Shown here: positions 1 through 34,544 of the stretch, piece by piece
How the letters are laid out: each line of letters begins with the position of its first letter
Position numbering within the stretch: position 1 is the stretch's first letter
NCBI GenBank assembly: GCA_016188005.1
Contig: JACPIQ010000137.1
Coordinates: forward strand, 1 to 34,544
Direction of reading: 5' to 3'
DNA length: 34,544 nucleotides
Origin: Candidatus Rokuibacteriota bacterium
Lineage (GTDB): Bacteria; Methylomirabilota; Methylomirabilia; Rokubacteriales; CSP1-6
Program-made: the position numbers and the translations under genes
The notes under the pieces: model-generated
What the model was told of the DNA's origin: nothing
Databases searched by the model: none
What the model saw: the letters and a program-made list of their open reading frames with translations, nothing else

Positions 1-108
1 CCCGGGCTGTCGCCCGCCCGTGCCTGGCGACGGGCCCCCGGGCTGGCGCCCGCCCGTGCCGGGCGACGGGCCCCCGGGCTGGCGCCCGCCCGTGCCTGGC
101 GACGGCCC
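1..108. repeat. GC-rich tandem repeat, three 36-nt units
   Basis: Three consecutive 36-nt units begin at 1, 37 and 73, each starting CCCGGGCT and ending near GGCGACGG. The units differ at only a few positions and the third is cut short at about 105. Positions 1-24 are the exact reverse complement of 177-200 and 356-379 in the next repeat block, so the two blocks are inverted relative to each other. No credible gene overlaps them. The block may extend beyond the left edge of the window. Confidence 0.85.
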
Positions 109-123
109 GGGGGCTCGCCACGC

Positions 124-391
124 GTGACATCGGCGGACGCAGCGCAAGTGAACAACATGAGTCCGGGTTCGCGGCGGGCACGGGCGGGCGACAGCCCGGG
201 TGCCCGTGCCGCGTGACAGCGGCTGACATCGCGCGAGGGAGCGACATGAACCCAGATTCGCGGCGGGGGCGGGCGTGGCGACAGCCCGGGTGCCCGCCCG
301 GCGTCACAGCGGCGGACGCAGCGCACGTGAACAACATGAGTCCGGGTTCGCGGCGGGCACGGGCGGGCGACAGCCCGGGTGCCCGTGCCAG
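124..391. repeat. Tandem repeat, three ~90-nt units with internal hairpins
   Basis: Units start at 124, 213 and 303 (89, 90 and 89 nt). Units 1 and 3 are nearly identical; unit 2 has diverged. Units 1 and 3 each contain a perfect 9-bp inverted repeat (177-185 with 202-210; 356-364 with 381-389) that could fold into a hairpin. An open frame from 213 to 395 runs through units 2 and 3, but the 89-nt unit shifts the frame and unit 1 ends in a stop, so coding is doubtful. The block ends directly before the gene at 400 and may carry its promoter or leader. Confidence 0.85.
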
Positions 392-399
392 GTGAATAA

Positions 400-1107
400 A
401 TGGACGGGCAGCTGAGGGCGCTCATAGAGCTGCAAAGGTTCGACACCAAGATCGCCGGCCTCGAGACCGAGACGGCCAGGCTGCCGCAGGAGATCGCCCG
501 CCTCCGGGCCGGCCTGGACGAGATGCGCAAGCAGGTGGAGACCGCCCGGGCTGGCCTGGAGGCCGCGCGCAAGGAGACCCGCGCCCGGGAGAAGGACCTG
601 GACGACTCGCAGGTGAAGCGCCAGAAGTTCGAGGCCCAGCTCTACCAGGTCAAGACCAACAAGGAGTACTCGGCCGTCCTCACCGAGATCGAGGAGGTCA
701 AGCAGCAGAAGGCCCGGATCGAGGAGGAGATCCTCACGCTCATGGAGCGCCACGAGCGGCTGGCCGCCGAGATCAAGGAGGCCGAGGGGCGGCTCACGGC
801 CGCCGAGGCCGACGGCGCGGCGGGGGAGAAGGCCCTCCGCGACAAGCTGGCGGCGGTGGAGGCCGAGCTGGCCGTGGTGCGCGGCGAGCGGGACACGGTG
901 GCCCGGGAGCTGCCGGCCAACGTCCTCGCCGACTACGAGCGGCTGCTCCGGGGCCGCGGGGGGCTGGCACTGACGGTGGTGACGCTGCCCAATCTCTGCT
1001 CCGGCTGCCGGATGACCATCACCCCACAGCGCCTCCAGGAGCTCAAGCAGCAGAACGCCCCCATCCCCTGCGAGTCCTGCGGGCGGTACCTCTACTGGCC
1101 CGCCTGA
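400..1107 (+). CDS. Coiled-coil protein with C-terminal C4 zinc ribbon (DUF164 family)
   Basis: The 235-residue protein is a long coiled coil (about residues 1-180, rich in Glu, Lys, Arg and Leu heptads) followed by a four-cysteine zinc ribbon: C200, C203, C224 and C227 in CSGC...CESC. This is the layout of the COG1579/DUF164 (zf-RING_7) family, whose members are often described as nucleic-acid-binding, although their role is not settled. The ATG at 400 follows the repeat block and has only a weak ribosome site. Its stop (1105-1107) overlaps the proposed CTG start of the RNase HI gene, so the two are probably translationally coupled. The family assignment is firm; the function is unknown. Confidence 0.85.
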   Translation: MDGQLRALIELQRFDTKIAGLETETARLPQEIARLRAGLDEMRKQVETARAGLEAARKETRAREKDLDDSQVKRQKFEAQLYQVKTNKEYSAVLTEIEEVKQQKARIEEEILTLMERHERLAAEIKEAEGRLTAAEADGAAGEKALRDKLAAVEAELAVVRGERDTVARELPANVLADYERLLRGRGGLALTVVTLPNLCSGCRMTITPQRLQELKQQNAPIPCESCGRYLYWPA

Positions 1108-1574
1108 GTCCCGCCGCGGCCGGCGTCACCCGCATCACCCTCTACACCGACGGCGCGTGCCTGGGCAATCCGGGTCCCGGGGGCTGGGGCGCCATCATCA
1201 TCGACGGTGAGACGGAGCGCGAGCTGTCCGGCGCCGAGGCCTCTTCCACCAACCAGCGCATGGAGCTCACCGCCGTCATCGAGGGGCTCCGCGCGCTCCC
1301 GGGCCGCCGCCGCGTGGCCGTCTACAGCGACAGCGCCTACGTCGTCAACTGCTTCCGCGACCGCTGGTGGGTGCGCTGGCGCCAGAACGGCTGGCGGACC
1401 GCGCAGAAGAAGCCCGTGGAGAACCGCGACCTCTGGGAGGCGCTCCTGTCGCTGGCCGAGCGGCACGATGTCCAGTGGCACAAGGTCGCGGGCCATGCCG
1501 GCGACCCCCTCAACGAGCGCGCGGACCGGCTGGCCACTGCCGCCATCGAGCGCATGCAGACAGGCTCGCGATGA
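1104..1574 (+). CDS. rnhA: Ribonuclease HI
   Basis: RNase HI cleaves the RNA strand of RNA-DNA hybrids such as R-loops and Okazaki primers. The 156-residue product has the family fold signature: YTDGACLGNPGPGG at the N-terminus with catalytic D16, E54 in MELTAV, D76 in YSDSAY, H131 in VAGHAGDP and D141 in NERADRLA. The first ATG in frame (1260) is E54's neighbour and would remove the first catalytic strand, so the true start lies upstream. No ATG, GTG or TTG fits; the best candidate is a CTG at 1104 that overlaps the TGA stop of the preceding gene. Length matches the usual ~150 residues. The identification is firm; the start codon is inferred. Confidence 0.9.
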   Translation: MSPAAAGVTRITLYTDGACLGNPGPGGWGAIIIDGETERELSGAEASSTNQRMELTAVIEGLRALPGRRRVAVYSDSAYVVNCFRDRWWVRWRQNGWRTAQKKPVENRDLWEALLSLAERHDVQWHKVAGHAGDPLNERADRLATAAIERMQTGSR

Positions 1575-1600
1575 AGGCGACACCGGCCTAGGAGGGGGGC

Positions 1601-3064
1601 ATGGCGCGACCGGGCAAGGCTTCGCGCCGTCTGCCGGCGGCCGCCGCCGCTCCCGAGAGCAGCGCCGTCCTCTCCTTCGACCGCGGCTCGTTGCGCCTGG
1701 AGGCGCCCCGGACGGCGCGCGTCCCGGCCTACCTCGTCTGGGACGAGCGGGTGGGCGCCTGGCGCACCGAGGCGCTCCAGCACGCCCGCCTGCGCGAGGA
1801 TGCGGCCCGGTACCGGCTCTCCCTCGACGACCAGGCTGAGCGCTTCTTCGACTGCCCTCCGCTGCACCCGTCGCTGCCGCCACTGCGGCCGGACCAGGAG
1901 GCAGCCATCCTCGCCTGGGAAGAGGCCGGCGGGCGCGGCGTCATCGTCAAGCCCACAGGCACCGGCAAGACCGAGATCGCGCTGTCCATCATCGCCCGCC
2001 ACCGCGTCTCGGCCCTGGTCGTGGCGCCGCTCCGCGACCTCATGTACCAGTGGCAGCGCCGCATCCGCCAGGGGCTCGGCTTCGACGCGGGCGTGCTCGG
2101 CGACGGGCGCCGGGAGATCTGGCCCCTCACCGTCACCACCTACGACAGCGCCTACATCCACATGAAGGAGATGGGCAACCGCTACCAGCTCGTCGTCTTC
2201 GACGAGGCCCATCATCTCCCCGGCGCGACGCTCCACGAGAGCGCGCTGGACTGCCTCGCCCCCATGCGCCTGGGCCTCACGGCCACTCCCGAGCGGGCCG
2301 ACCGGCGCGAGCGTTTCCTCGACAGGCTGATCGGCCCCACGGTCTTCCGGGAGGGGATCGATGCCGCCAGGGGCAAGACCCTCGCCGACTACAGCCTCAT
2401 CCGCGTGCCCATTCATCTCGCGCGCGAGGAGCAGGCGGAGTTCGACCAGCTCTCCCGCCGGGTCCGCGCCTATCTCATCGAGCGTCGGCGGGAGGAGCCC
2501 GGCTTCCAGTGGACGGACCTCACGCGGCGCTCCCGCACCGACGCCGAGGCCCGCGAGGTCCTGCGCGCCTACCGGCGGAAGCTCGCGCTGATCCACCGCT
2601 CGGCGGAGAAGCTCCGCGTGGTGGAGGACATCCTGCGCCTGCATCCCAAGGAACGATGCGTGATCTTCACGGCGTCCAACCGGATGGCGCTGGATGTCTC
2701 GACGCGCTTCCTCATCCCGGCGCTGACCTCGCACTCGGACAAGCGGGAGCGGAACGCGGTGCTGGACGCCTTTGCCGCGGGGACGATCCGGGCCCTCTGC
2801 GCCTGCGAGGTCCTCAACGAGGGGTGGGACGCCCCCGCCCTCAAGGTGGGCGTCGTCCTCGGCGGCGAGAAGGGCGTCAGGGAGGCCGTGCAGCGCATCG
2901 GCCGGCTGCTCAGACGCTCGGGCGACCGCTCGGCGAGGCTCTACGAGGTGGTGCTGCAGGAGACGCCCGACGTGGCCCGGGCGCGCCGGCGGGGACGAAG
3001 CGGTGCTTACAAGGCAGCAGCGCGTCTATCACTGGGACAGGCGCAACAGCTCGATCTCTTCTGA
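1601..3064 (+). CDS. XPB/Rad25-like superfamily II DNA helicase
   Basis: This 487-residue ATP-dependent DNA translocase/helicase shows all the expected SF2 motifs: Walker A GTGKT at about residues 120-124, the DEAH box in VVFDEAHHL at about 200, TATP at about 227 and motif VI QRIGRLLRR at about 430-438. A short N-terminal domain (about residues 20-95) precedes the motor, as in XPB-type enzymes (COG1061). An AGGAGG-type ribosome site at 1590-1597 supports the ATG at 1601. The next gene encodes a DUF790/Bax1-like nuclease and starts inside this one. In archaea XPB and Bax1 form a helicase-nuclease complex implicated in nucleotide excision repair, so a repair role is likely here. That role is inferred from the pairing. 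Confidence 0.88.
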   Translation: MARPGKASRRLPAAAAAPESSAVLSFDRGSLRLEAPRTARVPAYLVWDERVGAWRTEALQHARLREDAARYRLSLDDQAERFFDCPPLHPSLPPLRPDQEAAILAWEEAGGRGVIVKPTGTGKTEIALSIIARHRVSALVVAPLRDLMYQWQRRIRQGLGFDAGVLGDGRREIWPLTVTTYDSAYIHMKEMGNRYQLVVFDEAHHLPGATLHESALDCLAPMRLGLTATPERADRRERFLDRLIGPTVFREGIDAARGKTLADYSLIRVPIHLAREEQAEFDQLSRRVRAYLIERRREEPGFQWTDLTRRSRTDAEAREVLRAYRRKLALIHRSAEKLRVVEDILRLHPKERCVIFTASNRMALDVSTRFLIPALTSHSDKRERNAVLDAFAAGTIRALCACEVLNEGWDAPALKVGVVLGGEKGVREAVQRIGRLLRRSGDRSARLYEVVLQETPDVARARRRGRSGAYKAAARLSLGQAQQLDLF

Positions 3065-4175
3065 TCGGCTGGGCGACGAGGACATGCCCCACCTCGCCCG
3101 GGCCCTCGCCGTCTACCGCGCCTCCCTGGGCGATCGGCTCGGGCGGGTCCGCGACGCCGCCCGCGCCGCCCTGGAGGGGCTGCGCCCCGATCGCGTCGAG
3201 GCCGTCGTCCAGCTCCTCGATGATACGGCCACCTACGAGTGGCCGCGGGGCCGCGGGCAGGCCGAGCGGCGGGTGGGCGTGTTCGCGCGCGCCGCGGGCC
3301 GCCATCCCCTGCTGGAGCCGGAGGCGCGGGCCCCCATCGTCACCGAGGCGTTCGGCGCCTGCCCGACCCGGGACGCGGACCTGACAGCCCTCCTCTACGC
3401 CGATTACCCGGAGTTCCACCAGCTCCGCTCCTTTCCCGACGGCTACACCGCGGAGGACCTGCGCGCCGACTACGACCTCGGCCAGGCCCAGGCCCTCCTC
3501 TACTCGGCCCTGCAGGTCACCGTCGAGGCCCGCGGCGACTTCAGGCACATCGTCCAGTACGCCCGGCTGTCCCGGCTGCTCCACCGGATCGAGCCGGCGC
3601 CCGGCGGCGGGTACCGCTTCGTCTTCGACGGGCCCAACTCCATCCTGCGCCACACACATGCCTACGGGGTGGACTTCGCCCGCTTCCTGGCCGCCCTGGT
3701 CCAGGCGCGCGACTGGCAGCTCACCGCCGACATCGCGTTGCGCAAGGGCTGGCGACCGTTCACCTTCGCGCTCTCGTCGGATGAGGGCCTGCGCTCGCGT
3801 GTCCCCGCCCCCGCGCTCTTCGACTCCACGCTGGAGGCCGCGCTGGCCGAGAAGTTCGGCGCCGAGCGCGAGGGCTGGCGGCTCCGGCGCGAGGCCTCGG
3901 TGATCGAGGCGGGCCCGAGCCTTCTCATCCCCGACTTCCTCTTCACCCATGCCGACGGCACGGAGGTGGCGCTCGAGATCGTCGGCTACTGGACGCCCGA
4001 GTACCTCGCGGGGAAGTTCCGCAAGCTCGGGAGGGTCACGGGCCCGAACCTCCTGGTCGCCGTCCGCCAGTCCCTCGCCCTCCAGGCCGGCGCCCTGCCG
4101 GCGGCCGTCCTGCCCTTCAAGAGCCGCATCCTGCTCCGTGAGCTCCTGCCCCGCCTCGAGTCCTTCCGGCGCTGA
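3003..4175 (+). CDS. Bax1-like nuclease (DUF790), partner of the XPB-like helicase
   Basis: The product is about 390 residues. Its C-terminal half carries a PD-(D/E)xK nuclease signature: LLIPDF (D at about 311), ALEIVGYW (E at about 325) and a lysine in GKFRKL. This is the arrangement of DUF790 (COG3372), which includes archaeal Bax1, the structure-specific nuclease bound by XPB. I chose the GTG at 3003 because the product then begins VLTRQQRVY, like family members. It overlaps the helicase gene by 62 nt. The frame is open further upstream, but that part is translation of the helicase gene in another frame. A helicase-nuclease repair complex is the likely role. Confidence 0.82.
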   Translation: MLTRQQRVYHWDRRNSSISSDRLGDEDMPHLARALAVYRASLGDRLGRVRDAARAALEGLRPDRVEAVVQLLDDTATYEWPRGRGQAERRVGVFARAAGRHPLLEPEARAPIVTEAFGACPTRDADLTALLYADYPEFHQLRSFPDGYTAEDLRADYDLGQAQALLYSALQVTVEARGDFRHIVQYARLSRLLHRIEPAPGGGYRFVFDGPNSILRHTHAYGVDFARFLAALVQARDWQLTADIALRKGWRPFTFALSSDEGLRSRVPAPALFDSTLEAALAEKFGAEREGWRLRREASVIEAGPSLLIPDFLFTHADGTEVALEIVGYWTPEYLAGKFRKLGRVTGPNLLVAVRQSLALQAGALPAAVLPFKSRILLRELLPRLESFRR

Positions 4176-4260
4176 GGCCCCCTTCTCCCCGGGTCCCGCC
4201 CGGAACTGTCTCCCCGCGTGGACATTGACGCCCGGTGTGGCCGCGGATAGCCTGGAGTCG

Positions 4261-4839
4261 ATGGCCACGTCTTCTCTCCAGCTGCGGCGGTGGACCCGCG
4301 CCGAGTACGACCGGCTGATCGACCTCGGCGTCTTTCAGCCCGGGGAGCCCATCGAGCTCATCGGCGGCCAGCTCATGGTCTGCGAGCCGCAGGGACGCCG
4401 TCACGCCTGGGCGCTCGCCATCGTGGACCACAGGCTACGGGCCGCCCTGGGTTCGGGCTGGACCGTCCGCACCCAGATGCCCGTGGACCTCGACGACGAG
4501 TCCGAGCCCGAGCCGGACCTGGCGGTCGTGTCGGGGACTCCCGAGGAGCAGCCGGTCCGGCACCCGGCCCGCCTGGCGCTGATCGTCGAGGTGGCCGAGT
4601 CGAGCCTGGGCACCGACCGCGAGGTCAAGGGCAGCCTCTACGCCCGTGCCGGCCTTGGCGACTACTGGATCGCCAATCTCGTGAATCGCGTCCTCGAGGT
4701 GTATCGCAAGCCGGTCGTGGACTCCGCGGCGCCCTACGGCTGGCGCTATGCCTCGGTGACAACGCTCCGTCCCGGCGACACCGTCTCGCCGCTGGCGGCG
4801 CCGGCCGCGCGCGTCCCCGTCGCCGACCTGTTGCCATGA
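4261..4839 (+). CDS. Uma2 family (DUF820) putative nuclease, copy 1
   Basis: The 192-residue protein has the Uma2 restriction-endonuclease-like core: IELIGGQLM in the N-terminal strand, EPEPDLAVV with the PD pair at residues 85-86, IVEVAESS (E110, E113) and K123 before GSLYARAGLGDYW. The family is widespread and multicopy, and its biological role is unclear. The ATG at 4261 is chosen because the downstream paralogue starts at the same place in the alignment. The stop overlaps the start of copy 2 (ATGA), so both are probably made from one transcript. Copy 2 is the same length, and the last ~190 nt are almost identical. Confidence 0.88.
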   Translation: MATSSLQLRRWTRAEYDRLIDLGVFQPGEPIELIGGQLMVCEPQGRRHAWALAIVDHRLRAALGSGWTVRTQMPVDLDDESEPEPDLAVVSGTPEEQPVRHPARLALIVEVAESSLGTDREVKGSLYARAGLGDYWIANLVNRVLEVYRKPVVDSAAPYGWRYASVTTLRPGDTVSPLAAPAARVPVADLLP

Positions 4840-5414
4840 CCACATACGAGATCCGCACGCGCCGCTGGACCCGCGCCGAGTACGGGCGGCTCATCGACCT
4901 CGGCCTCTTCCAGCCCGGCGAGCCCATCGAGTTGATCGGCGGCCAGCTCATGGTCTCGGAGCCGCAGGGGAGTGGCCACTTCACCACGGTCGGCCTCGTG
5001 GACGACACGCTGCGCGCGGCCTTTGGACCGGGGTGGGTGGTCCGGGCTCAGGGGCCGCTGGCCCTGGACGACGAGTCGGAGCCGGAGCCGGACGTGGCGG
5101 TGGTGCCGGGGTCCCGCCGGGATTATCTCCACGGCCATCCCGGGTTGCCCGTGCTCACCGTGGAGGTGGCCGAGTCGAGCCTGTCCTTCGACCGCCGCGA
5201 CAAGGGGAGCCTCTACGCCCGTGCCGGCCTTGGCGACTACTGGATCGTCAATCTCGTGGATCGCGTCCTCGAGGTGTATCGCAAGCCGGTCGTGGACCCC
5301 GCGGCGCCCTACGGCTGGCGCTATGCCTCGGTGACAACCCTCCGTCCCGGCGACACCGTCTCGCCGCTGGCAGCGCCGCCCGCGCGCGTCCCCGTCGCCG
5401 ACCTCTTGCCATGA
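4836..5414 (+). CDS. Uma2 family (DUF820) putative nuclease, copy 2
   Basis: This is the tandem paralogue of the preceding gene, also 192 residues, with the same motifs (RRWTRAEYGRLIDLG, EPEPDVAVV, VEVAESSLS, KGSLYARAGLGDYW). The start ATG overlaps the previous stop. The two genes are offset by exactly 575 nt. Their 3' ends (4640-4839 and 5215-5414) differ at only about a dozen bases, while the middle parts (roughly residues 40-115) have diverged much more. That patchy identity suggests recent gene conversion or a recombined duplication. An ATGA at the end of copy 2 repeats the junction seen between the copies, but no third copy follows. Confidence 0.88.
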   Translation: MTTYEIRTRRWTRAEYGRLIDLGLFQPGEPIELIGGQLMVSEPQGSGHFTTVGLVDDTLRAAFGPGWVVRAQGPLALDDESEPEPDVAVVPGSRRDYLHGHPGLPVLTVEVAESSLSFDRRDKGSLYARAGLGDYWIVNLVDRVLEVYRKPVVDPAAPYGWRYASVTTLRPGDTVSPLAAPPARVPVADLLP

Positions 5415-5534
5415 CCAAGGCCGTCCATGTCGGGCATGCGCCACCTCGCTGTCGTCCACTGATGAGGAAGCACGGGAGCCCCGCCATGGCGGCCCCACCT
5501 TGCCGCCCGGGCCGCACCCTGCCAAGGCCGCGGT

Positions 5535-5542
5535 GCTATACT
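5535..5542 (+). promoter_or_regulatory. Candidate extended -10 promoter for RNase P RNA
   Basis: TATACT at 5537-5542 is preceded by TG at 5534-5535 with one spacer base (TGC TATACT), an extended -10 element. No good -35 box lies at the normal distance. It would start transcription near 5549, about 35 nt before the mature 5' end of rnpB, implying 5' trimming. The position is plausible but the evidence is motif-only. Confidence 0.4.
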
Positions 5543-5583
5543 CCGTCTGCATCTCCACGCTCTTTGAGTGGTGACTTCGATTG

Positions 5584-6006
5584 GCGCCAGAGAAGGCCGG
5601 ACGGTCGCCGGCGCGGGGCGACTCGCGCGGGAGGAAAGTCCGGACTCCGCAGGGCAGGGTGCTGGCTAACGGCCAGGGGGGGCGACTCCACGGACCAGTG
5701 CCACAGAAAGCAAACCGCCACGCGGCGCAAGCCGCGGGGTAAGGGTGAAACGGTGAGGTAAGAGCTCACCAGCGGCGCGGGAGACCGCACCGGCTCGGCA
5801 AACCCCACCCGGAGCAAGGCCAAATAGGAGAGCGATCCCGGCGCCGCGTTCGCGCGGTGCGCGGGTGAAGCGTGGCCCGCGTGGGGCTCTCGGGTATGGC
5901 CGCTGGAGGCGCCGGGCAACCGGCGTCCTAGAGAAATGACCGTCTCCCCGGCTGCGGGCAACCGCGGCCGGGTGACAGGATCCGGCTTACAGGCCTTCTC
6001 TGGCGC
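5584..6006 (+). ncRNA. rnpB: RNase P RNA, bacterial type A
   Basis: This is the catalytic RNA of RNase P, which matures tRNA 5' ends. The universally conserved blocks are present in order: GAGGAAAGTCCGGACTCC at 5631-5648, ACAGAAAG at 5703-5710, GGTAAGGGTGAAACGGTG near 5738, AGAGAAATGACCGTC near 5931 and ACAGGATCCGGCTTAC at 5975-5990. The terminal P1 helix is a perfect 15-bp pairing of 5584-5598 with 5992-6006, which fixes both ends. The length (~423 nt) is at the large end for type A. A run TTTTCTTTCTT follows at once. No protein gene overlaps it on either strand. Confidence 0.97.
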
Positions 6007-6017
6007 TTTTCTTTCTT
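5992..6017 (+). terminator. Probable rnpB terminator (P1 strand plus T-rich tract)
   Basis: The 3' strand of the 15-bp P1 helix is followed immediately by TTTTCTTTCTT (6007-6017). A stable helix against a T-rich tract is the form of an intrinsic terminator, although here the helix partner lies 400 nt upstream. Confidence 0.5.
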
Positions 6018-6084
6018 CTCGCCCGCGCCGGACGGCGGCTGCATCCGCGCCACTCCCCGCACCATCCCAGGAGGACCCCGAGCG

Positions 6085-6852
6085 ATGACATTCACGGACA
6101 AGGCGGTGCTGGTGACCGGAGCCACGAGCGGGATCGGGCGGGCGGCGACGCTCAGGTTCGCGGCCGCGGGGGCGCGCGTGGCGCTGGTCGGGAGGGACCG
6201 GCAGGCCCTGGATACGACGCGCGCGGCCATGGCCGCCGGCGGAGACCGGGGCCTGGCGATCCAGGCGGACATCACGCGTGAGGAGGACCTCCGGCGCGTG
6301 GCGGACGAGGCGGCGCGCGTGCTCGGGGGCCTGGACGTCCTGGTCTCCGCGGCCGGCGTGATCGGCACGGGAAGCATCGAGACCACGTCGCCCGAGCTGT
6401 GGGATCAGATGATGGCCGTCAACGTGCGGTCGGTGTTCAGGCTCGTCCAGCTGGCACTGCCGGCGCTCACCCCGCGCAAGGGCAACATCGTCGTCGTCTC
6501 CAGCGTCAACGGCCAGCGGGCCTTCCCCAACGTCCTGGCCTACTGCTGCAGCAAGGCGGCGGTGGACCAGTTCGTGATGTGCGCCTCGCTCGAGCTGGCC
6601 CCGAAGGGCATCCGCATCAACGCCGTCAATCCCGGCGTGACCCGGACGAATCTGCACCGGCGCAGCGGAATGAGCGAGGCGGACTACGCCGCCTTCGTCG
6701 AGCGGAGCCGGACCACCCACCCCATCGGCCGCGTCGGGGAGCCCGAGGAGGTGGCCGACATGATCCTGTTTCTGGCCTCAGACCGCGCGAGGATGATCAC
6801 GGGCAACTGTGTGTTCGTGGACGGGGGCCGGCACAACACCTGCGCGCGCTGA
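6085..6852 (+). CDS. SDR family NAD(P)-dependent oxidoreductase
   Basis: This is a classical short-chain dehydrogenase/reductase of 255 residues. The dinucleotide-binding motif TGATSGIG is at residues 11-18, N113 lies in AVNVRS, and the catalytic set is S140, Y153 and K157 (YCCSK). The conserved PG motif follows in NPGVTRT, and the usual C-terminal FVDGG is present. R36-D38 after strand 2 (VGRDR) suggests NADP as well as NAD may fit. AGGAGG at 6069-6074 sets the ATG at 6085. The gene stands alone between rnpB and a long non-coding stretch, so its substrate cannot be guessed from context. Confidence 0.92.
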   Translation: MTFTDKAVLVTGATSGIGRAATLRFAAAGARVALVGRDRQALDTTRAAMAAGGDRGLAIQADITREEDLRRVADEAARVLGGLDVLVSAAGVIGTGSIETTSPELWDQMMAVNVRSVFRLVQLALPALTPRKGNIVVVSSVNGQRAFPNVLAYCCSKAAVDQFVMCASLELAPKGIRINAVNPGVTRTNLHRRSGMSEADYAAFVERSRTTHPIGRVGEPEEVADMILFLASDRARMITGNCVFVDGGRHNTCAR

Positions 6853-7300
6853 GGGCGGCCCCTCGGGCCTTCACTCCCGCTTCGCTTCCCTTCCTCGTCC
6901 TCCCCGCTCCAGCCGGGCCTCGGCCGTCCTTCCAGATGTTGGGCCCCGTCCGTGGCATCTGGTATGACCCATGCAGGAATCCGAGCAGTGCAGCGCCCAC
7001 GAGGAGGATTCCCGCGATCGCCGAGCAAGCCCCGCGTGCTGGTGGTGGCCCAGCCGGAACAGCCCCGGACCTATTGCACCGTGTCTTTCCGCGTATCTCG
7101 AGCCCCCGCGCTATCTCGCTGGCGGCGCGACGTCTCTGTAAGGGATTCCCCGCAAGGGGTCGGTGCCTGAGGGAAGGCGCAGCCAGGTTCCGGGCGTCTA
7201 CTGCCGATAATTCGACATGAGGCGACAAGAAACGGCATCCGCGTCTGGGCCGGTCACGGCTCCAGCCCCACTCCAGGACCATTTCAGGGAGACATCACCC
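6853..7300 (+). other. 448-bp intergenic region before the large secreted-protein gene
   Basis: No convincing gene is seen. Short open frames on both strands lack family resemblance. A small CCCC-GCAA-GGGG hairpin with a GNRA-type loop lies at 7148-7159 within a structured-looking stretch (about 7130-7205). It could be part of a leader RNA, but it matches no riboswitch class I recognise. A ribosome site (CAGGGA, 7285-7290) precedes the ATG at 7301. Confidence 0.4.
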
Positions 7301-10300
7301 ATGAGTGAACGCACCAGCCTTCCAGCCGCGGCCGCTCGACGCAGCCGGGGAATCTTGCCGGGCACGCTCGCCGCCGTCCTGCTCCTCATGGGGGCCCTCA
7401 TCTCATTCCTGGCTCAGCCCGCTCAGGCAGCGCCCTTCGCGCTCGGCGACGTGCTGGTCGGCCTCGGCCTTGCCCCCGACGGCGTTCCGCGGGGCGAGGT
7501 TCGCCACTACTCCTCCACCGGTACCCCCCGCGGAAGCTTGGTCACGAGCAGCGGAAGCATCGAAGAGACCGGCATGTGCTTTGACGCCGCCGGGAACCTG
7601 TACACGACGAATTTCGACGCCCGCTCCATGAGCAAGTTCGAGCCGACGGCTGGCGGTCGCGATGAGGACTTCGCGGGGAGTTTCATCGGCCTCGGCGACC
7701 CGTCCGGGGTCACCAGGGGCGCGCCCAGCTCGTGCGTCGTGGACTCCAGCCAGAACCTCTATGTCGGCAACTCGGACGGCGTGGGCTTCTTCTTCGGCAG
7801 CGGCGAGCTTCTGAAGCTCGATCTGTCGGGCAGCCTGGTGACCACGTTCGCACCGGCCGAGGAGTTGCCGTTCGGCAGGGGCGCCGCGTGGATCGATCTC
7901 CTCCCCGACCAGCAGACCATGCTCTACACGTCCGAGGGGGTCAACATCAAGCGGTTCAACGTAGTCACCCAGGCGCAGGGTCAGGATCTCTGTCCCACGA
8001 CGGAATGCCTCGATGGCAACGGGCTGCCTGTCAACGGCCCCCTGCGCAGCCTCCGGATTCTTCCCGGCAGTCTTGAGCTCAATGGGAACTCCTATCTGAA
8101 CCCCGTCCTCGTGGCCGATGGCGATTTCGGCGGTTCCGGCGCGGTACGCCTGTACGACAGTTCGGGGAATTGGCTCAGGGACTACAGCGCCGTGAACAGC
8201 TTCGACGGCCTCTTCTATCCGTGGGTGCTGGCTCTGGCCCATGGCGGGACGTCCTTCTGGGTGGCCGACGGCTTCACCGGCGAGGTCTTCAACATCGATC
8301 TGGCCACCGGGAACGTGAACGCGTCGCTCACGTTCCAAGGAGGCGATTGCGGTTTCGGTCTCGACCTGTTCTCCCTCTGCGACGTGACCGGTCTCGCCGT
8401 CGTGGGGGAGCCGAGAGCGGTGACGAGCACGACCACGACCACCGTGACGGCCACCATCACGGCCGCCGACAAGGTCTACGATGGGAGCACCGCGGCCACG
8501 ATCACCAGCTGCACGCTGAGCGGCGTCGCGGTCGGCGACAACGTGAGCTGCACGACGAGCGGCGCGGCCTTCGCCACCGCGAGCGCGGGCACTGGCATTC
8601 CGGTCTCGGCCCCCGTGAGCCTCGCCGGCGCCCAGGCGAGCAATTACGGCCTGTCCTCGCCCACGGCCACGACGGCGGCCAGTATCACCCCGAGGCCGGC
8701 CGCGGTGACGTCGGACCCGGCGAGCAAGATGTACGGCGCGGCGGACCCGCTGCTCACCGGCACGCTCAGCGGCTTCCTCGCCGGAGACGTCGTCACCGCC
8801 GCCTACAGCCGCGCCGCGGGCGAGACCGTCCCGGGGGGCCCGTACGCCATCAGTGCGGCGCTGAGCGCGGCGCCGGGCGTGCTCGGCAACTACGCGATCA
8901 CCTACACCACCGCCGCCTTCACGATCATCCCGGCGCCGGCCGCGGTGACGCCGGACCCGGCGAGCAAGGTGGAGGGCATGCCGGACCCGGCGTTCGCCGG
9001 CACCCTCAGTGGCTTCCTTCCCGGAGACGCGGTCACCGCCGCCTACAGCCGCGCCCCGGGCGAGGCCGCCGGCTCGTATCCGATCAGCGCGACGCTCGCC
9101 CCGGCGAGCGTGCTCGGCAACTACGTGATCACCTCCAACCCCGCCGCCTTCACGATCATCGCGGCCACGCCAGGCGTCTCCATCACCAAGACGCCGGACA
9201 AGGCGACGGCCGCCTTCGGCGAGAGCGTGACCTACACCTACGTCGTCACGAACACGGGCAACGTGGCGCTCACGGCCGTCACCGTGGTGGACGACAACGG
9301 CACGCCGAGCTACGCGGCCGACGACTTCACGGTGGGCACGGTGGCCTCGCTCGCCCCCGGCGCCTCCGTGACCCTCGCCCGCACGGCGGTCCCGCCCGCC
9401 ACGCTGTGCAACCCGGACTCCGGCCGGGCCTGCGGCTCGCTGGTCACCCGGCACGGGGACGACGGGACCACGAGGTTCACGTACCTGCAGTCGCGCGACG
9501 ACCGCGAGGGTCATGCGGACAGCTCCGGCTGGTGGGGCGGCTGGTCCTACAGCAGCAAGGCGCGCTTCCGCGTGGACGGCCTCGACGGCCTCTCGTCGTA
9601 CCTGGCCGACGGCACGCCCGGGACCGGCGACGGCTCGACGCACACCAACTCGTTCAGCATCGTCGTGCCACGCTCGCTCGTCGCCAGGAGCGACGGCTCG
9701 GTGAAGCCGCCGGCCATCTACCACAAGAAGGGCTGGAACGGCGACTGGACCCGTGACTGGCACGCCGCTCACGGCCGGCCGGATCGGAGCCGCCACTGGG
9801 ACGCCGACCACGAGGGCTACAACAACGACGACGATTACGACACGAAGCGGCATCCGAAGTTCTGCCCGGCGCCGTCGACCAACACCGCCACGGTGACGGC
9901 GGCGGCGGGGAGCGCCGCGGTGACGGCCACGGCCAGCGCGACCGTGCACCTCGTGGCCCCGCCGACGCCGGCCATCTCGATGACCAAGACGGCCGACAGG
10001 CAGTCGGTGGTCTTCGGCGAGAGCGTCACCTACACCTACGTCGTCACCAACACGGGCACGGTGACCCTCACGAACGTGAACGTGGTGGACGACAACGGCA
10101 CGCCACACTATGCCGCGGACGACGTCTCGGTGGGCAGCGTGGCCTCGCTGGCCGCCAGCGCCTCCACGACCTTCACCCGGACGCTCGTGCCACCGGCCAA
10201 GATGTGCAGCACCGACAGCTCCGGCAAGACGCGCAGCTGCGGCACCTTCGTCACCGAGCACCGCGAGGACGGCACGACGAAGTTCACGTACCTGCAGTCC

Positions 10301-11272
10301 AGAGATCGGCGCGACAGCCACCAGGGCAGCGGCGGCTGGTCGGGCGGCCGGGCGTACGCCCACAAGACGAAGTTCCGGGTGGTCGACCGCTACGGCACCT
10401 CGTCCCACGACGTGGACGGGACGCTGGGCGAGGGCGATAGCTCGACGCACGCCAACCTCTTCAGCGCCGTCGTGACCACCGCCTACGTCGCCTCCGCCGA
10501 CGGCACGGTGATGCCGCCCAGGCTCTACCAGAAGAAGGGGTGGAACGGCGACTGGCGCCAGGACTGGGACCTGAGCCACGGCTGGCCGGATCGCAGCCGC
10601 CACTGGGATGACGACAAGCCGGGCCACGACAACGATGCCGACTACGACTACGACTCGAGCCCGGAGCAGTGCCCGACCTCCGCCACCAACGTCGCCAGGG
10701 TCACGGCGACGGCGGGGGGCATGACCGTGTCGGCGACGGACAAGGAGACGGTCCAGATCCTCGGGCCGCCGCCCCACGCGCCGTACACGACCTACACGCA
10801 GAGTGGCTGGGGCGCCAAGCCGAGCGGCAGCAGTGCGGGCAAGCGCCTGGCCGACCACTTCGCCCTCGTGTACCCGAGCGGCGTGGTGATCGGCGGTACC
10901 AAGACCATCACGCTCACGAGCGCCGCGGCCGTGGACGCCTTCCTGCCCCAGGCCGGGACGCCGGCCAAGCTCACCCAGGATTACGTCAACCCGACCTCGC
11001 CGATCTCGTCTCTGGCGGGCCAGGTGCTGGCGCTCCGGCTCAACGTGGACTTCTCGGCCGCCGGCCTCACCACCATGGGCTTCGCCACCCTCACCGTCGT
11101 GGAGGGCGAGCTGGCCGGCATGACGGTGAACGATGTGCTCGCCCTCGGCAACTCCGTCCTCGGGGGCGGGGCCGTCCCGCCGGGCCTGAAGCTCTCCGAG
11201 CTCACGCAGGTCATCCGGCTGATCAACTCGAACTTCGATGGTGGCGCGCACGACAACGACTACCTCCAGTAG
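7301..11272 (+). CDS. Large secreted protein: propeller-like, MBG and DUF11-type repeats
   Basis: The product is 1,323 residues. A signal peptide (basic start, hydrophobic residues 18-38, cleavage after AQA at about 43) is followed by a beta-propeller-like region (about 44-370, with NLYTTNF and NLYVGNS repeats). Next are a YDG/MBG domain (about 382-463), two MBG_2-type repeats (about 466-545 and 546-622) and two ~265-residue modules (626-890 and 891-1157). Each module is a DUF11-like Ig fold split by a ~160-residue insert with conserved TYLQSRD, GWNGDW and RSRHWD and an Asp-rich tail. A C-terminal domain (about 1160-1323) ends the protein. No membrane anchor, PEP-CTERM or LPXTG signal is seen. 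A surface or extracellular binding/adhesion role is inferred. Confidence 0.85.
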   Translation: MSERTSLPAAAARRSRGILPGTLAAVLLLMGALISFLAQPAQAAPFALGDVLVGLGLAPDGVPRGEVRHYSSTGTPRGSLVTSSGSIEETGMCFDAAGNLYTTNFDARSMSKFEPTAGGRDEDFAGSFIGLGDPSGVTRGAPSSCVVDSSQNLYVGNSDGVGFFFGSGELLKLDLSGSLVTTFAPAEELPFGRGAAWIDLLPDQQTMLYTSEGVNIKRFNVVTQAQGQDLCPTTECLDGNGLPVNGPLRSLRILPGSLELNGNSYLNPVLVADGDFGGSGAVRLYDSSGNWLRDYSAVNSFDGLFYPWVLALAHGGTSFWVADGFTGEVFNIDLATGNVNASLTFQGGDCGFGLDLFSLCDVTGLAVVGEPRAVTSTTTTTVTATITAADKVYDGSTAATITSCTLSGVAVGDNVSCTTSGAAFATASAGTGIPVSAPVSLAGAQASNYGLSSPTATTAASITPRPAAVTSDPASKMYGAADPLLTGTLSGFLAGDVVTAAYSRAAGETVPGGPYAISAALSAAPGVLGNYAITYTTAAFTIIPAPAAVTPDPASKVEGMPDPAFAGTLSGFLPGDAVTAAYSRAPGEAAGSYPISATLAPASVLGNYVITSNPAAFTIIAATPGVSITKTPDKATAAFGESVTYTYVVTNTGNVALTAVTVVDDNGTPSYAADDFTVGTVASLAPGASVTLARTAVPPATLCNPDSGRACGSLVTRHGDDGTTRFTYLQSRDDREGHADSSGWWGGWSYSSKARFRVDGLDGLSSYLADGTPGTGDGSTHTNSFSIVVPRSLVARSDGSVKPPAIYHKKGWNGDWTRDWHAAHGRPDRSRHWDADHEGYNNDDDYDTKRHPKFCPAPSTNTATVTAAAGSAAVTATASATVHLVAPPTPAISMTKTADRQSVVFGESVTYTYVVTNTGTVTLTNVNVVDDNGTPHYAADDVSVGSVASLAASASTTFTRTLVPPAKMCSTDSSGKTRSCGTFVTEHREDGTTKFTYLQSRDRRDSHQGSGGWSGGRAYAHKTKFRVVDRYGTSSHDVDGTLGEGDSSTHANLFSAVVTTAYVASADGTVMPPRLYQKKGWNGDWRQDWDLSHGWPDRSRHWDDDKPGHDNDADYDYDSSPEQCPTSATNVARVTATAGGMTVSATDKETVQILGPPPHAPYTTYTQSGWGAKPSGSSAGKRLADHFALVYPSGVVIGGTKTITLTSAAAVDAFLPQAGTPAKLTQDYVNPTSPISSLAGQVLALRLNVDFSAAGLTTMGFATLTVVEGELAGMTVNDVLALGNSVLGGGAVPPGLKLSELTQVIRLINSNFDGGAHDNDYLQ

Positions 11273-11280
11273 GCGTGGGC

Positions 11281-11313
11281 TCCGGGCGGGGGCCTGATGG
11301 GCCCTCGCCCGGA
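11281..11313 (+). terminator. Strong hairpin after the secreted-protein gene
   Basis: Arms 11281-11294 and 11300-11313 pair over 14 bp with a 5-nt loop (TGATG) and one G-T pair, 8 nt after the stop codon. There is no T-tract, so it may be a terminator of the GC-rich type or an mRNA-stabilising 3' structure. Confidence 0.55.
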
Positions 11314-11360
11314 CGTCTCCCTCCGCCCCCCGCGGGCGGTGCACCCGTCCGCCGCCCTCG

Positions 11361-11383
11361 GCCCTCGCCGCTCGGGCGAGGGC
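11361..11383 (+). terminator. Second hairpin downstream of the secreted-protein gene
   Basis: GCCCTCGCC (11361-11369) pairs perfectly with GGCGAGGGC (11375-11383) around a 5-nt loop. It lies between the stop at 11272 and the candidate promoter of the ABC operon, and lacks a T-tract. Confidence 0.35.
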
Positions 11384-11432
11384 GTCCGGGTCCGCCGAAA
11401 TGCCCCGCTGGTTCGCCGAGCGCCTGGCCTGG

Positions 11433-11438
11433 TACAAT
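11433..11438 (+). promoter_or_regulatory. Candidate -10 box of the ABC transporter operon
   Basis: TACAAT at 11433-11438 is a good sigma-70 -10 match, 52 nt before the binding-protein ATG. The -35 region (around 11409-11417) is not close to consensus. It is the only AT-rich hexamer in this GC-rich gap. Confidence 0.4.
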
Positions 11439-11490
11439 CCCGGGCGTCGGGTGCCGGGCGCGGTGTGGTTCCAGGACGGGAGGGCTCTCC

Positions 11491-12789
11491 ATGAGGCAGC
11501 GCAAGGCCGTGGCGCGGGTCGCGTCGATCATCGGTGTCATGGTCCTGCTGCTGGGGGTCCGGAGCCAGATCGCTCCGGCCGCCGCCGCCACGAAGATCAC
11601 GCTCCTCACCCATCCGGTCCTCTACGCGGCCATGGGCAAGGAGACGGGCGTGATCGCCGACTTCAAGAAACGCACCGGCATCGAGGTCGAGGTCGTGACC
11701 GGGCCGACGGAGCAGATCCAGGAGAAGGCGCTCGCCGAGTTCGTGGCCGGGTCCGGCCGCTTCGACATCGTCAACCTGATCGACACGATGTACACGAGCG
11801 AGATGGTGCAGTTCCTCGAACCCCTGGAGGAGCGGCTCAAGGCGGCCGACGCCGGATATGCCAAGGACGACCTGATCGGATCGCTGGTCGAGTCCCTCCG
11901 GCTCGGCGGCCGCCAGGTCGGCATCCCCTTCCGCGTGGGCACCGCGATGCTGTACCACCGCGCCGACCTCTTCCGGCAGAAGGGGCTCCTGCCGCCGAAG
12001 AGCTGGGAGGAGTTCATGGCCGCGGCCCGGGCGCTGACCATGGACACCAACAACGACGGCAAGGTCGACGTCTACGGCGTGAGCGTACGGGGCAAGCCCG
12101 GCTTCGAGGTGGTGACCGACTTCACGAACTACCTGTACGCCCACGGCGGTCTCGTCCTCAACAAGGACCACACCCGGTGCGCGCTGACCGAGCCGGCCGC
12201 GTTGGCCGGGGCGAGGACCTTCGTGGACGTCCACCGCAAGGGCTATGCGAGCCCGGACATGCTGGCCCACGCACGGGATGACCTCATCGGGAATCTCCAG
12301 CAAGGACGCGCGGCCATGGGGATCATGTTCTCGCCGTACTGGGGGTTCCTGCAGGACGCCAAGGCCACCCCCCACGTCGGCAAGTTCGGCTGGGGGCTGG
12401 TCCCGAGCGCGCCGGGCGTCCCGTCGGGGCGCACGCTGAACAGTCTCTGGTCATTCGCCATCGACCGGAAGAGCCGGAACAAGGACGCCGCGTGGGAGCT
12501 GGTGAAGTGGCTCTCGAACCGGGAGAACCAGCTCGAGATGGCGTTCAAGTACAACAACGGCCCGGTGCGCGCCTCCGTCTACGAGAACGCCGAGTACGGG
12601 AAGAAGTTCCCGCTCGCCAAGGACTGGCTCAAGGCCATCGGCGCCTCGCTCACCCTGCCGGCGCACAGGAACTGGTTCCGGATGCAGGACATCATCTCCA
12701 CGGAGGTCATCGCCGCTCTGCGCGGGGGCAAGACGCCGGACGCCGCCATGCAGGGGGCATGCGAGCAGATCGCGCGGCTGCTCCGCTAG
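11491..12789 (+). CDS. ABC transporter substrate-binding protein (carbohydrate type)
   Basis: This is a 432-residue periplasmic binding protein of the family-1 (MalE/UgpB-like) extracellular solute-binding fold. A signal peptide spans about residues 1-33 (hydrophobic core SIIGVMVLLLG, then PAAAA). The mature part has typical SBP_1 features: a strand-turn with FKKRTGIEVEVV, GIPFRVGTAMLYHRADLF, and the hinge region LNSLWSFAIDRKS. The GGACGGGAGGG ribosome site (11474-11485) supports the ATG. Two permease genes follow directly. The ligand (a sugar, glycerol-phosphate or related polar molecule) cannot be told from sequence. Confidence 0.9.
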   Translation: MRQRKAVARVASIIGVMVLLLGVRSQIAPAAAATKITLLTHPVLYAAMGKETGVIADFKKRTGIEVEVVTGPTEQIQEKALAEFVAGSGRFDIVNLIDTMYTSEMVQFLEPLEERLKAADAGYAKDDLIGSLVESLRLGGRQVGIPFRVGTAMLYHRADLFRQKGLLPPKSWEEFMAAARALTMDTNNDGKVDVYGVSVRGKPGFEVVTDFTNYLYAHGGLVLNKDHTRCALTEPAALAGARTFVDVHRKGYASPDMLAHARDDLIGNLQQGRAAMGIMFSPYWGFLQDAKATPHVGKFGWGLVPSAPGVPSGRTLNSLWSFAIDRKSRNKDAAWELVKWLSNRENQLEMAFKYNNGPVRASVYENAEYGKKFPLAKDWLKAIGASLTLPAHRNWFRMQDIISTEVIAALRGGKTPDAAMQGACEQIARLLR

Positions 12790-12802
12790 CGGCACGCCGC
12801 CC

Positions 12803-13684
12803 GTGAGGGCTCGGCCGTGGCGGCCGCTGGTGCCGTATGTGCTGCTGGCCCCGGTCTACGCCCTGGTGGGCGTCGTCCTCGTCTATCCGGCCGTCCAGAA
12901 CGTGTGGCTCTCGCTCTGGAGCTGGCGGATCACGGCGCCCACCCGGGCGACCTTCGTCGGCCTGGAGAACTACCAGCGACTCCTGCTGGACGACCCCGAG
13001 TTCCTGTCCGTCCTCGGCTTCACCGGCGCTTTCACCGTCTCCACGATCGCGCTGGAGTTCCTGCTGGGCCTCGGGGGCGCGCTCCTCCTCAACGGCCTGC
13101 CCCGGGGGCGGCGCGTCGCGACGCCCCTGCTCCTCCTCCCGTACATGGTGCCCGCGGTGGTCGTGGGGCTCGTGTGGCGCCTGCTGTGGACCAAGGAATA
13201 CGGGCTGGTCAACTTCCTGCTGGGCCTCGGCGGCATTCCCCCGGTGCTCTGGCTCGGAGCGCCCTTCGCCGCGGGCGTGGCCGTCGTCATCTCCGAGGTC
13301 TGGCGCTCCACCCCGTTCGTGACCCTGGTCCTGCTGGCCGGACTGGCGTCGCTCCCCGAGGAGCCCTACGAGGCCGCCGAGGTGGACGGCGCCGGGCGCT
13401 GGCAGGCCTTCCTGCACATCACCTTGCCGCTGCTCGTGCCCGCGCTCACCGTGGCCCTGCTGTTCCAGACGATCTTCAAGCTCCGCGTCTTCGATCTGAT
13501 CTTCATCCTGACGGGCGGCGGGCCGGGGATCGCGACCCTGCCGCTCGGCATCCTGGTCTACCGGCAGTACTTCCGCTACTTCGAGGGCGGCTATGCAGCC
13601 GCGCTGGCGGTCACGATCCTCGGGATCGGAGCGCTGGTGAGTCTCGCGTACCTCCGGCTCCTGGCCCGACAGGGGGAGCGCTGA
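12803..13684 (+). CDS. ABC transporter permease, MalF/UgpA type
   Basis: This 293-residue inner-membrane protein has about six hydrophobic segments. The EAA loop that docks the ATPase is at about residues 188-211 (EAAEVDGAGRWQAF, then LPLL). The GTG start at 12803 lies 13 nt after the binding-protein stop. Its stop overlaps the next gene's start (ATGA at 13682-13687), giving translational coupling with the second permease. It forms half of the transport channel with that partner. Confidence 0.92.
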   Translation: MRARPWRPLVPYVLLAPVYALVGVVLVYPAVQNVWLSLWSWRITAPTRATFVGLENYQRLLLDDPEFLSVLGFTGAFTVSTIALEFLLGLGGALLLNGLPRGRRVATPLLLLPYMVPAVVVGLVWRLLWTKEYGLVNFLLGLGGIPPVLWLGAPFAAGVAVVISEVWRSTPFVTLVLLAGLASLPEEPYEAAEVDGAGRWQAFLHITLPLLVPALTVALLFQTIFKLRVFDLIFILTGGGPGIATLPLGILVYRQYFRYFEGGYAAALAVTILGIGALVSLAYLRLLARQGER

Positions 13685-14514
13685 TGCGACGCGCGGGGCT
13701 GGCGGATCGCGCCGCGCGGCTCCTGCTCCTGGCGCTCCTGCTGGTCTTCTCGGCGGCGCCGATCGCCTGGCTCGTCCTCACGTCGTTCAAGAACCGGGTG
13801 GACGTGCTGGCCTCCCCGCCCCGGTTCCTCTTCACGCCGCAGGTGGAGTCATACGGGCGGCTCCTCCTGCACCAGGGCAGCACGATCCTCGGCAACCTCC
13901 AGAACAGCCTGGCCGTCGCGATGGCGACGACCGCGGTCGTCGTGCTGCTGTCGACGCTCGCCGCCTTTTCCTTCTCCCGCTACGCGTTCCGCGGCCGCGC
14001 CGCGCTCTTTCTCGGTCTCCTCGCCACGCGCCTGCTGCCGCCGATCACCACGGTGATCCCGCTCTTCCTCCTCTGGAACCGGTGGAAGCTCGTCGACACG
14101 CATCTCGGGCTGATCCTGATATACTCCGGGCTGAACGCGCCGCTGGCCGTCTGGATGATCAAGGCGTTCCTCGACGGCGTGCCGGTGGAGCTCGAGCAGG
14201 CGGCCATGATCGACGGGTGCTCGAGGCTCGGCGCCCTCCGGCGCGTGACGCTGCCCCTGGCCGCCCCGGGGCTGGCCGCCACGGCGGTGTTCGTGTTCGT
14301 GCTCGCCTGGAACGAGTTCATGTTCGCGTTCATCTTCACGAGCGTGCACGCCAAGACCATGCCGGTGATCATCGCCCAGGGGCTCGGCGAGCTCCAGGTG
14401 GAGTGGACCGACATCGCGACGCTGGGCACCGTGGTCATGCTCCCGACCGTGGTCCTCACCTTCCTGGCCCAGAAGCACCTGGTGAAGGGTCTGACGGCGG
14501 GGGCGTTGAAGTAG
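13684..14514 (+). CDS. ABC transporter permease, MalG/UgpE type
   Basis: The product is a 276-residue membrane protein with an N-terminal hydrophobic segment (LLLLALLLVFSAAPIAWLVL), a TSFKN periplasmic start typical of MalG-type permeases, and the EAA loop at about residues 170-193 (LEQAAMIDGCSRLGAL, then LPLA). It pairs with the permease just upstream. No ABC ATPase gene follows, so the importer must use an ATPase encoded elsewhere, as happens with shared MsmX/UgpC-type subunits. Confidence 0.92.
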   Translation: MRRAGLADRAARLLLLALLLVFSAAPIAWLVLTSFKNRVDVLASPPRFLFTPQVESYGRLLLHQGSTILGNLQNSLAVAMATTAVVVLLSTLAAFSFSRYAFRGRAALFLGLLATRLLPPITTVIPLFLLWNRWKLVDTHLGLILIYSGLNAPLAVWMIKAFLDGVPVELEQAAMIDGCSRLGALRRVTLPLAAPGLAATAVFVFVLAWNEFMFAFIFTSVHAKTMPVIIAQGLGELQVEWTDIATLGTVVMLPTVVLTFLAQKHLVKGLTAGALK

Positions 14515-14532
14515 GGCCGCGAGGGACCGACC

Positions 14533-15915
14533 ATGCAGACGATTCGCTACGCGCGAGAGATTCCGGTCACCCGCGAGTGCCAGGTCCTCGTGGTGGGGGG
14601 CGGGCCCGCCGGAATCGGGGCGGCGGTGGGCGCGGCGCGGGCTGGCGCCAGGACGATGCTCGTCGAGCGCTACGGGTTCCTGGGTGGCAATGCCACGGCG
14701 AGCCTGGTCGGGCCCTTCATGACCTCCTTCAGCGCCGACGGCAAGACGCAGGTGATCCGCGGCGTCTTCGACGAGCTCGTGGGGCGGATGGAGAAGATAG
14801 GCGGCGCCATCCATCCCTCCAAGGTCCCGGCGGGCGTGGCCCGGTCGGCCTACATGAAGCACGGCCACATCGGCGTGACCCCCTTCGACCCCGAGGCGAT
14901 GAAGCTCGTGTCGGCGGAGCTCTGCCTCGAGGCCGGCGTGGAGCTGATGCTCCACACGATCTTCATCGACCCCATCGTGGAGGCGAGCGCGGTGCGCGGG
15001 GCCATCCTGCACAACAAGGGCGGACTCCAGGCCGTGCTGGCGACGATCACGGTGGACTGCTCGGCCGACGCGGATGTCGCCGCGCGGGCCGGCGTCCCGT
15101 GCAGGCAAGGCCGCGAGTCGGACGGCCTGACCCAGCCCATGACCATGTTCTTCCGGGTGGGCAACGTCGACCGCGCGTCCGTGGACGCCTACTTCCGCGC
15201 GCACCCGGAGGAGATCGAGCGCCGGATGGCGTTCGCGAGCTGCATCACGGCAGCCCAGGCCGCCGGCGACTACACCATCCCCCGCGAGCGTCTGAGCATG
15301 TACGAGAGCCCCCAGGAGGGGGTCTGGCGCGTGAACGTCAGCCGCATCCTGGGCATGGACGGCACCAGGGCGGAAGACCTGACCCGGGCGGAGGTCGAGG
15401 GGCGGCGGCAGGTCATGGAGATCCTCGCGTTCCTCAGGAAGTATGTGCCGGGCTTCGAGCGCTGTACGCTCGTCGACACGGCGGCCCAGGTGGGTGTGCG
15501 TGAGACCCGGCGGATCGAGGGCGAGTACACGCTCACCCGGGAAGACCTCGTGAGCGGGCGCGACTTCGAGGACACCATCGCCTGCGCGGCCTATCCGATC
15601 GACGTGCACGACCCCACGGGGTCCGGGGGCGGCGTGTCGAACCTGGGCGAGACCGCGAACGTGTACCGGATCCCTTATCGCTGCCTGGTCCCGAAGGGCG
15701 TGGAGCAGCTCCTCGTGGCCGGGCGCTGCGTCTCGGCAACGCATGAGGCACTCGGCGCGATCCGCGTGATGCCGCCCTCCTTCGCCATGGGCGAGGCGGC
15801 GGGAACGGCCGCGGCCATCGCCTCGGCGGAGGGTCTCTCGCCCCGTCGCGTGCCGGTGGACTGGGTCCGGGAGGCCCTCATCCTGCGCGGGGCGTATCTC
15901 GGCCCTCGCGCGTGA
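14533..15915 (+). CDS. FAD-dependent oxidoreductase (FAD_oxidored family)
   Basis: The product is 460 residues. The N-terminal Rossmann motif is VVGGGPAGIGAAVGAARAG (GGGPAG at 22-27), with E45 (LVERYG) to bind the FAD ribose, then LGGNATASLVG. VDCSADADVAARAG near residue 177, RETRRIEGEYTL, and the C-terminal RCVSATHEALGAIRVMPP with ...MGEAAGTAAA are hallmarks of the PF12831 family. These proteins are often found with carbohydrate ABC importers in bacterial operons, but the substrates of most members are unknown. The gene begins 18 nt after the permease stop and is almost certainly in the same operon. Confidence 0.88.
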   Translation: MQTIRYAREIPVTRECQVLVVGGGPAGIGAAVGAARAGARTMLVERYGFLGGNATASLVGPFMTSFSADGKTQVIRGVFDELVGRMEKIGGAIHPSKVPAGVARSAYMKHGHIGVTPFDPEAMKLVSAELCLEAGVELMLHTIFIDPIVEASAVRGAILHNKGGLQAVLATITVDCSADADVAARAGVPCRQGRESDGLTQPMTMFFRVGNVDRASVDAYFRAHPEEIERRMAFASCITAAQAAGDYTIPRERLSMYESPQEGVWRVNVSRILGMDGTRAEDLTRAEVEGRRQVMEILAFLRKYVPGFERCTLVDTAAQVGVRETRRIEGEYTLTREDLVSGRDFEDTIACAAYPIDVHDPTGSGGGVSNLGETANVYRIPYRCLVPKGVEQLLVAGRCVSATHEALGAIRVMPPSFAMGEAAGTAAAIASAEGLSPRRVPVDWVREALILRGAYLGPRA

Positions 15916-15977
15916 CGGGCGTCGCCCCTGTCGCCGGCTCGCCCACTTGATATTCCCGCTGGCTCGATCTACCGTGG

Positions 15978-16008
15978 TCCCGCCGCCGCGCAACGCGGCG
16001 GGGCGGGA
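15978..16008 (+). other. Perfect hairpin between the ABC operon and the ferredoxin oxidoreductase gene
   Basis: CCGCCGCG (15983-15990) pairs with CGCGGCGG (15994-16001) around a CAA loop. TCCCG (15978-15982) then pairs with CGGGA (16004-16008) across a GG bulge, for 13 bp in all. It lies 62 nt past the upstream stop and 35 nt before the next ATG, with no T-tract. It could end the ABC operon transcript or be leader structure. Confidence 0.4.
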
Positions 16009-16043
16009 TGCCGGCGTCAGCCGGTGACGGAGGACAAAGCGAC

Positions 16044-19000
16044 ATGACGACGGGAGCGGGCCTCTCGCTGGACTCGAAGTACCGGGCCGAGTCCGGCCGC
16101 ATCTTCCTGTCCGGCATCCAGGCGCTGGTGCGGCTGCCGATGGACCAGCACCGCGCCGACCGGCGGCGCGGGCTCCGCACGGCCACCGTCATCTCCGGGT
16201 ATCCTGGCTCTCCCCTCGGCGGCTTCGATCTCAACCTGCAGCGGAATGCCGCGCTCCTGGCCGAGCACGACATCCGCTTCATTCCGGGCCTCAACGAGGA
16301 GCTGGGCGCCACGGTAGTCTTCGGCGGCCAGCTCGCGGGGGAGTTCCCGAAGCCCAGGTACGACGGGGTGCTGGGCATGTGGTACGGCAAGGCCCCCGGC
16401 GTGGACCGCACCGGCGATCTCTTCCGGCACGCGAACTTCGCCGGCGTGGGGCCCCACGGCGGCGTGCTGGCCATCGCCGGGGATGATCCGGTGGCGAAGT
16501 CCAGCACCTTCCCCACGGCCTCGGAGCTGGCCTTCTACGATCTGGGCTTCCCGGTGCTCTTCCCGGGCAATGTCCAGGAGGTCCTCGATCTCGGGCGGCT
16601 CGGCTTCGAGCTCTCGCGCTACTCCGGCTGCTGGGTCGGGTTCAAGATCGTCACCAACGTCTCCGACGAGGTCGGCACGGCCGAGGTCGCCCCGGAGCGG
16701 ATCGCCATCGCCGATCCCGGCTTCGAGTACGAGGGTAAGCCGTGGCAGGCGACGCATGGCATGGTGCGGTTCCCGCCCTGGGGCCTCGAGATGGAGCGCG
16801 AGCTGTTCTCCGGTCGCCTCGAGGCGGCCAGGGCCTTCGCTGCCGCGAATCGCATCAACCGGATCGCGGTGGACGGGCCCGGCGCGTGGCTCGGCATCGC
16901 CGCTGCGGGCAAGACCTACCACGACGTGCGCGAGGCCCTGGGCGCGCTCGGGCTCGACGACGAGGCGCTGCGCCGCCACGGCGTCCGTCTCCTCCACGTC
17001 CGCATGCCGTTCCCGCTCGGGCCCGGACTCGTCCGCGAGTTCGCGCGGGGGCTCGAGGAGCTGCTGGTCATCGAGGAGAAGCGGAGCTTCGTCGAGCTGC
17101 AGATGAGAGAGATCCTGATCGACGAGGCCCGGCACCCGCAGGTGACGGGCAAGCGCGACGAGGAGGGCCGCGTTCTCGTGCCGGCGGACGGCGAGCTGGA
17201 CGCCGACCGGGTCGCGCTCATCCTCGCCCGGCGTCTCGAACGGCGGATCCCGCTCCCCTCCATCGCCGCCCATGCGGCGCTCCTCGAGGCGCTGCGCGAC
17301 CGCCAGCCGCCGATCACCCTCAGGCGCCAGGCCTGGTTCTGCTCGGGCTGCCCTCACAATCGGTCGACGCTGGTGCCCGAGGGGTCGCTCGCGGGCGGCG
17401 GCATCGGCTGTCACTCGATGGCCTTGACCATGGACCGGAACAATGTCGGGCTCACCGCCATGGGCGGCGAGGGCGTCCACTGGGTCGGCGCCGCGCCCTT
17501 CACGAAGACGCCGCACTTCTTCCAGAACCTCGGCGACGGCACCTTCTGCCACTCGGGCTCGCTCGCGATCCGCCAGGCCGTCGCGGCGGGGACCAACATC
17601 ACGTTCAAGATCCTCTACAACGCCACGGTGGCCATGACGGGCGGCCAGGCCGCCGCGGGGGCACGCGCCGTGCCCGACCTCACGCGCTTGCTCGAGGCCG
17701 AGGGAGTGGGGCGGATCCTCGTCCTCGCCGACGATCCGGCCAAGTACCCGCGCGGCGCCCGCTGGGCTCCCGGAGTCGAGGTCTGGCCCCGCGACCATCT
17801 CGACGAGGCGCAGCGCCTCCTGCGCGACACGGCCGGCGTCACGGTCCTGATCTACGACCAGCACTGCGCGACGGAGCGGCGGCGGCTGCGCAAGCGCGGC
17901 CGCCTTCCCGCTCCCGAGCGCCGCGTGGTGATCAACGAGGCGGTCTGCGAAGGGTGCGGGGACTGTGGCGCCAGGTCCAACTGCGTGTCGGTGCAGCCCG
18001 TCGAGACCCCGCTCGGCCGGAAGACCCAGATCCACCAGCCCTCGTGCAACACCGATCTCACCTGCCTGGAGGGCGAGTGCCCATCCTTCGTCACCTTCGC
18101 GCCTCGCGACGGAGGCGCCCGGGGGCGCCGGCGCGCCGCCACCGTGGAGGCCGACCTCCCCGACCCCGTGGTCCGCGTTCCCCGCGACTGCCACGTGGTC
18201 ATGACGGGCATCGGCGGCACCGGTGTCGTCACGGTCAACCAGATCCTCGGCACCGCCGCGCTCCTGGATGGGCGCCACGTGCGCGGTCTGGATCAGACCG
18301 GGCTCGCCCAGAAGGGCGGGCCCGTCGTCTCCCACCTCAAGATCTCGGAGGCCCCGCCCGACTTCTCCAACAAGGTCGCGCTGGGGAGCGCCGACTGCTA
18401 CCTCGGGCTCGACGTCCTCGTGGCGACCGCCCCCACGAACCTCGATCGCGCGGCGCCGGAGCGGACGGTGGCCGTTCTCTCGACGAGCGCGGTGCCCACC
18501 GGGCCGATGGTCGCCTCGCCCGACGCAGGCTTCCCCGACCGGGGCGATCTCCTCGCCGCCGTCACCCGCGTCACCCGCAAGGACGGCAACGTGGCGCTGG
18601 ACGCGGTGGCCCTCGCCGAGGCGCTGTTCGACGACAACCTCATGGCCAACCCGATCATGCTGGGCGCCGCCTACCAGGCGGGCGCCATCCCCGTCTCCGC
18701 TGCGTCCATCGAGGCCGCCATCGCGCTCAACGGCGTCGCCGTGGAGGCCAACACGCAGGCCTTCCGGGCGGGGCGTCGCGCCGTGGCCGATCCGTCATGG
18801 GCGGCCACGCTCCCGCACCCACACCTGGGGGAGGCCCCGCTGGCACCCGCGCTCGCGGGCGATGCCCTCCGCCTCGTGGACTCTTCCGGCACCACCGGCG
18901 AGCTGCGGCAGGTCCTCGCCTTCCGGGTGCCTGAGCTGATCGCCTACCAGGATGTCCCGTACGCGGAGGCCTATGCCGGCTTCGTGGCGCGCGTGGCCGC

Positions 19001-19532
19001 GGCCGAGCAGGCGGCCCTCCCGGGCGAGACGCGCCTCGCCGAGGCCGTCGCGCGACACCTGTTCCGGCTGATGGCCTACAAGGACGAGTACGAGGTGGCC
19101 CGGCTCCACCTGGCAGGAGACCTCGCGCGGCGGATCGAGGGCGAGTACCCGCAGGCCGCCGGGTTCCGCTACCACCTCCAGCCGCCGCTGCTGCGTGCGC
19201 TCGGCCTCCGGCGCAAGGTCGCGGTGGGGCGCTGGATCGAACCCTTCTTCCGCCTCCTCGTCCGCCTGCGCCGCCTGCGCGGCACCGCGCTCGATCCCTT
19301 CGGCTACGCCTCCGTGCGGCGGGTGGAGCGGGCGCTCATCGCCGAGTACCGGGCGCTCGTGGAGGCGGCGCTCGCCACGCTCTCGCCCGTGACCCACGAG
19401 CGCGCCGTGGAGCTGGCGGGCCTGCCCGACCTGATCCGCGGCTACGAGGACGTCAAGCTCCGCAACGTGGCCCGCTTCAGGGAGGAAGTGCAGCGGCTGG
19501 CAGTCGCGCCGCAACGCCCAGCGCGACGCTGA
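16044..19532 (+). CDS. Fused indolepyruvate-type 2-oxoacid:ferredoxin oxidoreductase
   Basis: This 1,162-residue single-chain enzyme oxidatively decarboxylates a 2-oxoacid to an acyl-CoA, passing electrons to ferredoxin. The pyrimidine-binding domain is N-terminal (about 1-420, with GYPGSPLGGFD). The TPP domain (about 430-620) has CSGCPHN, GGIGCH and GDGTFCHSG. A cysteine-rich iron-sulfur segment (CEGCGDC at about 635, CLEGECPSF at about 675) follows, then the gamma/IorB-like domain (MTGIGGTGVVTVNQ at about 719-900) and a long C-terminal extension (about 930-1162). This is the layout of the bacterial fused IOR family, whose substrates are probably arylpyruvates or branched 2-oxoacids. ACGGAGGA at 16027-16034 supports the ATG. 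Confidence 0.92.
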   Translation: MTTGAGLSLDSKYRAESGRIFLSGIQALVRLPMDQHRADRRRGLRTATVISGYPGSPLGGFDLNLQRNAALLAEHDIRFIPGLNEELGATVVFGGQLAGEFPKPRYDGVLGMWYGKAPGVDRTGDLFRHANFAGVGPHGGVLAIAGDDPVAKSSTFPTASELAFYDLGFPVLFPGNVQEVLDLGRLGFELSRYSGCWVGFKIVTNVSDEVGTAEVAPERIAIADPGFEYEGKPWQATHGMVRFPPWGLEMERELFSGRLEAARAFAAANRINRIAVDGPGAWLGIAAAGKTYHDVREALGALGLDDEALRRHGVRLLHVRMPFPLGPGLVREFARGLEELLVIEEKRSFVELQMREILIDEARHPQVTGKRDEEGRVLVPADGELDADRVALILARRLERRIPLPSIAAHAALLEALRDRQPPITLRRQAWFCSGCPHNRSTLVPEGSLAGGGIGCHSMALTMDRNNVGLTAMGGEGVHWVGAAPFTKTPHFFQNLGDGTFCHSGSLAIRQAVAAGTNITFKILYNATVAMTGGQAAAGARAVPDLTRLLEAEGVGRILVLADDPAKYPRGARWAPGVEVWPRDHLDEAQRLLRDTAGVTVLIYDQHCATERRRLRKRGRLPAPERRVVINEAVCEGCGDCGARSNCVSVQPVETPLGRKTQIHQPSCNTDLTCLEGECPSFVTFAPRDGGARGRRRAATVEADLPDPVVRVPRDCHVVMTGIGGTGVVTVNQILGTAALLDGRHVRGLDQTGLAQKGGPVVSHLKISEAPPDFSNKVALGSADCYLGLDVLVATAPTNLDRAAPERTVAVLSTSAVPTGPMVASPDAGFPDRGDLLAAVTRVTRKDGNVALDAVALAEALFDDNLMANPIMLGAAYQAGAIPVSAASIEAAIALNGVAVEANTQAFRAGRRAVADPSWAATLPHPHLGEAPLAPALAGDALRLVDSSGTTGELRQVLAFRVPELIAYQDVPYAEAYAGFVARVAAAEQAALPGETRLAEAVARHLFRLMAYKDEYEVARLHLAGDLARRIEGEYPQAAGFRYHLQPPLLRALGLRRKVAVGRWIEPFFRLLVRLRRLRGTALDPFGYASVRRVERALIAEYRALVEAALATLSPVTHERAVELAGLPDLIRGYEDVKLRNVARFREEVQRLAVAPQRPARR

Positions 19533-19568
19533 CGCCCAGCCCCGATGCGCGGGACATCGGCAGCGAGC

Positions 19569-19660
19569 GGGGTCAGGTCTTGCAATCATACATCGCCGAT
19601 CAGAGCCAGCCGCGAGGAACATCTGCCGAGCCCTCATGTCGGATTGCAAGACCTGACCCC
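19569..19660. mobile_element. Small palindromic element (REPIN/MITE-like), 19-bp inverted ends
   Basis: A 92-bp segment is bounded by perfect 19-bp inverted repeats: 19569-19587 (GGGGTCAGGTCTTGCAATC) and its complement at 19642-19660. ACAT just inside each arm also matches. The centre (19588-19641) has no gene. From memory, GGGGTCAGGTCTTG-type ends are common around REP-associated tyrosine transposase (Y1/IS200-like) genes, so this looks like a non-autonomous derivative. No transposase is in the window. It ends one base before the ATG of the next gene. Confidence 0.75.
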
Positions 19661-19661
19661 A

Positions 19662-20867
19662 ATGCGAGAGCTCTGGCCCCTCGAGCGCGGCGTGGTCTTC
19701 CTGAACCACGGCTCGTTCGGCGCCTGCCCCACCGAGGTCCTCCGGCACCAGGCGGCGCTCCGCGACGAGATGGAAGCCGCGCCCGTCCGCTTCCTCTCGC
19801 GCGAGCTGGACGATCGTCTCGCCGGGGCGCGGCAGGCGCTCGCCGCTTTCGTGGGCGCCGATGCCGACGACCTGGCCTTCGTCGCCAACGCCACGGGCGG
19901 CGTGAACACCGTGCTCCGGTCGCTCCGCTTCTCGCCCGGGGACGAGCTGCTCACCACCGACCACGCCTACAACGCCTGCCGGAACGCCCTCGACTTCGCC
20001 GCCGGTCGGGCCGGCGCCCGGGTGGTGGTGGCGGCGATCCCGTTCCCGCTCGCCGCGCCGGAGGCGGTCGTGGAGGCCGTGCTGGCGCGGATCACGCCGC
20101 GGACGCGCCTGGCCCTCGTCGATCACGTCACGAGCCCGACCGGCCTCGTCTTGCCCCTCGAGCGCCTGGTCGCCGCGCTCGCTGGGCGCGGGGTGGAGGT
20201 GCTGGTGGACGGGGCGCATGCCCCCGGCATGGTCCCGCTGGATCTCGGAGCTCTCGGCGCGACCTACTACAGCGGCAACTGCCACAAGTGGCTCTGCGCG
20301 CCGAAGGGCTCGGCCTTCCTCTGGGTGCGGCGCGATCGCCAGCCCGACATCCGCCCGCTCACCATCAGCCACGGGGCCAGCGCCACGCGGCCGGGGCGCT
20401 CGCGCTTCCGCCTGGAGTTCGACTGGACGGGGACGGACGATCCCACCGCGTGGCTCGCGGTGCCGCGAGCCATCGAGTACCTGGGCTCGCTGCTCCCGGG
20501 GGGCTGGCCCGCGCTCATGGCGCGAAACCGCGCGCTAGCGCTGGAGGCGCGGCGCCTCCTCTGCGCCGCGGTCGGCTCCGCGCCCCCCTGCCCCGACGAG
20601 ATGGCGGGCGCGCTCGCCAGCATCATCCTGCCCGACGGCCCCACGACCGAGATCGGCTGGCGCCGTCCCGATCCTCTCCAGCGGCGGCTCTACGAGGGCT
20701 GGGGCATCGAGGTCCCGGTGATGAGCTGGCCCGCCGCGCCCCGCCGTCTCGTGCGCATCTCGGCGCAGCTCTACAACGGCCTTGCCGACTTCGAGCGGCT
20801 CGCCGAGGCCCTCCGCCGCGAGCTGGCCGCCGAGCGCGACGAGCGCGCCTCGCCGGGGAGAGGCTGA
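19662..20867 (+). CDS. Class V aminotransferase-fold PLP enzyme (isopenicillin N epimerase-like)
   Basis: The product is 401 residues. It shows the fold-type I signatures LNHGSFGACP at about residues 15-24, VANATGGVNTVLRS in the cofactor phosphate region, and DGAHAPG about 30 residues before K209 (YYSGNCHKWLCAPKG), the expected Schiff-base lysine. The family contains isopenicillin N epimerase-like and EgtE-like C-S lyases, and cysteine desulfurase relatives; the sequence does not decide among them. The start is uncertain. The ATG at 19662 fits family N-termini but lies one base after the inverted-repeat element and has no ribosome site. An in-frame ATG at 19545 would translate the element as a 39-residue leader. 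Confidence 0.85.
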   Translation: MRELWPLERGVVFLNHGSFGACPTEVLRHQAALRDEMEAAPVRFLSRELDDRLAGARQALAAFVGADADDLAFVANATGGVNTVLRSLRFSPGDELLTTDHAYNACRNALDFAAGRAGARVVVAAIPFPLAAPEAVVEAVLARITPRTRLALVDHVTSPTGLVLPLERLVAALAGRGVEVLVDGAHAPGMVPLDLGALGATYYSGNCHKWLCAPKGSAFLWVRRDRQPDIRPLTISHGASATRPGRSRFRLEFDWTGTDDPTAWLAVPRAIEYLGSLLPGGWPALMARNRALALEARRLLCAAVGSAPPCPDEMAGALASIILPDGPTTEIGWRRPDPLQRRLYEGWGIEVPVMSWPAAPRRLVRISAQLYNGLADFERLAEALRRELAAERDERASPGRG

Positions 20868-20894
20868 GCGCGGCGGCCGCCGGGCGGCTCAGCC
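20862..20894. terminator. Bidirectional hairpin spanning two convergent stop codons
   Basis: GGCTGAGC (20862-20869) pairs with GCTCAGCC (20887-20894) over 8 bp. Each arm contains the TGA stop of one of the two convergent genes. The loop holds the self-complementary CGGCGGCCGCCG. There is no T-tract on either side. The symmetric position suggests shared transcript ends. Confidence 0.45.
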
Positions 20895-21308
20895 GTAGAC
20901 GAGCGAGATCGTCTCGGCCACCATGGCCGGGCGGGCGGTGCCCTCCACCTCCATCGTCAACTCGAGGATCATCCGCACCGCGCCGTCGGCCGTCGGCTCG
21001 GCCGCCAGGAGCTTGCCGCGCAGCCGCACGCGCGAGCCCGAGGGCACCGGGGCCGGGAAGCGCACCTTGTTGCAGCCGTAGTTGATGCCCCGGCGCCTCC
21101 CCGTCACCTCGATCAGCTGGGGCCGGAGGCGCGGGATCAGCGAGAGCGTGAGGTAGCCGTGGGCGATGGTCTTGCCCCCGGGCATCTCCCGCCTGGCCCG
21201 CTCCACGTCCACGTGGATCCACTGGTGGTCGCCCGTGGCCTCGGCGAAGCGGTCGATCATCTCCTGGGTCACGGTGAGCCACTCCGACTGGCCCAGCTCC
21301 TGCCCCAC
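20889..21308 (-). CDS. MaoC-like hydratase/dehydratase (5' end interrupted by amber codon)
   Basis: The 139-residue open part is a hotdog-fold (R)-specific enoyl-CoA hydratase-like protein. The catalytic Asp/His signature is DRFAEATGDHQWIHVD, followed by IAHGYLTLSL and NYGCNKVRF, as in the MaoC/NodN-like family. The true N-terminus probably lies upstream. An ATG at 21347 with a GGAGGA site (21352-21357) opens the same frame and would give an N-terminus like family members (ATP-x-DLIAHVGQELG), but codon 8 is TAG (21326-21324). The GTG at 21308 has no ribosome site. The gene may be inactivated, restarted at 21308, or suppressed. It converges on the aminotransferase-like gene. Confidence 0.75.
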   Translation of the reverse strand: MGQELGQSEWLTVTQEMIDRFAEATGDHQWIHVDVERARREMPGGKTIAHGYLTLSLIPRLRPQLIEVTGRRRGINYGCNKVRFPAPVPSGSRVRLRGKLLAAEPTADGAVRMILELTMEVEGTARPAMVAETISLVYG

Positions 21309-21323
21309 ATGCGCGATGAGGTC

Positions 21324-21326
21324 CTA
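21324..21326 (-). other. In-frame TAG at codon 8 of the MaoC-like gene
   Basis: Read from the ATG at 21347, the codons are ATG CTT GCT CTC GCG ACG CCG TAG GAC CTC ATC GCG CAT GTG, then the conserved GQELGQSEWL. A single GAG-to-TAG change would explain it. A sequencing error is possible. Confidence 0.7.
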
Positions 21327-21384
21327 CGGCGTCGCGAGAGCAAGCATCGTTTCCTCCGATCGGGTGGGATGGCCTCCGCGGGCC

Positions 21385-21390
21385 ATTATC
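21385..21390 (-). promoter_or_regulatory. Candidate -10 box for the MaoC-like gene
   Basis: GATAAT on the minus strand (ATTATC in plus, 21385-21390) lies about 38 nt upstream of the ATG at 21347. No -35 consensus is seen. It supports the longer gene start rather than the GTG at 21308. Confidence 0.3.
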
Positions 21391-21704
21391 GCCGGAGTCG
21401 GTCGCCGGGCGCACGCTTCGCCGGCCCTGACTCGACCCAGGCGTCCGCGCCCCTGTCCTCGGCGCATCCCGCTGTCGGCACCATGGTCGTGAGGCAGCCG
21501 GCTGATGTCTTCGGGGGGCCCAGGAGCGCGACCGTGGAGCGGGGTCGGCCGAGGTCACCCTGAGGCGGCTCGGATCTCCGGGATGGACCTCGGGGGCCCC
21601 GCTGCCCCTGAAGCAAACACCTCATTGTGCTGGCCTGACCTTCAGGCCTAGATGTGAGAGGCCCGGTCGGCGGGGCAAGGCCAGGGCAACCGCGAGGAGA
21701 CAGG
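21391..21704. other. 314-bp intergenic region between divergent genes
   Basis: No gene is supported here. Open frames on both strands are arginine/proline-rich shadows. The region must hold the start signals for the plus-strand ferredoxin oxidoreductase operon. It includes a 7-bp dyad (21632-21648) and a ribosome site AGGAG at 21695-21699. Confidence 0.5.
21632..21648. promoter_or_regulatory. Dyad-symmetric site upstream of the oxidoreductase operon
   Basis: GGCCTGA (21632-21638), three bases, then TCAGGCC (21642-21648) form a perfect 7-bp dyad 56 nt before the first ATG of the operon. It could be an operator or a short hairpin. No regulator gene adjoins it. Confidence 0.35.
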
Positions 21705-22820
21705 ATGGCGCAGAGGACTGTGGAGGCGCAGCGGGGAGGACCGCGGGATCTCCAGGCCCGCGTGCTGGAGACCGGCCTCTGCACCGCCTGCGGGGCCTGT
21801 CTCGGTCACTGCCCGTATCTGAAGACGCTCGGGGAGCGCGTGGCCTTCATCCACCCCTGCCCGCTCCCGGAGGGGCGCTGCTTCGAGGTCTGCCCCCGCG
21901 CCGCGCTGGACCCGGACCGGCTGGACGCGCAGCTGGCCGGCGCGGGGCCGGCCGACCCGCTCCTGGGCCCGCACCTGGCGCTCCACTTCGCCCGCGCGCT
22001 CGACCCCGAGGTGAAGCGGCGCGGCCAGTACGGCGGCGTGACGACGGCGCTCACCCTCTTCGCGCTGGGCGCGGGGGCCGCGGAGGCCGCGCTCCTCACC
22101 GGCGGCAGCCCCACCGCCGCGCCCCATCCCGTCGTGGCCCGCGACCGCGCGACCGCGCTCGCCGCGGCGGGCACCAAGTACTCCGCCTGCGCGACGCTGG
22201 CACCGCTGGCGCCGCTGCTCCGGGAGGGCAGCGCCCCCCTCGCGGTGGTGGGCCGGCCATGCCAGGTCGCCGCGCTCCGCAAGCTCGAGGCGCGCGGGGA
22301 GGGCGGCCACCGTCTTGCGCTCGTCATCGGCGTCTTCTGCTTCTGGGCGCTGACGCCGCCCTTCTACCGCTTCCTCGCCTCGCGGGCGGATCTCGCGCCC
22401 GCCACGAAGATGGACATCCCCAAGGAGGGCGGCGTGGTCTTCTCCGTGAACGGCGGCGCCGTCCGCATCCCCCTCGACCAGGTGCGCCCGTTCATCCGGC
22501 CGGCCTGCCAGTCCTGCTTCGACCCCACCGCCGAGTGGGCGGATCTCGCGGTGGGCTCCACCGAGTACGATCCGGACTGGAACACGCTCGTGGTGCGGAC
22601 GGCGCGCGGCCAGGCGCTCGTGGACGGGGCGGTGGCGGCCGGCGCGCTCGAGGTCACGCCGTATCCGGCCGAACGGATCCCGATCCTGCGCGCGGCCGTG
22701 CGCGGCAAGAAGATCAGAGTGCTCGCGGCGCTCGAGGCCGGACGCGCCGAGGCCGCGTATCTCGAGATCTCCCCCGAGCGCCGCGCCGCGCTCCAGCCCG
22801 AGGCGGAGGGCGGAGCATGA
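21705..22820 (+). CDS. FrhB/FdhB-like iron-sulfur flavoprotein (coenzyme F420 hydrogenase beta family)
   Basis: The 371-residue protein has an N-terminal cysteine set (C26, C29, C32 and C36 in LCTACGACLGHCPYL; C52, C59 and C63 in HPCPLPEGRCFEVCP) that can hold iron-sulfur centres. The FrhB body follows (RRGQYGGVTTALTLFAL, TKYSACA, VGRPCQVAALRKL, PACQSCFDPTAEWADLAVG). The COG1035 family carries FAD and Fe-S and moves electrons between ferredoxin, F420 or other carriers. The ATG at 21705 has an AGGAG site. The stop overlaps the IorA-like gene's start. In this context it is probably the electron-transfer subunit that takes electrons from the oxidoreductase. Confidence 0.87.
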   Translation: MAQRTVEAQRGGPRDLQARVLETGLCTACGACLGHCPYLKTLGERVAFIHPCPLPEGRCFEVCPRAALDPDRLDAQLAGAGPADPLLGPHLALHFARALDPEVKRRGQYGGVTTALTLFALGAGAAEAALLTGGSPTAAPHPVVARDRATALAAAGTKYSACATLAPLAPLLREGSAPLAVVGRPCQVAALRKLEARGEGGHRLALVIGVFCFWALTPPFYRFLASRADLAPATKMDIPKEGGVVFSVNGGAVRIPLDQVRPFIRPACQSCFDPTAEWADLAVGSTEYDPDWNTLVVRTARGQALVDGAVAAGALEVTPYPAERIPILRAAVRGKKIRVLAALEAGRAEAAYLEISPERRAALQPEAEGGA

Positions 22821-24736
22821 GCCTTCAGGCCCTCCGCACGGCCGGCCCCGGCCGCACCGTCGTCCTGAGCGGCAACGAGGCCATCGCGCGCGGCGCCATG
22901 GAGGCCGGGCTCGCCTACGCGGCGGCCTATCCGGGCTCGCCCTCCTCGGAGGTCCTGGCGAGCCTGGCCGCGATGGCCCGCGAGCGGGGCTTCCACGCCG
23001 AGTGGTCCACCAACGAGAAGGTGGCCATGGAGGGCGCGGCCGCCGCCTCGTTCGCCGGGCTCCGCTCCATCACGATCATGAAGGCTGACGGGCTCAACGT
23101 CGCCATGGACTTCCTCACCAGCCTCGCCTACTCGGGCACGCGCGGCGGCATGGTCGTGGTGGTGTCGGACGACCCCGGGGCCCACTCGAGCACCAAGGAA
23201 GAGGACACCCGCTATCTCGTGCGCGCCAGCCACCTGCCGCTCGTCGAGCCGGCCACGGTAGACGAGGCCAAGGAGATGACGCGCTGGGCCTTCGAGCTGT
23301 CGGAGGAGGTGGGCCTGCCCGTGATGCTCCGGAGCGTGACGCGCATCGCGCATGCCCGGGGCAGCGTGGATCTGGGCGCGCTCCAGGCCCCGCCGCGGAC
23401 GGCGCGCTACGATCCCGGCGCCCGCTACTTCACCACGAGCGCGCTTCACCCGCTGCTCCACCAGCGCGCCGAGAGCGCCCGCGAGCGCTTCGAGACCTCG
23501 CCCTTCAACAGCTATCAGGGCCCTGCCGACGCGCGCCGGCTCGTGATCGTGACGGGGCCGGGCTTCACGTACGCCGTCGAGGCCGTGGAGCTCCTGGGCG
23601 TCTCGGGTGAGGTCGGGGTGCTCAAGCTCGCGACGACGTGGCCCTTGCCCGAGCGGTTGCTCCTCTCTCATCTCGGGCACGCCCGCGAGGTGCTCTTCCT
23701 CGAGGAGATCGAGCCCTTCATGGAGACCGAGGTGAAGGCGCTCTGGGCGCAGCACGCCGCCTCCCTCGGCGCCATCGCCTTCCTGGGCAAGGCCTCGGGG
23801 CATGTGGCCGGCGCCGCGGGCCCGGCCATCGGCGAGCTGACGCCCGAGATCGTGATTCAAGCCGTCTCGGCGCTGGCGGGGCGCCCCTTCGAGCCCCGGG
23901 CGCCGGAGTTCCGCCGGAAGGTCGAGGAGACACGGCTGCCCGAGCTGCCGGCGCGCGCGCTGGCCTTCTGCGCGGGCTGCCCGCACCGCGCCTCGTACTG
24001 GGCCATCAAGGCCGCGCTGGAGCTCGACGGCCGCGACGGCGTGGTCCTCGGCGACATCGGCTGCTACACGCTTGGCTCCATGCAGACGGGGTACTTCACC
24101 GTCAAGACCGTGCACGCCATGGGCTCGTCGGTGGGGCTCGCCTCCGGCTTCGGAAAGCTGAGCGGCTTCGGCTTCGAGCAGCCGGTGGTGGCCGTGGTGG
24201 GCGACTCGACCTTCTATCACGCGGTGGTGCCGGCCCTCGTCAACGCCCGTTACAACGACTCCCGCCTGCTCCTCGCGGTGCTGGACAACTCGACGACGGC
24301 GATGACCGGGCATCAGCCGCATCCGGGGACAGGCCGGTCGGCCACGGGCGAGCCGGCGCCGCCGCTGCCCATCGAGAGCGTGGCCCGGTCGCTGGGGCTC
24401 GCGGTGGAGATCCAGGATCCGCTCCGGACCGAGGAGACCGTCGAGAGCGTCTACCGCCTGCTCCAGACCGACGGGGCGAAGGTCCTGATCCTCCGCAGCC
24501 CCTGCGCGCTCCTGCCCTGGGTGAAGCGGAGCCGCCGCGCCATGGTGGATCCCGAACGGTGCATCGGCGAGGCCTGCGGCTGCGCCCGACTCTGCAACCG
24601 CGTCTTCTCCTGCCCCGCGCTGGTCTGGGACAGCGCGCGCGGGCGGGCGCGCGTGGACGAGGTCCTCTGCGCCGGCTGCGGCGTCTGCGTGGATCTCTGC
24701 CCGCGCGAGGCCATCCGGCTCGACGCCGTCGCCTGA
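22817..24736 (+). CDS. iorA: 2-oxoacid:ferredoxin oxidoreductase alpha subunit, IorA-like
   Basis: The 639-residue protein fuses a pyrimidine-binding domain (LSGNEAIARGAMEAG, AAYPGSPSSEV, WSTNEKVAMEGAAAASFAG) to a TPP-binding domain with CAGCPHRASYW at about 386, GDIGCYTLG at about 412 and VVGDSTFYHA at about 460. A C-terminal ferredoxin domain (about 577-639) has CIGEACGCARLC and CAGCGVCVDLCP. This is the indolepyruvate ferredoxin oxidoreductase alpha architecture. The start overlaps the FrhB-like stop (ATGA). Its beta partner is encoded at 26233, three genes downstream. The substrate is likely an aryl or branched 2-oxoacid, but the sequence does not settle it. Confidence 0.92.
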   Translation: MSLQALRTAGPGRTVVLSGNEAIARGAMEAGLAYAAAYPGSPSSEVLASLAAMARERGFHAEWSTNEKVAMEGAAAASFAGLRSITIMKADGLNVAMDFLTSLAYSGTRGGMVVVVSDDPGAHSSTKEEDTRYLVRASHLPLVEPATVDEAKEMTRWAFELSEEVGLPVMLRSVTRIAHARGSVDLGALQAPPRTARYDPGARYFTTSALHPLLHQRAESARERFETSPFNSYQGPADARRLVIVTGPGFTYAVEAVELLGVSGEVGVLKLATTWPLPERLLLSHLGHAREVLFLEEIEPFMETEVKALWAQHAASLGAIAFLGKASGHVAGAAGPAIGELTPEIVIQAVSALAGRPFEPRAPEFRRKVEETRLPELPARALAFCAGCPHRASYWAIKAALELDGRDGVVLGDIGCYTLGSMQTGYFTVKTVHAMGSSVGLASGFGKLSGFGFEQPVVAVVGDSTFYHAVVPALVNARYNDSRLLLAVLDNSTTAMTGHQPHPGTGRSATGEPAPPLPIESVARSLGLAVEIQDPLRTEETVESVYRLLQTDGAKVLILRSPCALLPWVKRSRRAMVDPERCIGEACGCARLCNRVFSCPALVWDSARGRARVDEVLCAGCGVCVDLCPREAIRLDAVA

Positions 24737-24752
24737 GGGAAAGGACGGAGGC

Positions 24753-25565
24753 ATGCGGATCGACCCCCGGAAATGCGTGGCCTGCGGCAACTGCGTGGCG
24801 GTGTGCCCCATGGGCGCCATCGCCATCGACCCCGTGAGCCATCGGGCCGTCGTGGACGCGGACGAGTGCGTGGAGTGCTACAGCTGCTATCGCGGGATGT
24901 CGCGGGAGCATCTTCCCCCCGCCGTGGTGCGCGCCATCAGGGGCATCGCGCGCCTCGCCCGCTTCCGCTTCGACCCGGAGCCCGACGTCTGCCCCACGGG
25001 CGCCTTCACCGAGACGGAGCTCTCCTGGCCGCGCACGCTCCGCCGGGCCTTCTCGGACCCTGTCGTCCCCCACGAGTCCACGGGCCTCGCCGGCCGCGGC
25101 ACCGAGGAGGTCAAGACCAACGACGTCACCGGCCGCGTGAGGCGCGGCGAGGCGGGCTTCACGGTGGAGTTCGGGCGGCCGGGCATCGGCGCGCGCTTCC
25201 GGGACATCGACCGCGTGACGCGCGCGCTGGCTGCCGCCGGGGCCCGTTTCGAGCAGGCCAATCCGGTCACCTCCCTGATGAGCGACCCCGCCGCCGGGCG
25301 GATCCGGGAGGACATCCTCGGCGAGAAGGTACTCTCGGCCATCGTGGAGCTGAAGACGCCGATGGCCAGCGTGCCGGAGATCCTGCGCGCTCTCCGCGCG
25401 GTCGCCGGCGGGGTGGAGACCGTGATCTGTCTCGGTGTTTCCGCGCGCTGCGACGCCGGCGGCGACACGGAGCTGGCCGAGGTGCTGCGGGCCGAGGGCT
25501 TCGCCTTCTGGCGCGGGAAGACCAATCTCGGCCTCGGGCGCCCGCTCTGGGGGGATGCGGCATGA
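24753..25565 (+). CDS. 4Fe-4S ferredoxin-type protein with unknown C-terminal domain
   Basis: The 270-residue protein begins with a ferredoxin-like domain: C8, C11, C14 and C18 (KCVACGNCVAVCP), then C39, C42 and C45 (ECVECYSC) and a further DVCPTGAF cysteine near residue 86. This can support one or two 4Fe-4S clusters. The remaining ~180 residues (EEVKTNDVTGRVRRGEAGF onward) form an alpha/beta-looking domain I do not recognise. The gene starts 16 nt after iorA and overlaps the next gene by ATGA. It is probably an electron-transfer subunit of the oxidoreductase complex. The role of the C-terminal domain is unknown. Confidence 0.8.
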   Translation: MRIDPRKCVACGNCVAVCPMGAIAIDPVSHRAVVDADECVECYSCYRGMSREHLPPAVVRAIRGIARLARFRFDPEPDVCPTGAFTETELSWPRTLRRAFSDPVVPHESTGLAGRGTEEVKTNDVTGRVRRGEAGFTVEFGRPGIGARFRDIDRVTRALAAAGARFEQANPVTSLMSDPAAGRIREDILGEKVLSAIVELKTPMASVPEILRALRAVAGGVETVICLGVSARCDAGGDTELAEVLRAEGFAFWRGKTNLGLGRPLWGDAA

Positions 25566-26236
25566 CCAACACGCTCCACCGCTACGGCAGCCCCGAGAGC
25601 CTCCGCGACGACTACGTCGTCTTCGCGATGTCGACCAGGGCCAATGCCGAGGGCTGCGTGCCCAGGCTCCGGGCCTTCCTCGAGATCGCGCAGAAGCACG
25701 GGCCCGTGAACCTCGGCACCGGGAAGCAGGGGGGCTTCCACCGGCCGTCGCCCCACCTCACGCCCCTGGTCCACTGGCGGCGGGACGGCGGGCTCACCGC
25801 CGCCGAGGTCATCGCGGGCGTGGACGCCCCGACCGTGGTCTGCGCCGTCTTCGAGGAGCTGGACCGCGTGCGCGCGTTCCTCGCCGAGCTACGCGAAAGG
25901 GACCTGGGCCTCTCCGTCAACGTCAGCGGGCTCACCGACGAGGCGCGGCGCGCCGCGGCGGCCGCCGGCCTGGTGCGCCACAGCGTGGAGTTCTCGCTGG
26001 GATTCTGCCTCGGGCAGACCGACCGGATGCCCGACCGCCGGACGCTCGAGCTGGCGACCATGTGCGGGCACGGCATGATCTCCTTCGGCCTCGTGGACAA
26101 GCTCGTTCTCCTCGTCAAGGAGGGGCGCCGGACGCCGGCGGAGGCCAGCCGCTGCCTGGCGCGCTTCTGCTCCTGCGGGGTGTTCAACCTGGCGCGGGCC
26201 GAGCGGCTCCTCGAGGCTGCGCGCGCGGGACGATGA
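25562..26236 (+). CDS. Conserved-looking protein of unknown function in the oxidoreductase operon
   Basis: I do not recognise this 224-residue protein. It appears soluble, with alternating helices and strands and no signal peptide. Cysteines concentrate near the C-terminus: GFCLGQ, TMCGHGMISFGLVDKL, and RCLARFCSCGVFN, which could bind a metal or cluster. Both ends are coupled by ATGA overlaps to the ferredoxin-like gene before it and the iorB-like gene after it. Such tight packing between the two oxidoreductase subunits makes it a likely component or maturation factor of that enzyme, but no direct evidence for a function is visible. Confidence 0.7.
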   Translation: MTNTLHRYGSPESLRDDYVVFAMSTRANAEGCVPRLRAFLEIAQKHGPVNLGTGKQGGFHRPSPHLTPLVHWRRDGGLTAAEVIAGVDAPTVVCAVFEELDRVRAFLAELRERDLGLSVNVSGLTDEARRAAAAAGLVRHSVEFSLGFCLGQTDRMPDRRTLELATMCGHGMISFGLVDKLVLLVKEGRRTPAEASRCLARFCSCGVFNLARAERLLEAARAGR

Positions 26237-26856
26237 GCGCGCTCCGGTCGATCAACGTCGTCATCGCCGGCGTCGGGGGCCAGGGCAATGTCGTGGCCTC
26301 GGAGCTCCTGGCCTCGGCGCTGTCGGGCCACGGCTATCGCGTCAGCGTCGGCGAGACCTTCGGGGCCTCGCAGCGGGGCGGCTCGGTGATGAGCCACGTG
26401 CGCGCGGCCCGGGACGCCACGCCGGGGCCGCTGGTCCCGAAGGGGCTGGTGGACGTCATCGTCGCCTTCGAGCCGCTCGAGGCGCTCCGGATCCTCGCCG
26501 ACTACGGCCGGGAGACGACGCGCGTGCTGGTCAACCCGCGTCCCGTCTACCCGCTGGCGGTCCAGGTCGGCGAGGCGAGGTACCCGGAGCCGGCCGAGCT
26601 CCTCGCCGCCCTCCGCCGGCTCGCCGCGGAGGTGCTCGTCGTCGAGAGCACCGAGCTGGCCCGCCAGGCGGGAGACATGCGGGCCCAGAACCTGGCCCTC
26701 CTCGGGGCGCTGGCCGGCTCGGGCTGGCTCCCGGTGGAGGCCGAGACCCTCGAGGCGCTCCTCGCCGAGCGCTTCCTCGACGAGGTCCTCCGCCTCAACC
26801 GTGCCGCCTTCCGCCTGGGCCTCGAAGCCGCGCGCGCCCTCGTCGCCCCCCGCTGA
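26233..26856 (+). CDS. iorB: 2-oxoacid:ferredoxin oxidoreductase beta subunit, IorB-like
   Basis: The 207-residue protein is the gamma/beta catalytic partner of IorA-type enzymes. It has NVVIAGVGGQGNVVASELLA at the N-terminus (the GxGGQG nucleotide/CoA-binding loop), GETFGASQRGGSVMSHVR at about 43-60, and a long C-terminal helix bundle (LLAERFLDEVLRLNRAAF). The ATG overlaps the stop of the unknown gene. It completes the split enzyme begun at 22817. Together with the fused enzyme at 16044, the window encodes two separate IOR-type systems. Confidence 0.92.
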   Translation: MSALRSINVVIAGVGGQGNVVASELLASALSGHGYRVSVGETFGASQRGGSVMSHVRAARDATPGPLVPKGLVDVIVAFEPLEALRILADYGRETTRVLVNPRPVYPLAVQVGEARYPEPAELLAALRRLAAEVLVVESTELARQAGDMRAQNLALLGALAGSGWLPVEAETLEALLAERFLDEVLRLNRAAFRLGLEAARALVAPR

Positions 26857-27084
26857 GCGGGAAGCGGTCCCGGCGCGATTGCGATCGGGCGATCGGCTGC
26901 GGGATGCCCTCGACCCGCGCGTGGGGTGACGGCCCGTCCCCCGGCGCCCCGCTCGGCTCCGTCGTCGGGAGCGCCAGGTACGACCGAGACCGTCGCTTGA
27001 CCACGATCCCAACGGGGGCGCACCATGACTCGGGGCCCGCGGGCGAAGGCCCGGACGGCCCGACACGGCATCAGGAGAGAGATC

Positions 27085-28221
27085 ATGGTCGAGCTCACGG
27101 CAGAACAGGAGGCGATCCGGCAGACCGTGAACAGGATCTGCCGCGAGCACCTCGCTCCCAGGGCCGCGGACATGGACAGGACCGGCGAGTTCCCCTGGGA
27201 CATCCTCGCGGAGTTCGCGAACGCGGGCCTCACCAGCATGTTCTTCCCGGTGGAGTACGGAGGGCTGGGCAAGGACCTCGTCACCAGCACGATGGTGGTC
27301 GAGGAGATCTCGAAGTTCAACACGGCCACCGCCCACACCTTCACCGGCATCGCGAGCAGCCGGCTCCCCCTCCTGATCGCGGGGAGCGAGGAGCAGAAGC
27401 GACGCTACATGCCCAGGCTCATCCGCGAGACGGGGATCACCTGCCTGTCCATCACCGAGCCGAATGCGGGCTCCGACGTGGCAGGGATGGAGACGCGCGC
27501 GGAGCGGGACGGCGACAGCTACGTCCTGAACGGGCGCAAATGCTTCGCGACGAACGGCTCGGTGGCGGCGCTGTACTTCATCTTCGCGGTGACCCAGCCG
27601 GGGGCCGGGGCGCGCGGGATCTCCTGCTTCCTCGTGGAACGCGGAACGCCGGGCCTGACGTCCGGCCGGATCGAGGACAAGGTGGGGCTCAGGGCCTCGA
27701 ACGTCTCCGAGCTGATCCTCGAGGACGTGCGCGTTCCCGCGGCGAACCGGATCGGCGCCGAGGGGGAAGGGTTCCGGATCTGCATGCTCGCCCTCGACAA
27801 GGCCCGGCTCGACGCCGCGGCCCTGGGCGTGGGGCTCGCCCAGGGCGCCCTCGACTACGCGGTCCGGTACGCCAAGTCTCGCGTGCAGTTCAACCAGCCG
27901 GTGGCCGACTTCCAGGGGATGCAGTTCCTCTTCGCCGATATGGCCACGAGCCTGGCAGCCGCCCGCGCGCTCACGTACCAGGCCGCGCGGCGGATGGAGC
28001 ACGGGGACCCCGCCACCAGTCACTTCTGCGCCATGGCAAAGCTCTTCGCCTCGGACATGGCCATGAAGGTCACCGTGGACGCCGTCCAGGCGCTGGGCGG
28101 ATACGGCGTGGTGAGAGATCATCCCGTGGAGCGGATGATGCGGGACGCGAAGATCCTCCAGATCTTCGACGGCACGAACCAGATCCAGCGGGTGATCATC
28201 GCGCGGGGCCTCCTCCGGTGA
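27085..28221 (+). CDS. Acyl-CoA dehydrogenase
   Basis: This flavoenzyme oxidises an acyl-CoA to the trans-2-enoyl-CoA. All family regions are present over 378 residues: ELTAEQEAIRQTVNRIC, PVEYGGLGKDL, CLSITEPNAGSDVAGM, LNGRKCFATNG, RVQFNQPVADFQGMQF and QALGGYGVVRDHPVERMMRDA. The position that carries the catalytic glutamate in medium- and short-chain enzymes (Y/F-E-GT) is aspartate here (D362 in IFDGTNQIQ). AGGAGAGA at 27073-27080 supports the ATG. The gene is 229 nt downstream of iorB and may act on the acyl-CoA product of that enzyme; this is inference. Confidence 0.93.
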   Translation: MVELTAEQEAIRQTVNRICREHLAPRAADMDRTGEFPWDILAEFANAGLTSMFFPVEYGGLGKDLVTSTMVVEEISKFNTATAHTFTGIASSRLPLLIAGSEEQKRRYMPRLIRETGITCLSITEPNAGSDVAGMETRAERDGDSYVLNGRKCFATNGSVAALYFIFAVTQPGAGARGISCFLVERGTPGLTSGRIEDKVGLRASNVSELILEDVRVPAANRIGAEGEGFRICMLALDKARLDAAALGVGLAQGALDYAVRYAKSRVQFNQPVADFQGMQFLFADMATSLAAARALTYQAARRMEHGDPATSHFCAMAKLFASDMAMKVTVDAVQALGGYGVVRDHPVERMMRDAKILQIFDGTNQIQRVIIARGLLR

Positions 28222-28273
28222 GGCGGCAGGGCTGGTGTTCAACTTCGCGAAGCACCGGCGCTGGAGCGCCAGC

Positions 28274-28768
28274 TCACTTTGCCTGCGACGTGTAGAATTG
28301 CACGAGCCCCAGGATGTCCTGCCAGACCAGCCGGCCGATCGGGCCCGAGCTGTATTGCGCCACCACGATGGTCTTGTCCGGCTTCACGACGAAGCCCGTG
28401 GACTGGAGAATCCCACGCCGCTCCTCGTAGAAGGCGCCCAGGGCGGCCGCGGTGTCCCGGACGGGCAGCCCGTAGCCGACGGGGAACGTGAGCGAGTGCT
28501 CGGCGACCGTCTCCTTGGCCTTCTCCAGGGGATCCGTGGAGGCGGCGACCACCGTGATCCCCGCCTCCTGGAGCTTGGCCTGGGCCCGCTCGAAAGCAGC
28601 CAACTGCTGCTTGCAGTACGGTCACCAGTGGGCGCGGTAGAGCAAGAGCACGCCCCAGCCCTCGCCGAAGCGGTCGGGTACCGTGATGCGCCCGTGCGCC
28701 ACCGTCTCCATCGCCACCGTGGGGAGTCTCTCGCCGCTGTCCAGGAGCCTCGTGTCTGCTCTCGTCAT
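28274..28768 (-). CDS. Peroxiredoxin-like selenoprotein (UxxC), UGA read as selenocysteine
   Basis: Translation from the ATG at 28768 gives 164 residues if the UGA at 28624-28622 (codon 49) is selenocysteine. AAGGAG at 28775-28780 supports the start. The product is a thioredoxin-fold AhpC/TSA-like protein: LLLYRAHW-U-PYCKQQLAAF sits where relatives have a W-C-P-Y-C active site, then ITVVAASTDP, and GFVVKPDKTIVVAQYSSGP. Sequence on both sides of the UGA is one continuous domain with no frameshift, and the residue replaced is the catalytic cysteine. A hairpin follows the UGA (see SECIS). Read as a stop, the gene would lose its domain. The predicted role is a thiol/selenol peroxidase. It is the last gene of the tetR operon. 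Confidence 0.85.
28594..28612 (-). promoter_or_regulatory. Candidate bacterial SECIS hairpin, peroxiredoxin-like gene
   Basis: On the minus strand AAGCAGC (28612-28606) pairs perfectly with GCTGCTT (28600-28594) around the loop AGTTG. The loop begins 16 nt after the UGA and its second base is G. Both fit the usual description of bacterial SECIS elements, which lie just 3' of the UGA within the coding region and bind SelB. Confidence 0.7.
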
Positions 28769-28853
28769 TGTCCGCTCCTTCCTTCCCGGGTCACTGCCCG
28801 GGCCAACTGCCTGCGCATCAGCGAGCGCTTGCGGGCGGCTCTGCGCGCCCGCG

Positions 28854-29654
28854 CTACCCGGTCGACCGCGGATCGAAGTCCGGCTGGAGCTGGAGGGTAT
28901 CAGCGATCTTGGTCACCGTATTGAAGAGCTGAACGACCTCGATGGCTTCGGTCAGCGCGCGGTCAGACAGCCCAAGCCGACGCGCTTCACGAAGGTGAAA
29001 GTCGACACCATAGTCCGACTTGCCGGTCATCGAGGCCGCCAGCGCGAGGACCTCCTTCATGCGACGGTCGAGGGCCCGGTCCGCGAAGGCCTCCCGCGTC
29101 GCGGCCCAGTACCCCTGGAGGAATCCGACGTCGCGCCCCATCCACCGGAACACCGCCGGGGGTCGATCCACGGCATAGAAGCCGACGATGTCATCGAACA
29201 CCATCTTGAGCTCGGGAGAGGCGTCGGCTGGATCGGGGAGCGGGAGAACTGGCTGCCGTGCCGACGGAGAGAACTCCAGCGGGAGGCGGAGGCCATCGGC
29301 GACCGCGTTGAGCGCGTGGGTCACGCCGGCCACGTAGGCCACCTCGTACCAGATCCGATCGTCGGCCAGCCCTTGCAGCTTCCCGGCTGCGCTGTGTGCG
29401 ACCAGTCAATACTCGCACACGTTGATGGCGCTCACCATGCTGGCGATGAGCTCCTTCTGGGCGCGCGTCAGAGCGCCATCGGCCATCGCGCGTCGGGAGG
29501 CGCGCCCGTAGGGCCGACCGAACTCGGGAACGGTCAGCAGCACACGGCTCATCTTGGGGACGAAGTCGATCTTGAACCACGCCTTCGTACCCTCGAAGAC
29601 TTTCTGATCCTCCGCTGCCAGGTCGTGCGCTTCGGGGACTCGGACGATCTCCAT
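28854..29654 (-). CDS. AhpD-like selenoprotein (CEYU-x3-H), tandem AhpD domains
   Basis: Reading UGA at 29408-29406 (codon 83) as selenocysteine gives 266 residues from the ATG at 29654 (AAGGAG at 29661-29666). The N-terminal half carries the AhpD/carboxymuconolactone-decarboxylase active site with exact spacing: E68, C80, U83 and H87, matching Glu118, Cys130, Cys133 and His137 of mycobacterial AhpD. The C-terminal half repeats it 133 residues later (E201, S213, G216, H220), with both redox positions lost. The frame runs unbroken on each side of the UGA. AhpD-type proteins are disulfide reductases that regenerate peroxiredoxins, and a peroxiredoxin-like gene follows 85 nt downstream. The gene lies 17 nt after the dehalogenase gene. 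Confidence 0.85.
29375..29390 (-). promoter_or_regulatory. Candidate bacterial SECIS hairpin, AhpD-like gene
   Basis: GCAGC (29390-29386) pairs with GCTGC (29379-29375) around the loop CGGGAA on the minus strand. The loop starts 20 nt after the UGA and has G at its second position. Flanking CAGC and GCTG (29394-29391 and 29370-29367) could lengthen the stem across a bulge. Confidence 0.6.
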
Positions 29655-29671
29655 GACATGCTCCTTGAAGG

Positions 29672-30328
29672 CTAGTCCTCGAGTTGGTCGAGGCTGCTGA
29701 CGACGGCATCGGCGGCCACACCGAGTTCTTCCGCTGGTGCGCTCAGCCGATTACACCAGGCCACTCGGTAGCCGAACGCTTTCGCACCGACGACGTCCCA
29801 GGCGTTGGAAGACACGAACAAGAGCGCGCTCGCCGGAATGCTCAACGTCTCAGGCCCGAGCGCGTAGACTCGCGGCGACGGCTTGTAGGTCTTAACCTGG
29901 TCGACCGAGATGATGTGCTCCAGGCAATGGCCGAGCCCGCTCGACGCGACGGCCGCCGCGAGCATCCTCGGCGACCCGTTGGAGAGGATCGCGCGCGGCC
30001 GGCCCTCGAGACGCTCCAGTGCGGCCTTGACTTCGGGGAAGCACGCCAGGCTCAGATACGCCTCGATGAGCCGGCAGATCTGCGCTTCGCTCGTGGTGAG
30101 GCGAAGGCGGCGGATCGCGTACCGGAGGGCGGACTCGGTGACGGCCCAGAAGTCCTCGTAGCGGCCCATGAGCGCCCGGAGCCAGGTGTATTCGAGTTGC
30201 TTCTGGCGCCAGGTTGCCGACAGAGCCACCGGGTCGTCCGTCACCTCTCGTGCCGCATCGACCACCGAATGGACGTCGAACAGGGTCCCGTAGGCGTCGA
30301 ACACGTACCCCCGGACGCGCGTTCCCAT
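29672..30328 (-). CDS. L-2-haloacid dehalogenase, type II
   Basis: This 218-residue HAD-superfamily hydrolase displaces halide from short 2-haloacids through an aspartyl ester. It keeps the full catalytic set known from L-2-haloacid dehalogenases: nucleophile D11 with T15 (FDAYGTLFD), R41 (TWRQKQLEYTW), S116-N117 (LSNGSP), K149 (YKPSP), Y155, and S173, N175 and D178 (FVSSNAWDVVGAK). The cap segment LEYTWLRALMGRYEDFW is typical. It sits between the TetR gene (44-nt gap) and the AhpD-like selenoprotein gene (17-nt gap), on the same strand, so it probably belongs to their operon. The natural substrate is not shown by the sequence. Confidence 0.93.
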   Translation of the reverse strand: MGTRVRGYVFDAYGTLFDVHSVVDAAREVTDDPVALSATWRQKQLEYTWLRALMGRYEDFWAVTESALRYAIRRLRLTTSEAQICRLIEAYLSLACFPEVKAALERLEGRPRAILSNGSPRMLAAAVASSGLGHCLEHIISVDQVKTYKPSPRVYALGPETLSIPASALLFVSSNAWDVVGAKAFGYRVAWCNRLSAPAEELGVAADAVVSSLDQLED

Positions 30329-30372
30329 GAGACCGCCCTCGCTCCGAATCGTTGGTAGGTGTGACGACTGTG

Positions 30373-30963
30373 TTACGTGACGAGTTGGATCGCCTTCCGC
30401 CCGAGGCGCGTGATCAGCGCAGGATCGTTCTCGGCCGTTGCCACGAGTAAGATGCCTTCCATGTACGCCACGAGCGCCTGGGCGTTCATGGCCGGATCGA
30501 TGCCGGGAAGATCGCCGGCCGCGATTGCCTCTCTGAGCGCTCCCTCGAAGTAGGATGCGATCGCTTGAAAGATCTGGCGCAGCTTCCGGCGGATCCGTTC
30601 ATCCTGGCTGCTCATCTCTCCGGACAGGTTCCCGAACGGGCAACCCCGGACCTGCCCGGTCCGTTTTTTCGTCGCCGCCTGCACCTTGGCGAGCAGATCG
30701 AAGAACCGCCCGAGTCGCTGGATCGGAGGCAGATCGTCTCGGAAGGCTGGTTCCAGCACCAGTTCCGTGGTCTTCCGCCAGTGCCAGTCCAGCGCGGCGA
30801 GCGTGAGCGCATGTTTGGAGCGAAAGAAGTGGTAGAAGCTTCCTTTCTTGACCCCTGCTCGTTGGCACAGTGCCTCGACGCCCACGCTCGCGTAGCCCCG
30901 GGCATGCAGCAGGTCGGCGGCAGTCGCCACCAGCCTTTCGTTGGCGTCGCTCGTCCGTCCCAT
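30373..30963 (-). CDS. TetR/AcrR family transcriptional regulator
   Basis: The 196-residue regulator has an N-terminal TetR helix-turn-helix (about residues 8-52: LLHARGYASVGVEALCQRAG, then VKKGSFYHFFRSKHAL). Its ligand domain includes RGCPFGNLSGEMSS, typical of the AcrR/YcdC-like branch. The ATG at 30963 begins only about 9 nt after the expected transcription start, with no ribosome site, so the mRNA would be nearly leaderless. The gene heads a four-gene minus-strand operon (dehalogenase, AhpD-like and peroxiredoxin-like selenoproteins). A palindrome at the start site suggests autorepression, relieved by an unknown ligand. Confidence 0.92.
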   Translation of the reverse strand: MGRTSDANERLVATAADLLHARGYASVGVEALCQRAGVKKGSFYHFFRSKHALTLAALDWHWRKTTELVLEPAFRDDLPPIQRLGRFFDLLAKVQAATKKRTGQVRGCPFGNLSGEMSSQDERIRRKLRQIFQAIASYFEGALREAIAAGDLPGIDPAMNAQALVAYMEGILLVATAENDPALITRLGRKAIQLVT

Positions 30964-30968
30964 ATAGA

Positions 30969-30978
30969 TGACCAGTCA
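30969..30978. promoter_or_regulatory. Candidate TetR operator at the transcription start
   Basis: TGACCAGTCA (30969-30978) is a TGAC/GTCA dyad around a CA centre. It directly follows the -10 box and covers the expected start site, where a bound repressor would block transcription. TGACTGGTCA-like palindromes are common TetR-family operators; binding here is inferred. Confidence 0.55.
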
Positions 30979-31006
30979 AGTATAGTCGGCCTCACCGGAT
31001 TGTCAA
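30979..31006 (-). promoter_or_regulatory. Sigma-70-type promoter of the tetR operon
   Basis: On the minus strand TTGACA (31006-31001) and TATACT (30984-30979) are separated by 16 nt. The -35 is a perfect consensus match and the -10 has five of six bases. This is the clearest promoter in the window. Transcription would start near 30972. Confidence 0.75.
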
Positions 31007-31037
31007 CTCCTTCTATGCGCGCAGCTACAGTAAGACC

Positions 31038-31748
31038 ATGCCGGTCAGCATCATCATTCCCACGCTGAACGAAGAGGCGGAGCTCCCGGGCTTGCTCGGC
31101 TCGCTCGGGATGCTGAGCGGTCGGCCCGAGATCCTCTTCGTCGATGGCGGCAGCCGAGACGGGGGGCCCGCTCTCGTGCGCCAGGCAGGCTACTCCGCCG
31201 TCGACAGCCCCCCTGGTCGGGCCCTGCAGATGAACCTCGGGGCACACGTGACCCGGGGTGAGGTGCTGGTGTTTCTGCACGCCGATAGCCGCTTGCCAGC
31301 CGATAGCCTGCGCGCGATCGAAGCGGCCATGGGCGATCCCGCCGTCGTGGGCGGCCGCCTCGACCTCGTCTACGAGAGAGCGGAATGGCCGTACCCCTGG
31401 ATCGCTCGGCTCGGCAACCTCCGCTCGCGGCTCACCAGGATCTTCACGGGAGATCAGACGATCTTCGTCCGGCGCGCGGCGTTCGACGCCGTGGGAGGGT
31501 ATCCGGAGATTCCGCTCATGGAGGACATCGAGCTCTCTCGCCGGCTGAAGCGTCTCGGGCGGGTCGGCTGCCTGCGGGCGCCCGTCGTCGGCTCGACGCG
31601 GAAGTGGCGGCGCGAGGGGGTGTGGCGAACGATCGGCCTCATGTGGCTGCTCCGGTGCCTGTACGCGCTGGGCGTGTCGCCGGCGTCTCTTCACCGGCTC
31701 TACTACGGCCTCGATCCCGCGAAGCGGCCCCCGTCGACGCCGCCATGA
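31038..31748 (+). CDS. Family-2 glycosyltransferase, TIGR04283 type
   Basis: The 236-residue protein has a GT-A fold core: SIIIPTLNEEAELPGLL at the N-terminus, VDGGSRDGG at about 35-43, FLHADSRLP (metal-binding region) at about 76-84, the acceptor loop FTGDQTIFVRR and MEDIELSRRLKR. The overall pattern matches the TIGR04283 family, named 'rSAM/selenodomain-associated transferase 2' because it co-occurs with radical SAM/selenodomain proteins linked to arsenosugar synthesis. The gene diverges from tetR with 74 nt between starts and has a weak ribosome site. The substrate is inferred from the family name only. Confidence 0.85.
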   Translation: MPVSIIIPTLNEEAELPGLLGSLGMLSGRPEILFVDGGSRDGGPALVRQAGYSAVDSPPGRALQMNLGAHVTRGEVLVFLHADSRLPADSLRAIEAAMGDPAVVGGRLDLVYERAEWPYPWIARLGNLRSRLTRIFTGDQTIFVRRAAFDAVGGYPEIPLMEDIELSRRLKRLGRVGCLRAPVVGSTRKWRREGVWRTIGLMWLLRCLYALGVSPASLHRLYYGLDPAKRPPSTPP

Positions 31749-31810
31749 CCCCCGGCAGCGACCCGGACGCACCCGGCATCCATCGCCCGGGGGGGCCGCC
31801 CCGGCCCTCA

Positions 31811-32521
31811 TCACGCGCCTCCCCGCCGTCGATCCCGCGCCCCCCGCCGGCCCGCAAGAAGGGCCATGAACCTCGGCTGGAAGATCAGGACCAGCACCCC
31901 GAGCAGGGTCAGCGTCCCCACCGTCCACAACAGCGCTTGGCCGGAGGACCCGCCAAGGTGGCCGAGATAGCTGTACACCAGCGTGGCCGGCACCATACCG
32001 ACGGCCGTCGCCGTCAGGAAGCCGGCGAACGACATCGGCGTAAGCCCCGCCCCGTAGCTGACCACGTCGAAGGAGACCACCGGACTCAGCCGCCCGATAA
32101 GGACCGCATACGGGCCGAAGCGGGCGAAGAACGCGTCGCTCCACGCGAGAGCGCGGGGACTCACGAGCCGCCCGACCGCGGGGCGTCCGAGGATGCGACT
32201 CAGACCGAAACAGAGGGCGGCGGCGCCAAGCGCACTCCCCCACGAGAGCAGTCCGCCCCACCATGCGCCGAACATCAGCCCGTTGACATAGGTGATCGCG
32301 GAAGCGGGCAGCGGCGCGATGACCGCCTGGAGGACCATCAGCCCCCCGGAGACCAGGGGCGCCCAGGCGCCGAAGGAGAGCACGTAGACGCGGAGCCCCG
32401 CGATGTCGCCGTGAGCCAGAACCCGGACCGGCTCCGGCGGCTCGCCGCGGAGCGCGAGGACCAGCGCCACCACGCCGCCCGCGAGCGCCAGCGCGAGCAA
32501 GACCCCCCGCCGGCTATTCAC
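31811..32521 (-). CDS. TVP38/TMEM64 (DedA-like) family membrane protein
   Basis: This 236-residue polytopic membrane protein has hydrophobic segments at about 7-24, 47-68, 80-108, 140-150 and 160-215. The SNARE-associated-domain core includes APLPASAITYVNGLMFG, an ARFGPYAVLIGRLSP re-entrant motif and FDVVSYGAGLTPMSF, as in TVP38/TMEM64 proteins, which are linked to lipid scrambling or small-molecule transport. The start is a GTG at 32521 without a clear ribosome site, so it may be wrong by a few codons. It converges on the glycosyltransferase gene across 62 nt, where a short CCGGGG/CCCCGG hairpin (31787-31804) may help end transcription. Confidence 0.87.
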   Translation of the reverse strand: MNSRRGVLLALALAGGVVALVLALRGEPPEPVRVLAHGDIAGLRVYVLSFGAWAPLVSGGLMVLQAVIAPLPASAITYVNGLMFGAWWGGLLSWGSALGAAALCFGLSRILGRPAVGRLVSPRALAWSDAFFARFGPYAVLIGRLSPVVSFDVVSYGAGLTPMSFAGFLTATAVGMVPATLVYSYLGHLGGSSGQALLWTVGTLTLLGVLVLIFQPRFMALLAGRRGARDRRRGGA

Positions 32522-32649
32522 GTGACCGGGTCATTCGAAGCGGTGCCTTCGCCAGGCCTAGCCCGGCGCGACGATGGCCCCCGGCTCGGTGGGCAGGCGG
32601 TGAAGAGCTGGACGGCGACGGCGAGGGCCACATCTCGCACGGCCGGCGC

Positions 32650-33480
32650 CTAGAACCGGCCCCGGGCCCGCTCCCGGGCCGGAAGGCTCTCGAGGCAGGT
32701 GGTCCACCAGCCCGTGCGGACGGTCTCGGCGAATTCTGGCGGGAGACCTTCGGCATCCATCTGGCGGGCAAGCGTCGAATGGTCGTACCGGACCGGCACG
32801 AACTCGACCTCCAGCTCGGCGTCCGCGGTGAGGAGCGCGTACCAGACCCGGGGCGAGCCATCGTTCTCCGGACGACCGATCGCGCCGACGTTGACCAGGT
32901 GCTGTCCCCCGGGCAGGGCACGGTGCCACTTGATGCCGGTGTGGGTGCACAGGATGACGTCCGCGGCGTGGTCGCGGAAGAGCCGGCGCAGCAGGCCGTT
33001 CGGTGTCGTCGATTCCCAGAGGAACTCGTTGACCCGGCGCGGCGAGCCGTGGCACATCAGCACGCTGGAGCCGCCCAGCTGCACCCGGCAGTGCCGTGGC
33101 AGGCTGCCGAGCCACGCCTTGTTCTCCGCCGAGGTGTGCGCGAAGGTGTAGGCGTAGCTGATCCGGGCGAAGTGGTTGTCTCGCGGGTCTGTATAGCCGC
33201 AGCCGCAGTCCTCGCGTCCCGAGGCGAGCGACTCGTCGTAGTTGCCCTGGAGGCTCAGCACGGCCCCCGCCCGAAGCAGCGGAAACACGCGGTCGGGATG
33301 CGGCCCGAAGCCCCCCATGTCCCCCAGGCAGAACACGGCCTCCGCCTCGCGGCGGCGCGCATCCTCGATCGTCGCCTCGAGGGCCAGCGCGTTGCTGTAG
33401 ACGCCGCCGAAGACGGCGATCCGCCGGTACGCGGCGACCGGGTGTCTCACGTTCACGATCGCCGCCGCGGGGCGGGACAT
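32650..33480 (-). CDS. Metallophosphoesterase-family protein with altered first motif
   Basis: The 276-residue protein has most calcineurin-like phosphoesterase motifs: GD at 53-54 (CLGDMGGFGPHP), GNYD at 79-82 where GNHD is usual, MCHGSP (H144) and CTHTG (H180). The first motif (normally DxH) is instead FGGVYSN (24-30), so one metal site lacks its usual Asp and His. Cysteines 92 and 94 (EDCGCGYTDPRDNHF) are an unusual addition. The pattern looks like a distinct subfamily rather than decay, since the rest is intact. It lies 16 nt downstream of a radical SAM gene on the same strand and is probably co-transcribed. Substrate unknown. Confidence 0.82.
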   Translation of the reverse strand: MSRPAAAIVNVRHPVAAYRRIAVFGGVYSNALALEATIEDARRREAEAVFCLGDMGGFGPHPDRVFPLLRAGAVLSLQGNYDESLASGREDCGCGYTDPRDNHFARISYAYTFAHTSAENKAWLGSLPRHCRVQLGGSSVLMCHGSPRRVNEFLWESTTPNGLLRRLFRDHAADVILCTHTGIKWHRALPGGQHLVNVGAIGRPENDGSPRVWYALLTADAELEVEFVPVRYDHSTLARQMDAEGLPPEFAETVRTGWWTTCLESLPARERARGRF

Positions 33481-33496
33481 CCGCGCTCGCTCAGGG

Positions 33497-34390
33497 TCAT
33501 GCGTTCCGGCACGTCATGCCCGTCTCGAAGCAGGTCACGCACGCCGGGTGAAAGAGCGGCACCGGCCGGAACGACTCCTCGAGGTCTCCTGCAGACAGGC
33601 GCGCGCCCGGCAGTCCGGCCAGGATGGGGCACGCGTAGACGCCCCCGTCGGCCACCACCCGCGCCTCGGCGCACTGGAGCTGCCCGCGGTCGAAGCCGTC
33701 GAGCACCTCCTCGCTGAGGAGATCACCGCCCCGGCCAGCCAGGCGACCGGCGGGGAAGAGCGGCAGGATCTTCACGCGGGGCTTGTCAATCCCCAGATCG
33801 ACGAGAAAGTCCCGCAGCCGCCCGTAGAGCCCCGGACCCACCTGCCCCTCGCCGCCCGGGTCCTCGGTCGCCGCGACGATGGGCAGCAGGCCATGGGCAT
33901 GAAGGCGCCGGATGGTCAGGACCGCCCGGGCCCAGGCGCCCCGCCCTCGCACGCGGTCGTTCCGCTCGGGATCCACATCGTCCAGGCTCACGCGGATCTC
34001 GAGCGAGTATGGGGCGCCCCGCGCGAGGGAGGCCAGGGCCGCAACCGTGGCCTCCGAGATCGCCGCCCCGTTGGTGAGCACCGTGGTGGGCGCCGCCGCG
34101 AGCGCGACGCCGAGCAGCGGCAGGATCTCGCGGTGGAGGAACGGCTCGCCGCCGGTGAAGTAGATGTCCTTCACCCCCAGGGCCTCGCTCTCGCGGATCG
34201 CGTGGCGCACCCTCTCGGCGCAGAGCGGCTTCAGCCAGGGATCCCGCGGGCCGCTGGCATTGAGGCAGTGGACGCATTGCAGATTGCACCACGTCCCGGT
34301 GACCTGCACCCAGAGCGTGGAGAAACGCACGAAGGGGGCCGACGGGAACGGGGTCCCGCGCGCCTCGAGGACCGGCACCGTGCCTCTCAT
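33497..34390 (-). CDS. Radical SAM protein with C-terminal cysteine-rich (SPASM/twitch-like) region
   Basis: The 297-residue enzyme has the radical SAM cluster motif C35-x3-C39-x2-C42 (TWCNLQCVHC), the SAM-binding GGEP in YFTGGEPFLH (about 79-88) and SLDDVDPERNDRVRG in the barrel. Its C-terminal part has LQCAEARVV, VYACPILAG and ACVTCFETGMTC, enough cysteines for an auxiliary Fe-S cluster as in SPASM or twitch domains. Such enzymes modify peptides or small molecules by radical chemistry. The ATG overlaps the stop of the gene upstream (ATGA), so they are co-translated. Together with the TIGR04283 glycosyltransferase it suggests a modified-sugar or peptide pathway. Confidence 0.9.
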   Translation of the reverse strand: MRGTVPVLEARGTPFPSAPFVRFSTLWVQVTGTWCNLQCVHCLNASGPRDPWLKPLCAERVRHAIRESEALGVKDIYFTGGEPFLHREILPLLGVALAAAPTTVLTNGAAISEATVAALASLARGAPYSLEIRVSLDDVDPERNDRVRGRGAWARAVLTIRRLHAHGLLPIVAATEDPGGEGQVGPGLYGRLRDFLVDLGIDKPRVKILPLFPAGRLAGRGGDLLSEEVLDGFDRGQLQCAEARVVADGGVYACPILAGLPGARLSAGDLEESFRPVPLFHPACVTCFETGMTCRNA

Positions 34391-34544
34391 TCCGCCGGCT
34401 CATGCGCCAGGGCCCAGTGGTACGGCATCCACCTGGAGCAGGGCGGGATTCCGGCCGCGATGGCCGCCCGGACCGGGCCCTCGTCGAGATACCGCAGCAA
34501 GAACGGCGCGAGCCCGCCGGCGGCGTCGAAGTCAGCCCTGTACC
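34387..34544 (-). CDS. 3' end of an unrecognised gene (runs off the window edge)
   Basis: The last 52 codons are visible, ending in a TGA (34389-34387) that overlaps the radical SAM start by ATGA. The product ends ...FLLRYLDEGPVRAAI, then PCSRWMPYHWALAHEPAE. I do not recognise it. Its coupling to the radical SAM gene suggests it belongs to the same pathway. Confidence 0.65.
   Translation of the reverse strand, partial: YRADFDAAGGLAPFLLRYLDEGPVRAAIAAGIPPCSRWMPYHWALAHEPAE

Follow-up and report, generated by a model that had tools for sequence, protein, structure and literature searches.

A predicted AhpD-like selenoprotein with a redox-less second domain, and its Prx-like neighbour, in Rokubacteria

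In AhpD of Mycobacterium tuberculosis the second cysteine of the C-x2-C motif is the attacking residue, activated through a glutamate and a histidine, and the first cysteine resolves. Forms of AhpD-like proteins with selenocysteine (Sec) in a CxxU motif have been known since 2005, when they were found in the Sargasso Sea (PMC1088965); the earlier note on this DNA, too, had AhpD-like selenoproteins as reported. The Sargasso Sea and Global Ocean Sampling surveys contain COG2128/TIGR01926 and PF02627 forms (PMC1088965, PMC2398784), and AhpD-like selenoproteins have been catalogued with TIGR01926 and PF02627 (PMC13188914). Among the AhpD-like and CMD-like entries of the latter review are MCB9421940.1 and MBW1767730.1. 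As such proteins are described and catalogued, we place the Rokubacteria protein analysed here within this known kind, to which it adds a complete extra domain. It shares with the marine-survey proteins the AhpD/CMD superfamily, the CxxU motif with Sec as the second residue and a predicted bSECIS element downstream. It differs in its length of 266 AA and its complete, redox-less second AhpD domain, a distinction drawn from descriptions, and the relation may be closer.

M. tuberculosis AhpD (1KNC, 1GU9) has the E-x11-C-x2-C-x3-H spacing, in which the Rokubacteria protein has Sec for the second Cys, but it is a 177-AA Cys enzyme with weak sequence similarity (E ~0.002). The TIGR01926-type "peroxidase-related" enzymes (2PFX, 2OYO, 6K40) carry Cys at the Sec position in their N-terminal part, and the part after their active half aligns weakly with the C-terminal half of the Rokubacteria protein and also has no redox residues; they differ in being ~190 AA long, with a shortened second half and Cys, not Sec. 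Bxe_B0980 (2Q0T) likewise has two CMD domains in one ~260-AA chain (TM-score 0.63-0.67, one chain), but it is annotated as a putative gamma-carboxymuconolactone decarboxylase subunit and is 16% identical. For the neighbouring gene the comparison is with Prx-like thiol:disulfide oxidoreductase selenoproteins (UxxC, PF00578), which have the same AhpC/TSA fold and UxxC motif, whereas the Rokubacteria form is a subfamily with H-W-U-P-Y-C-x-Q-Q-L. A pair of adjacent AhpD-like and Prx-like selenoproteins has one earlier record, in marine metagenomic reads.

The window, i.e. the whole stretch of DNA analysed (34,544 nt), is contig C137 of a 5.37-Mb host genome that is 98% complete. The features assigned in it are as follows.

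28854-29654, minus strand: predicted AhpD-like/CMD selenoprotein gene, 266 codons, UGA as codon 83
29406-29408, minus strand: in-frame UGA, predicted Sec83, in the motif C80-E-Y-U83-L-V-A-H87; UGA in 38 distinct homologues
29375-29390, minus strand: SECIS-like stem-loop core GCAGC-CGGGAA-GCUGC; synonymous-site conservation and bSECIS model fit
29265-29654, minus strand: N-terminal AhpD domain, residues 1-130, with E68/C80/U83/H87; TIGR00778/TIGR01926 match over residues 4-101, invariant columns
28857-29264, minus strand: C-terminal complete AhpD/CMD domain, residues 131-266, S213/G216 replacing the redox pair and H220 kept; best PF02627 stretch 182-253, hhalign, helices 147-253
28274-28768, minus strand: predicted Prx-like selenoprotein gene, AhpC/TSA fold, UGA as codon 49, W-U-P-Y-C; PF00578, 71.5 bits
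28622-28624, minus strand: in-frame UGA, predicted Sec49 of the Prx-like gene; UGA at that codon in the nine orthologues compared
28596-28610, minus strand: SECIS-like stem-loop GCAGC-AGUUG-GCUGC of the Prx-like gene; codons identical in 9/9 orthologues
29672-30328, minus strand: haloacid dehalogenase type II (HAD) gene, co-directional, 17 nt upstream of the AhpD-like gene; TIGR01428, 219 bits, over cut-off
30373-30963, minus strand: TetR-family regulator, first gene of the run on this strand; PF00440, PF16925

Elsewhere in the window, adjacent plus-strand stretches at 3949-4839 and 4290-5414 encode very similar RRWTRAEY...GQLMV proteins, an apparent tandem duplication.

Translation of 29654-28854 (minus strand) with TGA as U gave a single 266-AA frame with one U, at position 83. 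The earlier note had taken the frames 29654-29409 and 29405-28854 for one gene split by TGA alone, and this is borne out, as is its placing of the UGA at the second active-site Cys, with E68, C80, U83 and H87 at the spacing of AhpD. An AAGGAG ribosome-binding sequence lies a few bases 5′ of the ATG.

Homologues were searched for in 60 relatives and then in 95 genomes of the phylum Methylomirabilota. The 95 genomes contain ~40 full-length or near-full-length homologues, and the full-length ones have one TGA within the match. This TGA falls on one and the same codon across the alignment, and every full-length homologue spanning the site has UGA there, more than chance would give. The motif C-x-Y-U-x2-[AG]-H is present in 38 distinct homologues, with identity down to ~45%, and no other codon at U83 was seen within this orthologue group (38 distinct sequences, phylum genomes). 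Columns E68, C80, Y82, U83 and H87 and the stretch A89-G95 are among those that are invariant. A copy of the gene in JACPSW010000081.1 (L050) is joined to out-of-frame sequence, being frameshifted or mis-assembled.

Relatives with Cys aligned at U83 were found alongside the Sec homologues, as one would look for in a Sec protein and as had been proposed as a check. Single-domain Cys paralogues in Methylomirabilota have C-x-Y-C-x2-S-H (e.g. CEYCIASH), and in 2PFX INKCFYCLVAHGAA aligns with INVCEYULVAHSAA of the AhpD-like selenoprotein, the Cys of its CFYCLVAH motif standing at U83. All these Cys relatives are either paralogues or AhpD-like proteins at a greater distance; the thorough search, which covered the genomes of the phylum, found no Cys version of this very tandem protein. 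A plasmid search gave distant CMD matches only (~30% identity). The predicted AhpD-like selenoprotein is intact, and it is conserved in an uncultured group of bacteria from soil and groundwater.

Downstream of the UGA, the stem of the hairpin begins at nt 16 and the apical loop after 20 nt, with G at loop position 2. A hairpin with a G-containing loop had been described at this place before, and it is there; the 20 nt previously given as its start is the distance to the loop. The bSECIS model specifies a loop of 3-9 nt with G in the first two positions at 16-37 nt from the UGA together with an upper stem of 4-16 bp and an MFE of at most -7.5 (PMC13188914). The AhpD-like hairpin fits this model (a CGGGAA loop at a spacing of 20, a 5-bp stem and an MFE of -15.4 for the region), and its synonymous sites are conserved, so that the SECIS support suggested earlier was obtained. 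The isolated 16-nt core has an MFE of -6.6, and the MFE of the region does not differ significantly from that of shuffled sequence (z 0.26). As the folding energy is not better than that of the shuffles, the SECIS assignment rests on conservation and geometry.

Across the 38 homologues the hairpin codons read GCA-GCC-GGG-AAG-CTG. Ala89 is encoded by GCA in 35/38, against 16 of 878 Ala codons (1.8%) in the rest of these genes, and the three GCG exceptions keep the stem through a G-U pair. Gly91 is GGG in all 38 vs. a background of 23%. Where residue 88 is Thr, its codon is ACT in 25/26 vs. a background of 2.6%, which extends the stem. Because the homologues share kinship, binomial p-values for these frozen codons are overstated; the contrast with synonymous sites of the same genes is independent of them.

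All four Sec genes whose presence had been raised as a check are found in the host genome. These are tRNA-Sec (selC; 69 bits, UCA anticodon), selA (TIGR00474, 577 bits) on contig C4 close to selB (364 bits, contig C4), and selD (348 bits; G000:C86:102037-102972, L053), which has an in-frame TGA of its own and is probably itself a selenoprotein. Sec coding of codon 83 is thus supported by comparative evidence and by the Sec machinery in the genome. For the selenoprotein and domain claims taken jointly, i.e. that the product is a true selenoprotein of the AhpD/CMD superfamily with two domains, we put the probability at about 0.93. A reading of the UGA as a genuine stop or a codon in decay, in which the products would be a fragment of 82 AA and a C-terminal protein with a start of its own (a pseudogene or two genes), is extremely improbable. 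Standard translation does yield two frames, with an internal GTG start at 29342, and UGA is used as a stop too in this genome, for example by the Prx-like gene. Yet UGA stands at one codon in 38 homologues, the protein is strongly conserved on both sides of it, the hairpin codons are frozen and the complete Sec machinery speaks against a true stop. Readings as a pseudogene, a sequencing error or two genes were rejected because 38 homologues conserve both the UGA and the codons that follow it, and a general reassignment of UGA was rejected on the ground that it ends genes in the host genome.

Searches with domain models matched both halves of the protein. PF02627 (CMD) gave 81.5 bits (cut-off 23) over two stretches, and TIGR00778 matched twice (65.7 bits, cut-off 27.8). 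The AhpD active-site set E-x11-C-x2-C-x3-H is present as invariant E68, C80, U83 and H87, with Sec as the second Cys. The protein fell under the cut-offs of TIGR01926 (59.8 vs. 81.8 bits), by which model it is a relative and not a member, and of NF041238 (AhpD-related selenoprotein, CFYUT motif; 42.4 vs. 175 bits). Profile-profile alignment of the two halves with hhalign covered 126 columns (probability 97.4, E 1e-11) and placed C80/U83/H87 opposite S213/G216/H220. The fusion of an active with a redox-less AhpD domain proposed earlier therefore agrees with the models, which match both halves, and with the match between the halves. A repeat of the motif at +133 (E201, S213, G216, H220) is also there; S213, G216 and H220 are invariant among homologues, while E201 is not conserved. 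In every homologue the redox pair is absent from the C-terminal half.

The AlphaFold model is all-helical, with six helices per half (mean pLDDT 82, pTM 0.81); confidence is low for the first 60 residues and above 90 (pLDDT) across most of the C-terminal half. The best Foldseek matches were AhpD-family proteins, including single-domain 2OUW at 1.6 Å over 126 columns. In a tree of the halves, the N-terminal and C-terminal halves form separate, well supported groups (deep supports 78-88). The C-terminal half may have arisen by intragenic duplication or by fusion with a single-domain relative, as the tree fits either. The combination of an active and a dead half had been called unusual; this does not hold, since 6K40, 2PFX and a second tandem CMD/AhpD selenoprotein family are alike in this respect. 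That second family, of the same phylum (L116, L117, L118 and L119, in G009, G025, G003 and G089), has N-[AG]-C-[HT]-Y-U-I-D-S-H in the first half and a second half without redox residues.

Scanning the whole window for UGA-split frames, we found two convincing cases, the AhpD-like gene and the next gene behind it, a Prx-like one (28768-28274) that the earlier note had missed. Around its UGA the latter reads YRAHW-U49-PYCKQQL, and it combines the AhpC/TSA fold with UxxC and a conserved UGA; none of the NCBIfam models that the protein matched reached its cut-off. Strong Prx-like matches in the phylum nearly all have TGA inside. In the hairpin of this gene the loop lies 16 nt past the UGA. All nine close orthologues compared have the codons CAG CAG TTG GCT, of which TTG and GCT are seldom used in the remainder of these genes.

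Three genomes from two genera have the two genes side by side (the window genome, G002, a second species of the same genus, and G089), and in G015 they lie 4.7 kb apart on one contig. A close Prx-like homologue is absent from most genomes with the AhpD-like gene, and others have the two genes on separate contigs. Right after the pair in G089 (C284; L124:597-1535, minus strand) comes a third probable selenoprotein gene, of CMD type with R-C-N-F-U-L-T-V-H, so that three lie in succession; the L124 stretch includes a run of N. In relatives (L079, L080, L077) UGA-split redox genes also occur near one another, with the motifs TlpA-like W-U-P-[HTY]-C, glutaredoxin-like T-U-Q-S-C, C-P-N-U-A-G-H and V-T-W-U-P-L-C.

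As for the mechanism, SelB with Sec-tRNA(UCA) would read the UGA of codon 83 as Sec, directed by the hairpin, whose start is 15 nt downstream. The N-terminal domain would be catalytic, with Sec83 as the attacking residue, by the position of the second Cys in M. tuberculosis AhpD, C80 to resolve it and E68/H87 to relay protons; the cycle would pass through a C80-Sec83 selenenylsulfide. The redox-less C-terminal domain is probably a structural half that completes an AhpD-type assembly. The chemistry would be reduction of a hydroperoxide or of a disulfide/selenenylsulfide, possibly with the W-U-P-Y-C Prx-like protein as partner. Reading function from sequence, we consider peroxide or disulfide reduction somewhat favoured as the activity.

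Other views of the function were weighed against this. The protein could be mainly a redoxin whose C80-Sec83 pair reduces the Prx-like selenoprotein, as AhpD does AhpC in mycobacteria, and does not attack peroxide itself. In its favour, the two selenoprotein genes lie side by side in the host genome, in another species of that genus and in a different genus (G089). Against it, a close Prx-like homologue is lacking in most genomes that bear the AhpD-like gene, and in others the genes sit on separate contigs. We regard the redoxin view as a minority reading, though a serious one. Considerably more doubtful is the idea that tandem AhpD and W-U-P-Y-C Prx-like proteins form a two-selenoprotein peroxide-detoxification pair specific to Methylomirabilota, with a dedicated role for the redox-less half, e.g. 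docking of the Prx-like partner.

Least likely of these is that the selenoprotein acts mainly not on peroxide but as some other enzyme of the CMD superfamily, such as one of dehalogenase type, together with the product of the upstream HAD type II gene. That gene, a strong match, adjoins the AhpD-like one, the debrominase Bmp8 is among the fold matches, and group I haloacid dehalogenases came up in both sequence and fold searches. The fold matches to haloacid dehalogenases, however, have TM-scores of only ~0.25 and were judged to be distant superfamily similarity, and the E-C-U-H set agrees with redox AhpD and not with DehI. Conserved linkage of the HAD and AhpD-like genes was tested in relatives and not found, the HAD gene not standing beside AhpD-like homologues there. 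Peroxide or disulfide reduction by Sec83 and C80 is the function that we prefer.

According to the passage of PMC13188914 that cites it, a Methylomirabilota MAG has what may be the largest predicted bacterial selenoproteome, with 63 genes; the AhpD-like and Prx-like selenoproteins of Rokubacteria are in line with this report. Both genes carry the frozen GCAGC-loop-GCUGC hairpin, a clean example for the study of SelB recognition in this phylum. As standard translation cuts the AhpD-like gene, and likewise its Prx-like neighbour, into two fragments, annotation can easily overlook a conserved, predicted Se-dependent redox system in this uncultured group.
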